NCBI GenBank assembly: GCA_944372455.1
Contig: CALVZF010000006.1
Location: 1 to 46,954, forward strand
Length of the DNA stretch: 46,954 nt
Direction of reading: 5' to 3'
Source: an uncultured Bacilli bacterium
Lineage (GTDB): Bacteria > Bacillota_I > Bacilli_A > RF39 > UBA660
Under the pieces are notes generated by a model. That model saw only the letters and a list, made by a program, of their open reading frames with translations, was not told where the DNA came from and did not search any database. How positions within the stretch are numbered: the stretch's first letter is position 1; each line of letters starts with the position of its first letter. Shown here one piece after another: positions 1 to 46,954 of this stretch. The position numbers were made by a program, and so were the translations under genes.

Positions 1-79
1 TTAGTGTTTTCCAACACTTTATATTTTATACTCAACTATCAGTATACATCCCTATTATTTATATTATCATACCAAAAAC

Positions 80-115
80 AAAAAAACAATCCAAATTGTT
101 TTGAATTGCTTTTTT
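80..115. terminator. Bidirectional rho-independent terminator candidate
   Basis: Six-pair stem (87-92 with 103-108) around a 10-nt loop. On the minus strand it is followed by a T tract (A tract on the plus strand at 81-86), and on the plus strand by T6. It lies just beyond the last gene of the minus-strand secretion locus, so it probably ends that long operon. The rest of 1-180 shows no convincing gene. Confidence 0.5.
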
Positions 116-180
116 ATAAAGAAAACCGAAAACAAGTTTACTATTTAAAATCTGAATTGATTTTAGAGATTTGTGATTTT

Positions 181-894
181 TTAAATTTTATTAGCATGTT
201 TATTTTTTATTGAAAAATAAGTGGCTATTATTAATATAAGTAATATAATTGAAATTGTTACGATAATAGTAATTAAATTATTAGTTAAAAAATCTTTAAT
301 AATTATATCATATCTTTTTTCATTCTTATCAATGCTAAATGAAATGCTCTTATTATCATTTGCTTTTAAAATCCAAGTGTAAGTATTTTCTTTTTCGTCA
401 TATTCATCTGCATTATTATCTGTCACTTTATTATGAAATTTTATATTAACATTAATTTGTTTAACATTAAAATTTTCATCTTCTTCAGAAGCAAAGAAGT
501 CTTGGTGATATCCACTAGCTACTACTGATAACATGTTTCCATACTCATTAATGGAAAGATTGTCAAATAATCTTCCAAATAATAATGATTCTTTATATTC
601 ATCAAAATTATCAAAATTTGCTATAAGTTTAGCCCCAGTACTATCTTCGTTAAATATTTTTTGATCTAATTTATAATATTTAAACCCGGTTAATGATTTA
701 TATTGATAAAAGGTTTGTTCTGGAACTACCTCTAGTGAGTCATTATATACTTTAAGAATATCATTATCTTCTGTAATAACTGACGTTTCTTTTATTCTTT
801 GTTTTGAATCAATTGTTAAATTATAGTCAATGTTACATCCAGTAATAAATATTAACGAACATAATAGTAAAAATAATTTATATTTTTTATTCAT
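181..894 (-). CDS. Membrane lipoprotein with C-terminal anchor, end of T4SS operon
   Basis: I start at the internal ATG (MNKKYKLF) because GGAGG lies 5 nt before it; an upstream in-frame ATG at 927 has no such site. The protein is about 237 aa. It has a lipoprotein signal peptide ending in the lipobox FITGC, so a lipid-modified Cys near residue 20. A hydrophilic, probably beta-rich ectodomain follows, beginning NIDYNLTID. A C-terminal TM helix (about 200-225) and a basic tail end it. It follows the wall-hydrolase gene by 10 nt and is the last cistron of the virB6-prgI-virB4 operon, which suggests an envelope accessory role. No enzyme motif is visible. Function unknown beyond a surface lipoprotein with two membrane attachments. 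Confidence 0.8.
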   Translation of the reverse strand: MNKKYKLFLLLCSLIFITGCNIDYNLTIDSKQRIKETSVITEDNDILKVYNDSLEVVPEQTFYQYKSLTGFKYYKLDQKIFNEDSTGAKLIANFDNFDEYKESLLFGRLFDNLSINEYGNMLSVVASGYHQDFFASEEDENFNVKQINVNIKFHNKVTDNNADEYDEKENTYTWILKANDNKSISFSIDKNEKRYDIIIKDFLTNNLITIIVTISIILLILIIATYFSIKNKHANKI

Positions 895-904
895 AATACC
901 TCCA

Positions 905-3190
905 TTAACTAAATATCCAGATACCATGTCTTACATTACCTAACATATTAGTTTTGATATCATTAAGATCTGTTTCTTTTGTCAAATTTTTACTTCCTGG
1001 ATCATGAACTAAAATTTTTCCATCATTAGTAATTGAAGCTAATACTAAATAGTGACCATGTCCAGATGGATTATATATACCATTTCTTACATTTACTACT
1101 ACCATTTTATTATTTCTTAAAGCTTCAGTTATTATAGTTGCATACTCATCTGGTGTTTTACCAGAAATTTTTTGACTTGATAGATTATACCTACTTAAGA
1201 AAGAAGAATTACTAAATATTTCACTGTTACTTCCTGCCCCATCAACTTTATAATTTCTATAGTCACTACAAATTAAATTAGCAATTGTTGCCGGAGTAAC
1301 ATTTGGATCTCTTAAAGAAGCTACTACCATAGCATAAGAAGTTGGTAAACATCCATAATTTGATACTTTACCACCATCACTAGAATTTGGACAATATGCA
1401 ACATTTGAATAATCTAGTTGATAATAATATACTTTATTATTGTTTTCACTAACTATCATTTGATTAAATACAGAAGTACCACTTTTAATTGCTTCTATAA
1501 ATGGATTAGGATCTACTGCATTATTTCTAGAATTTGTTCCTTCCCTTATTTCAAAATGCAAGTGCGGACCTGTAGAATTACCTGTACTTCCTACTTTTGC
1601 TATTTGTTGTCCTCCTGATACTTGGTCTCCTACCGCTACTAGTAATTCACTGTTATGAGCATACAATGAAAAATAATCATCATTTCCATCATAATCAATA
1701 TCATGAGCTATTACTATATAAAAACCATACGAATTATTAAATTGTGAAGTAACTACTTTTCCTGGAGCAATTGCATACACTGGGCTACCTTGTGGTGCTG
1801 CCATATCTATACCAGAATGATAACTATTAGAGGCTCCAGAAATAGGGTGCGTTCTTCTTCCATAATCAGAAGTAACCCTGTAATCATCAAGTGGTAGTCT
1901 TACTGAACCGCTCATTCCTTGAGTACAATTTGAAGAAAAAGTACTAATTGCATCGCCATAGTGTTCTAACAAAATTTCCTGATAATTTTTACCTTGATTT
2001 GCCAAAGCATTCCATTGCTTTTGATCCGTATCATAAAAATCCAAATAGGCTATATCTCCTGAGGCATCCAAAGCTACTTCTCCAGCTGTAGACTCTACTA
2101 GGGTTCTAATTTTAGAATCTGATGGTAAAGGTTGTTTACTCCAGTTTTTCCCTTCTAAAAAACCAGGAATCATTGTTGCTTCTTGTCCAGATGAACAAAA
2201 TGCACTTTCTCCACCTTTGCAATCGGACCAACAACCTCTATCTGGATCACAATATGCTTGATCATCAGTACAAGCTCTTATTGAAATTACACTTTGTCCA
2301 TTTATTTGTTGAATTTCTCCTATTCCATAACTATTAGGCATAGCCTTAGCACGTGTTAATAGGAAACTTCTAGCAGCAACTGCTTGAGCCTTAATAGCTT
2401 CATCACTTACTGTATCACCTACTTCTTGATAAACTACTCCTAGAACATATTTTTCCAAATCTATTAATTCTGTGTCTACAGGTGATCTATCATGTGGAGA
2501 GAAATGTCCACATTTTAAAAGCTGTACTTTAAGGTCTGAATAAGTCTGTCCATTAATAGTATATTGACATACACCATTATTTCCATAAATATTTTTTTGG
2601 GTACATGGAAAAGAACTTGCTAATATTTTCATTTCCTCATAAATTTCATCTTTTCTTTTATCTTTATCTTCATAACCTTTTAGTAATTTATTATAAGGGT
2701 CAGACTCTAAAAAAGTTCCTTTGACATATGTCTGATATACATCATCGCCTTGTTTAATTTTTTTAATAAGTTTTTTTAAATCTGGAATTAATTCTCCATA
2801 TGGTATATCTTCTACTTCCGTATTTTCTATTGTTTCTTCATCTTCTCCATAATTTAAATTTTGTTCAGAAAAAAATTGATAATAGTACATAATCGTTGAT
2901 GTTACTAATTTCGCATTCTCACAAGTTAAAGTTGTATCATCAAGTTTTCTATAAAATACTTCTTCATCAGTACTATATCCATTAAAAGTTATAAAATTAG
3001 TGAATCTTTCCCAAAAGTTAGAAGCACCTTCTTTTATTTCTCTAGCATAATAAACTGGGGTTATAATTACAACTACTACTGCAATTATCCCAAGAACATA
3101 AGGAAGAGCAGGCAATATGACAGAAGCAGCAATAGCCATAATTTTCTTTTTTAGTGCTTGTTTGACTGCTTGTTTAGCTACTTCTTTCAT
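905..3190 (-). CDS. Trifunctional cell-wall hydrolase: SpoIID + M23 + C39-like peptidase
   Basis: 761 aa, GGAGG 7 nt before the ATG. After a basic N-terminus there is a TM helix at about 18-48, then three extracytoplasmic domains. (1) A SpoIID/LytB-type domain at about 240-420 with the motif EAIKAQAVAARS; this family cleaves glycan strands. (2) An M23/LytM endopeptidase at about 430-560 with zinc ligands H458 and D462 (HSGID), H512 (YAH) and H543/H545 (HLHFE). (3) A C39-like papain-fold domain at about 595-758 with C614, H713 and D730. In Gram-positive T4SS a wall hydrolase (VirB1/PrgK-like) opens the peptidoglycan for the channel, and the place of this gene directly after virB4 fits that job. 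The three-domain combination is unusual. The C39-like domain could be a peptidase that matures a substrate rather than a wall enzyme. Confidence 0.9.
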   Translation of the reverse strand: MKEVAKQAVKQALKKKIMAIAASVILPALPYVLGIIAVVVVIITPVYYAREIKEGASNFWERFTNFITFNGYSTDEEVFYRKLDDTTLTCENAKLVTSTIMYYYQFFSEQNLNYGEDEETIENTEVEDIPYGELIPDLKKLIKKIKQGDDVYQTYVKGTFLESDPYNKLLKGYEDKDKRKDEIYEEMKILASSFPCTQKNIYGNNGVCQYTINGQTYSDLKVQLLKCGHFSPHDRSPVDTELIDLEKYVLGVVYQEVGDTVSDEAIKAQAVAARSFLLTRAKAMPNSYGIGEIQQINGQSVISIRACTDDQAYCDPDRGCWSDCKGGESAFCSSGQEATMIPGFLEGKNWSKQPLPSDSKIRTLVESTAGEVALDASGDIAYLDFYDTDQKQWNALANQGKNYQEILLEHYGDAISTFSSNCTQGMSGSVRLPLDDYRVTSDYGRRTHPISGASNSYHSGIDMAAPQGSPVYAIAPGKVVTSQFNNSYGFYIVIAHDIDYDGNDDYFSLYAHNSELLVAVGDQVSGGQQIAKVGSTGNSTGPHLHFEIREGTNSRNNAVDPNPFIEAIKSGTSVFNQMIVSENNNKVYYYQLDYSNVAYCPNSSDGGKVSNYGCLPTSYAMVVASLRDPNVTPATIANLICSDYRNYKVDGAGSNSEIFSNSSFLSRYNLSSQKISGKTPDEYATIITEALRNNKMVVVNVRNGIYNPSGHGHYLVLASITNDGKILVHDPGSKNLTKETDLNDIKTNMLGNVRHGIWIFS

Positions 3191-3215
3191 ATTTTACCTC
3201 CTTAATACTTAGCTA

Positions 3216-5000
3216 TTAGAAACCTCCTGCGCTTCCAAATGATTCTAATTCTTTTTCAGAAGCTATAATATTTACTTGCATACGTCTACTTCCACAAACA
3301 AATAAGGCTTCTCCTTGATTATATCTTTTGATACTATCTTTTTCATTATCATTTAAATCAATTAATTTTGCTAAATCATCAGTTGCTTGTTTTCTTAATC
3401 CCATAATAATGTAATATGCGGCATTATCAAATATAGCTTTTCCTTGCGTTATTATTGATGGATCAGAAAAATCGGTTGGTTGTTGAGTACTAATTATTGT
3501 ACCTGTATTATATTTTCTTGCACGTCTTTGTACTTGTGCTAAAAAATCTGCTCCCAATACGTTATTACCTGAAAGTAATATATGCGCTTCATCTACTGAT
3601 AAAATCGTATTTACATTTTTATCTAAACATAATCCCCATGCATATTTTAATACATTAAAGAATAAAGCGTTTCTAATATTGTTATCTGAATTCATTAATT
3701 CTTTTAAATTGAATACAATAAATTGAGAGTTTCTTTGTATAGTTGTATGACCTCCAAAATAAAATCTAAGTTCATTAGTTAAAGGTCTAACTTTAATTTC
3801 TAGTTGCTCCATTATATCTCTTTCCCTAGTTTTTTCATTCATTGAAAGTAATCTTCCTTTAATAGTTTCATAAACATCTGCAAAAACTGGAAAATCTTTT
3901 GAAGTGAATTTAGAAAAATCTGTATTATAGTCAATTCCAAATCGTTTATATGTATCTTGAACAATTTCACTAAACATTGTTAGTACATCTTCTGTTATAT
4001 CAGGTGAATAATATCTCATAAATGCTTTTAAAAATTGAAGAGTCTTGGTAAGTACTGTATAACCTAATCCTTGACTTAGTTCTTCTTCATCAGCATCAAC
4101 AATTACTTCTAATGGATTTATCATACCGAATTCTCCACCCTTACCAAGATCTACTAAATCTGCTCCATAGGCCTTACCCATACTACCAATTTCATCTTCT
4201 GGATCAATTGCAACTATTTGAGCATCATTTCTTATATGAGACCTTAAAATAATTTTAGCAGTTGTTGACTTACCACTACCAGATGTACCTAAAATGATCA
4301 TATTAGCATTATTTCTATTATGCTCTTTTTTTATTTGATATAAAAATTGATTAAATAATACAACTCCACCAGAAAAATCTACTCCTAAAAGGCAAGATAA
4401 TCCCGGATCTTTAATACTATCAAATATAAATGGATACATAGCTGCCATTGTAACTGAAGGAATTGGTGTACCTATTCTTTGTTCTATGTCTTGATTTGGA
4501 AAAATAGGAAGTATTGATTTTAAAACTTTTTCTTGTTCAAATCTTAATACCGTAGACCCTAATTCCATTGCTTCAAGATAATTTTTAACTTGAACTTTTT
4601 TTGTCTCTAATTCTTCTCTAGTATCAGCAGTAATCATTATGTGCATTTGGAAATCAAAGATTTTAGCTTGTGATGCAGCTAACATTTGAATAAAATATTC
4701 TAATGAATTTATATCTTGTCTTATTCTTTCTTGAATAGTTTTATCATTTTCTTCTTGATATCTTTGTTTTAAATCAGCAATTTCTTTATTTAACATCTTT
4801 GAAATAACTGAAAAAGGTAAAGGCAAATGCTTAATTACTATCTTTATACCAGACATATTTGTAAGATTTGATAAATATCCTGCTTGAATAAATTTAGGAT
4901 ATGAAATTATTGTCAAAATAGTAGCATATTTATCACTGATTACAAAATCCCCTGGATTAAATTGTAAGCCTTTTGGCGCTAATTCACTTTTTAGTCTCAT
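3216..5000 (-). CDS. virB4: VirB4-family T4SS ATPase, C-terminal (motor) part
   Basis: 594 aa. AAA-type conjugation ATPase domain with Walker A GTSGSGKST (238-246), Walker B LSVDEAH (D470, E471) and the downstream STQQPTDF segment seen in VirB4/TraC proteins. Residues 1-200 look like the second half of the VirB4 N-terminal domain. The gene overlaps the preceding 180-aa cistron by 4 nt (ATGA), so the two are translationally coupled and together make about 774 aa, the length of one ordinary VirB4. VirB4 powers pilin handling and substrate transport at the inner face of the T4SS channel. All ATPase residues are intact. Confidence 0.92.
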   Translation of the reverse strand: MRLKSELAPKGLQFNPGDFVISDKYATILTIISYPKFIQAGYLSNLTNMSGIKIVIKHLPLPFSVISKMLNKEIADLKQRYQEENDKTIQERIRQDINSLEYFIQMLAASQAKIFDFQMHIMITADTREELETKKVQVKNYLEAMELGSTVLRFEQEKVLKSILPIFPNQDIEQRIGTPIPSVTMAAMYPFIFDSIKDPGLSCLLGVDFSGGVVLFNQFLYQIKKEHNRNNANMIILGTSGSGKSTTAKIILRSHIRNDAQIVAIDPEDEIGSMGKAYGADLVDLGKGGEFGMINPLEVIVDADEEELSQGLGYTVLTKTLQFLKAFMRYYSPDITEDVLTMFSEIVQDTYKRFGIDYNTDFSKFTSKDFPVFADVYETIKGRLLSMNEKTRERDIMEQLEIKVRPLTNELRFYFGGHTTIQRNSQFIVFNLKELMNSDNNIRNALFFNVLKYAWGLCLDKNVNTILSVDEAHILLSGNNVLGADFLAQVQRRARKYNTGTIISTQQPTDFSDPSIITQGKAIFDNAAYYIIMGLRKQATDDLAKLIDLNDNEKDSIKRYNQGEALFVCGSRRMQVNIIASEKELESFGSAGGF

Positions 5001-5539
5001 CCTGGCATCACCGCTCCAAACTCAGTAGAACTTCCTCCATTTAGAAAGTTATCCATCAATACTCTTAAATCTTCATTAGAAGTTTGTGCTGCTGCTAAAC
5101 CACAGCTTGCTAAATTATTTATTAGAAGTCTAATTCTTTTTTGAATTGTATCATCATTTTTTTCTCTAAATAGTAAGTAGTATTCTGTATCTACTACATT
5201 ATTTGCAGTATACATATTTGCTTTTTCAATATCTTCCATTATCAGTTTTCTTACATGTTGCTTTTGTGTTTGGTTATATAATAACTGCAATTGTGATAAA
5301 TATAATGAAATATCTACTGGTCTATCTGCAGATATTATCCAAAATTCAAAATCTAAAAGATTATATAAATTTTTTAGTGCAATTAAAACTGCATCTTGAC
5401 TTGCTTGATCAAGTATAAAAATATTTCTAGGTCTAATTTTTACTCCTGTCACTTTCCATTTATTATCTAGTATTATCATACCATTCATAATGGAATTTAT
5501 TGGTAACCAATCTTCAGTATATTTACTGTTTGTCGCCAT
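4997..5539 (-). CDS. VirB4 N-terminal domain / TraC-like protein as separate cistron
   Basis: 180 aa, soluble, no Walker motif. Its place between PrgI and the motor part of VirB4, and a combined length matching a full VirB4, indicate that it is the detached N-terminal region of VirB4; it resembles the small TraC-like proteins that sit beside PrgI and VirB4 in other Gram-positive clusters. It overlaps prgI by 17 nt and the downstream motor gene by 4 nt. The ribosome site is weak, which fits coupling to prgI translation. The family call rests on context more than on clear motifs. Confidence 0.7.
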   Translation of the reverse strand: MATNSKYTEDWLPINSIMNGMIILDNKWKVTGVKIRPRNIFILDQASQDAVLIALKNLYNLLDFEFWIISADRPVDISLYLSQLQLLYNQTQKQHVRKLIMEDIEKANMYTANNVVDTEYYLLFREKNDDTIQKRIRLLINNLASCGLAAAQTSNEDLRVLMDNFLNGGSSTEFGAVMPG

Positions 5540-5840
5540 CTTTAATACACCAACCTTTCCAAACGTAATTTCTTCTATGATTCAAATAATGATAAATGCC
5601 CATTATGAGGACTAATACATTATGATGATTTGGTACGGGAGCAACTAATAGTGTAGCTATTGCCCCTGGAAGTAATACTAAGATTATAGTCCATAGATTA
5701 CTTGTACCTACTATTACTAATAGTAAAAGACTTATTCCTAATCCAGCACCAAATATACCTAAATCAATCGGTCTAAAAAAGTTAAAAATTAATTGTCCTT
5801 TTTTTGAATTTGCTGGAATTAAATATCCACTATTTAACAT
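5523..5840 (-). CDS. PrgI-family T4SS membrane protein (VirB3-like)
   Basis: 105 aa. A short N-terminus with the segment FNFFRPIDLGIFGAG leads into two adjacent hydrophobic helices (about 27-47 and 50-68). A further amphipathic stretch and a basic C-terminus (HRRNYVWKGW) follow. This is the layout of PrgI/VirB3-type proteins, small two-TM subunits that dock VirB4 at the membrane. It lies immediately upstream of the split virB4, overlapping it, which is the usual Gram-positive order. Confidence 0.85.
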   Translation of the reverse strand: MLNSGYLIPANSKKGQLIFNFFRPIDLGIFGAGLGISLLLLVIVGTSNLWTIILVLLPGAIATLLVAPVPNHHNVLVLIMGIYHYLNHRRNYVWKGWCIKDGDKQ

Positions 5841-5857
5841 CTTCTAATCAACTCCTT

Positions 5858-7648
5858 TTACTTAATATAATTTTGAACATCTTCGTTTTTCTCATTTACA
5901 GTTTCATATAGATCCATTTTATCTTGAATTTTAGCATTAGTTGTATCACTTGCACGTAACTTTTCATGTGCGTTTTTAAAATTATTATAAACACTTTCAG
6001 CAGTACCAGCCATTCTACTAGCTTCTACAAATGAATTATATGCTATTTTAATATCTTTTTCACTTTGATTTAATTGTGCAGATATATTAGCGTGATTTGT
6101 AGCGTAATTTGAATCACTAGGGTTCATATTTTGTAGCTGTGTTTGAAGTTGAGTTCGCTTAGTTACTTGGGCTTTATATTCTTGTTCTGCTACCATTTTC
6201 ATATTTTGTGCAGAATACATTGCTTTCTTAGCATTATTAGTTTTATCCATAGATTCCATAAATTTTGTAGCATTTTTACCACCTTTAAATGGATTACCCC
6301 CACTATTAAATGTATTGTAAATTTCTTCTCCTTTTTTTAAATCGCTATCCCTATCTTTTACTTCTGCTCTTGCTTTAGATCGTTCTAATCTTTGTTTTGC
6401 CATATCTTTAAATTGATCCTTAAATCCTGTTTCGCGTCCTGCAGCAAAAGAATTTCCTCTTGCTTTTGATACAAGGCCTCCAGCTACTCCTCCAATTTGA
6501 CTTTTAACTTTTGTAGCTCCTGCTGCAACTGCTCCTGTAGCAAGACCTGCTAATTTTCCAGCAAATGGTATATCTTTTACTTTCTTTAATGGATTTAAAC
6601 TAAATGAGTTTGTATCACCTTTAATACCAAGTATATCTTTTATTAAATCAGGTGCTTGTTTTGCAAAAGCAAGTAATCCTAAAATAAGAGCTACTAAAAC
6701 AAGTGGGTTTTCTTGAGTATGTGCTTGAACAGTTGGATCTTTTATTAAATTTGTTATCATGAAAACAGTAAGAGAAATTATAAGTATTCTAGTAAACAAA
6801 TCTAAATAAGTAAGTGCGGTTATTTTGACCCACTTAGAAAAAGAGCCATCTTTACTAGAGCTAGGACTTATATAACTCATAATTGGTATTGGTGCTATTA
6901 ACTCTAAAAAGGCAAGCTTAACCACACGTGTTCCTAAATCTATACAAAAACTAACCAACATGAAAGCTACAATACCACCAGTAATTGTAGATATAATAAA
7001 GTTATAATTAAATAAATATTCATCTCCTGAAGATGCATTCAAACAATCATTTTTATTATAATCTGATATTTTATATAGCGTTCCTTCATACAACCCATTT
7101 TGAATTGTATCAAATTGTGAAGCACAAGCTTGTTCTTCACCACTTAAAGAGCCAAAATCAACCGCTTCTTCATTTTTAGAAATAAAACCATTAAAAGTAC
7201 TAATTGCCATTATTCCTCCAGCCTGACTATCATTGACAGAAGAATAATCTATATTAAAAAACACTTTAGGAATTGCATCTGCAATTGGTTTTTGTACTTC
7301 GTATGCCATATTAAATATAATAGGAACTGCTACTGTAAGACAAAGCATTATAGCAGCTCTAGTGGTTATTTTTCCTAATCCCTTTTCTTTATCGTTTATA
7401 GTTTCTGGACTAACCATCATTGTAAGTAAACTAAAGCCTAACTTAAACAACATATATATACCAATAAATATATATATTCTACTAGCTAAAATCTGTATTA
7501 AAGTTTGTCCATCTCCTGTGGTTGGATCAAATAACCTTACTTCTTGTATTTGCCTAAATAAACTATATAAACCTGAAATAAGACTATATACAACGACATC
7601 GAGACTAAAAAGTAAAAATCTCACTCCATCTACTAAAAACTTTAACAT
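5858..7648 (-). CDS. VirB6/TrbL-like polytopic T4SS channel protein
   Basis: 596 aa with GAGGTGA before the ATG. The N-terminal 340 residues carry at least five to six TM helices (about 5-30, 55-78, 95-115, 215-240, 280-300, 315-332). An extracytoplasmic loop at 125-210 has two Cys. A Gly/Ala-rich hinge follows (about 363-395) and then a 200-residue charged, probably coiled-coil cytoplasmic tail. The arrangement matches VirB6/TrbL proteins of Gram-positive T4SS, which form the inner-membrane part of the channel. It starts 22 nt after the 290-aa pilin gene, so it is probably transcribed with it and with prgI and virB4. Confidence 0.85.
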   Translation of the reverse strand: MLKFLVDGVRFLLFSLDVVVYSLISGLYSLFRQIQEVRLFDPTTGDGQTLIQILASRIYIFIGIYMLFKLGFSLLTMMVSPETINDKEKGLGKITTRAAIMLCLTVAVPIIFNMAYEVQKPIADAIPKVFFNIDYSSVNDSQAGGIMAISTFNGFISKNEEAVDFGSLSGEEQACASQFDTIQNGLYEGTLYKISDYNKNDCLNASSGDEYLFNYNFIISTITGGIVAFMLVSFCIDLGTRVVKLAFLELIAPIPIMSYISPSSSKDGSFSKWVKITALTYLDLFTRILIISLTVFMITNLIKDPTVQAHTQENPLVLVALILGLLAFAKQAPDLIKDILGIKGDTNSFSLNPLKKVKDIPFAGKLAGLATGAVAAGATKVKSQIGGVAGGLVSKARGNSFAAGRETGFKDQFKDMAKQRLERSKARAEVKDRDSDLKKGEEIYNTFNSGGNPFKGGKNATKFMESMDKTNNAKKAMYSAQNMKMVAEQEYKAQVTKRTQLQTQLQNMNPSDSNYATNHANISAQLNQSEKDIKIAYNSFVEASRMAGTAESVYNNFKNAHEKLRASDTTNAKIQDKMDLYETVNEKNEDVQNYIK

Positions 7649-7670
7649 AACTCACCTCAATCTAAAGTAA

Positions 7671-8014
7671 TCATCTAAAACCACAAGTACTCCATGTACT
7701 ATTAATAAAACCTAGTACAAGATTTACTAATATTGGTAAAAAGAAAAATATTACTGCTATTATTATTCTTTTTACAAAAGTACCTTGGGCTTTCTTTATA
7801 GCATCCTGATCGGATGCAGCAACAGCTTTGGTAAAATCTATTGTTCCTAATACTATTAGTAAAACGATTATAGCTATACTCATATATGTTAATATTTGAT
7901 TTATTACATCTCTTAATCCATCACTTATAACATCTTCACATGTTAAACTTGTATCACCTTGATCCCCCATTATATCTCCATCAAGTGCTTCCCCTGTTAG
8001 TGTATCTCTATCAC
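7671..8014. repeat. 344-bp direct repeat, copy 1 (pilin module end)
   Basis: Matches 8616-8959 without gaps. I count 11 mismatches in 344 positions (97%). Identity begins exactly at the stop codon and ends at the boundary between the pilin module and the divergent N-terminal domain. This indicates a recent duplication or continuing gene conversion limited to the pilin module. Confidence 0.95.
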
Positions 8015-8543
8015 CATCTGATTGTTCATCTGATTGTTCATCTTCAGTCGCAACAGGATTTGGATTTAGATTACCATTTATAAAGGTAAAATCACCTTGA
8101 ATTGATGAACTTTTTTTTATTGTTTCAATTTGTGAATCATTTGTATATAACCAAGCATAGCGTTCACCTTTTGATTCTGCCAGAAACAATTTATCTGGAC
8201 ATTTTTTGACAGAAGACACATAAACTTTTCCAACAATATCAGAAGCCCCATCATCATTAATTGGTTTATAGGGATTATTTCTTCCATCATTTTCCCAGTT
8301 TTTCAATTTAACTTCTTTTGATTCCTTACCATTTATATAAATACTTGATTTTACTTCATTTTTTGAATAGTCAATTTTTAATAATTGTTGATTCCCTTCA
8401 GTATCATTTATTATATATTCGCAACAATTATTTTCAAATTTGCACGCTTCTTTTGCATATACATTTTCTTTTAAGCTTAGAAATAATACTATTGTTAAAA
8501 TAATTTTAATTATATATTTTTTTCTATCCATAATTACATTCAT
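7671..8543 (-). CDS. VirB2/TrbC-like pilin with secreted N-terminal domain (290 aa)
   Basis: Signal peptide ending VYA, then a Cys-containing extracellular domain (NNCCEY, CPDK) up to about residue 190. The C-terminus is a two-TM VirB2/T4SS-pilin module with the loop motif IKKAQGTFVKR and a Cys at each end (LTCEDV and STCGF). Two starts compete: the first ATG has GAGG only 4 nt away, while the ATG at 8531 gives the N-terminus that aligns with the paralog (MDRKKYIIK against MKNIKNFIF). I keep the longer form. Its last 344 bp are almost identical to those of the next gene upstream. It probably heads the virB6-prgI-virB4 operon. Confidence 0.8.
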   Translation of the reverse strand: MNVIMDRKKYIIKIILTIVLFLSLKENVYAKEACKFENNCCEYIINDTEGNQQLLKIDYSKNEVKSSIYINGKESKEVKLKNWENDGRNNPYKPINDDGASDIVGKVYVSSVKKCPDKLFLAESKGERYAWLYTNDSQIETIKKSSSIQGDFTFINGNLNPNPVATEDEQSDEQSDGDRDTLTGEALDGDIMGDQGDTSLTCEDVISDGLRDVINQILTYMSIAIIVLLIVLGTIDFTKAVAASDQDAIKKAQGTFVKRIIIAVIFFFLPILVNLVLGFINSTWSTCGFR

Positions 8544-8567
8544 CCTCTAAATATACAATATTAATAC

Positions 8568-8576
8568 ATTATAACA
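8568..8576 (-). promoter_or_regulatory. Extended -10 promoter of the 290-aa pilin / virB6 operon
   Basis: Reading the minus strand, TGTTATAAT, a perfect extended -10, lies about 25 nt upstream of the start. No good -35 is visible. The flanking bases (TTATGTTATAATGTATTA) recur upstream of cpaB. Confidence 0.6.
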
Positions 8577-8615
8577 TAATTATTTATATTTTTATATTTT
8601 TTTTAATGTAATTTA

Positions 8616-8959
8616 TCATCTAAAACCACAAGTACTCCATGTACTATTAATAAAACCTAGTACAAGATTTACTAATATTGGTAAAAAGAAAAATATTACT
8701 GCTATTATTATTCTTTTTACAAAAGTACCTTGTGCTTTCTTTATAGCATCCTGATCGGATGCAGCAACGGCTTTAGTAAAATCTATTGTACCTAGTACTA
8801 TTAGTAAAACAACTATAGCTATACTCATATATGTTAATATTTGATTTATTACATCTCTTAATCCATCACTTATAACATCTTCACACGTTAAATTTGTATC
8901 ACCTTGATCCCCCATTATATCTCCATCAAGTGCTTCTCCTGTTAGAGTATCTCTATCAC
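8616..8959. repeat. 344-bp direct repeat, copy 2 (pilin module end)
   Basis: Partner of 7671-8014, same orientation, ungapped, about 97% identical. The centre-to-centre distance is 945 bp. Homologous recombination between the copies would fuse the two genes and delete one N-terminal domain. Confidence 0.95.
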
Positions 8960-9752
8960 TATGGGCTGTCTCTCTATTATTAGTTGCTTTTTCTATTTCT
9001 TGTTCTGCTTGTTCAACTTGATTTTGAAGATTATTATAACCAGAAGTATTAGTATTTTCACTTTGATTCATTTCATTTTTAGCACTACTAACTTGGCCTT
9101 GAAGGGCTGTTTTTAATCTTAAACACTCTGCTGCATTTTCAAGATTGTAATCAGAAGCTTTTTCATTATATGTTTCTAGTTCAGTACATTTTAACTCGTT
9201 AAATTGATTTCTTGTCTCTTCTAATGTATTAGCAAGATTCTGAAAGTAAGCATCTTCACCTTGTTCTTGTTGTTCTTGTTCTTCAGAAGATAATTCTCTT
9301 TTTAATTCAACAGTCATGGAAGTATAACTACTACTCATATTATCTATTAATTTATTCTTAGTAGCATCTTGATTATAAAAATAAATATCATAAGATGCTT
9401 TATCCATTCCTTTAAAAGAAATAAGAATTTTATCTGGACATTTTCCATTGCTTATATAGTAATCTTTACCGGTCATATCTGAACCGTTTTCCTTAGACCA
9501 ATTTTTAATAGTAGCCTTTTTGTCAACGTCACTCATTCTTGTTACTGTTGCTGTCGCACTGCTATACGAAGGTGATGTAGTGGTTATTTTAACATAAGTA
9601 CTGCCATACATTCCAAAAATACCAGTTTGATCTACATAGTATTCACAACAATTAGGAGAGTTACAAGTTTCTTCTGCATATACATGGTCTTTCATTCCAA
9701 AAAATAATACTGTTATTAAAATAATAAAAATAAAGTTCTTTATATTTTTCAT
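8616..9752 (-). CDS. VirB2/TrbC-like pilin with long coiled-coil ectodomain (378 aa)
   Basis: GGAGG precedes the ATG by 8 nt. Signal peptide (ending VYA), then a domain homologous to that of the 290-aa paralog (NCCEY, IKNW, CPDK). An inserted charged region rich in Glu, Gln and Asn (about 150-265) looks like a coiled coil. The C-terminal two-TM pilin module carries IKKAQGTFVKR and is flanked by Cys. That module is nearly identical to the downstream gene. These two are probably specialised (tip or anchor) forms of the simpler 117-aa pilin; that role is inference. It has its own promoter. Confidence 0.8.
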   Translation of the reverse strand: MKNIKNFIFIILITVLFFGMKDHVYAEETCNSPNCCEYYVDQTGIFGMYGSTYVKITTTSPSYSSATATVTRMSDVDKKATIKNWSKENGSDMTGKDYYISNGKCPDKILISFKGMDKASYDIYFYNQDATKNKLIDNMSSSYTSMTVELKRELSSEEQEQQEQGEDAYFQNLANTLEETRNQFNELKCTELETYNEKASDYNLENAAECLRLKTALQGQVSSAKNEMNQSENTNTSGYNNLQNQVEQAEQEIEKATNNRETAHSDRDTLTGEALDGDIMGDQGDTNLTCEDVISDGLRDVINQILTYMSIAIVVLLIVLGTIDFTKAVAASDQDAIKKAQGTFVKRIIIAVIFFFLPILVNLVLGFINSTWSTCGFR

Positions 9753-9776
9753 AGTTTCCCTCCATATTATAGATAT

Positions 9777-9785
9777 ATTATATCA
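9777..9785 (-). promoter_or_regulatory. Extended -10 promoter of the 378-aa pilin gene
   Basis: TGATATAAT on the minus strand, about 25 nt before the ATG. It sits directly after the terminator of the 117-aa pilin gene, so this gene can be transcribed independently. Confidence 0.5.
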
Positions 9786-9799
9786 TAAATATTAAAAAA

Positions 9800-9829
9800 T
9801 TAAAAAAACTACAACTAAAAGTTGTAGTT
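9800..9829 (-). terminator. Rho-independent terminator after the 117-aa pilin gene
   Basis: Nine-pair perfect stem (9807-9815 with 9821-9829) and a 5-nt loop, followed on the minus strand by a T tract. It lies only 12 nt after the pilin stop codon, so it could let the small pilin be made in excess over downstream genes. Confidence 0.8.
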
Positions 9830-9841
9830 AAAATATACAAA

Positions 9842-10195
9842 TTATTTAAGTTTATCTATACATGTTTTAAATGTTGTTTTTGCATCACCAGTACCAACTG
9901 GAACTAATCCTAATACCAATTTAACAACAACAGGAACAAAGAATACAATAACAGCTGCAATTGCTCTTTTAACAAAAGTACCTTGGGCTTTCTTGATTTC
10001 GTCATCTTTACCAGCCATAACAGCTTTTGCTAAATCTAATGATCCCATTATAATTAATAAGATTGGAACAGCAATTTGTATAACAGTTAAAATAGCACTG
10101 ATAAAATTCCAAATAGCTACCATTTCACTATTGTCACTACAAATTTTTTGAATTGTTTCAGCATCAGCTAAAACGTAAAATAAATTATTACTCAT
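9842..10195 (-). CDS. VirB2-like small pilin, candidate major subunit (T4SS_pilin type)
   Basis: 117 aa with GGAGG 8 nt before the ATG. A short N-terminus with Cys19 leads to TM1 (about 28-52), a cytoplasmic loop with DEIKKAQGTFVKR, TM2 (about 79-98), and a short tail with Cys112. This is the VirB2/TrbC pilin topology; the two Cys on the same outer face could pair. The loop motif is shared with the 290-aa and 378-aa paralogs. It is monocistronic, having its own extended -10 promoter and a strong terminator, as expected for an abundant subunit. Homologs in other Firmicutes are annotated as pilin-like conjugal transfer proteins. Confidence 0.85.
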   Translation of the reverse strand: MSNNLFYVLADAETIQKICSDNSEMVAIWNFISAILTVIQIAVPILLIIMGSLDLAKAVMAGKDDEIKKAQGTFVKRAIAAVIVFFVPVVVKLVLGLVPVGTGDAKTTFKTCIDKLK

Positions 10196-10230
10196 TTTTA
10201 AATCCTCCTCGTAAACACTTATACGATAAA

Positions 10231-10239
10231 ATTATAACA
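10231..10239 (-). promoter_or_regulatory. Extended -10 promoter of the 117-aa pilin gene
   Basis: TGTTATAAT on the minus strand, about 35 nt before the ATG. There is no recognisable -35. Same motif as at several other units of this locus. Confidence 0.6.
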
Positions 10240-10292
10240 TAAATTTACAAAATTATATATATTTTTACAAAAATTTTATAATTTACTGTTAA

Positions 10293-11276
10293 TTATTTTT
10301 TAAATAATCCAAAAATTTTACCTTTTTCTTCTTCAATATCATTAGATTTTGATAATCCTAAAGCACTTAATAAACCACTTAAAATTTTATGATCTTTCTT
10401 CTTCTCATCCAAAGGTGGAACATTATAATAAACTTTACTATTAGATTCTGACTCAAAGTCTGTAATATCTTTTTGATCTAATAAGCTTTTATTAAGTATA
10501 ATTTTTTTTCCTTTTAACTTTTGAAAAATCATTCTATCTCTTCTAATTAATTTATTAAGTTTAATATATGTGGGTTCTATTAGATATAATACATCACCAC
10601 AAGCACTATCATCTTCTGAAGTATTTAAATCTACTAAAACAATATCATAACCAGAATATTTAGATAAAAAACTCTCAAAATCATTTTCACTGCAACTTAC
10701 CATATCTTTAGCATTAAAATTAGAAAAATCTCTTTTTCCAATTTCTATTGCTGCTACATTATATCCTTCTAATTCTAGCTGATTTTTTAACATAAAAATA
10801 AAAGTTGTTGCACCCGCATGATCTGTAACATTTTTAATTCCTAAAATTTTCAAATTGTAATTTTCTATTTTATCTGTAACTATATTTGTTAGATTATCCA
10901 CTTGCTGAATATGCGCAACATCTTTATACGAATTAGGATTATTGTATAAATAATTTATTCCATTTAAATCAGTAGCAAAATTATAAATTCCTAATGAAAC
11001 TAGCTTAGATAAAAATGTAGCAGAACTTGTTTGTGGAGTTCCATCTAAAACTAATATAACTTTATCCATATCTAAGCCAATAGATAATTTTTGTATATTT
11101 CTTATATCAGTATAATCTTTAATAGCAGTTATATCTAAAATCATTTTATTGAAAAAAAAGTTAGAGAACATTGCTACTAACTCATCTGCTTCATATTCAC
11201 CATTTAATGATTTAATAACATCAATATTTAAATTAACAAGCATATCTCTAGCTTTATTTGAAATAATTACATTCAT
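10293..11276 (-). CDS. TadZ/CpaE-like ParA-fold protein with degenerate P-loop
   Basis: 327 aa, soluble. Residues 1-130 resemble the receiver-like domain of CpaE/TadZ. Residues 143-250 follow the ParA/MinD pattern (P-loop, helix, strand with EIGKRDF, then DIVLVDLNTSEDD with D216). The P-loop reads TDHAGATT (151-158), where KGGxGKTT is expected, so the signature Lys and the catalytic Lys (Ala156) are both missing. TadZ proteins position the Tad machine at a cell site, and some family members have atypical ATPase motifs. The gene lies 27 nt after the tadE-like gene, in the same unit. Ribosome site weak. Confidence 0.7.
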   Translation of the reverse strand: MNVIISNKARDMLVNLNIDVIKSLNGEYEADELVAMFSNFFFNKMILDITAIKDYTDIRNIQKLSIGLDMDKVILVLDGTPQTSSATFLSKLVSLGIYNFATDLNGINYLYNNPNSYKDVAHIQQVDNLTNIVTDKIENYNLKILGIKNVTDHAGATTFIFMLKNQLELEGYNVAAIEIGKRDFSNFNAKDMVSCSENDFESFLSKYSGYDIVLVDLNTSEDDSACGDVLYLIEPTYIKLNKLIRRDRMIFQKLKGKKIILNKSLLDQKDITDFESESNSKVYYNVPPLDEKKKDHKILSGLLSALGLSKSNDIEEEKGKIFGLFKK

Positions 11277-11303
11277 ACCAACACCACACTTTATTGTTAA
11301 AAA

Positions 11304-11720
11304 TTAATCTAAATTAGTAATTGCTTTAGTTTCACCTTTTACAGGAAATGTAAAGAAATTTCCGATAACCGGTAAGTTAAAACTTACAAAAGTTTTTACA
11401 CTGTAATACACATCTCCGGTATCAACATTTGTATTTCTTTTAACACAAACTCCAGGTAACGCTCTACCATTTTCATCTGTAATTTGGTGTTCATCAGCTT
11501 CACAATTAGCTACTCTATAATATCCTGAAGATTGAATAAGAGAAGCGATTTGTTCTCTTGCCCCTTCTTCTCCCTCATATTGTTCTAATAAATTAATTAT
11601 TCTATTTTTCATTTGAAAAGCTTGTGAATAATTTACTGCAATAGCAAGAAAAGACGCAAAAAAGAAGATGAATATAATCATCAAATTAAATAAGAATGTA
11701 CTTCCAACCGCTTCTCTCAT
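11304..11720 (-). CDS. TadE-like pseudopilin
   Basis: 138 aa. It begins MREAVG, then a hydrophobic helix (about 7-30, with FLFNLMIIFIFFF), then a hydrophilic C-terminal domain with two Cys and the segment FNLPVIGNFFTFPVKGE. The layout of a tiny charged leader ending in Gly, one N-terminal helix and a small extracellular domain matches TadE-type pseudopilins. AGGAAG lies before the ATG. It sits between the 80-aa pilin-like gene and the TadZ-like gene. Confidence 0.65.
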   Translation of the reverse strand: MREAVGSTFLFNLMIIFIFFFASFLAIAVNYSQAFQMKNRIINLLEQYEGEEGAREQIASLIQSSGYYRVANCEADEHQITDENGRALPGVCVKRNTNVDTGDVYYSVKTFVSFNLPVIGNFFTFPVKGETKAITNLD

Positions 11721-11747
11721 TTACATCATCTTCCTTTAAATATTATA

Positions 11748-11990
11748 TCATTGTCCACATTGACATCTAATGTCACCCTCTACAGCCTCACCATTTTCAT
11801 TATAATATCCTCTACAAATCATTGTATTGTTATTACATGCACCACATCCGTAAGCTGCAGAACATCTTGTGCTCGCAGTTAAATTTCCTCTAATTGCTGG
11901 CCAAACAACAGCATAGAATAATGCTGCTATTGCAGCAATTGCTATAATAGCTACAACAGTTATATTTAATTCTCCGGTCGCCTCTTTCAT
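11748..11990 (-). CDS. Flp/type IVc pilin-like small protein, Cys-rich tail
   Basis: 80 aa with GGAGG well placed. Leader MKEATG, then ELNITVVAIIAIAAIAALFY, a helix of the kind used by Flp pilins. A 45-residue tail with six Cys, ending in CQCGQ, follows. Cleavage after Gly6 would leave a mature start at Glu; this is inference, since no prepilin peptidase lies in the window. A near-consensus promoter directly upstream makes it the first gene of the pilin-tadE-tadZ unit, suggesting high expression. It may be the Tad-side major or minor pilin. Confidence 0.6.
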   Translation of the reverse strand: MKEATGELNITVVAIIAIAAIAALFYAVVWPAIRGNLTASTRCSAAYGCGACNNNTMICRGYYNENGEAVEGDIRCQCGQ

Positions 11991-12030
11991 TTATAAATTC
12001 CTCCTCTATTCTTTATCATTAACAATTTTA

Positions 12031-12059
12031 TTATATATTATTTATTTAATTTATTCAAT
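12031..12059 (-). promoter_or_regulatory. Sigma-A promoter of the 80-aa pilin unit
   Basis: On the minus strand: -35 TTGAAT, 17-nt spacer, -10 TATAAT. The best-formed promoter of the Tad part of the locus. Confidence 0.75.
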
Positions 12060-12071
12060 ATTTTTTTAAAA

Positions 12072-12860
12072 TTATATAGATGACATCATTTGAAGCATTG
12101 CTACTAGTAATAATACAATTACACCAGCACCTGTAACGCCAAGCATAATCATAGTTTTACTTTGCATTTTTTCAAGTCTTTCTTTATATTTTTGTTCACG
12201 AGCTTTATTTTGTAAATTAGATACAGTTTTAGATAATAACAATAATTGTTCTTCTTTATTTTCTTGTAAACCTAATCCTAAACGATAAAGTAATCTCATC
12301 ATTCGCATTGAGTCTCTAACAGGATAAGCTTTAGCAAATTCCATATATGGATCAATTGAAGAATCTCCCTCATTAATTTTTTGCATTAATTCATTAAGAC
12401 CTGGTTTAAAAATAGCAGGAGCATCGTCTATTGATTTTTGAATTGCTACAGGAACTGTATAATATTGAATTAAAACTTCTAAAGATTTTAAGTAATAAGG
12501 TAATAATAAATCAATATCATGTAAATGTTTTTTATAATAATTTTTTAAATTACGATAACCACTTTTAAATACAAAAGCTGCTACAATAATTGAAATTAAA
12601 ATATTTAAAAAGTTTATATTAGTAATAAAGAATAACATCATAATAGCAAAAATAATTACTGAATTTTTAAGCCTTTTATTAAAAAGTAAATCAGGGTCAA
12701 CTTTTTCACCATATTTTGCTCTTACTAAGAAATCATAATCACTTTCTTTTAAAGTTTTAAAATATACTGTATTATCTTGAAAAAACTGTTTACTGTCAAT
12801 AAAACCATTAACTGAAAAAATTACAAAAACTATTACAATAATAATTAAAATTTCCCACAT
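12072..12860 (-). CDS. tadC: TadC-like platform protein (T2SSF domain)
   Basis: 262 aa. Hydrophobic helices lie at about 1-18, 70-88, 90-105 and 238-258. Between them is a helical cytoplasmic domain (about 115-230) with the T2SSF pattern (DLLLPYYLKSLEVLIQ and MMRLLYRLGLGLQ). TadC pairs with TadB as the inner-membrane platform of Tad pili, coupling the CpaF motor to pilin movement. Its start overlaps the tadB stop by one base (TAATG), so translation is coupled. Confidence 0.85.
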   Translation of the reverse strand: MWEILIIIVIVFVIFSVNGFIDSKQFFQDNTVYFKTLKESDYDFLVRAKYGEKVDPDLLFNKRLKNSVIIFAIMMLFFITNINFLNILISIIVAAFVFKSGYRNLKNYYKKHLHDIDLLLPYYLKSLEVLIQYYTVPVAIQKSIDDAPAIFKPGLNELMQKINEGDSSIDPYMEFAKAYPVRDSMRMMRLLYRLGLGLQENKEEQLLLLSKTVSNLQNKAREQKYKERLEKMQSKTMIMLGVTGAGVIVLLLVAMLQMMSSI

Positions 12861-13762
12861 TATTCTCCACCTACATTCTCATTATAATATTTTTCTCCAT
12901 TAAGTAGAAAATAACTATTAGCGATTAAAACGGCATGAAGTGTTAATTGTACATACCATAATTCAATCATTTTTAAATATGCATCTACTCCTAATAACAA
13001 TTGTAAAACTGCTACTAAAAAGTATAACATCAAACCATAAGTTAAAAATTGTTTATGAAATTGATCTCTATCTAATCTATCACGATATACTCCTTCAACA
13101 AGAGTGTCTATATCTAATGACATATTATCTAATGATCCTGTAACATCTCTTGCCCCTTCTTTAGTAACTTGTAAGAATAGTTGATGCATATTTCTAACTA
13201 TATGATAAGGATATTTTTGATTCATAAAATCTATTGAACCATCAATTTGTCCATTTTCATAAGCCATATCTAACATTGTTTTAACATCACTTGCAACAGG
13301 ATCTTCTAATACTCCAGAGTTATAAACTCCTTCTAAAGCTTTTACAAATGATTTAGTAGTTTGATATTCCATAATAACGTTTGTTGTATAAACTTGTATT
13401 TGTTCAAAGATAAACTCACTATATATTCTTTTATATCTTATATAAGTAATATAAGGAATCGCACTAACTGCAATTAATGCATAAATAATACTCCAAATAA
13501 TACTATAAAAATATAAATATGAAATAACAGAAGCTAACCCTGCAAAAATAATAATTTGCGTAATATATTGTTTTTTAGTATAATCTTGTTTTAAATCTTT
13601 AACTTTTTCTCTTATAACTTTATATGAATAAGGAGCTATTTTATCATAAACTGTACCTATTTGTTGGGATATGAATTTGTAGACATTTTCACCTTTTTTT
13701 CTTCTATAACTTATTATAAAAATTGCTATAAAGGTAATAATTAAAAATATAATAAATGTCAT
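12860..13762 (-). CDS. tadB: TadB-like platform protein (T2SSF domain)
   Basis: 300 aa. TM helices lie at about 2-18, 70-88, 90-106, 243-262 and 270-290. The T2SSF helical domain (about 115-240) includes MEYQTTKSFVKALE and MHQLFLQVTKEGARD. AAGGCGGTGA precedes the ATG. It lies directly after cpaF and before tadC in the standard Tad order. Confidence 0.85.
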   Translation of the reverse strand: MTFIIFLIITFIAIFIISYRRKKGENVYKFISQQIGTVYDKIAPYSYKVIREKVKDLKQDYTKKQYITQIIIFAGLASVISYLYFYSIIWSIIYALIAVSAIPYITYIRYKRIYSEFIFEQIQVYTTNVIMEYQTTKSFVKALEGVYNSGVLEDPVASDVKTMLDMAYENGQIDGSIDFMNQKYPYHIVRNMHQLFLQVTKEGARDVTGSLDNMSLDIDTLVEGVYRDRLDRDQFHKQFLTYGLMLYFLVAVLQLLLGVDAYLKMIELWYVQLTLHAVLIANSYFLLNGEKYYNENVGGE

Positions 13763-13774
13763 AAATTCACCGCC

Positions 13775-14920
13775 TTACATATTTATTTCTTCAATCTCTT
13801 CTATTTCCTCAATCTCATTACTACTTATATTATTATTTTGATTATTAATTGTTTGACTATTTTCATTTACCATAACTTCTTTTGAAAGAGAAATACCTTG
13901 TGCATCTAAATATCCTATTAAATATTTAGAAGGATTTCTTCTAGTAATTCTTCCATCTGAAGTTTTTCTATAAATTTCATTATGTTGAGGTTTATTATCT
14001 TCATCAACGTAAAATTCTGTTACTTCTACAATTTCTCTTTGGAAACGTCCATATTGTTTGGAATAATAACCTCTTATATGAACTCCTAACTGTACATATC
14101 TATGTATTGTTGCTAAAAACTGAGTTATATCTATATTAGATTCAAGTAAGCTATACATTCTGGTAGGAATTGATACTGCTTTATCTGCATGTATAGTTGA
14201 TAATATATTATGTCCAGAAGATATTGAATTACGAACTGCCATAACTGCTTCTGCGCTTCTTACTTCCGATAATAGTATCCATTTAGGATTTTGTCTCATA
14301 CAAGTTACTAATACATCAGAATAAGAAGCTATATTATTAGTTTTCATAGCTACTATATCCCTATGTGGAAATATTCTATCTAAATGTAATTCTAGAGTAT
14401 CTTCAATAGTAATAATTTTTTCATTTTCTAAAGTATGTGCAGCTAAGTATTTAACAAATTCTGTTTTACCAGAACCAGTTTCTCCACTTACTATAATATT
14501 ACAGTGTCCAATTACACATTGGATTAATAAATCATGAATATCTAAAGTAACATAATTTTCATTTAACAATTTATTTTTTTCAAGTCTTATTTTAGCTGGT
14601 GTCTTTCTTAAAACTGCAGCTATTCCATTTCTAGCAATTGATTCGTGTATGAAGTTTAAACGTAATTCTTCACCTTCTGCATCTAGAAAAGGATTAGCCA
14701 TATTAAATGTTTTACCCATTGCATTTGAACATTGAAAGGCAATTTTTTCCATCAATTCATTGTTTATTGATGGTTCTTCTACACGATATACCCCTTGGGA
14801 TAAAGATTTAACCCAAACTTGCCCATTATTACTGTACGAAATATCTGTGATATTATCATCATCTAGATATTTTTTTAAAGGTCCAAAGTCAATATGGGAA
14901 AAAATATTGTCATTTTCCAT
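13775..14920 (-). CDS. cpaF: CpaF/TadA-type secretion ATPase (VirB11 superfamily)
   Basis: 381 aa. Walker A GETGSGKT (146-153), the Asp box TIEDTLEL (171-178), the Walker B region WILLSEVRSAEA (E219, R221) and the His box HNILSTIHADKA (H237, H244) are all present, so it should be an active hexameric ATPase. CpaF/TadA drives pilus assembly through TadB/TadC. The same superfamily contains VirB11, so this protein could also serve the T4SS half of the locus, which has no other VirB11. The C-terminus has a short acidic repeat (EEIEEIEEI). Its start overlaps the cpaB stop by one base (TAATG). Confidence 0.93.
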   Translation of the reverse strand: MENDNIFSHIDFGPLKKYLDDDNITDISYSNNGQVWVKSLSQGVYRVEEPSINNELMEKIAFQCSNAMGKTFNMANPFLDAEGEELRLNFIHESIARNGIAAVLRKTPAKIRLEKNKLLNENYVTLDIHDLLIQCVIGHCNIIVSGETGSGKTEFVKYLAAHTLENEKIITIEDTLELHLDRIFPHRDIVAMKTNNIASYSDVLVTCMRQNPKWILLSEVRSAEAVMAVRNSISSGHNILSTIHADKAVSIPTRMYSLLESNIDITQFLATIHRYVQLGVHIRGYYSKQYGRFQREIVEVTEFYVDEDNKPQHNEIYRKTSDGRITRRNPSKYLIGYLDAQGISLSKEVMVNENSQTINNQNNNISSNEIEEIEEIEEINM

Positions 14921-15789
14921 TATTCAGTTGTTTGAATATCTGGGGTATTATCATCTGGAAGTTGATCTTCAGGTACATCTATAGTTTTAGATTCTATAAA
15001 GTTTCTTAAATAACTACTTGTAATTTCAACAGTTCCTTCATAGTCTTCATCACTTACTGATTCTGTAACTGGAACAGGTATTAATTCCACTGCATTTGAA
15101 GATAGATAATTAGCTTTTCTAAGTAACAAATGTAAATCCTCATCTACACTAAATATAAAAGTTGTAGGAGTTCTATTTTCTTCTGTATTTTCAAATACAT
15201 CTCTACCACTTGCATCTAAAACTGCCAAAACTTTAACATTTTGAACTAATTTTCCAATCATAGCTTTTCCATCATCATTATTAGCTTTCATATATATATC
15301 AACATACATTCCATCCATTATTGCATTGCCATATGTATCACTATAATTAATTGAGAAAGCATATGGAACTTGTCCTTTATCAATTTTTAATAAAACTGAT
15401 GAAGGAATTTTAGAACGTTCTACTACATTTGTTCCTCTAATAAGTGGAGTCCCTTTTGGGATTAATGAATTAACATTTGCATAGGCTCCATCAGCAAAGG
15501 AATCTAGTTCTGCACTACCTCTTAATACTGTTGTTCCATTACCATATTCACCAATCATTTTGTCATACATTACACGAGCGATACTTACTGTTTCTACCAT
15601 ATCACTTGTAATTTTTGTTCTAGGTTGAATATCTTGTTTAGCAACTAAAACAGAAACTTGTTCTACTTGTTGATTGACTCTCCAATTATATCCAAAATAT
15701 AAAACAACTATTCCAACTAAAACTCCCAAAATTGTTACTGTATTTTTGTTTGTAAAAAATCTTTTTAATGTTGTAGCAAAGTTATTCAT
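14920..15789 (-). CDS. cpaB: CpaB/RcpC-like Tad assembly protein with SAF domain
   Basis: Start chosen at the ATG (MNNFATTLKRFF) with AGGAGG 8 nt upstream; an in-frame ATG 30 nt earlier has no ribosome site. About 289 aa: basic N-terminus, TM helix (about 18-36), then a SAF domain (VLVAKQDIQPRTKITSDMVE) and an RcpC/CpaB-type beta-rich domain. CpaB proteins are extracytoplasmic, possibly wall-contacting, parts of Tad systems. First gene of the cpaB-cpaF-tadB-tadC operon, with its own extended -10 promoter. Confidence 0.85.
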   Translation of the reverse strand: MNNFATTLKRFFTNKNTVTILGVLVGIVVLYFGYNWRVNQQVEQVSVLVAKQDIQPRTKITSDMVETVSIARVMYDKMIGEYGNGTTVLRGSAELDSFADGAYANVNSLIPKGTPLIRGTNVVERSKIPSSVLLKIDKGQVPYAFSINYSDTYGNAIMDGMYVDIYMKANNDDGKAMIGKLVQNVKVLAVLDASGRDVFENTEENRTPTTFIFSVDEDLHLLLRKANYLSSNAVELIPVPVTESVSDEDYEGTVEITSSYLRNFIESKTIDVPEDQLPDDNTPDIQTTE

Positions 15790-15817
15790 AAATAGTCCTC
15801 CTATCTTAATATAATAC

Positions 15818-15826
15818 ATTATAACA
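15818..15826 (-). promoter_or_regulatory. Extended -10 promoter of the cpaB-cpaF-tadB-tadC operon
   Basis: TGTTATAAT on the minus strand within TTATGTTATAATGTATTA, the same string as upstream of the 290-aa pilin gene. No clear -35. Confidence 0.6.
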
Positions 15827-15867
15827 TAATTAATTTTAGAATGGAATATTATTTTTAAAATTTAATA

Positions 15868-15890
15868 AGGATACATAAAAATTTGTATCT
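15868..15890 (-). terminator. Weak terminator after cassette 1
   Basis: Six-pair stem (15870-15875 with 15884-15889), extendable with a mismatch, followed on the minus strand by an AT-rich tail (CTTATTAAATTTT). It could partly separate the surface cassette from cpaB. Confidence 0.35.
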
Positions 15891-16289
15891 TTAATTTTGT
15901 GTTTCTAAAATTGCATTAATCCTATTAGTAATATTAAATTGCTCCCCAGTAAAATTAAAAACAGTAGATTTAGAATCCACACTAATACTTACTTTCGGTG
16001 GTTGTTCTACTACATCGTGAATTTTAATGTTATATGTTTTATTTAAACTTGCACTTTCTGCATAACGTCTTATAAAATTTTCAGTAAATTTTTCTTTGTT
16101 TATTGCTACTATTCCTGTTTGTCTATAATAGGCTAAATCAACAGATTCTAACATAGCAGATTCTGTTATTTCCTTTGTTAGATAATAATTTTGGTCATTA
16201 GTAGTTGTGATATCTCTAAATAAAAATAATACTGTCAATGTAAAAATTCCAAGTATAATTATAAGATATCCCAAAAAACTTTCTTTCAT
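15891..16289 (-). CDS. 132-aa pseudopilin-like protein, cassette 1
   Basis: Begins MKESFLG, then one hydrophobic helix (about 8-25) and a roughly 105-residue extracellular domain with the conserved segments KEKFTENF, RRYAESASLNKTY and PPKVS. It is a close paralog of the gene at 19940-20338. The tiny charged leader ending in Gly followed by a TM helix is the layout of the TadE-like and pilin-like genes in this locus, so a pseudopilin or minor-pilin role is plausible. It follows the giant Cys-rich gene by 20 nt and ends the three-gene cassette. Confidence 0.65.
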   Translation of the reverse strand: MKESFLGYLIIILGIFTLTVLFLFRDITTTNDQNYYLTKEITESAMLESVDLAYYRQTGIVAINKEKFTENFIRRYAESASLNKTYNIKIHDVVEQPPKVSISVDSKSTVFNFTGEQFNITNRINAILETQN

Positions 16290-16309
16290 TAAATCACATC
16301 CATTACTTC

Positions 16310-18034
16310 TTAAAATTCTCCAATTTTTGCACTTCTATTATCTTTAATATTTTCACCAAATGTTAATTCTAACCAATCTTCATCTAAAAAACTACTGATC
16401 GAGTCTAATTTATTATAAACATTTGAAACCATTCCATCCCATCCATATCCTTTGTTAGATTGATTTTGTAGTTTGTTATAGTTTTTAATTTGACTAATTT
16501 TACTATTATCCAATTTTATTTCATACATGATTTTTTGATAAATATTTTCATTATTATTTGTAATATATTTTTGTACTTTAGTTTCACTTGAATTAAATAC
16601 ATTGTCTTTCCAATTTAAACCTGGTTCTCTATTTGGAAAAGGATTATTTAATGATATCTGTCTAAAATAGTAATTATTTGTACAATAGTTGTTATTATCA
16701 AAACACTCTTTTTCTTTTTTTCTATTATCAAGCACTCCATATTGGCAGCTAAAACCATTATTTGTGCTTGAAAGTTTTCCTGTTAATCCACTATTTTCAA
16801 TAGTAATATAAAAATCATAAATTCCAGTAGTTGTATTTAACTCTGTATAAAATTTATTTCCACCATCTAAATATTCTTTTTTTGTTTCAGTAGTTATATT
16901 AGTTGCAATTTTAGCATTTTGTTTGGCAATATATTTTTGCTCTAATGTTAAATTATAATTGTAAGTATATACTACTTTTGTATTAATTCTTGTTGTTATA
17001 TAATGTTCATCACCTCTATTTAAATATTTAATTGTAAAATCCACTGGATTACTATATTGAGTATTAGGATCATTAATATTTTCATTTACTAATACATACT
17101 TAGTACTTTGATTAGATGATTTCCCAGTAAATATAAAAGGATTATTAATAAGACTAGATTTTAAATTTATTTTATCAGTTTCAATATTTCTATTTATTTG
17201 ATCAGCAATTAATAAATTTACTTTTCTAGTAGCAGTTTCATAAGTTAGATTCCCTTCATTTGTTAAATCTATTGTTTTACTGCCAATATATAAACTTATA
17301 ACTTCGTGTTTAACTCCTATATCATATTCAAATCCTGTACCTGATATCACTATATTTTCTTGTTGTTTCATTTCATTTAAAGTTTTGTAATCAGTTAAAT
17401 AGACGTTTTCTAAAGTTTGGATATTTGAATTAGTTATTCCATTATCTGTTCCTGCAAAAGGGGTATTATTTGGAGGAGAGTCTTTGCAAGACAAATTATC
17501 TTTCCAAGTATCTTGTGGAATACCTTTACAACTTTCAGTATTTTTATATTCATTTAATTCACAACAACAGTTTTTATTATTCTCAAAATAACTTGATATG
17601 TTACAACTATTATGTTCTATACTGCAACTTATTTGGCATCTTTCGTTATATTCACTATTAGGATTTTGTATACAACACTCTGAAGGTTGATTGTTATTAT
17701 AATCCCAGTAAAATTCTTCTTCGTTGGTACAAATAGGGGCTTCACAATATCTATCAATTAAGTTTTGAAAATCAGGATTATCCCTAAAAGTATAATAAGT
17801 ATTTAAATAAAAAGTTTTAGGAGGTACTAAGGAATCATATGTTATCTTATTTTGACTAAGACAACAATTTTGATATTGCCACATTGAAGGATTGTAATAA
17901 TTTTTCTGATGTTCTAAATTCCCGCAACACATTTCGGGATAATAAGATCCATTTTCTAGATCAGACCTATTACAACATATATCTGGATGATTATATGTAT
18001 ATTCTGGATCTTTGCAAGGATCTTTTTTTTTCAA
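16310..18034 (-). CDS. Giant Cys-Cys-rich surface protein, C-terminal part (frame-shifted from 351-aa part)
   Basis: 574 codons counted from a TTG at the A9 tract; it is probably not an independent gene. Residues 6-170 contain five Cys-Cys clusters in spaced modules (DPCKDPEY, HPDICC, YYPEMCCGN). A beta-rich region and the conserved C-terminal motif NPFPNREPG follow, ending KIGEF. The whole matches residues 277-877 of the intact paralog at 20352-22985. Deleting one A from the tract joins it in frame to the upstream 351-aa gene (EKK then DPCKDP) to give about 911 aa. Secreted and probably disulfide-bonded; adhesin or pilus-tip role is inference. Confidence 0.7.
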   Translation of the reverse strand: MKKKDPCKDPEYTYNHPDICCNRSDLENGSYYPEMCCGNLEHQKNYYNPSMWQYQNCCLSQNKITYDSLVPPKTFYLNTYYTFRDNPDFQNLIDRYCEAPICTNEEEFYWDYNNNQPSECCIQNPNSEYNERCQISCSIEHNSCNISSYFENNKNCCCELNEYKNTESCKGIPQDTWKDNLSCKDSPPNNTPFAGTDNGITNSNIQTLENVYLTDYKTLNEMKQQENIVISGTGFEYDIGVKHEVISLYIGSKTIDLTNEGNLTYETATRKVNLLIADQINRNIETDKINLKSSLINNPFIFTGKSSNQSTKYVLVNENINDPNTQYSNPVDFTIKYLNRGDEHYITTRINTKVVYTYNYNLTLEQKYIAKQNAKIATNITTETKKEYLDGGNKFYTELNTTTGIYDFYITIENSGLTGKLSSTNNGFSCQYGVLDNRKKEKECFDNNNYCTNNYYFRQISLNNPFPNREPGLNWKDNVFNSSETKVQKYITNNNENIYQKIMYEIKLDNSKISQIKNYNKLQNQSNKGYGWDGMVSNVYNKLDSISSFLDEDWLELTFGENIKDNRSAKIGEF

Positions 18035-19046
18035 TTAATAAATATGCATCACCATAGGGAACTACCCATTCAGAAGCCGCCCAAGCTGTACTAAGACTTC
18101 CTAAATGAAAATTACATCCTCCACTTAAACACTTATATTTACCATCTAATACTAACTGATATCCTGAATAGCTGACATTTGAATCTTTAGATCTTTTACT
18201 ATAAATATGCTCCCATACTTCTATACTAGTTTGATCATCATATGGTTTAGAAATCATATTTTTTTTATATTGATTAACCTTATAAATTTCATTATCAATA
18301 AAAATAGCTCGTCCAATACTTTGGAGATTTTCAAATCCGTTTGCTAAAACAGTTTTTTCCTGTAATCTACCATCTGAAGCTGCCATTAAAACATTATCTG
18401 TCAAATTTGAAACCTTTAAATTACTAGATTCTAAATTGGTGCAGTTTCCTTTATAAATATATAGCGGATTTGGAACACTTTCTTTATAGGTACCATTTAT
18501 ATTTCCATTATTATCTACATTAGGAACTTCTATTTCCATTTCTATTCTATATTTACCACTTTCTAGAGTATCCAAATTATCAAAGTTAACTTCAAAATCT
18601 ACATTATCATAAAAATATTGACCTCTATTTTGATATTGTACAAATTGATCATAGTCATTTGCATATCTACTACAATTAATATTGTTAGTACAATTTTTAC
18701 CATAAGCTCTTTGGGTACCACTTTTTACATATATAGATTCAGTTAAACTAAATCCAGAATTTCCTTCATAGTGATACTTAACATATCTAGAAACAGGAGT
18801 ATCGGAAGCAATTTTATTAGTTCCCTCTTTTATTAAATAAAAGTGATATGTTGGAGAAAATAAATAATCTCCATTTAAAGTATTTCTACCATTATGTCTT
18901 TTTCTTATTCTTCCCCATCCGGATAAAGATATATTATTATCTTGAACGTTTAAACTTGTAATATCATAAGTAATTTGTGCAAAAACATCTAATTTAAATA
19001 TTAAAAAACTAAATACTAAACAAAAAAGTAGGCAAATTTTTTTCAT
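17991..19046 (-). CDS. Giant Cys-Cys-rich surface protein, N-terminal part (351 aa)
   Basis: Signal peptide (about 1-23, ending VFA), then a beta-rich ectodomain with scattered Cys, corresponding to residues 1-275 of the 877-aa paralog. The reading frame leaves the homologous path after EKK at the A9 tract; the last ten residues (RSLQRSRIYI) are out of frame and the ORF stops 44 nt into the next frame. It overlaps the upstream 228-aa gene by ATGA, exactly as in cassette 2. Either a broken gene, a homopolymer sequencing error, or a product made by slippage. Confidence 0.7.
   Translation of the reverse strand: MKKICLLFCLVFSFLIFKLDVFAQITYDITSLNVQDNNISLSGWGRIRKRHNGRNTLNGDYLFSPTYHFYLIKEGTNKIASDTPVSRYVKYHYEGNSGFSLTESIYVKSGTQRAYGKNCTNNINCSRYANDYDQFVQYQNRGQYFYDNVDFEVNFDNLDTLESGKYRIEMEIEVPNVDNNGNINGTYKESVPNPLYIYKGNCTNLESSNLKVSNLTDNVLMAASDGRLQEKTVLANGFENLQSIGRAIFIDNEIYKVNQYKKNMISKPYDDQTSIEVWEHIYSKRSKDSNVSYSGYQLVLDGKYKCLSGGCNFHLGSLSTAWAASEWVVPYGDAYLLIEKKRSLQRSRIYI
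18023..18031 (-). other. A9 tract: frameshift or slippage site
   Basis: Nine consecutive T on the plus strand (A9 in the mRNA) at the point where two frames of one homologous protein meet. Eight A would restore one continuous frame. Runs of this length are known to promote RNA-polymerase slippage, and also cause sequencing errors. Confidence 0.75.
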
Positions 19047-19729
19047 ATTTGAACCTTCTTTCTCTTCTTAATTATTAAGATTAAAAGGATTATCAATATT
19101 AATAAAATTAAAATTATTAAAATAAAGTATTGTTTTAGAAACTCTATAAATTGATTATCATTATTTTTTAAAGTTTTAGAATTAGTAATTTCTTGTAAAT
19201 ATTTTTCTACATAATTTTTAAACTCTTTTTCGGTTAATTTTTGGTAAATAAACTTTTGACAATATTTATAATCTTCTATTCCTTTACATAATTCATTATT
19301 ACTAAACTCATTATAGTATGGCAAATTTAAGGTTTTAGTTTTTATAAGTTGATTAGGACATGAAGAATTTTCACTTGCTTTAATTTCTAATTTGATTAAA
19401 GTTCCTCCTAAAAGGTTTTCACCATCAATTATTTGATTATCTGCATAAAAATATAATTTTGAAGAATCAGTATTATAGATATATAATTCTTTTTCTAAAT
19501 TATATATTTGAAGTTTAAAAATATTATCATTTATATGTTTATAATTGATTTGAATATTATTTGCTTTTTGTAATAAACTGTTGTATTCTTCTTTAGAACA
19601 ATTATTAGTTTCTAAAGCTATCATATTAGAATTAATGTTATTAGAGTTTTGTTTATTGTTTTTAAACGTAAATACTAAAATTAAGCATATTATAAGTGCT
19701 ATTAAAATAAATTTACTTCTATATATCAT
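19043..19729 (-). CDS. Type-I membrane surface protein, cassette 1 (228 aa)
   Basis: N-terminal signal/anchor helix (about 7-23), ectodomain with four Cys, a C-terminal TM helix (about 198-219) and a basic tail (KKRKK). It shares the spaced motif YNEFSNNELCK ... DYKYC with the 208-aa and 204-aa proteins of this locus. GGAGAG precedes the ATG. It overlaps the giant Cys-rich gene by 4 nt, suggesting equimolar production and direct interaction. Possibly a membrane anchor or chaperone for that partner (inference). Not a family I can name. Confidence 0.7.
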   Translation of the reverse strand: MIYRSKFILIALIICLILVFTFKNNKQNSNNINSNMIALETNNCSKEEYNSLLQKANNIQINYKHINDNIFKLQIYNLEKELYIYNTDSSKLYFYADNQIIDGENLLGGTLIKLEIKASENSSCPNQLIKTKTLNLPYYNEFSNNELCKGIEDYKYCQKFIYQKLTEKEFKNYVEKYLQEITNSKTLKNNDNQFIEFLKQYFILIILILLILIILLILIIKKRKKVQI

Positions 19730-19778
19730 TACTATTCTCTCCTATATTTTTCACAATTATATTTTTAATATACCATAT

Positions 19779-19794
19779 ACCCCCCCGGGTCAAG
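19779..19794. promoter_or_regulatory. GC tract with ACCC...GGGT symmetry at cassette 1 promoter
   Basis: Seven C followed by three G (19780-19789) inside otherwise AT-only DNA, forming ACCC-CCCC-GGGT. It lies about 50-65 bp upstream of the 228-aa gene. On the minus strand the sequence reads TTGACCCGGGGGGGTATA, so a -35-like TTGACC overlaps it. It recalls CsoR-type copper-repressor sites, but no regulator gene is present here, so the assignment is tentative. Confidence 0.4.
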
Positions 19795-19903
19795 AAATTT
19801 AATTAACATATAATGTTTTACTATATGTATATTTACTATTATTTATTATTTTTAATTTTTGTTATTTATCAATAATGTATAATAATTTTCTGGTTTCTAA
19901 TAG

Positions 19904-19937
19904 AAAACAAGCTGGATAGTTTTCTATCCAGCTTGTT
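19904..19937 (-). terminator. Strong terminator after cassette 2
   Basis: Fourteen-pair perfect stem (19906-19919 with 19924-19937), 4-nt loop, then TTCTATT on the minus strand. It sits 2 nt beyond the stop codon of the second 132-aa gene and separates the two cassettes. Confidence 0.85.
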
Positions 19938-19939
19938 AA

Positions 19940-20338
19940 TTAACTTCTAGTTTCTAAAATAGCATCAATTTTATTTGAAATATTAAACTGTTCTCCGGTG
20001 AATGTAAATACATTAGATTTAGAATCTACACTAAGACTTACCTTCGGAGGGGTTTCTACAATATCATATATTTTAATATCATAGGTTTTATTTAAACTTG
20101 CACTTTCTGCATAACGTCTTACGAAATTTTCAGTAAATTTTTCTTTATCAATCGCAATTTCTCCTGTTACTTTATAGTACGGAATGTCAATTGCATCAAG
20201 CATTGATGCTTCTGTTATTTCCTTTACTAAATAATAATTTTGATCATTAGTATTAGTTACATCTTGAAATAATAAAATTACAGTTAAAGTAAATACTCCT
20301 AATATAATTATTAAATAGCCCCAAAAAGATTCTTTCAT
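19940..20338 (-). CDS. 132-aa pseudopilin-like protein, cassette 2
   Basis: Paralog of the gene at 15891-16289, same length. MKESFWG leader, TM helix (about 8-25), then the conserved extracellular segments KEKFTENFVRRYAESASLNK and PPKVSLSVDSKS. A ribosome site of the form AAAGGATGTGAT precedes the ATG. It starts 13 nt after the giant 877-aa gene. Conservation is strongest in the middle of the ectodomain, suggesting a shared binding surface. Confidence 0.65.
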   Translation of the reverse strand: MKESFWGYLIIILGVFTLTVILLFQDVTNTNDQNYYLVKEITEASMLDAIDIPYYKVTGEIAIDKEKFTENFVRRYAESASLNKTYDIKIYDIVETPPKVSLSVDSKSNVFTFTGEQFNISNKIDAILETRS

Positions 20339-20351
20339 TTAATCACATCCT

Positions 20352-22985
20352 TTACTGAAAATCTGTTGTTATAAAATCACCTATTTTTTTATGCCTTACA
20401 TTATCTAAATTTGGCAAACTTATTTCATCACTACTTAAGACTGGTAAACTTCCGCAATTTCTTCTATTTGCAGCACCACTTAAACAGTTTAAAAAGTTAC
20501 TATCTCTTGAAAACTCATTAAAAGTCATTGTATTCATAGTAGACCAATCAGCATAACCACTACTATTTTTATTGTATCTTTGAATTTCAGAAATTGTAGA
20601 AGAAGTAAGTTTTATATGATACATCGGATTACTATAAACATTATCTCCTTTTTCGGTAATGTATGTAGCTACTTTAGTATTACTAGAATTTAATGCATTT
20701 CCTTGCCAATTTGAGCCAGGTTCCCTATTTGGAAATGGATTACTTAAAGAGATTTGTCTAAAATAATTTGGCGTATCACTTTCAGATACTTCTCCATCAC
20801 ATTGTCCTTCTTTTAAGCAATTTGATAATTTATATTGACAAGTAATACCAGAACCACTTGTATTAATTTCACCACTTATTCCTCCATTTTTAATTTCTAT
20901 TGAGAATGGATAATAACCAGATTTGGAAGAAATACTTGTATAAACTAATCTACCACCTTCTACATATTCGTCATCATTATTTTTAGAATTGTAAGTTCCA
21001 CTATCTGTACCATTTGTTTTTATATAATACATCGGTGGAGTAATTGTATATTTATAAGTGATACTAGAAGATACAGGTATATCACGGTATTCTATTGTTC
21101 CATAAATTATTCTGCCATCCCTATCAGTTCCTGAAACATATCTATATGGATAGCTATTCTTAGATGTAGATAGATTTGTTACATAATTATTGTTAATTAT
21201 TTTATTATTTACATTTTTTAAATTTGTTAAATCATATTTAAATAAAGTATCATTTGAAACTTTAAAGCTTATAGTTTGTTGACTTAAACGTTTTTCTGTG
21301 TACTTATCAAGCATTTCGTCATATTTTCGTTTATAATTAGTTACAGTATTTTCTAAATCATTACGATTATAAAATATAGTATTTGTGTCAGGTGGATTTC
21401 CTTGTATAGTTAATGTTTCTGTAATTGATAAGTTATATTCAAAACCTCTACCGGCTTCTACACTTCTAATAGAACTATTATTAGTTTTATTTGCTAAATC
21501 AACTTTCATTGTATTAGTTACAGTTACACCATTTTCATTTTTAGAAAATGTTAATTCAGTTGGAAATTCTTGGCAAACTAACCCGCTAGATTGTTCTACT
21601 TTATTTTCACATACTGCATTCCATGTAGAAGTATTTATATGACCTTCTGTTGCAGCACAGCATGCCATTGAGTTATTTTGAAAAAATGTACTATTTGGAT
21701 TTCCACAACATTCAACGGTATGGTTGTAAAAATAGATGGGATCACTGCATACATTATCAGTAATACACCTTGGATCTTCTCTATATTCATCTTCATAACA
21801 ACAATAATTTTGATCTTCTGGATTCCAACTACAAGTATTATTACATACACGATTTATAAAGTCATCATTAAAAAATGAATCTCTACTTTTATAATATCTA
21901 AATAATTTTAAAGTTGCCAACCCTTCTCTAACAAAATATTCTTCACTATTTGTACAACAAGTATCTTTTATATTCCAGGAAGAATTATATAAATCAAATT
22001 TGTAAGCATTACTTTCTGTTCTAGTAATCAAGTCATTTATTATTTCTTTATTTCCGCAACAAGTTTCTGGATAATAAAGTGTTTCATTATCATATCTTTC
22101 TTTTGTACAACATACTTCTGGATGTTCATAAGCATAAGCTTGTTCCTTACATGGGTCGTAATTTTCATTTTCGCTTCTAAAAATTGCTACAAAAGGTACT
22201 AAATAATGATAAGCTCTAACATTTCTATGTAATTCTGGTCTTCTTCCGGGTACTCCAAGTCCAGTTATATCTCCTGGATCATTAGCAATGAGCTCATCAA
22301 TAGTAACTTTATATGAAAATTCGTTTCTAGCACTATCTAATGTTCCCGGTTCAATTTTTAATTTATTATCATTAACTTTATATTTATAAATGCTTTCACG
22401 TGCTTGATCGTTTTTAAAAGCTTCTTTTGCATACGAGCTATTCATAATATCATAAGTACTAACTGATATTAAGGTAAGATTTTTTTTTCCAATCAAAGAA
22501 TTTGGAATATTCGTAGTTGTACTATAAGTTAAATCCATTCCAGGACAAACACGTATGTCTAAGGCATCTCCAACTATCCAATTTCTAGGATTATTTTCAT
22601 CTGTCCAAGTGTCTACTGTTCCAGTATCATAGAAATAATAATAAGTGTATTTAGCATTGCCATCATTTACTGTTTCTTCAGGACTAATATATGGATCATC
22701 ACCAGGATTAATTAGTTTGTTGCTTGTCCTAGTAACAAGACCACCTGTTGTATAGCCCAAATATTCTCCTACACATCTATACATACCACCTATTCTAACT
22801 GTATCATTATTATTACAGTTTGTAACGTGTTGGCTTTTATTGGCACCATATATGGTACCATACGCGCTATTAATACATCTAGTGTTAGAATAAACATTCC
22901 AATTCTCTGCAGCAAATATTGTTTTTGGAAATAATAAAAGCATAAAAATAAATAATAAACTTACACCCAAGTTTTTTTTCATCAT
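20352..22985 (-). CDS. Giant Cys-Cys-rich secreted surface protein (877 aa, intact)
   Basis: Signal peptide (about 2-25, ending IFA). Residues 26-270 are a beta-rich N-terminal domain. Residues 278-475 hold six Cys-Cys pairs in spaced modules (DPCKEQ, HPEVCC, YYPETCCGN, DTCC, YCC, ECCGN, ACC). Residues 490-870 are a large beta-rich domain with the motif SLSNPFPNREPG (746-757), ending with KIGDF. No TM helix after the signal peptide, so it must be held by partners. The start overlaps the 208-aa gene by ATGA. A pilus-tip adhesin or secreted effector of the adjacent Tad/T4SS machine is the leading guess. I do not recognise a named family. Confidence 0.75.
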   Translation of the reverse strand: MMKKNLGVSLLFIFMLLLFPKTIFAAENWNVYSNTRCINSAYGTIYGANKSQHVTNCNNNDTVRIGGMYRCVGEYLGYTTGGLVTRTSNKLINPGDDPYISPEETVNDGNAKYTYYYFYDTGTVDTWTDENNPRNWIVGDALDIRVCPGMDLTYSTTTNIPNSLIGKKNLTLISVSTYDIMNSSYAKEAFKNDQARESIYKYKVNDNKLKIEPGTLDSARNEFSYKVTIDELIANDPGDITGLGVPGRRPELHRNVRAYHYLVPFVAIFRSENENYDPCKEQAYAYEHPEVCCTKERYDNETLYYPETCCGNKEIINDLITRTESNAYKFDLYNSSWNIKDTCCTNSEEYFVREGLATLKLFRYYKSRDSFFNDDFINRVCNNTCSWNPEDQNYCCYEDEYREDPRCITDNVCSDPIYFYNHTVECCGNPNSTFFQNNSMACCAATEGHINTSTWNAVCENKVEQSSGLVCQEFPTELTFSKNENGVTVTNTMKVDLANKTNNSSIRSVEAGRGFEYNLSITETLTIQGNPPDTNTIFYNRNDLENTVTNYKRKYDEMLDKYTEKRLSQQTISFKVSNDTLFKYDLTNLKNVNNKIINNNYVTNLSTSKNSYPYRYVSGTDRDGRIIYGTIEYRDIPVSSSITYKYTITPPMYYIKTNGTDSGTYNSKNNDDEYVEGGRLVYTSISSKSGYYPFSIEIKNGGISGEINTSGSGITCQYKLSNCLKEGQCDGEVSESDTPNYFRQISLSNPFPNREPGSNWQGNALNSSNTKVATYITEKGDNVYSNPMYHIKLTSSTISEIQRYNKNSSGYADWSTMNTMTFNEFSRDSNFLNCLSGAANRRNCGSLPVLSSDEISLPNLDNVRHKKIGDFITTDFQ

Positions 22986-23608
22986 AACACCTTCTTTTTT
23001 TTCTTCTTAACTACAATAACTATAACAATTAATAAAATTAATAATACAATAGGAATAGAAATATATATAATTTTTTTAATATCAAAATCTTTAGTGTTCG
23101 TATCTTCTACAGTTTCAATATTGGCATTTTTATATTTTTCTAATTCGCTATAAAAAGTAGTATCATCTATGTTACCTTGGTACCATTTATTACATAACTT
23201 AAAATCCTTATAAGTATTACATTCTTCATTTTCTGAAAATTTATTATATTTAGGAACGTAGAAAGATTTATTAAAGTCTAATTCATATTCACAATCCTGG
23301 TTAATAGGTACAAAAGTAAATTTATAAGTTATACCTCCTATATAGTTTTCAAAAATTACTTCACCATTAGAATTTGGTATTGATAGCGATCCATCATTAC
23401 CTATTACTCCGATTTCGTTTGAAACATTGTATAAAGTAACTTTAAATAATTCAGTATTTTTATCATAATCATATTTAACTTTTATAGCATTGGTCAGATT
23501 ATACATTTTATTTGTTTGATTGGTATCACAAATTTCTTGTGCAAATATATTTTTAGGAAACAATAAAATTAATAGACTTACTAATAAGATTATATTTTTT
23601 TTAATCAT
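22982..23608 (-). CDS. Type-I membrane surface protein, cassette 2 (208 aa)
   Basis: Signal peptide ending IFA, an ectodomain with Cys and the motif YNKFSENEECNTYKDFKLC, a C-terminal TM helix (about 178-198) and a strongly basic tail of Lys. Paralog of the 228-aa and 204-aa genes. AGGTGAT precedes the ATG. It overlaps the 877-aa gene by 4 nt, the same junction as in cassette 1. Confidence 0.7.
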   Translation of the reverse strand: MIKKNIILLVSLLILLFPKNIFAQEICDTNQTNKMYNLTNAIKVKYDYDKNTELFKVTLYNVSNEIGVIGNDGSLSIPNSNGEVIFENYIGGITYKFTFVPINQDCEYELDFNKSFYVPKYNKFSENEECNTYKDFKLCNKWYQGNIDDTTFYSELEKYKNANIETVEDTNTKDFDIKKIIYISIPIVLLILLIVIVIVVKKKKKKVL

Positions 23609-23635
23609 TATATCACCTATCTATTATATAAAGTA

Positions 23636-23644
23636 ATTGTAACA
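23636..23644 (-). promoter_or_regulatory. Extended -10 promoter of cassette 2
   Basis: TGTTACAAT on the minus strand, about 30 nt before the 208-aa start, within TTATGTTACAAT. A one-base variant of the locus motif. Confidence 0.5.
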
Positions 23645-23655
23645 TAATTATACAT

Positions 23656-23693
23656 TAAAAAAAAGTATTAAATGTTTAATTTTAATACTTTTT
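23656..23693 (-). terminator. Terminator of the VanY-like pseudoenzyme gene
   Basis: Thirteen-pair AT-rich stem (23660-23672 with 23681-23693), 8-nt loop, followed by T tract on the minus strand. The 5' arm overlaps the last codons of the gene. Confidence 0.65.
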
Positions 23694-25218
23694 CAACACT
23701 ATCCTGAGTAATAGTATAACCTGAATCATTTAAATATTTTGCATAATATTCTTCTAAACATAAATTTTGATCGTGAATTATTTTAGCTACTTCTTTTCCT
23801 ACATATCTATAATGTGCTGGATTATATCCCATCCTAGTTATATGCTCTTTTCCCTCTGGATATCGTAATACAAATCCATATTTGTAAGCATTGTCTTTAA
23901 GCCACGCAGTTTTTTCAAGCATGTATTCATATGTCCAAACACTATTATTAGCAATTTCTTCTGAAACATCTTTATAATTTTTATACTTATAATATTCAAA
24001 AAATTGATACCAGCTACTAGAAGAAACGGAAAAACTAAAACCTGTAGATAGATCACTATGCCAATATGGAAGATTATAATTAAAAGCAAACTTTTCGTAT
24101 TGTTTTTCTTCAGGAATAGAATTATAAGCCATTCTTCTTTCATATGATAAAATGTCAAGTGGACAGTTATTAGTTTCACCACCAAAAATGTTATAAGCTT
24201 CATCAGCTATGACATGATTATTAATTTCACCTGTAGCAATTGAAGCATCGCGTAATGCTTTAAAATTTTCATAAATTTCTGTTCTTATATATGGGGTAGT
24301 AGTAATTCCTTCAAATGCTGGACCATTTTGTATATACTCCATATTACAGTTAGTTAATTGTGAGATATCTATTTGATGATCTTTTGGCAAACGATGAAAT
24401 TTATTAACTAATACCAGTGGATCATTGATATTCTTAACTACTTTAATATCTTCTTTTTTTGGCTCAAAATGTTTTGTATTACTTTCTATTAAATCAAAAA
24501 GTACATTAGAAATTGAATTTCTTACCTCCTCTGATCCCTCATTAAAATATGGATTCATAGAAAAACTTTCTGGACCAACTTCTACTAATTCCAAATCTAA
24601 ATCCATATTAACATTAATAATAGAATCTTCAATACTTAATTCTGGATGACTACTAACATATTTACAATATCTATTAAAATTTTCTGGATTAAAGTTTTGG
24701 TTAGCGCTACGTTTTAATATTTCTTTAATTAGTTTATTAAATTCATTATTTTCCTCATACTTTTCAATAGTTACCTTTTGTTCTTTACCATTCCAATCTA
24801 CTTCAGCATTTAATAATTCTGATACCATTCTAACTGGAATTAAGGTTCTATCATTAATCATTTCAGATGATGCTCCAAAAGCTTTTTCTTTTCCATTTAC
24901 TATTGCAGTATTTGTTCCTATTGTATGAGTTATTATATCCCCATCCCTAGAAATACCTAGTATACTTTTATCTTGTGGATTATAGTATACCATTGTCCCC
25001 ATTGATTCAAATATAGCTCTAAATGGTACTAAAGTATTTCCATTTTTAATGATTGGTTTTTGATCAAATTCTATTTTTTGATCATTATAAGTTACTACTA
25101 TTTCTTGATTCTTTACTGAATCTTCTTTTGCTAGTACAACATTGGAACTTAATGTAGTTGCGATTGTTGCAGATAATAATATCGTTCCTCCTAATACTTT
25201 GAATTTTTTTAAATTCAT
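23668..25218 (-). CDS. Stalk-domain VanY-like pseudo-carboxypeptidase
   Basis: Start at the ATG of MNLKKFKVLGG, which follows GAGGAGAG; the frame is open further upstream but the promoter lies there. 516 aa. Signal peptide (ending VLA). Two copper-amine-oxidase-N-like (stalk) repeats at about 40-155, with NGNTLVPFRAIFE and NDRTLIPVRMVSE. The C-terminal half is M15B/VanY-like. Aligned with the VanY gene at 28803-29930, the zinc His and Asp of SEHxTGxxxD are Leu and Ser here (SDLSTGFSFS, 388-397), and the catalytic Glu of ExxH is Asn (NPAH, 466-469). Catalysis is therefore unlikely; a wall-binding or structural role is more plausible. Monocistronic, within the secretion locus. Confidence 0.85.
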   Translation of the reverse strand: MNLKKFKVLGGTILLSATIATTLSSNVVLAKEDSVKNQEIVVTYNDQKIEFDQKPIIKNGNTLVPFRAIFESMGTMVYYNPQDKSILGISRDGDIITHTIGTNTAIVNGKEKAFGASSEMINDRTLIPVRMVSELLNAEVDWNGKEQKVTIEKYEENNEFNKLIKEILKRSANQNFNPENFNRYCKYVSSHPELSIEDSIINVNMDLDLELVEVGPESFSMNPYFNEGSEEVRNSISNVLFDLIESNTKHFEPKKEDIKVVKNINDPLVLVNKFHRLPKDHQIDISQLTNCNMEYIQNGPAFEGITTTPYIRTEIYENFKALRDASIATGEINNHVIADEAYNIFGGETNNCPLDILSYERRMAYNSIPEEKQYEKFAFNYNLPYWHSDLSTGFSFSVSSSSWYQFFEYYKYKNYKDVSEEIANNSVWTYEYMLEKTAWLKDNAYKYGFVLRYPEGKEHITRMGYNPAHYRYVGKEVAKIIHDQNLCLEEYYAKYLNDSGYTITQDSVEKVLKLNI

Positions 25219-25322
25219 ATTTCTCTCTCCTCTTTTATTTGAAACGCAATTTTTCCATTTTTCAATGTTGATAATACTGCGACTAACTATGTGGAGGATT
25301 ATTATTGCTTTTTTCAACGCCT

Positions 25323-25350
25323 ATTATATTCATTTTTCTTTATTTTTCAA
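25323..25350 (-). promoter_or_regulatory. Sigma-A promoter of the VanY-like pseudoenzyme gene
   Basis: On the minus strand: -35 TTGAAA, 16-nt spacer, -10 TATAAT. It predicts a 5' UTR of about 100 nt before the chosen start, which argues against the longer frame upstream. Confidence 0.65.
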
Positions 25351-25386
25351 GCCTTTTTCCACTTTTTTTTCGTTTTTAGTTAACAA

Positions 25387-25427
25387 AAAGTAAACAAATC
25401 GGCAAAAATTACTTCTTTGTTTACTTT
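25387..25427 (-). terminator. Terminator of the 204-aa gene
   Basis: Twelve-pair perfect stem (25387-25398 with 25416-25427) with a 17-nt loop, then TTTTTG on the minus strand. The stop codon of the gene lies inside the stem. Confidence 0.65.
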
Positions 25428-26035
25428 ATGAAATCATTTATTAAATTTTCTTCCTTTTTTCTTTTTCTGATTATAATGAAATATATAATTATTAAAGCAA
25501 TTAAATTTACTGAACAAATACTTAAAAATATGTATTTAGGTTTATTTACTTTACTTTTATATTTATCTAATTCTTGATAAAATTCATCTTCTGTAATGCT
25601 TGTATTTAAACTTGTTTGACAGTATTTGAAATCTTTATATTTTTTACATTCTTCTTTTTCACTAAATTGATTATACTTTCCAATCTTAACAGTTTTGGTA
25701 TATTCTATATCTAATTCGCAATTATAATATACTGGTAAAAATTTAAATTGGTATGTTTCACCACCTATATAACCATCGTTTACTGAAACATTATTACTTT
25801 TATAAGTGAAGTTAGTTCCATTATTATCAACAATTAAAATTTCTTTAGGAATATTAGCCATTTTAATTTTAAATTTATTTCCTTTATCATGTACATATTC
25901 TATTTTTATATTTTTAACCATATTTTCAAATTCTTTAGTTTGACTTTCATTACATTTTTGGGCATATACATTTTGAGGTATAATTATGACAATTAATAAA
26001 AGGGTTAATAGAAAAATTTTTTTGAAAATATTCAT
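25421..26035 (-). CDS. Orphan type-I membrane surface protein (204 aa)
   Basis: Signal peptide (ending VYA), an ectodomain with the family motif YNQFSEKEECKKYKDFKYC, a C-terminal TM helix (about 168-188) and a basic tail (RKRKK). Third member of the family found at 19043-19729 and 22982-23608, but without a giant Cys-rich partner or 132-aa gene. GGAGGT precedes the ATG. It has its own promoter and terminator and marks the upstream end of the secretion locus. Either the remnant of a third cassette or a subunit shared by both. Confidence 0.7.
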   Translation of the reverse strand: MNIFKKIFLLTLLLIVIIIPQNVYAQKCNESQTKEFENMVKNIKIEYVHDKGNKFKIKMANIPKEILIVDNNGTNFTYKSNNVSVNDGYIGGETYQFKFLPVYYNCELDIEYTKTVKIGKYNQFSEKEECKKYKDFKYCQTSLNTSITEDEFYQELDKYKSKVNKPKYIFLSICSVNLIALIIIYFIIIRKRKKEENLINDFIK

Positions 26036-26063
26036 ATTAATACCTCCTATTTTTAATTATTAC

Positions 26064-26072
26064 ATTATAACA
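26064..26072 (-). promoter_or_regulatory. Extended -10 promoter of the 204-aa gene
   Basis: TGTTATAAT on the minus strand within TATGTTATAATGTA, the recurring motif of this locus. Confidence 0.6.
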
Positions 26073-26133
26073 TACTATTAAATAATTTTAAAGTAAATAT
26101 TTGCCTTTATTGATAAAAGGTGATATAGTTTTT

Positions 26134-26559
26134 ATGGGTGAGTTTATGAAAAAAATTATAACTGCAATAATTCTAATTTTTTCAATTTTTTTATTTACTG
26201 GATGCCAAAATAATAGCATAAACGAAATAAGCTATACTGAATTTAAAAATAAGATTGAATCTAAAGATAGTTTTATTTTATATATTGGAAGCGCTTCTTG
26301 TCATAATTGTACTGAATTTTCTCCTAAATTGGAAGAAGTAATTAATGAATATAAAATAGATAATGTTTACTATATAGATCTAGATACTTTTTCTAAAGAA
26401 GAGCAAAATGAATTTAATAAAATAATTAATGTAGCAGGAACCCCTAATGTAGTTTTTATTAATAAAGGAGAAGAAGGTTCTAGCTTTAATAGAATTAATG
26501 GTAATGTTAGTAAAGAAAAAATTATTGAACGATTAAAATCAAATGATTATATAAAATAA
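26134..26559 (+). CDS. Thioredoxin-like lipoprotein with CxxC
   Basis: Start at ATG 26134, with AAAGGTGAT 9 nt upstream; ATG 26146 is a close alternative, and an in-frame TTG at 26101 lies before the ribosome site. About 141 aa. Lipoprotein signal peptide with lipobox LFTGC, then a thioredoxin fold: the SASCHNC active site (CHNC) and the cis-Pro segment GTPNVVFI. It should act outside the membrane as a thiol-disulfide oxidoreductase. It is transcribed away from the Cys-rich surface-protein cassettes, so a role in their disulfide formation is a reasonable guess only. Confidence 0.8.
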   Translation: MGEFMKKIITAIILIFSIFLFTGCQNNSINEISYTEFKNKIESKDSFILYIGSASCHNCTEFSPKLEEVINEYKIDNVYYIDLDTFSKEEQNEFNKIINVAGTPNVVFINKGEEGSSFNRINGNVSKEKIIERLKSNDYIK

Positions 26560-26565
26560 GTAATG

Positions 26566-26603
26566 GAAAGTCTGATTGTAATAATTATAAACTTTCTTTT
26601 TTT
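26566..26603 (+). terminator. Weak terminator after the thioredoxin-like gene
   Basis: Stem GAAAGT (26566-26571) with ACTTTC (26591-26596), long loop, followed by T7. Confidence 0.45.
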
Positions 26604-26723
26604 ATTTAGTATTTGTTCTCTTTCTTATTTGTCTTTTAAATACTTAAAATATTACTATATTATAGGATTATAAAAATATATCATATTAAAAATAATTTGA
26701 ATATAATATTTTGGGTGAACAAA

Positions 26724-27644
26724 ATGAAAGATAAGTTTTTTTATAGTAATAAATTTAATGAATGTGGGTATGAACTTGCACATAAATGCAGTCCATATTA
26801 TACAAAATATCCTCCACAATCTCAGGATTTTCAACCAGGTATGGAATATTTAATGTGTCCTAAACCTATTTTTGAGAATCCTAATTATAAAGCTAGTGGA
26901 AAATTATATGGTAAAGTAGCCATTATAACTGGTGGAGATTCTGGAATAGGAAGAGCCGTTTCAATTATCTTTGCTAAGGAAGGTGCTTCTATTGTAATTG
27001 TTTATTTTAATGAACATAAAGATGCTTTTGAAACTAAAAAATATATTGAACAAATTGGTGGTAAATGTTTATTAATTGAAGGTGACATAAAAAATCCAGA
27101 TTTTTGCAAAAGTGTAGTAGAACAGACAATTAATACATTTGGGAAATTAGATATTTTAGTTAATAATGCAGGAGTTCAATTTCAACAAAAAAGTTTAAAT
27201 GATATTTCCAATGAGCAATTTGACTATACTATGAAAACTAACATTTATTCTATGTTTTATATGACAAAAGAGGCTTTAAAATATTTAAACTGTGGAAGCT
27301 CAATTATTAATTTAAGTTCTGTTACTACTTTTTATGGAGAACCTGAATTAATAGATTATGTTACTAGTAAGGGCGCAATTGTTGGATTTACAAGATCATT
27401 AGCTACAAATCTTGCCCAAAAAAATATTAGAGTTAACGCAGTAGCACCTGGTTACTTTTGGACTCCTTTGCAACCAGCGTGTTGGAATAAAGAAAAAATA
27501 CCTACGTTAGGAGCAGATGCTGACATGAAAAGAATGGCTGAAACCTTTGAAATAGCTCCATTATTTGTATATTTAGCAAGTGATGACTCAAGTTATGTTA
27601 CAGGCCAAGTAATGCATATTAATGGTGGATTATATAAAGGATAA
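26724..27644 (+). CDS. SDR-family oxidoreductase (YhxC/YghA-like)
   Basis: Start at the ATG preceded by GGGTGA; an earlier in-frame TTG overlaps a TATAAT element. About 306 aa. An N-terminal extension (with PPQSQDFQPG) of the kind found in the glucose/alcohol-dehydrogenase-like general-stress SDRs precedes the Rossmann domain. NAD(P) motif TGGDSGIGR (about 69-77), NNAG, the active-site pair in YVTSKGA and a C-terminal HINGG are present. It probably reduces or oxidises a small alcohol or aldehyde; substrate not predictable. Monocistronic. Confidence 0.85.
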   Translation: MKDKFFYSNKFNECGYELAHKCSPYYTKYPPQSQDFQPGMEYLMCPKPIFENPNYKASGKLYGKVAIITGGDSGIGRAVSIIFAKEGASIVIVYFNEHKDAFETKKYIEQIGGKCLLIEGDIKNPDFCKSVVEQTINTFGKLDILVNNAGVQFQQKSLNDISNEQFDYTMKTNIYSMFYMTKEALKYLNCGSSIINLSSVTTFYGEPELIDYVTSKGAIVGFTRSLATNLAQKNIRVNAVAPGYFWTPLQPACWNKEKIPTLGADADMKRMAETFEIAPLFVYLASDDSSYVTGQVMHINGGLYKG

Positions 27645-27645
27645 A

Positions 27646-27690
27646 ATAAAGGATTGTAATCTAATTTAATAGATTTACAATCCTTTAAAT
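27646..27690. terminator. Bidirectional terminator between SDR gene and trmL
   Basis: Twelve-pair perfect stem (27648-27659 with 27675-27686), extendable inward, with T-rich tails on both strands. It serves two convergent genes. Confidence 0.85.
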
Positions 27691-27691
27691 T

Positions 27692-28201
27692 TTAATCGTT
27701 TATGATATGATCCTTTCCTTTGAAAGTATCATAAAAATCAAGTCCATCAAAATGTTGTTGTCTTAATGCTTCAAAAATCATAATAGCAACCGTATTAGAA
27801 AGATTTAAAGCTCTTATTTTATTATTAATAGGTATTCTAAGACAAGTTTCAAAATGTGGTTTTAGAATTTCTAAAGGAATACCTGTACTTTCTTTACCAA
27901 AAATAAAATATATATTTTGAGTTTTATCTGAATAATCAAATTCAGTATAGCTTTTGTTTCCATATCTAGTTAAAAAATAGAAAACACCATTATTTTTACT
28001 TAAAAAATCTTCATAATTTTCATATACAATATAATTACATTTATCTATATAATTTGCTCCACTTCTTTTAATACTTTTTTCATCTAAGGAAAAACCTAGA
28101 GGTTTAATTAAATGTAATGTCACATCAGTTCCTGCACATGTTCTCATTATATTTCCAGTGTTCATTGGAATTTCAGGTTCATATAAAACAACGTTTATCA
28201 T
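27692..28201 (-). CDS. trmL: tRNA (cytidine(34)-2'-O)-methyltransferase
   Basis: 169 aa, the usual TrmL length. SPOUT fold with the N-terminal EPEIPMNTGNIMRTCAG, the SAM-knot segments FIFGKESTGIP and IPINNKIRALNLSNTVAI. It 2'-O-methylates the wobble base of certain Leu tRNAs. It overlaps the upstream thioredoxin-fold gene by 4 nt (ATGA). Confidence 0.93.
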   Translation of the reverse strand: MINVVLYEPEIPMNTGNIMRTCAGTDVTLHLIKPLGFSLDEKSIKRSGANYIDKCNYIVYENYEDFLSKNNGVFYFLTRYGNKSYTEFDYSDKTQNIYFIFGKESTGIPLEILKPHFETCLRIPINNKIRALNLSNTVAIMIFEALRQQHFDGLDFYDTFKGKDHIIND

Positions 28202-28710
28202 TTTATCAACTCTTGTCCCTCTAATAAGGCAATTATATCTCCTTTTTCAATTTTGCCTTCTTCATCACTTACTACTAAATCTACAATCTTACCATTAGTA
28301 AAAATCGCAATTGATGGAATATTATCAAATGTTTTATTTAAAGTTTCAGAATAATATTTTTGTTTAATTTTATCTAATTGATTAAAGTTTTTTTCTCCTA
28401 AATTTAAAAATACTAATTCGTCTTTTAAATCATTTTGTTCAATAATTTTATATAAAGTTTTTTCAACAGTTAAACACTCTTCTGAATTTTTTATTCCCAT
28501 ATAAACTATTATATTAGGGTTTTCCTGAATATAATTTTGAAATTCATCATAATTTAATTCACTTACATAATTAGCTATATATGAGTTTTCTAATTCATTA
28601 GTTTTATAGGCTTTGAACCATTCATTTAGATAAAATACTAATAACAATGATAATGTTACGATAATACCATAAATTATATAATTTTTAGTTGGTATTTTTC
28701 TTGTTTCCAT
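28198..28710 (-). CDS. Membrane-anchored thioredoxin-fold protein without CxxC
   Basis: 170 aa. N-terminal TM anchor (about 11-27), then a thioredoxin-like domain with YDEFQNYIQENPNIIVYMG, a single Cys where CxxC would be (NSEECLTVEK), and a cis-Pro-like segment (DNIPSIAIF). The missing Cys argues against redox activity. GGAGG precedes the ATG. Co-transcribed and translationally coupled with trmL. Function unknown. Confidence 0.7.
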   Translation of the reverse strand: METRKIPTKNYIIYGIIVTLSLLLVFYLNEWFKAYKTNELENSYIANYVSELNYDEFQNYIQENPNIIVYMGIKNSEECLTVEKTLYKIIEQNDLKDELVFLNLGEKNFNQLDKIKQKYYSETLNKTFDNIPSIAIFTNGKIVDLVVSDEEGKIEKGDIIALLEGQELIK

Positions 28711-28733
28711 AAAATATCATCCTCCTACTTATA

Positions 28734-28762
28734 ATTTTAACACAATATAATTTTATTGTAAA
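28734..28762 (-). promoter_or_regulatory. Promoter of the thioredoxin-fold/trmL pair
   Basis: On the minus strand: -35 TTTACA, 17-nt spacer, -10 TAAAAT. Its -35 overlaps the -35 of the divergent vanY promoter. Confidence 0.55.
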
Positions 28763-28784
28763 TTGAATAAAATTAAATTATAAT
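28756..28784 (+). promoter_or_regulatory. Promoter of the vanY-type gene
   Basis: -35 TTGTAA, 17-nt spacer, -10 TATAAT. It shares its -35 region with the divergent minus-strand promoter. Confidence 0.6.
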
Positions 28785-28802
28785 AATAATGTGGTGATAA
28801 TA

Positions 28803-29930
28803 ATGAAACGAAAGAAAATTAAAAAAAGTGCGGTCAGAAAATTAGTTTTATTAGTTGTTTTAATCCTTGGAATAATGTTCTTTTTAATTAATTATAATTC
28901 TGTAGATAAAAAATTAGAAAGACTAAATTATTCTAAAGAAGCAATTAAAGAAATTAAAGATAATAAACTTGAAGCTACTATTTTAAAACAAAAATATTCT
29001 AAAACATTAGATACTGCACTTACTAGCAAAGATTTTGACAAAAAGAATTTAGAATTGTATTTTAATATTAAATTTAATAATAGTAAGGATTTTATTAAAA
29101 ATATTAACCAATTAGCTGAAATTGGATATGATGATAAAGAAATAAACAAAATATTTAGTAAAGTTAATAATAAAGAAGTTAACTATTTAACTAATTATAC
29201 TTATATTAGTGATTTAAAAAATTATTTAGATTATAAAATATTTAAAACTGAAAATTTAGAAAGATATATAAAATATAGAGATGAAAATGATAATTTGTCA
29301 TATAAAGAAATAATTCTTTATGTAAATATGAATTTAGATAAAGCTTTTTATGATAATCCTAAAGAAGTAACTAATCCTGATGATTTATTAGTACTTGTAA
29401 ACAAATATAACAAATTACCAGAAGAATATGAAGCTAAAAATTTAGAATTAATTGATAGTAAATATTCAGTTAAAGATATGAAACTTAGGAAAGAAGCTAA
29501 AGAAAAATTTGAAGAAATGTGTACAGATGCTAAAAGTATTAATTTAATTATTAAAGCAGTTTCAGCTTATAGAGATAAAGATTATCAATCAAATTTATAT
29601 AATGATTACGTTAAAGATAAAGGACTTAAAATGGCAGAAGAATTTTCTGCAAGACCAAGACATTCAGAACATGAAACAGGACTTGCAGTTGATGTTATGG
29701 GTGGACCTACAGGATACGATTTATTTGAAAATACTAAAGAGTACGAATGGGTAAAACAAAATGCTCAAAAGTATGGGTTTATTGTAAGATATCAACAAGA
29801 AAAAGAAAATATTACTGGATATCACTATGAATCATGGCATTTAAGATATGTGGGAGAAAAAGTTGCTACTTATATTTATGAAAATGATATTACTTTTGAT
29901 GAATATTATGCATTATTTCTAGATAATTAA
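28803..29930 (+). CDS. vanY: D-alanyl-D-alanine carboxypeptidase, M15B (VanY-like)
   Basis: Start at ATG preceded by GTGGTGAT; 375 aa. TM anchor at about 13-30, a helical spacer (about 35-190), then the M15B domain. With numbering from an upstream in-frame GTG four codons earlier, zinc ligands are H294 and D301 (SEHETGLAVD) and H350, with catalytic E347 (ESWH). The enzyme removes the terminal D-Ala from peptidoglycan stem peptides outside the membrane. All catalytic residues are present, unlike the relative at 23668-25218. The gene is chromosomal housekeeping in appearance; no other van genes are nearby, so it does not imply glycopeptide resistance. Confidence 0.88.
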   Translation: MKRKKIKKSAVRKLVLLVVLILGIMFFLINYNSVDKKLERLNYSKEAIKEIKDNKLEATILKQKYSKTLDTALTSKDFDKKNLELYFNIKFNNSKDFIKNINQLAEIGYDDKEINKIFSKVNNKEVNYLTNYTYISDLKNYLDYKIFKTENLERYIKYRDENDNLSYKEIILYVNMNLDKAFYDNPKEVTNPDDLLVLVNKYNKLPEEYEAKNLELIDSKYSVKDMKLRKEAKEKFEEMCTDAKSINLIIKAVSAYRDKDYQSNLYNDYVKDKGLKMAEEFSARPRHSEHETGLAVDVMGGPTGYDLFENTKEYEWVKQNAQKYGFIVRYQQEKENITGYHYESWHLRYVGEKVATYIYENDITFDEYYALFLDN

Positions 29931-29942
29931 ACAACCTTTTTT

Positions 29943-30731
29943 CTATAAAATATTACCTTTATTTTTATTATATTCTTCTTTAGAAGAAACATATATTTCT
30001 TCACCAGTGGTTCTATCCATTAAAACTGCTGATCTACTTAATGTTGAATCTGTTTTGCTTATCATTACCATTTCGCCATTGAACATTATTATTGTTTGTG
30101 CTGTTCTAATATTCGGGTTTTGTGCAAAGTACTGATACAAACTTTCATAAGATACAAAATCTTGTAATGATAAATTAAGTCCTGCTTCCCTTATATATTC
30201 ACTATCTCTAACCTCATCTGATAAATAATTTGCAATAGTTGTTGTTCTTTCTTCTTCCGGTATATTAGGATGAGTATGCCCAATACTAATGAAGTCATAG
30301 CCATTTTGTAATGCGAATTGAACAGTTTGATTAAGTTTTTGTCCATCCATTTTGGTAACTCTACTACTTAAATCAGATTCTTGAGAATTGCAATCAATCA
30401 TTTGATCAATTAGATAACATTTTTGTCCTCCTAATGTACCAGATTTTCCTAACAATACAAATGAATATTCTTTAGAGGTTTCTGGAACATTTATAATATC
30501 TACCAATCTTTTGTAAGATGCCATGACTTCAGGTGAAAAAAACATTGGAGTATAGTCATCGTCCAAAGACATTGGAGAAATTGGCGTATCACCAATATCC
30601 ATCCCTCTTTGAGAAACAAGCTCAGGATTATTATTTAATATTTGCATTGAATTATTAATAATACTATCAAAATTTGATGTTCCAAATAATTCACTTTCTT
30701 TTACATCAGATAGTGTCCTTATTTCACTCAT
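29943..30731 (-). CDS. JAMM/MPN-domain metalloprotease-like protein
   Basis: 262 aa with AGGAGGT before the ATG. A roughly 60-residue N-terminal region precedes a JAB/MPN-like domain: E88, then GHTHP (H152, H154), then SLQD (S188, D191). This fits the JAMM zinc pattern HxH...SxxD, though the gap between HxH and SxxD is about 33 residues, longer than usual. JAMM proteases cleave isopeptide or peptide bonds of ubiquitin-like tags; bacterial members also act in toxin, phage or sulfur-carrier systems. No ubiquitin-like partner is visible here. Convergent with vanY. Confidence 0.65.
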   Translation of the reverse strand: MSEIRTLSDVKESELFGTSNFDSIINNSMQILNNNPELVSQRGMDIGDTPISPMSLDDDYTPMFFSPEVMASYKRLVDIINVPETSKEYSFVLLGKSGTLGGQKCYLIDQMIDCNSQESDLSSRVTKMDGQKLNQTVQFALQNGYDFISIGHTHPNIPEEERTTTIANYLSDEVRDSEYIREAGLNLSLQDFVSYESLYQYFAQNPNIRTAQTIIMFNGEMVMISKTDSTLSRSAVLMDRTTGEEIYVSSKEEYNKNKGNIL

Positions 30732-30795
30732 TTAAGTACCTCCTACATAAGTTTTTCAACTAATATCATTATGATTTACAAAACTAATAAAACTA

Positions 30796-31086
30796 TTAAT
30801 TCAATTTGAATATACTTAATATATTCAATATTTTTTCTATATTATCTTTATAAATACTTTTATAATTAGTTGAATCATAACCAATATATTTTTTTTCAGG
30901 AACAAATACCAATAATGTACAAATAATTAAACTAGTCATAACTCCTACGGTTAAACCAATTTTATTAGCTATATAACTTTTTTTCTTGATAACTCTATCA
31001 TATCTTTCATGTTTGCGCCTTTTATCCTCTGGACTATCTATCGCTATTACTCTACAAATAACATGATTAAATCCCCATTCCTCCAA
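30796..31086 (-). pseudogene. Frame-disrupted small membrane protein
   Basis: 96 codons from a TTG that lies inside GGAGG-like sequence, so a poor start. One TM helix (about 45-62) between charged segments. The same frame stays open upstream to 31185 with protein-like sequence (IGCISLDKVDYKNFQ) but has no start codon. An ATG in another frame would join this frame if the A7 tract at 31149-31155 had eight A, giving about 122 aa. Either a decayed gene or a homopolymer indel. Function unknown. Confidence 0.5.
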
Positions 31087-31323
31087 AAATAGTACACCAT
31101 TTGGTTGAAAATTCTTATAATCAACTTTATCAAGTGATATACATCCAATTTTTTTATAAGGAATAAATTCATTTAAATTACTACTTTATACAATGTTTAA
31201 TAAGGACATCTATTATTCTGATATGATACAATTTAATTGTAACATATATTTTCAAAATACTATCATTGTTACTCACTATTTTTGACAAAAAAAATTATGT
31301 TTTTACACTTAAAAAGGAACTGA

Positions 31324-31989
31324 TTATAAATCAATTCCATCAATACTTGTTTCATAAATCCATTGTTTTAAATCATTATTATCACCTGATTCGTAAAACT
31401 TAATTAATTTTTCAAAGAATGTCAGTTGATTTTCTTGTGAGATAGTTATAATACCACAACCATTATCTATCATTATTTTATTAGCAAATAACATACCAAC
31501 TCTTTTATTACCATCTATAAACATTTGTCTTCTCATAATCCATAGCATAACCTCTATCGCTATTTCAGTTTTTGTTTTTTCTGGTTGATTAAGTAATCTT
31601 TCTAATTCTTCTTTAATTTGACTTTCAATAGGAAATTGTGGTTTCCAAGAAGTTCCACCAATATTTACAGGAGTAGTTCTTAATCTACCTAAATTCTGAT
31701 CTAAAACTAATTTATCACAAGTTAATTTATGTAAATGTGATAATAATTTAAAATCATAATCTATTACTTCATTCTCTAGTATAAATTGCCAAGCATATTT
31801 TAAATTATTAATTGCAATTATTTTATCAACAGTAAGTCCATTAACAACACCACCATCATAAATTGCTTGTGTTTCAGGATATGTAACACCAATACCCTCT
31901 AAATTTGCACTTTTCCAAATATAATCAACTATATTTCTTTTAGCAACAAATACATTTTTTTCTCTTGTTAAATTAAATTTATTTTCCAT
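31324..31989 (-). CDS. Fic/DOC-family protein with His-to-Gln active site
   Basis: 221 aa with AAGGAG before the ATG. Fic fold with the core motif QMFIDGNKRVG (155-165): the nucleotide-binding DGNKR part is intact but the catalytic His of HxFxxGN is Gln155. An N-terminal SxxxEG motif (S27, E31, G32) matches the inhibitory helix of class II Fic proteins. Fic enzymes transfer AMP or other phosphate groups; without His this one may be inactive or belong to a variant subfamily. The gene follows the double-HTH regulator by about 80 bp in the same direction, an arrangement seen in regulated toxin-like modules. Confidence 0.8.
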   Translation of the reverse strand: MENKFNLTREKNVFVAKRNIVDYIWKSANLEGIGVTYPETQAIYDGGVVNGLTVDKIIAINNLKYAWQFILENEVIDYDFKLLSHLHKLTCDKLVLDQNLGRLRTTPVNIGGTSWKPQFPIESQIKEELERLLNQPEKTKTEIAIEVMLWIMRRQMFIDGNKRVGMLFANKIMIDNGCGIITISQENQLTFFEKLIKFYESGDNNDLKQWIYETSIDGIDL

Positions 31990-32072
31990 AATCTATTTCT
32001 CCTTTTAAATCTTTAGTGACGGCAGTGACGGATATTTATGTGTGGGGTACACCCATTTTTTCGTGTCACTTA

Positions 32073-32633
32073 TTAATCTACAATATCACTAACTTTAATA
32101 TTATAGTAATCTGCTAATTGTTTAACTACATCATTATTAAACTTTCTTTTACCATTCTCATATTTATTATATGTTGATTTATCTACATCTAAATATTTAG
32201 CAATCTCATCTTGCGTTTTATTATTCTCTAATCTTAATTGTTTAACTCTAAGTCTAACTTTATTTTGAATTTTATTTTGTTCTTTTTCAAAGTATTCTTT
32301 CATTGCATTAGGATTAGTTAAATCTATTGCTATGTATTTTTCTTTATCATTAGCAACAGATGTAGAATATCCAAATAGTTGTCTTTGCTCTTTGTCTGTT
32401 AATTTAGGCATATTTTCAAAAAAATAATCAAAAGATACTTTATAAAACTTTGATAAATCTCTTAATACTTGAAGTGGAATTGTTCTATGACCTATTTCAT
32501 AATCCTTATATGTATTTCTATTAACACCAATAACTTGGCATATTTCTTTTTGAGATAAGTTGAATTTAGATCTTAATTCAGCCATATGCTTACCTATCAC
32601 AATATTAATTGTATCTTTTTTCTTATTTCTCAC
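32073..32633 (-). CDS. XRE-family regulator with two HTH domains
   Basis: 186 aa; GTG start with GGAGG 6 nt upstream. The N-terminal HTH (about 10-70, LSQKEICQVIGVNRNTYKDY) and C-terminal HTH (about 127-185, KTQDEIAKYLDVDKSTYNKY) are separate Cro/C1-type domains joined by a 55-residue linker. Two DNA-binding domains in one chain could bind the long inverted repeat found directly upstream, so autoregulation is likely (inference). Probably controls the Fic gene downstream. Confidence 0.88.
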   Translation of the reverse strand: MRNKKKDTINIVIGKHMAELRSKFNLSQKEICQVIGVNRNTYKDYEIGHRTIPLQVLRDLSKFYKVSFDYFFENMPKLTDKEQRQLFGYSTSVANDKEKYIAIDLTNPNAMKEYFEKEQNKIQNKVRLRVKQLRLENNKTQDEIAKYLDVDKSTYNKYENGKRKFNNDVVKQLADYYNIKVSDIVD

Positions 32634-32656
32634 AGTATGCCTCCTTTTTGTACTTG

Positions 32657-32686
32657 ATTATATCACAAGATGGTGCATTTTGTCTA
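32657..32686 (-). promoter_or_regulatory. Promoter of the double-HTH regulator
   Basis: On the minus strand: TAGACA, 18-nt spacer, extended -10 TGATATAAT. The -35 lies inside the operator arm, so repressor binding would block it. Confidence 0.6.
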
Positions 32687-32746
32687 TTTTCTATCAAAAA
32701 TTAATAGAAATAAATTTTCTTTGTTTTGATAGTTGACAAAATGCAC
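32673..32746. promoter_or_regulatory. Inverted-repeat operator with GTGCATTTTGTC arms
   Basis: GTGCATTTTGTC at 32673-32684 is repeated as its exact complement at 32735-32746. The outward part TTTTGATAG is also shared (32691-32699 and 32724-32732). A related half (GACATTTTGCAC) recurs near 32808-32819. The right arm contains a perfect TTGACA on the plus strand. The arrangement suggests a divergent control region bound by the adjacent double-HTH protein. Confidence 0.7.
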
Positions 32747-33234
32747 TAAAGGTATTGTGTAGTAACTGTTAAGTACGATTTAGCACTTTTAAATTAAATT
32801 GCAAATTGACATTTTGCACCTGATTTGTTCTTTGAAAATTAAATATAGTTGAAAATCACAGATATCTAACGACGCGGTAAACAAATGCAAAGCAAATATC
32901 CTATTGGCACGGAAGCTGTGGATTAACTAATATCCTTGTTACATATATGGGTAATTCTCTATATACATAGTTAAAGATAATAATATTGGAAATTATTCTA
33001 ATTTCTATAAGTATTCAAAAGATTTTAATAAACATAGAGAAATATTTGAATTTAATTTTTTTTCTTCAACCTTATGTGCAAGTAGGCTACATATATTTAT
33101 AGTAAAGGTAAAACAAAACTTCTCAAATTTAAATAATTGGATTCAAAACACTATTTTTTACTAAAATTACTACCTATTTGCTACCCAGAAGCATATTTTT
33201 ATATTATTAAAAAGGCACTAAACTCCTTTTTTAT

Positions 33235-33270
33235 CGCAAAAAAGTAGTCGGCATACTTTAATGCCGACCT
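33235..33270 (-). terminator. Terminator of the rseP-117aa operon
   Basis: Eight-pair GC-rich stem (33248-33255 with 33262-33269), 6-nt loop, then TACTTTTTT on the minus strand. Confidence 0.8.
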
Positions 33271-33365
33271 TCAGAGGGTTTTCTCTAACAAAAAGGCGCA
33301 CCTTTCCGGTACGGTTCAAATTTCAATTTAAGAAACGCAACTTAAAATTAGCTACATTTTTAAAT

Positions 33366-33719
33366 TTAAATCCATCTGGTACTTTCTATTTTGGTACCAT
33401 CAAACTTAGTTGAATATTCTATTAATTTAACAGTAATTTTATATGTATAATATTTTTCATTAGTATTAACGTTCAATAATTTATTTTTTAAATATTTTCT
33501 AAAGTGATAATCATCTACATATTTAGATAAAGCATTATCTAAATTACTTAAAAATTTAACTTCTTCTTCATTATTCATATCTACGTTATCTATGAGTCTA
33601 ATATAAAAATTAATCATTGTTTCTGAAAATGTATCACCTTCTAAAAATTCGTAAGAATTTATTTTTTCGTAGTTAGGACAAATTTTTAATAATTGATTAA
33701 TTTTATCACGTGTATTCAT
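33366..33719 (-). CDS. Uncharacterised 117-aa protein downstream of rseP
   Basis: Soluble, charged, mostly helical with a beta-rich C-terminus (YYTYKITVKLIEYS). No recognisable domain, signal peptide or TM helix. GAGGG precedes the ATG. It starts 16 nt after rseP, in the same operon, with a terminator about 100 bp beyond its end. The stretch between gene and terminator holds no other ORF. Confidence 0.65.
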   Translation of the reverse strand: MNTRDKINQLLKICPNYEKINSYEFLEGDTFSETMINFYIRLIDNVDMNNEEEVKFLSNLDNALSKYVDDYHFRKYLKNKLLNVNTNEKYYTYKITVKLIEYSTKFDGTKIESTRWI

Positions 33720-33735
33720 TTATTTTCCCTCTTTC

Positions 33736-34776
33736 TTAAAATAATCTTAATATATCGTTAAATGTAACTAAAATCATTAATCCAATTAAAATGAAGAAAC
33801 CAATATAATGGAACATATTTTCTACTTTTGGATTAACAGGGTTACCTTTTACCTTTTCAATAATTAAGAATAATATTCTTCCTCCATCAAATGCTGGAAA
33901 TGGAATTAAATTGATAAATCCAACATTTATGCTAAGGAAAGCTGTTAAGTATAAAATACTAGCAAATCCTGCCTTAGCTTGTTCCCCTACTACTGAATAA
34001 ATTCCTACTGGACCAGAAACATTAGAAACTGAAATCTTGCCAGTAAATAATCCTCCAATAACAGTTACCATTGATTTAGTTAATGAACCTAGTTTAGAAG
34101 TAGCATAACTTAAAGATGAGACTAAACCATGTTCTTTTTTATCTCCCATACCTACACCAAAATGATATGAAACTACTTTATCTTGTACAACTTTTTTAGG
34201 TTTAATTTCAATATCTAAATTATCACCTTGTCTATTAATTATTTCAAAAGTAACAGGATCACCATTATTAATTAATTGTAATCTCATCATTACTTCATCC
34301 CAGTTTTTAACGTTTTTATCATTTATACTAACTATTCTATCCCCCACTTTAAGTCCAGAAGCTTCAGCAGGTGAGTTTTCTTCTATCGCACCAACTATGG
34401 GTTTTGTTTGAGGAGTTCCATAAACTAATCCCATAAAGAATAAAAGAAGAAAAGCTAAAATAAAATTGAACAAAGGTCCGGCAAACATGACTAAAAACTT
34501 TTGTAACCAAGTTTTATTTTGAAGTAATTTATCTTTCGGAACAGTTTTCTCATCTTCGCTTGACTCACCAGCCATTGAACAAAATCCTCCAAGTGGTATA
34601 AGTCGTATAGAATATTCTGTTTCATTCTTTTTAGATTTTTTACTTAAAATTTTAGGACCCATACCAATAGAAAACTCGTAAATATATACTCCTGCTCTTC
34701 TAGCAAAGATAAAGTGGCCCAATTCGTGTATAAAAATTATTACTCCTAATATAAGTATGAAATAAATAAGTGTCAT
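33736..34776 (-). CDS. rseP: RseP/site-2 intramembrane zinc metalloprotease
   Basis: 346 aa. HExxH in FIHELGHFIFARRAGV (TM1), a central PDZ domain (about 125-200, with GLKVGDRIVSINDKNVKNW), and the second catalytic motif in NLIPFPAFDGGRILF near the C-terminus. It cleaves TM helices of anti-sigma factors or signal-peptide remnants inside the membrane. GGAGG precedes the ATG and overlaps the cdsA stop region. Standard cdsA-rseP order. Confidence 0.95.
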   Translation of the reverse strand: MTLIYFILILGVIIFIHELGHFIFARRAGVYIYEFSIGMGPKILSKKSKKNETEYSIRLIPLGGFCSMAGESSEDEKTVPKDKLLQNKTWLQKFLVMFAGPLFNFILAFLLLFFMGLVYGTPQTKPIVGAIEENSPAEASGLKVGDRIVSINDKNVKNWDEVMMRLQLINNGDPVTFEIINRQGDNLDIEIKPKKVVQDKVVSYHFGVGMGDKKEHGLVSSLSYATSKLGSLTKSMVTVIGGLFTGKISVSNVSGPVGIYSVVGEQAKAGFASILYLTAFLSINVGFINLIPFPAFDGGRILFLIIEKVKGNPVNPKVENMFHYIGFFILIGLMILVTFNDILRLF

Positions 34777-34785
34777 TTAAACCTC

Positions 34786-35586
34786 CTATAAAATAGTTAT
34801 AACTAAAACGAACCCTAATAATACAAAGATTAAACTATCTAATCTATCTAATATTCCACCATGTCCTGGAATTAAATTTGAAAAATCCTTTTTATTGTAA
34901 TAACGTTTAAAACTACTAAATACTAAATCACCTGCTTGCCCTATTAAAGATAAACTAGTAACAGTAAGAGCAAGAGTTAAAACATCAATTTGAGTATTGA
35001 TTACTTGGTAATAAAAAATACTACTAATTAATACTCCAAAGAATGTTCCACCAAGTAAACCTTCCCAAGTCTTTTTAGGTGATACACTAGGAATTAATTT
35101 TGTTTTACCAATATAGTATCCAGTAATATAAGCAAAGGTGTCAGTCATAACAGTAATTAATACTAAGAATATTAAATATAGTAAACTATAATTTCTTACT
35201 AAAATTATTAGATTAAATGCAGTTCCTAAAAAGAATAATATACCAATTAAATACATTGCATCATTAATACTATATTTTTCTTTATCTTGATAAATGATTA
35301 AAGGAATTAAAATTAAGAATAAAGTTGTTGAAATAAATTTATAATTTAATACATATTCAAATATATTTGAATTATAATTTGTTAAAATTAAAGCCGTTAT
35401 TATAAGATAAGCAAGAAATTTCATAAAAAATGGGAAAGGCTTTTTAGTTTCTCTAATATCTAACATTTCTTTTAAAGCTAAAAGTCCTAAAGCTAAAGTT
35501 GTAATAGTAAAAATTGTTCCACCTACTATACTTACTGGAATAACAATAGCTAACATTATTATCGCACTTATTACACGTTTTTTCAT
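34786..35586 (-). CDS. cdsA: Phosphatidate cytidylyltransferase
   Basis: 266 aa, polytopic membrane protein with about eight helices. The CTP-transferase signature SVSPKKTWEGLLGG and the C-terminal family motif IPGHGGILDRLDSL are intact. It makes CDP-diacylglycerol for phospholipid synthesis. It ends 9 nt before rseP starts. Confidence 0.95.
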   Translation of the reverse strand: MKKRVISAIIMLAIVIPVSIVGGTIFTITTLALGLLALKEMLDIRETKKPFPFFMKFLAYLIITALILTNYNSNIFEYVLNYKFISTTLFLILIPLIIYQDKEKYSINDAMYLIGILFFLGTAFNLIILVRNYSLLYLIFLVLITVMTDTFAYITGYYIGKTKLIPSVSPKKTWEGLLGGTFFGVLISSIFYYQVINTQIDVLTLALTVTSLSLIGQAGDLVFSSFKRYYNKKDFSNLIPGHGGILDRLDSLIFVLLGFVLVITIL

Positions 35587-35605
35587 TTTATCTTCTCCTA
35601 ACTAA

Positions 35606-36016
35606 TTATTGTTTTACACAATTATTTTCTTCTTTTGTAGTATCAATATTCACTTCTAATCTAGCTTGATTACCTTTAACATCCGTAATTTCTATAATTC
35701 CAAAAATAGGATTATTACTATCATCGGTAAATTTATCTAAATAATCATCACCTACTAAATCGTTTTGAATACATATATTGTATACATCTTGATTATCAGC
35801 ATTTTTAGTAGATTCAAAATTATATCCTTCTTCTCCAAAATTATCTTGGAAAAAAAGTTTAGCCGTACTAGATAAAGTTTCCATCTGTAGTTTATCTATA
35901 TCACTTTTTGCTCCGCCAATTGAATTGGTAATAACCCCACCAGCAATAACTGCTAAAACACCTAATATAGCTACAACCGCTAAAAGCTCTACTAATGTAA
36001 ATCCATTTTTTTTCAA
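35606..36016 (-). CDS. Type IV prepilin-like protein (FTLVELL)
   Basis: I choose the TTG start (MKKNGFTLVELL, 136 aa) because AGGTGAT lies 4 nt before it; the GTG nine bases earlier lies inside that site. Short leader KKNG, cleavage expected before FTLVELLAVVAILGVLAVIA, Glu5 present, then a small extracellular domain with two Cys. This is the ComGC/type IVa-like class III signal, different from the pilins at 8-20 kb. It lies alone upstream of cdsA, with its own promoter, and no pilus machinery is adjacent. Confidence 0.85.
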   Translation of the reverse strand: MKKNGFTLVELLAVVAILGVLAVIAGGVITNSIGGAKSDIDKLQMETLSSTAKLFFQDNFGEEGYNFESTKNADNQDVYNICIQNDLVGDDYLDKFTDDSNNPIFGIIEITDVKGNQARLEVNIDTTKEENNCVKQ

Positions 36017-36054
36017 AATGATCACCTAATTCTATGGTTATTATCCTAATTAAA

Positions 36055-36083
36055 ATTATAATAAAAAAAACAAAAAAGCTCAA
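36055..36083 (-). promoter_or_regulatory. Promoter of the prepilin-cdsA-rseP operon
   Basis: On the minus strand: -35 TTGAGC, 17-nt spacer, -10 TATAAT. Confidence 0.6.
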
Positions 36084-36166
36084 GCATATAGACAAAAAAA
36101 TCCAAAAATGGAATATATTTTATTATTAATAGAGTTTTTAGATCAACTAACATTAAATTTTTAGGT

Positions 36167-36193
36167 ACTTTTTACTATATTAAGCATAAATTA
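36167..36193 (+). promoter_or_regulatory. Possible sigma-K (mother-cell) promoter of cotE
   Basis: AC at 36167-36168, a 16-nt spacer, then CATAAATTA at 36185-36193, which fits AC-N16-CATAnnnTA, the Bacillus sigma-K pattern. It lies just before the GGGGGG ribosome site. No sigma-A promoter is visible here. Confidence 0.45.
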
Positions 36194-36212
36194 AAGTGAG
36201 GGGGGATTACCA

Positions 36213-36743
36213 GTGTCAGCATTCAAAGAAATTGTTACAAAAGCTATCCTTGGCAAAGGAAAAAAATACTTTAAAAATAATTATACATTAACTACAGAAG
36301 TAGAACCTACTACTGTACTTGGGTGTTGGGTTATTAATCATCAATTCAAAGGATATGAAACTAATGGTAAGATTGTAATTGATGGAAGTTATGATGTTAA
36401 TATATGGTATTCATATGATAACAATAGTAAGACGTCCGTGGTAACCAAAAAACAAGAATATTCTGAAACAGTTTCAGTTAAAAAACGTGAAGAAGCAAAT
36501 CTGGCTAGTAATAATAGTATTATAGTAAGAAGCTTAAAACAACCTACTTGTTCAAACGTTACCATAAATAATGGTGTAATAGATTATACAATTGAAAAAG
36601 AACTTGGAATAGAAATAATAGGAGAAACTAAAATTAAGATTGCTATTGAAGATGATGAAGAACCATGGGATATAATTGATGATGAAGTTGATGAAAAAAC
36701 TTTAAAAGAAATTGATGATAATGTAGAAGAAAAATTCATATAA
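36213..36743 (+). CDS. cotE: CotE-family outer spore coat morphogenetic protein
   Basis: 176 aa (Bacillus subtilis CotE is about 181). GTG start after GAGGGGGG. The pattern is CotE throughout: MSAFKEIVTKAILGKG, LGCWVINHQFKGYE, DGSYDVNIWYSYDNNSKT, LKQPTCSNVTI, EIIGETKIKI, and an acidic C-terminus. CotE directs assembly of the outer spore coat in the mother cell. Its presence strongly suggests that the organism sporulates or descends recently from spore-formers. Monocistronic, with a good terminator. Confidence 0.92.
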   Translation: MSAFKEIVTKAILGKGKKYFKNNYTLTTEVEPTTVLGCWVINHQFKGYETNGKIVIDGSYDVNIWYSYDNNSKTSVVTKKQEYSETVSVKKREEANLASNNSIIVRSLKQPTCSNVTINNGVIDYTIEKELGIEIIGETKIKIAIEDDEEPWDIIDDEVDEKTLKEIDDNVEEKFI

Positions 36744-36744
36744 T

Positions 36745-36780
36745 AAAGTGTCAACCAAAATATGTTGACACTTTTAAATT
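36745..36780 (+). terminator. cotE terminator
   Basis: Eleven-pair perfect stem (36745-36755 with 36764-36774), 8-nt loop, then an AT-rich tail. The 3' arm contains the -35 of the rpsP promoter. Confidence 0.75.
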
Positions 36781-36793
36781 TAATTGTTATAAT
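36765..36793 (+). promoter_or_regulatory. Consensus sigma-A promoter of rpsP-khpA
   Basis: TTGACA, 17-nt spacer, TGT-TATAAT: perfect -35 and -10 plus extended -10. The -35 is nested in the cotE terminator hairpin. Confidence 0.9.
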
Positions 36794-36819
36794 ATCAATA
36801 GAAAAAGGAGGAACTAATT

Positions 36820-37092
36820 ATGGCAGTAAAATTAAGACTTAAAAGAATGGGCGCTAAAAGAAGACCATTCTATAGAATAGTAGCCGCTGATTCAAGAAAC
36901 AAAAGAGATGGGCTTGTTATAGAAGAAATTGGAATTTATAATCCAATTGAAGAACCAGCTTTAATAAAAATTGATGATGAAAAAGCTATTAAATGGCTAA
37001 ATAATGGTGCTATGCCTACTGATACAGTTAGAAACTTATTAAGTAAAACTGGTGTTATGAAAAAATTTCATGAACAAAAAAGAGGTAAATAA
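36820..37092 (+). CDS. rpsP: 30S ribosomal protein S16
   Basis: 90 aa, typical length. Canonical N-terminus ([19 protein letters not shown]) and GxYNP motif ([11 protein letters not shown]). AGGAGG before the ATG. Followed after 2 nt by khpA. The usual ffh or rimM-trmD-rplS neighbours are absent. Confidence 0.97.
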
Positions 37093-37094
37093 TA

Positions 37095-37343
37095 ATGGAT
37101 TTTGTTAAATTAACTAGTGATTTAGTAAAAGCTTTAGTAAAAAATCCAGATATGGTAAGTGTTAAAGAATTTCCAACTGACGAAGAGAATTTTCATCATA
37201 TTCAAGTTATGGTAGATAATAGTGATATGTCTAGACTTATTGGAAAAGAAGGAAAAACTGCTAAAGCTATTAGAACTATTGTTCAAGCTAGTGGTTATTT
37301 AAATAATAATCAAAAAGTGAAAATTGATATTGATTCATTTTAA
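37095..37343 (+). CDS. khpA: KhpA-type KH-domain RNA-binding protein
   Basis: 82 aa. A single type-II KH domain with the GxxG loop in LIGKEGKTAKAIRTIV. KhpA (YlqC) pairs with KhpB/Jag and binds RNA in Gram-positive cell-division control. Its usual place is after rpsP, as here. Confidence 0.93.
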   Translation: MDFVKLTSDLVKALVKNPDMVSVKEFPTDEENFHHIQVMVDNSDMSRLIGKEGKTAKAIRTIVQASGYLNNNQKVKIDIDSF

Positions 37344-37379
37344 AAACAAATAATATAAATTAATTATGATATAATTTTG

Positions 37380-37407
37380 CCCTTAGATTTTTTCTAAGGT
37401 TTTTTTA
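37380..37407 (+). terminator. Terminator of rpsP-khpA
   Basis: Seven-pair stem CCTTAGA/TCTAAGG (37381-37387 with 37393-37399), then T8. Nearly the same hairpin sequence recurs near 46896. Confidence 0.85.
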
Positions 37408-37519
37408 TACAAATTAAAATTTTTTTAATAATTTACGTCAAATACAATATTTTAAATTATTTTATATTTATATAACGTTATAGTTAAGTTATAATATAAG
37501 CTAAGGAAGTGATTTTAAA

Positions 37520-38404
37520 ATGGAAAAGAAAAACACAGGATTGATTGTTTTAGTTGTGATTTTATTAATTGCAGTATTAGGACTAGGCGGTTTTATTGTT
37601 TATGATAAAACTTTGAAAAATTCAAATGATTCAAAAGATAATAGTAGTAGTAATTTAAATCAAAACATTAGTAATTCAAATTTAGAAAAAATTGATGAAA
37701 GTAAGGATATTGTGTATACAAAAGATCAATTTGAAATTTCAAATTACTCAAATGATATAACATTATCTGAAATCCCACAAATAAATTTAAAATCAGATAT
37801 GGTTGAAGAAATAAATAACGAAATACTATCAGTCATAAAAGAAAATATGAATGTAGAAACTTTTGCTGAAAAATACAAATATGAGGATCCAAACAATGAA
37901 AACATTAATAATTACCAAACAATATATCATGTTGATTATGAATATTATGTAAAAGATAATATTTTATCATTAGTCGTTAAATATTTACAGTTAGCACCAG
38001 TTAATTTAGAATATCAATATATGATCTATAATATTGATATTGAAAATAATATTAGGTTGTTAAATAGTGATTTAGTAAAAGAACTTGGATATACTATTCC
38101 ACAAACCAATAACGAAATAATAAATCAGATTGGAATTTTTTATGAAAATATGGCAAAAGAAGCTAATGTTAAATGGGATTCTAAAGATATTCATAGTAAC
38201 GAGAGCAGTAATGCACTAATTTATAATACAAAGATTACAGACTTGTATACTGATAGTAGAAGTTATTTTTTAGAATTTGAAAAAGATACTCAAATTTTAA
38301 TTCCATTATATATAGATAGCGAAGGAAAAATAAATGCCATATTAAAATTGTCTGTACCAGGTGGAAGTGGAGATAGTGTTAGAAATATTACTCTATTTGA
38401 TTAA
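37520..38404 (+). CDS. Membrane-anchored exported protein, possibly RsiV/PdaC-like
   Basis: 294 aa. N-terminal TM anchor (about 8-29), a Ser/Asn-rich linker (35-60), then an extracellular domain of about 230 residues with DYEYYVKDNILSLVVKYLQ, a pattern similar to DUF3298/RsiV-like domains. No catalytic motif is clear. AAGGAAGTGAT lies upstream, with a TATAAT element about 30 nt before it. Monocistronic. The family call is tentative. Confidence 0.65.
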   Translation: MEKKNTGLIVLVVILLIAVLGLGGFIVYDKTLKNSNDSKDNSSSNLNQNISNSNLEKIDESKDIVYTKDQFEISNYSNDITLSEIPQINLKSDMVEEINNEILSVIKENMNVETFAEKYKYEDPNNENINNYQTIYHVDYEYYVKDNILSLVVKYLQLAPVNLEYQYMIYNIDIENNIRLLNSDLVKELGYTIPQTNNEIINQIGIFYENMAKEANVKWDSKDIHSNESSNALIYNTKITDLYTDSRSYFLEFEKDTQILIPLYIDSEGKINAILKLSVPGGSGDSVRNITLFD

Positions 38405-38471
38405 AATAATATAAAATTCAATAAATAAATTTAAAAACTTATTGCCTATATTTCTTAATATATTGTTTGAA

Positions 38472-38500
38472 CCCCTTTAGAAGAAATCTAAAGGGGTTTT
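38472..38500 (+). terminator. Terminator of the 294-aa gene
   Basis: Ten-pair perfect stem CCCCTTTAGA/TCTAAAGGGG (38472-38481 with 38487-38496), 5-nt loop, T4. It may also slow convergent transcription from miaB. Confidence 0.85.
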
Positions 38501-38526
38501 GATTATCAATGGACTACATACCATAA

Positions 38527-39963
38527 TTAATTATGGCATTTATTTTTTATATACTCTTCTCCATCCAAACTCCATGTTTTAACGTCTGTAATTTTTACAT
38601 CAATTATTTTTCCAATATTATCTTTATCACCAACTACATTTACTAATTTATTAGTATCTGTATAACCTGTTAAAATGTTATCATTTTTTTCGCTTATTCC
38701 TTCAATTAAAACTGGAACTATTTTATTTAACAATTTATCATTACTTTTTTTTGCATATTTATTTATCAATTCATTTAAAGTTTCTAATCTATGAGATTTT
38801 TCTTCTATAGAAACTTTATCTTCCATTTTAGAAGCAGGAGTACCTTCTCTAGGTGAATAAATAAAAGTATAAGCTAAATCAAATTTACATGTATTAACTA
38901 GTTCAATAGTTTCATTAAAATCTTCTTCTGTTTCGCCTGGAAATCCTACGATTATATCTGTAGTAATACTGGCATTAGGAATTTTTTCTTTAATTTTATT
39001 AAATAGAGTAATATATTCTTCTTTTGTGTATCTTCTTCCCATTAATTTTAAAATTTTATTACTTCCTGATTGAACTGGTAAATGTATAAATGGCATTACA
39101 TTTTTATATTTAGCTATAACTTCTATCATATTGTCAGTAAAATCCCATGGATGTGATGTTACAAATCTAATTCTTGGAATATTAATTTTAGCAACATCTT
39201 CTAGTAAATTTTCCATTTTGTAGTCATCGTATAAGTCTTTACCATAAGCATTAACATTTTGTCCTAATAAAGTAATTTCTTGCACTCCATCTTTAATTAA
39301 ATCATTAATTTCTTTTAAAATATCTTCTTTTTTTCTACTTCTTTGCTTACCTCTAGTGTATGGAACTATACAATAAGTACAAAATTTATCACACCCATAC
39401 ATAATGTTTACCCAAGCTTTATATTTATTCGCTCTTTTGTACGGTAGGTTTTCTATAATATCTCCTTCTATACTATATACTTCTATTTCTTGATGTTTTT
39501 TATTTTGACTTTCAATTAATAGATCAGGTAATTTATGAATATTATGTGTACCAAATACTAAATCTACCCATTTATATTTGTTTTTAATATTAAGCGCTAC
39601 ACTTTCTTCTTGAGCCATACATCCACATAGTCCTACTATTATGTCTTTTTTTGTCTCTTTTAAATGTTTTATTCTACCTAACATACCAAATACTTTATTG
39701 TGAGCATTTTCTCTTATTGCACATGTATTTAATAATATTAAATCAGCATTTTCCATATTATTAGCTTTAGTAAAATTCATATCTTCTAAAATAGCACTTA
39801 ATAATTCTGTATCATGTTCGTTCATTTGACATCCATAGGTTTTTATATAATAAGTTTTACCAGTTCCGATTTTCATATCACTAGTTATGTTATATTCATC
39901 ATAAATAAATTTAACTTTATTTTTGGTACGTTTTTTTGCTTCGTTTATATTAGGTAATACCAT
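38527..39963 (-). CDS. miaB: tRNA-2-methylthio-N6-dimethylallyladenosine synthase
   Basis: 478 aa. UPF0004 domain with YGCQMNEHDTE and two further cluster Cys (NTCAIRENA, GLCGCMAQEE), the radical-SAM motif CDKFCTYC (CxxxCxxC), and a C-terminal TRAM domain. MiaB adds the methylthio group to A37 of tRNAs reading U-starting codons, using two iron-sulfur clusters. GAGGG precedes the ATG. Confidence 0.96.
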   Translation of the reverse strand: MVLPNINEAKKRTKNKVKFIYDEYNITSDMKIGTGKTYYIKTYGCQMNEHDTELLSAILEDMNFTKANNMENADLILLNTCAIRENAHNKVFGMLGRIKHLKETKKDIIVGLCGCMAQEESVALNIKNKYKWVDLVFGTHNIHKLPDLLIESQNKKHQEIEVYSIEGDIIENLPYKRANKYKAWVNIMYGCDKFCTYCIVPYTRGKQRSRKKEDILKEINDLIKDGVQEITLLGQNVNAYGKDLYDDYKMENLLEDVAKINIPRIRFVTSHPWDFTDNMIEVIAKYKNVMPFIHLPVQSGSNKILKLMGRRYTKEEYITLFNKIKEKIPNASITTDIIVGFPGETEEDFNETIELVNTCKFDLAYTFIYSPREGTPASKMEDKVSIEEKSHRLETLNELINKYAKKSNDKLLNKIVPVLIEGISEKNDNILTGYTDTNKLVNVVGDKDNIGKIIDVKITDVKTWSLDGEEYIKNKCHN

Positions 39964-40032
39964 AATATTCCCTCATTTCTATCAAGCATTATTATAGCAC
40001 ATTTCATATATAAAAAATAGAATAAAATTATT

Positions 40033-40605
40033 CTATTTCATAGTTATAGCAGTGTCATAACTTGTAATTACAAAATTACCAGTTAAACTTTTCCCTTGCG
40101 CTTCATTACCCACTTTATGATCTAACCACATATTAAAATTTATTTCTTTTTTTTCTTTAGGAGTTAATTCACCAGTAGAAATAATATAATCTATATAATT
40201 ATCAGATTTGTTTTTACCTAAATTATCTAAGAAATCTATTTTGTTAACTTCATTATCTATAATTTGATACTTTAAATAATTTGTATTTAAAGTTGAATTT
40301 TTATCAACACGATATGCAAGTATATATCTTGAATTAGTTTTAGAATGATTTTGAATTTTTAAAGTTGCATTAGTATCACTATGAATAGCTTCTTCATCAT
40401 CAATTGGATAAATGTTTTTAAGGTTTAATGGTTTTACTTCTTCAATTGATACTTGTCCTGCTGTTTTATTTAATAATATATAATTACTTAAACTTTTATT
40501 AGGTGTGATAAAAAAGATTAGTGCTAATACAAATAATAATACAGCAAATATTAATTCAAAAAAAACTTTTCTAATTTGTGCATTAATAGTTTTTAATTCA
40601 TCCAT
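40033..40605 (-). CDS. Exported single-TM protein next to TasA-like genes (190 aa)
   Basis: N-terminal TM helix (about 14-34), then a beta-rich extracellular domain of about 155 residues (RYILAYRVDKNSTLN and EINFNMWLDHKVGNEAQ). No Cys and no known motif. It lies downstream of the four TasA-like genes, separated by a terminator, so it is a separate unit. It could be an accessory of fibre assembly as TapA is in Bacillus, but this rests on position only. Confidence 0.55.
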   Translation of the reverse strand: MDELKTINAQIRKVFFELIFAVLLFVLALIFFITPNKSLSNYILLNKTAGQVSIEEVKPLNLKNIYPIDDEEAIHSDTNATLKIQNHSKTNSRYILAYRVDKNSTLNTNYLKYQIIDNEVNKIDFLDNLGKNKSDNYIDYIISTGELTPKEKKEINFNMWLDHKVGNEAQGKSLTGNFVITSYDTAITMK

Positions 40606-40672
40606 AATAATCCCCCTTATTGGCAGCTATTATATCACTTTTATTTATAATTATCAACTTTAGTATAAACAA

Positions 40673-40698
40673 AAAAATCGCAAATATTTGCGATTTTT
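40673..40698 (-). terminator. Terminator of the TasA-like 224/207-aa pair
   Basis: Perfect 26-bp palindrome (AAAAATCGCAAAT and its complement), followed by a T tract on the minus strand. Confidence 0.85.
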
Positions 40699-40709
40699 GT
40701 AATTAAAAA

Positions 40710-41333
40710 TTATTTTTGTTGTGCTTCTACTGTTGTGTATGCTGTGAAACTCATTCCTTGTAATTTATCTTGAACACCAGATCCTGGTTCACCAGGAGTA
40801 TCTTCAGTGTTTTGAATATAAATTAATAATTTATAATTATCAACAGCTCCACCGTTTACAATATTAAATGCAGTACTATTTAATTGTAATTTAGTTACAT
40901 CTCCTGATGCAAAATTTCCTGTTGCAATAGAAGCTTCAGAACCATCTTCACCTTGTAATAGTTCCCATTTTAATTGTTCTAATGATCCACCGGTTTTACT
41001 TTCGTCTAATCCAATACCAGTAGTTGTTAAGAATATATTATATTCTGAACTAACATTTGTTCCGGTAGTAGTAACTGTAATTGGTAATTTAACAACATCG
41101 TTATTTGCAAGTTTTTCTTCAATTGAAGTAATATCAGCATCAGCTACTGGTTTAATATTTGCTTCTTCAATTGATCCTGCTACTGCAGAAATTTTTAAGG
41201 AACCAGTTTGTACATCTTGTGATGCAGTTCCACCTGTTGCTGAGAAATATGCAAATGATGCACCAACAATTGCTACTAATAGTGTTGCTGCTCCAATTAT
41301 TGTTAATAAAACGTTATTCTTATTTTCTTTCAT
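40710..41333 (-). CDS. TasA/camelysin-like protein 1 (SipW-class signal peptide)
   Basis: 207 aa. The signal peptide TIIGAATLLVAIVGASFAYFSAT is of the SipW-dependent class (VGAxFAYFSAT) and is followed by a beta-rich mature domain of about 170 residues ending KLQGMSFTAYTTV. TasA-like proteins form amyloid-like biofilm fibres or act as surface proteases (camelysin). No SipW peptidase lies in the window. It follows the 224-aa paralog by 29 nt and probably shares its promoter. Confidence 0.82.
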   Translation of the reverse strand: MKENKNNVLLTIIGAATLLVAIVGASFAYFSATGGTASQDVQTGSLKISAVAGSIEEANIKPVADADITSIEEKLANNDVVKLPITVTTTGTNVSSEYNIFLTTTGIGLDESKTGGSLEQLKWELLQGEDGSEASIATGNFASGDVTKLQLNSTAFNIVNGGAVDNYKLLIYIQNTEDTPGEPGSGVQDKLQGMSFTAYTTVEAQQK

Positions 41334-41362
41334 TGTTTATCCTCCTTTTAGGAATTAGATTA

Positions 41363-42004
41363 TTAAGCTGCTGCTTGTGATGCAGATCCGCCTAATGTAA
41401 TTGTGAAATTTATTCCTTGTAATTTGTTTTGAGCTGCTCCTGAATTTTTAATGTATACATATAATACATATTCATCATTTAATGCAGCATCAGCTGATAT
41501 TACACCATTTGTGATAATATCAGTATTAGTTGTAGCTTCAAATGATTGTTCATCACCAAGTGGAGTACCATTTGCTTTGTATAGTCTGTATTTAATATCA
41601 GAAACATCTCCACCAGTTAATGGAACACCTGCTTGTCCTTGTTCTTCTACAACAGTAGATGAATTTAATGTAATACTTGTTTGCATGTTAATTTTATAAG
41701 TACCTGCTGTTGATGAAGTTCCTGTAACCTTAAATGGAAATTTAACAATATCAGTATTAGTAGTATTTTCAGTTGCTACTTGTCCATCACTATCATCTAC
41801 CCAAGTAGTTGGTTTAATATTTTTAACATTTGCATCATCACCATTATATGCAACTGTCAAATTTAAGTTTGAAGTTGTAATTGTTTGAGTAGTTGTTGTT
41901 GAAGTTGCACTAAAATATGCAAATGTTGCTCCTATCATTGCTACTAATAATGTTGCTGCTCCTATCACTGTTAAGGCTACCTTTTTTTTGTTTTCACTTT
42001 CCAT
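41363..42004 (-). CDS. TasA/camelysin-like protein 2
   Basis: Start at the second of two adjacent ATG codons (MESENKKKVALT) by analogy with its paralogs; GGAGG lies 7 nt upstream. About 213 aa. SipW-class signal (LLVAMIGATFAYFSATSTTT), Thr-rich cleavage region, then a beta-rich domain with the array motifs NIKPTTW, GQAGVPLTGGDVSDIKY and KLQGINFTI. Close relative of the 216-aa and 191-aa genes. Confidence 0.85.
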   Translation of the reverse strand: MESENKKKVALTVIGAATLLVAMIGATFAYFSATSTTTTQTITTSNLNLTVAYNGDDANVKNIKPTTWVDDSDGQVATENTTNTDIVKFPFKVTGTSSTAGTYKINMQTSITLNSSTVVEEQGQAGVPLTGGDVSDIKYRLYKANGTPLGDEQSFEATTNTDIITNGVISADAALNDEYVLYVYIKNSGAAQNKLQGINFTITLGGSASQAAA

Positions 42005-42027
42005 CATTCTACCTCCTATCGTAATTA

Positions 42028-42056
42028 ATAATATCATATTAATTTGTGTATTTCAA
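42028..42056 (-). promoter_or_regulatory. Promoter of TasA-like genes 2 and 1
   Basis: On the minus strand: TTGAAA, 17-nt spacer, TGA-TATTAT. Confidence 0.65.
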
Positions 42057-42123
42057 TAGCTTTTTATCCCATTATACATTAAATGTACAAATAAAAATTA
42101 TAAAAAAGGATTATTTATAAAAT

Positions 42124-42143
42124 AAAAAAAGAAGATTATCTTC
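42124..42143 (-). terminator. Short terminator after TasA-like gene 3
   Basis: Five-pair stem GAAGA/TCTTC with a 3-nt loop, followed by T7 on the minus strand. Confidence 0.55.
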
Positions 42144-42169
42144 CTTTTCTTGAGCATTATAAAATATTT

Positions 42170-42820
42170 TTATGATTGTGATGCAGAACCTGTTACTGTT
42201 ACATCAAAAGTTATACCTTGTAATTTGTTTTGAGCTTCATTTTTATTTTCAATATATACAAAAACAATATATTGATCATTTAAGCTTGAAGTAATAGCTG
42301 CATCAGTAACTATATTTTTTGCAACTGTAGGATTATCAAATGTACCAGTTGCACCAGCTCCTGATACTTCTGTATAACTTCCAGCAACACTTGCATCTCC
42401 ACTTAATTTATATACTTTATATTTAATATCTGATAAAGCACCACCAGTTAGTGGAACAGCTGATTGTCCTTGTTCTTCTACAACAGTACCGTTATTAAGT
42501 GCTAAATTATTTGAAGTCATATCAATATTATAAGTACCTGCTGAACTTGAAGTACTTGTTACTTTAAATGATACTTTCGCTATATCAGTATTAGTTAAAT
42601 TTTGTGCTAAATCATCATTCCATGTTGTTGGTTTGATATTTGTTATGTGTGTAGTATTTTCATCTGCAGCTACTGTAAGATTTAAATTTGCAGTTGTTAC
42701 TTCTTGAGTAGTTGTTGTTGAAGTTGCACTAAAATATGCAAATGTTGCTCCTACCATTGCTACTAATAAAGTTCCGGCACCAATTGCGGTTAATAAAATT
42801 TTGTGTTTTCTTTCTTCCAT
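42170..42820 (-). CDS. TasA/camelysin-like protein 3
   Basis: 216 aa. SipW-class signal (LLVAMVGATFAYFSATSTTT), then a beta-rich domain with NIKPTTW, GQSAVPLTGGALSDIKYK and KLQGITFDV. Very similar to the 224-codon neighbour in both signal peptide and mature region, indicating tandem duplication. Own promoter and terminator. Confidence 0.85.
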   Translation of the reverse strand: MEERKHKILLTAIGAGTLLVAMVGATFAYFSATSTTTTQEVTTANLNLTVAADENTTHITNIKPTTWNDDLAQNLTNTDIAKVSFKVTSTSSSAGTYNIDMTSNNLALNNGTVVEEQGQSAVPLTGGALSDIKYKVYKLSGDASVAGSYTEVSGAGATGTFDNPTVAKNIVTDAAITSSLNDQYIVFVYIENKNEAQNKLQGITFDVTVTGSASQS

Positions 42821-42845
42821 CTTTATATTCCTCCTCTATGATCTA

Positions 42846-42874
42846 ATATTATCATATTTTTTTTGCAGTTGCAA
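42846..42874 (-). promoter_or_regulatory. Promoter of TasA-like gene 3
   Basis: On the minus strand: TTGCAA, 17-nt spacer, TGA-TAATAT. Same layout as the other promoters of the array. Confidence 0.6.
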
Positions 42875-42919
42875 GAACTGTTTAACTTTAATATTATAAA
42901 ATATTTGTATTATGTAAAA

Positions 42920-43495
42920 TTATTGTCTTAGTTGATGCGCTTCACCGGTTAAATTAATTTCAAAATTAATCTCTTGTAAAGAATTTTGTTCTCCATTTTG
43001 GTTATCGATATATACATATAATTTGTATGAATCATTTACTGGAGTATTTTCTAATATTTCTGCTTTTTCAATTATTTTTTCGTTAAAATTAGAAGAAAAA
43101 TTACCTTCTTTTATCATAGTTCCTTCTTTGTATAGTTTGTATTTTATATCAGAAACATTTCCTCCATTTAATTTTCCGTTTGGAGTAATAACTGTACTCA
43201 TATTTATGTCATAATCACCTTGAACTCCGGCATCAGCATTGACAACAAATGGGATAACAGTTATATCTTTATTATTTTCATTGTCACTCATTGTATTAGA
43301 CCAAGTAGTTGGTTTAATATTTTTAATATTAGTTGATCCTGCTATAGTAACTCTCATAATTAAACTTGATGTAGTAATTATTTGTGGTTCGCTTTGACTA
43401 ACCGCACTAAAATATGCGAATGTTGCTCCTATTAAAGCAAACAATAAAGATAATGCTCCTAATACTGTAAGTACTATTCTATTTTTTCTATCCAT
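42920..43495 (-). CDS. TasA/camelysin-like protein 4
   Basis: 191 aa. SipW-class signal (LFALIGATFAYFSAVS), then a beta-rich domain with NIKPTTW, GGNVSDIKYKLYKEG and SLQEINFEI. The most divergent and shortest member of the array. GGAGAG before the ATG. Own promoter, whose -35 lies in the 3' end of rmuC. Confidence 0.82.
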   Translation of the reverse strand: MDRKNRIVLTVLGALSLLFALIGATFAYFSAVSQSEPQIITTSSLIMRVTIAGSTNIKNIKPTTWSNTMSDNENNKDITVIPFVVNADAGVQGDYDINMSTVITPNGKLNGGNVSDIKYKLYKEGTMIKEGNFSSNFNEKIIEKAEILENTPVNDSYKLYVYIDNQNGEQNSLQEINFEINLTGEAHQLRQ

Positions 43496-43519
43496 AATAT
43501 ACTCTCCTATTCTATATTG

Positions 43520-43548
43520 ATAATACCATATTAATTACCATTATTCAA
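43520..43548 (-). promoter_or_regulatory. Promoter of TasA-like gene 4
   Basis: On the minus strand: TTGAAT, 17-nt spacer, TGG-TATTAT. The -35 is inside the rmuC coding end. Confidence 0.6.
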
Positions 43549-44611
43549 TTTCTTTTTTGACATTTTCTATTTCTACCCCACTAATTGCGTCAAATCTTTT
43601 TGTAATTTTTTCAGTAGTTTTATGAATATTTTCAATATCATTATTTACAGTTTGAATACTTCTAGATAACTTGTCCCATCTATCTTTATATCTTCCAAAT
43701 TCTACTCCTAATTTGTTTAATTCTTCATGTATAATTGAAGTATATTTATCTCGTTCCATGTTTTTCATTATAACTTGTATTACAGTTAATGTACTAATTA
43801 AAGTAGTTGGAGAAGTAATCCATACTCTTTTTTTATAACTGTATTCCACTAAATCTGGATGATATGCATTAATTTCTGCAAATATTGCTTCTGCAGGTAA
43901 AAACATTATTGCTTGGTCAGAAGTAACTCCATTAATTATATATTTACTACTTATTGCATCAATATGCTTTTTAACATCTACCTTAAACATTTTTTCTGCA
44001 GTTTGTCTTTCTTCTTTACTTAAAGTTTTATCAACCATCATTTGATAGTGTTCAAGTGGAAATTTAGAGTCTATTCCTATCATTCCAAGTGGTTTTGGGG
44101 CAAATAAAATACAATCTACTATTGTAGTATTTGGAAGGGTAAATTGTGTTTGGTAAATTTTATCATTCTTTTCTCCAAATACGCTCGCCATTATATGATT
44201 TAAATTAACTTCCCCAAATATTCCCCTACTTTTTTTATCTGTTAAAATTCCTTGTAATGAAACAATATCACTAGATAATATATCAATTTTTTTCTGTGCT
44301 TCATCTATTTTACTTAATCTTTCAAGTACTGAATTAAATGTTTTATTAGTCTTTTCAAAATTCGCATCTATTCTTTCATTTACTTTATCATTAATTCTAT
44401 TTAATCTAACATCAACTCTTTCAGTTAAACTATTAAAGTCTTCATTCATTGTTCTAGCTAAATCAGTTTTAAAATCACCTATTTCTTTTGTAACATTAAC
44501 TTCTAATTTGCCTAATCTTTCAGTTATATTAGATTCATTTATATTTTTAAATAGTGAAATTACTCCAATAATAACTAATAAAATTAATAATCCTATTATT
44601 ATATAATCCAT
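43541..44611 (-). CDS. rmuC: RmuC-family DNA recombination protein
   Basis: 356 aa. N-terminal TM helix (about 2-20), a coiled-coil region (about 30-125), then the RmuC nuclease-like domain (about 135-320) with GIFGEVNLNHIM, IGIDSKFPLEHY and FLPAEAIFAEINAYHPDL. RmuC restrains inversions at short repeats. AAAGGATGTGA precedes the ATG. Confidence 0.93.
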   Translation of the reverse strand: MDYIIIGLLILLVIIGVISLFKNINESNITERLGKLEVNVTKEIGDFKTDLARTMNEDFNSLTERVDVRLNRINDKVNERIDANFEKTNKTFNSVLERLSKIDEAQKKIDILSSDIVSLQGILTDKKSRGIFGEVNLNHIMASVFGEKNDKIYQTQFTLPNTTIVDCILFAPKPLGMIGIDSKFPLEHYQMMVDKTLSKEERQTAEKMFKVDVKKHIDAISSKYIINGVTSDQAIMFLPAEAIFAEINAYHPDLVEYSYKKRVWITSPTTLISTLTVIQVIMKNMERDKYTSIIHEELNKLGVEFGRYKDRWDKLSRSIQTVNNDIENIHKTTEKITKRFDAISGVEIENVKKEIE

Positions 44612-44689
44612 AATTCACATCCTTTACTCTAAATAATTATAATATAAATTGATTAAATTTTAAAGTCAAAATAAAAAAAGTGTAGATGA

Positions 44690-44986
44690 TTATTTATTGT
44701 AATTAATATAACCGCCTAAAACACTTTTAGTATTATAACCTTGTTTATTTAAATAATTTACTAAGCCTCTACTTTGTATTCCTTTAGAACAATATATATA
44801 ATATGGAACTTCTTTCTTTAAATATTTTTCTGTATTAAACATTAATTCATTTTTACTTATGTTTTTAGCATATTTAATATGTCCCATTTTGTATGAATTA
44901 GCATTTCTTATATCTATTAAATTTATAGTTGGTTTTAATATTTTTTTTAATTCCTCTATTGTTATACTATTTTCCAAATACCCCAC
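44690..44986 (-). CDS. Single-domain rhodanese-like protein
   Basis: 98 aa. Rhodanese fold with NLIDIRNANSYKMGHI, the catalytic loop YCSKGIQS (Cys present) and GGYINY at the end. A small cytoplasmic sulfurtransferase or sulfide-handling protein. It lies between rmuC and the ZIP transporter, same strand. Confidence 0.88.
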   Translation of the reverse strand: MGYLENSITIEELKKILKPTINLIDIRNANSYKMGHIKYAKNISKNELMFNTEKYLKKEVPYYIYCSKGIQSRGLVNYLNKQGYNTKSVLGGYINYNK

Positions 44987-45035
44987 CTCTTAATTTATTA
45001 TATGTTTTGGTAGGTATTATAAATAATATATTAAA

Positions 45036-45764
45036 CTATAAAATTGATATTAATAACATTAATAATATTCCCATTAATACTGCTATATAATATTTCTTAT
45101 TATACTTTTTAGCTGTTGGTAATAACTCATCAATTACTACATAACTTAACATTCCAGAGGTAATACCAAGTATATATATTGGAAGGTTGAATTTCACAAA
45201 TATTGGAGAAAAAAATAAACCAATTATTCCCCCAATTAATGTAGATAATACTGCAAATAAAGTATACAGTAGCGTTTTTCTTTTATTATTGGTACTATAA
45301 TATATTGGGGAAGAAAGTGCGATTCCTAATGGAATATTATGTACAATAATTCCAATAATAAAGGGTAATAAAATTGAAGTATTATGTTCTATTACAGTAA
45401 AAAGTGCAATTCCTTCTGTTATATTATGTAACATTATTCCTACTAAAGTAATTATTCCTACATGAAATAGATTTTTTTGTTTAGATTCTTTTGATTTATT
45501 ATGTTCATGATGTTCTGGAACTAATTTGTCTAATAACTTAGATATTATAAAACCTATTGCTGCTAGTAATATTAACCATAAAATGTTTAATTCTTCTATT
45601 ACTTCTTTAAATATGTCAAAAATTAATAGTGCAATTATTATTCCACATGCAAAACCCAAAAAATTCCCTAATACTTTTTCTTTTTTACTATTTACAAAAA
45701 ATGTAATAAAAGTTCCTAGAAACATACTTAAACTTATTAATAACATTATTATTAATGTTTTCAT
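45036..45764 (-). CDS. ZIP-family metal (zinc/iron) transporter
   Basis: Start at the ATG (MKTLIIML) after AGGTGAT; the GTG nine bases earlier lies in the ribosome site. About 242 aa with eight predicted TM helices, a His-rich loop (PEHHEHNKSKE) and the metal-path motifs HNITEGIA and HNIPLGIA. The ZIP family imports divalent metals into the cytoplasm; the exact metal cannot be told. Confidence 0.92.
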   Translation of the reverse strand: MKTLIIMLLISLSMFLGTFITFFVNSKKEKVLGNFLGFACGIIIALLIFDIFKEVIEELNILWLILLAAIGFIISKLLDKLVPEHHEHNKSKESKQKNLFHVGIITLVGIMLHNITEGIALFTVIEHNTSILLPFIIGIIVHNIPLGIALSSPIYYSTNNKRKTLLYTLFAVLSTLIGGIIGLFFSPIFVKFNLPIYILGITSGMLSYVVIDELLPTAKKYNKKYYIAVLMGILLMLLISIL

Positions 45765-45945
45765 ATAAATCACCTGTTATTTATTATAACAATGTTTTAT
45801 TTAAATTTAAAGTAATCTAGTTAAAAAATAAGCTTAAGATATTTATTCTTATATTAATAATATTAGATTTATTTTTTGAATTATAATGATAAATGTTATA
45901 TTCTTTATTTTATTGCATAAAATGAATTAAAGAAACATATTAACA

Positions 45946-45974
45946 TTGACAAAAAGAAAGTAATAATATAAAAT
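45946..45974 (+). promoter_or_regulatory. Promoter of tRNA-Cys
   Basis: TTGACA, 17-nt spacer, TAAAAT, about 30 nt before the tRNA. Confidence 0.8.
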
Positions 45975-46001
45975 TATATATAGATTTTGGTTTATATTTT
46001 T

Positions 46002-46077
46002 GGGCTCGTAGCCAAGCTGGTAAGGCATGGGACTGCAACTCCCCGATGCGTCGGTTCAAATCCGTCCGAGCCCTCCA
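46002..46077 (+). tRNA. tRNA-Cys (GCA)
   Basis: Seven-pair acceptor stem GGGCTCG/CGAGCCC, anticodon loop CTGCAAC with anticodon GCA, T-loop GGTTCAAATCC, discriminator T (a Cys identity base) and encoded CCA. Flanked by its own promoter and terminator. Confidence 0.95.
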
Positions 46078-46091
46078 AAATTGCTTATTTT

Positions 46092-46116
46092 AAAGAAGTT
46101 TTTACTTCTTTTTTTT
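46092..46116 (+). terminator. Terminator of tRNA-Cys
   Basis: Eight-pair stem AAAGAAGT/ACTTCTTT (46092-46099 with 46104-46111), 4-nt loop, continuing into a T tract. Confidence 0.85.
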
Positions 46117-46183
46117 GATTGTAACACATCTACGTTCTAACAATTTATATGTGGTATAATTTAATTAAAAGGAATTGATTTAA

Positions 46184-46852
46184 ATGTATAAAAAAAGACT
46201 AAATATTATTTATGAAGATAAATATATTATAGTTGTTGATAAACCTAATAATTTATTAACAATTTCTACTGAGAAAGAAAAAGAAAAAACTTTATATAGA
46301 CAAGTTCAAGATTTTGAAAAGAGAAAAAATAAAAATAATAAAATTTTTATAGTACATAGGCTTGATAGAGATACTTCTGGGTTAGTAGTGTTTGCTAAAA
46401 GTAAGGAAGTGAAATATTTACTACAAAATAATTGGAATAGTAAAGTATTACTTAGAAATTATATTGCAGTAGTGGAAGGTAAAATTATTAAAACTGAAGA
46501 TACTATAAAATCATACTTAATAGAAGATAAAAATTTTAAAACCATTTCTACTAAAGATTCTCAAAAAGGAAAATTAGCGATTACAAGCTATAAAGTATTA
46601 AATACTAGTAAATCATATTCATTACTTAATATTACAATTCAAACAGGACGAAAAAATCAAATAAGAGTACATTTAAAGGATATTGGACATCCTATTGTAG
46701 GAGATAAAAAATATGGAGCAAAAACTAACCCTACTAATAGACTTATGCTTCATGCAAACATTTTAATAATTAAACATCCAATTTCTAATGAAATAATAAA
46801 ATTAGAGTCAAAAATACCTAGTATATTTACAAATATTTTTAAAAAATCATAA
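46184..46852 (+). CDS. RluA-family 23S rRNA/tRNA pseudouridine synthase
   Basis: 222 aa. The catalytic motif HRLDRDTSGLVVFAKS carries the essential Asp. IYEDKYIIVVDKPNNLL at the N-terminus and GRKNQIRVHLKDIGHPIVGD near the C-terminus complete the family pattern. No N-terminal S4 domain, so it is a short RluA/RluC-like form. AAGGAATTGAT before the ATG. Target base not predictable. Confidence 0.9.
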   Translation: MYKKRLNIIYEDKYIIVVDKPNNLLTISTEKEKEKTLYRQVQDFEKRKNKNNKIFIVHRLDRDTSGLVVFAKSKEVKYLLQNNWNSKVLLRNYIAVVEGKIIKTEDTIKSYLIEDKNFKTISTKDSQKGKLAITSYKVLNTSKSYSLLNITIQTGRKNQIRVHLKDIGHPIVGDKKYGAKTNPTNRLMLHANILIIKHPISNEIIKLESKIPSIFTNIFKKS

Positions 46853-46880
46853 ACAAAAATTTTTGTTTATGATTTTTTTC
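46844..46880 (+). terminator. Terminator of the pseudouridine synthase gene
   Basis: Sixteen-pair perfect AT-rich stem (46844-46859 with 46860-46875; the central bases must loop out), followed by T tract. The stop codon lies in the stem. Confidence 0.75.
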
Positions 46881-46954
46881 AGATTGTAGACAAACCCCTA
46901 GATTTTTTCTAAGGGTTTTCTTATGCAAAAATTTTTAGAGTGAAAATGTTAATA

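Follow-up and report, generated by a model that had tools for sequence, protein, structure and literature searches.

The stretch of DNA analyzed here (the window; 46,954 nucleotides from an uncultured Bacilli bacterium whose presumed gut-type nature is judged from its relatives) carries on its minus strand two consecutive cassettes, each made up of a protein of 208 or 228 aa that has a hydrophobic stretch at its C terminus, followed by a very large protein and then a DUF5411 protein. The neighboring cassette comprises the 208-aa protein (22982..23608), an intact large protein of 877 aa (20352..22985), which holds an A9 run of its own in frame at 22480-22488, and a DUF5411 protein (19940..20338; E 1.9e-53). 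The cassette of interest begins with the 228-aa protein (19043..19729), which has an additional N-terminal signal-like stretch and whose stop overlaps the start of the large gene, here split between two frames; this is followed by a DUF5411 protein (15891..16289; Pfam, E 6.6e-50), an RcpC/CpaB-like protein (14920..15819; E 3.4e-6, which is under the Pfam gathering score), and a CpaF-type T2SSE ATPase (13775..14920; E 4.2e-27), all on the minus strand. Two ORFs within 12072-13762 occupy the TadB/TadC position and have no Pfam hit. A terminator-like 14-pair stem lies between the two cassettes (19906..19937, minus strand) and is a weak feature, as two such sites were found against 2.2 expected by chance. 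Before the first cassette, at 23668-25317, we note a protein with copper-amine-oxidase-N and VanY domains; ORFs of ~500 aa that resemble it by eye occupy the same place in three cassettes of another genome of the genus, G001 (L066:2822-4339, L067:3133-4656, and L068:3081-4583), and in one of G002.

The arrangement of a 200-240-aa protein, a large protein, and a DUF5411 protein, which forms a tandem duplicate in the window (15891-23608), occurs three times in G001 (L066, L067, and L068), where no RcpC-like gene lies directly behind any of the three cassettes. A DUF5411 protein beside the large protein is an order common to G001, G002, G085, and one of the two G181 copies. The large proteins of the cassettes have unlike N-terminal heads and a common Cys-rich C-terminal part. 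The accessible text of one report (PMC9523054) describes a predicted CpaF/PilC/DUF5411 secretion or pilus operon in gut Clostridia. As in that operon, genes for a CpaF-type ATPase, DUF5411, and a large, predicted surface protein lie together in one operon in the window; unlike the operon as described there, the window has its cassettes in duplicate and a frame break in one of the large proteins. We liken the two operons by their ATPase and DUF5411 content, the large protein of the window standing against an internalin-like protein in the published operon. Neither half of the split gene was named by Pfam above the cut-off, a sequence search of solved structures gave nothing convincing, and structure predictions of the two halves were unusable (mean pLDDT of 37.9 and 42.9). 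The split gene is best explained as encoding a large protein that is secreted to the surface and belongs to a Tad-like pilus cassette; its product is predicted to lie at the surface by a signal-peptide-like start, recognized by eye, and by the pilus-cassette context, and its position, N terminus, and Cys-rich repeats suggest that it may act as a pilus-associated adhesin. In the open-licence PMC literature, we found one paper on DUF5411 and none joining Tad pili, phase variation, and homopolymers.

The split gene consists of an upstream frame of 351 aa (17991..19046, minus strand), with the signal-peptide-like N terminus and an N-terminal domain, and a downstream frame of 574 aa (16310..18034, minus strand), with the Cys-rich repeats and a C-terminal domain and without a signal peptide. 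The upstream frame ends in a TAA stop at 17991-17993 and the downstream frame opens at 18034, so that the two overlap at 17991-18034. Within this overlap, nine T residues read on the plus strand at 18023-18031 give an A9 run in the minus-strand message, and this is where the two frames meet. On re-reading, the coordinates of the tract and of both frames given in the initial annotation were confirmed, as was its arithmetic, by which eight A residues would give one continuous frame, the downstream frame being +1 relative to the upstream one. The tract lies at codon 339, rather than near the 5′ end of the gene, and the last ~10 codons of the 351-aa frame, past the tract, are out of register with homologs. 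Joining the frames requires the loss of one A or the gain of two, whereas with a single added A a stop follows within ~24 codons. The 574-aa frame has no convincing start, and a TTG is present in the overlap.

To establish whether the two frames belong together, the initial annotation had relied on the 877-aa paralog, along which both were said to align. This held for the 574-aa part, which matches the paralog from residue 277 (BLASTP E 6e-53), and failed for the 351-aa part, which has no likeness to it (BLASTP E 0.44). The claim that the two frames are one gene was instead borne out by G001, which encodes two 1039-aa proteins that are continuous across the exact junction (LIIEK|RNPC in G001 and LLIEK.../...KDPC in the split gene). 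The 351-aa part corresponds to the first ~328 residues of the 1039-aa protein, up to IEKK/IEKR (BLASTP E 1e-16; 30% identity in the alignment), and the 574-aa part matches the 1039-aa proteins from IEKRNPC onward (E 1e-33 and 1e-4). Judged by homology, the 351-aa and 574-aa frames are one gene because both halves match continuous proteins that read through this very spot. The G001 DNA at the junction is a G-interrupted A run in a single frame, and a pure A run at the junction is absent from the aligned relatives (the G001 copies). All seven relative copies that were read whole (three in G001, one in G002, two in G181, and one in G085) are single frames. The genus is represented in the comparison set by three genomes, with one genome per species. 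A family-wide search with the 574-aa part matched 27 of 291 genomes, the own genome included; among the 34 places listed, one (in G121) has an internal stop in the matched stretch, and many of these loci end before the gene start and are uninformative on the junction. Scanning genome contigs with the 351-aa part revealed no relative, and a profile scan of genome contigs gave four loci on three contigs of two MAGs. In a separate observation, a distant homolog of the large protein (L016, G260:C55) carries A8, A9, and A8 runs within one open frame.

The relatives also bear on translational routes to the downstream half, by ribosomal frameshifting or re-initiation. A hairpin lies 3′ of the tract (z of -2.69), and the TTG in the overlap could serve re-initiation. 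However, a -1 shift of the ribosome on the A run would lead into the wrong frame, with a stop within ~24 codons, and the hairpin was not found in the two relatives folded (z of 0.13 and 1.13); on both grounds we discarded it as a frameshift stimulator. The downstream piece, moreover, would emerge without a signal peptide. We consider such a route extremely unlikely.

Next, we compared the number of A runs with chance. In the window, runs of eight A occur at chance level (22 compared with 18.2 expected from dinucleotide shuffles) and A9 runs lie under chance (2 compared with 6.8). The genome as a whole holds 38 runs of exactly nine and eight longer ones. In a sample of 262 of its frames of at least 200 codons, with the expectation obtained by synonymous shuffling, we counted 11 A9 runs against 39.3 expected, one A10 run against 18.7, and no longer run against 14.6; the corresponding figures for 176 frames of G001 are 6 against 23.9, 1 against 14.1, and 0 against 13.0. 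We conclude that runs of at least nine A are strongly avoided in the genes of this genome. The part of PMC1088944 available to us likewise names nine as the length at which a large share of bacterial genomes show selection against A/T runs. We further note that all 16 of the A9 runs that lie in the interior of coding frames in this genome (G000) are runs of A, never of T, on the sense strand, and that no run of 10 or more lies inside a long frame.

Homopolymers are the commonest site of indel errors, and the sequence comes from a draft genome of 49 contigs. The tract could therefore have been given the wrong length by assembly or consensus calling, in which case the true gene would be intact. 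To weigh this, all 46 runs of at least nine in the genome were read with their flanks. Sixteen A9 runs sit at least 25 codons within a single open frame, and a Pfam scan of 10 of these 16 genes identified release factor 1, DNA polymerase III alpha, a methyltransferase, and a PSP1 protein among them. Two A9 runs sit at frame breaks, one in the split surface gene and one in L081 on contig C19, and the other 28 runs lie close to gene ends or outside long frames. General miscounting of runs in this assembly is unlikely because the 16 other A9 runs lie in single open frames. We then surveyed frame changes over 420,180 bases (the window plus 20 stretches of the genome, with 525 coding segments). A homopolymer lay in the overlap in 10 of 134 same-strand frame changes, and in two of these 10 cases, the split gene and L110, there was no start codon near the upstream stop. 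L110 was rejected as a second break, since a gap of 38 nt, as between ordinary neighboring genes, separates the upstream stop from the start of its downstream coding signal. The split gene is the sole overlapping frame change in the survey that combines a homopolymer of at least seven, the lack of a near start, and a coding signal running through the overlap, so the surveyed bases hold no other clean homopolymer break. In G001 (294,306 bases, 73 frame changes), none of the four homopolymer cases lacked a near start. An assembly error, which the initial annotation had listed among its explanations, is thus disfavored in its general form, which leaves room for an isolated consensus error; overall, we regard an erroneous tract length as improbable.

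Several further loci came to light in these surveys. Three candidate frame changes from the same survey (L108, L112, and L119) have no homopolymer. The gene at L081:1082-2168 (G000:C19) is a second one that changes frame at an A9 run, in the same sense, and it has a later stop as well; an intact homolog of 399 aa, L090, spans it in a match that changes frame at A9, and the relatives of the gene are single frames of ~360-430 aa. Because of the later stop besides the A9 break, this gene looks as if it were decaying. A serine-recombinase-like gene, named by eye (L036:1495-2777, G000:C1), apparently lies in two frames near 2298; it was rejected as an A9 break because the break is not at a homopolymer, its A9 run being a few codons past the start. 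Finally, an apparent enrichment of A9 runs in the pair of large genes (2 of 18 interior coding runs, both breaks included) is not strong, as the locus was chosen for one of the two and only the second counts.

The half of the split gene beyond its break carries no sign of decay. The 574-aa part retains 66 of 75 invariant columns and all 14 invariant Cys residues in an alignment of five homologs, two of them near-identical; the intact 877-aa paralog, when left out in turn, retains 66 of 85 invariant columns and 14 of 15 Cys residues. Under neutrality, each 1% of divergence would be expected to bring ~1.5 stops into the 574-aa half (149.9 for every substitution per site), and none was seen. Because the severed half is undecayed, the frame break is recent, reversible, rescued, or spurious. 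An intact severed half fits a consensus error as well as it fits a recent mutation, a phase switch, or rescue by slippage at the level of RNA.

Rescue of this last kind, with transcriptional slippage at A9 giving a mixture of truncated and full-length protein and the split being functional or tolerated, was another explanation in the initial annotation. Bacterial slippage sites are recognized at a length of nine A residues (PMC1088944, in the accessible part), and, in the excerpt of PMC4256274, Citrobacter rodentium tssM1 is rescued at 11 A residues with 20-25% frameshifting. The split gene resembles tssM1 and the Thermus dnaX and IS genes (PMC1088944) in that an early stop follows at least nine A residues and the gene occupies two frames. 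Unlike the window, tssM1 has RNA and protein evidence and the others have run conservation, going by the available portions of both reports. The junction of the split gene has a run of nine A; it shows neither run conservation nor joining by one added A, and the slip it needs is in the minority direction. The available text of PMC5574713 gives 151 of 157 insertions in Buchnera as lying in tracts compared with 16 of 57 deletions, and that of PMC6260861 puts insertions at at least twice the efficiency of deletions in lacZ mutants with 7-11 A residues. A programmed slippage site would be unlikely here because the A run is not conserved. Efficient rescue by RNA slippage is likewise unlikely because one added A runs into an early stop and insertions dominate slippage in A runs; deletions do occur. 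Slippage as a working means of expression therefore did not withstand comparison with the aligned relatives, which lack the tract, or the disfavored direction of joining, and we consider it very unlikely.

A further explanation is that the A run is a contingency tract kept by selection as an ON/OFF switch of a pilus-associated adhesin, with the assembly having caught the OFF state. As in phase-variable genes, the split gene has a coding homopolymer whose length sets the frame, and the frame changes exactly at A9. A very close precedent is found in Mycoplasma hominis, where, in the excerpt available of PMC524362, vaa is ON at eight A residues and OFF at seven or nine, with switching measured, and vmp-2 has an extra ninth A and an early stop. 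Like vaa and vmp-2, the split gene belongs to a small, AT-rich genome, encodes a surface protein (here a predicted one), and is put out of frame by nine A residues in its coding A run; unlike vaa as described there, where the tract is at the 5′ end and switching was measured, the window tract is at codon 339 and one allele is known. In the accessible part of a study of Listeria monocytogenes inlA (PMC2831843), a G-interrupted allele gave no revertants and pure A runs did. The split gene, with its predicted surface protein, resembles inlA in carrying a frame-breaking A-run indel, and the stable G-interrupted inlA allele parallels the G001 junction; unlike the window, inlA has its run at the 5′ end, the run is shorter (A6/A7), and that account includes data on strains and revertants. 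The surface-protein context, the presence of a second cassette whose large protein has a different N-terminal head, and the undecayed severed half all speak for a switch. Against it, relatives do not share the A run; A9 runs are found in housekeeping genes too and so are no hallmark of surface genes; the tract lies away from the 5′ end; and one tract length is known, from one assembly. We judge a selected switch to be rather unlikely; as it is a special case of a replication slip, this judgment covers the claim of a selected switch. With a similarly low probability, the A9 run might choose which cassette protein, the split one or the 877-aa paralog with its unlike head, is displayed.

Overall, we consider it probable, if far from certain, that a recent replication-slippage mutation at the A run has left an OFF or truncated allele, because homologs are continuous at the junction, long A runs are avoided, and the severed half is undecayed. 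Of the four options that the initial annotation listed without favoring any, a true mutation at a slippery homopolymer fits best. A replication slip within the A run would have given nine A residues and put the downstream ~570 codons out of frame, so that the cell would make the 351-aa N-terminal fragment only, ending ~10 codons past the tract. The same instability would make the break revertible, and the population may hold both forms. We infer replication slippage as the cause, along with the recency and revertibility of the break, while the A9 run is known from one draft assembly of the species. The event is ordinary in kind, such events being already known, and what is new is the gene affected.

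The analysis illustrates how in-genome controls, namely runs of equal length, relatives, and conservation of the severed half, allow a break at a homopolymer to be weighed in a draft genome. If A9 is fixed, the split gene would be an everyday case of gene loss of recent date. A polymorphic tract would let surface variation in an uncultured gut lineage be followed simply, at the level of reads, and the DUF5411 pilus cassette would join the phase-variable systems. Should the tract indeed be a switch, the DUF5411 pilus family of an uncultured gut Bacilli lineage would use phase variation in the manner of mycoplasmas.
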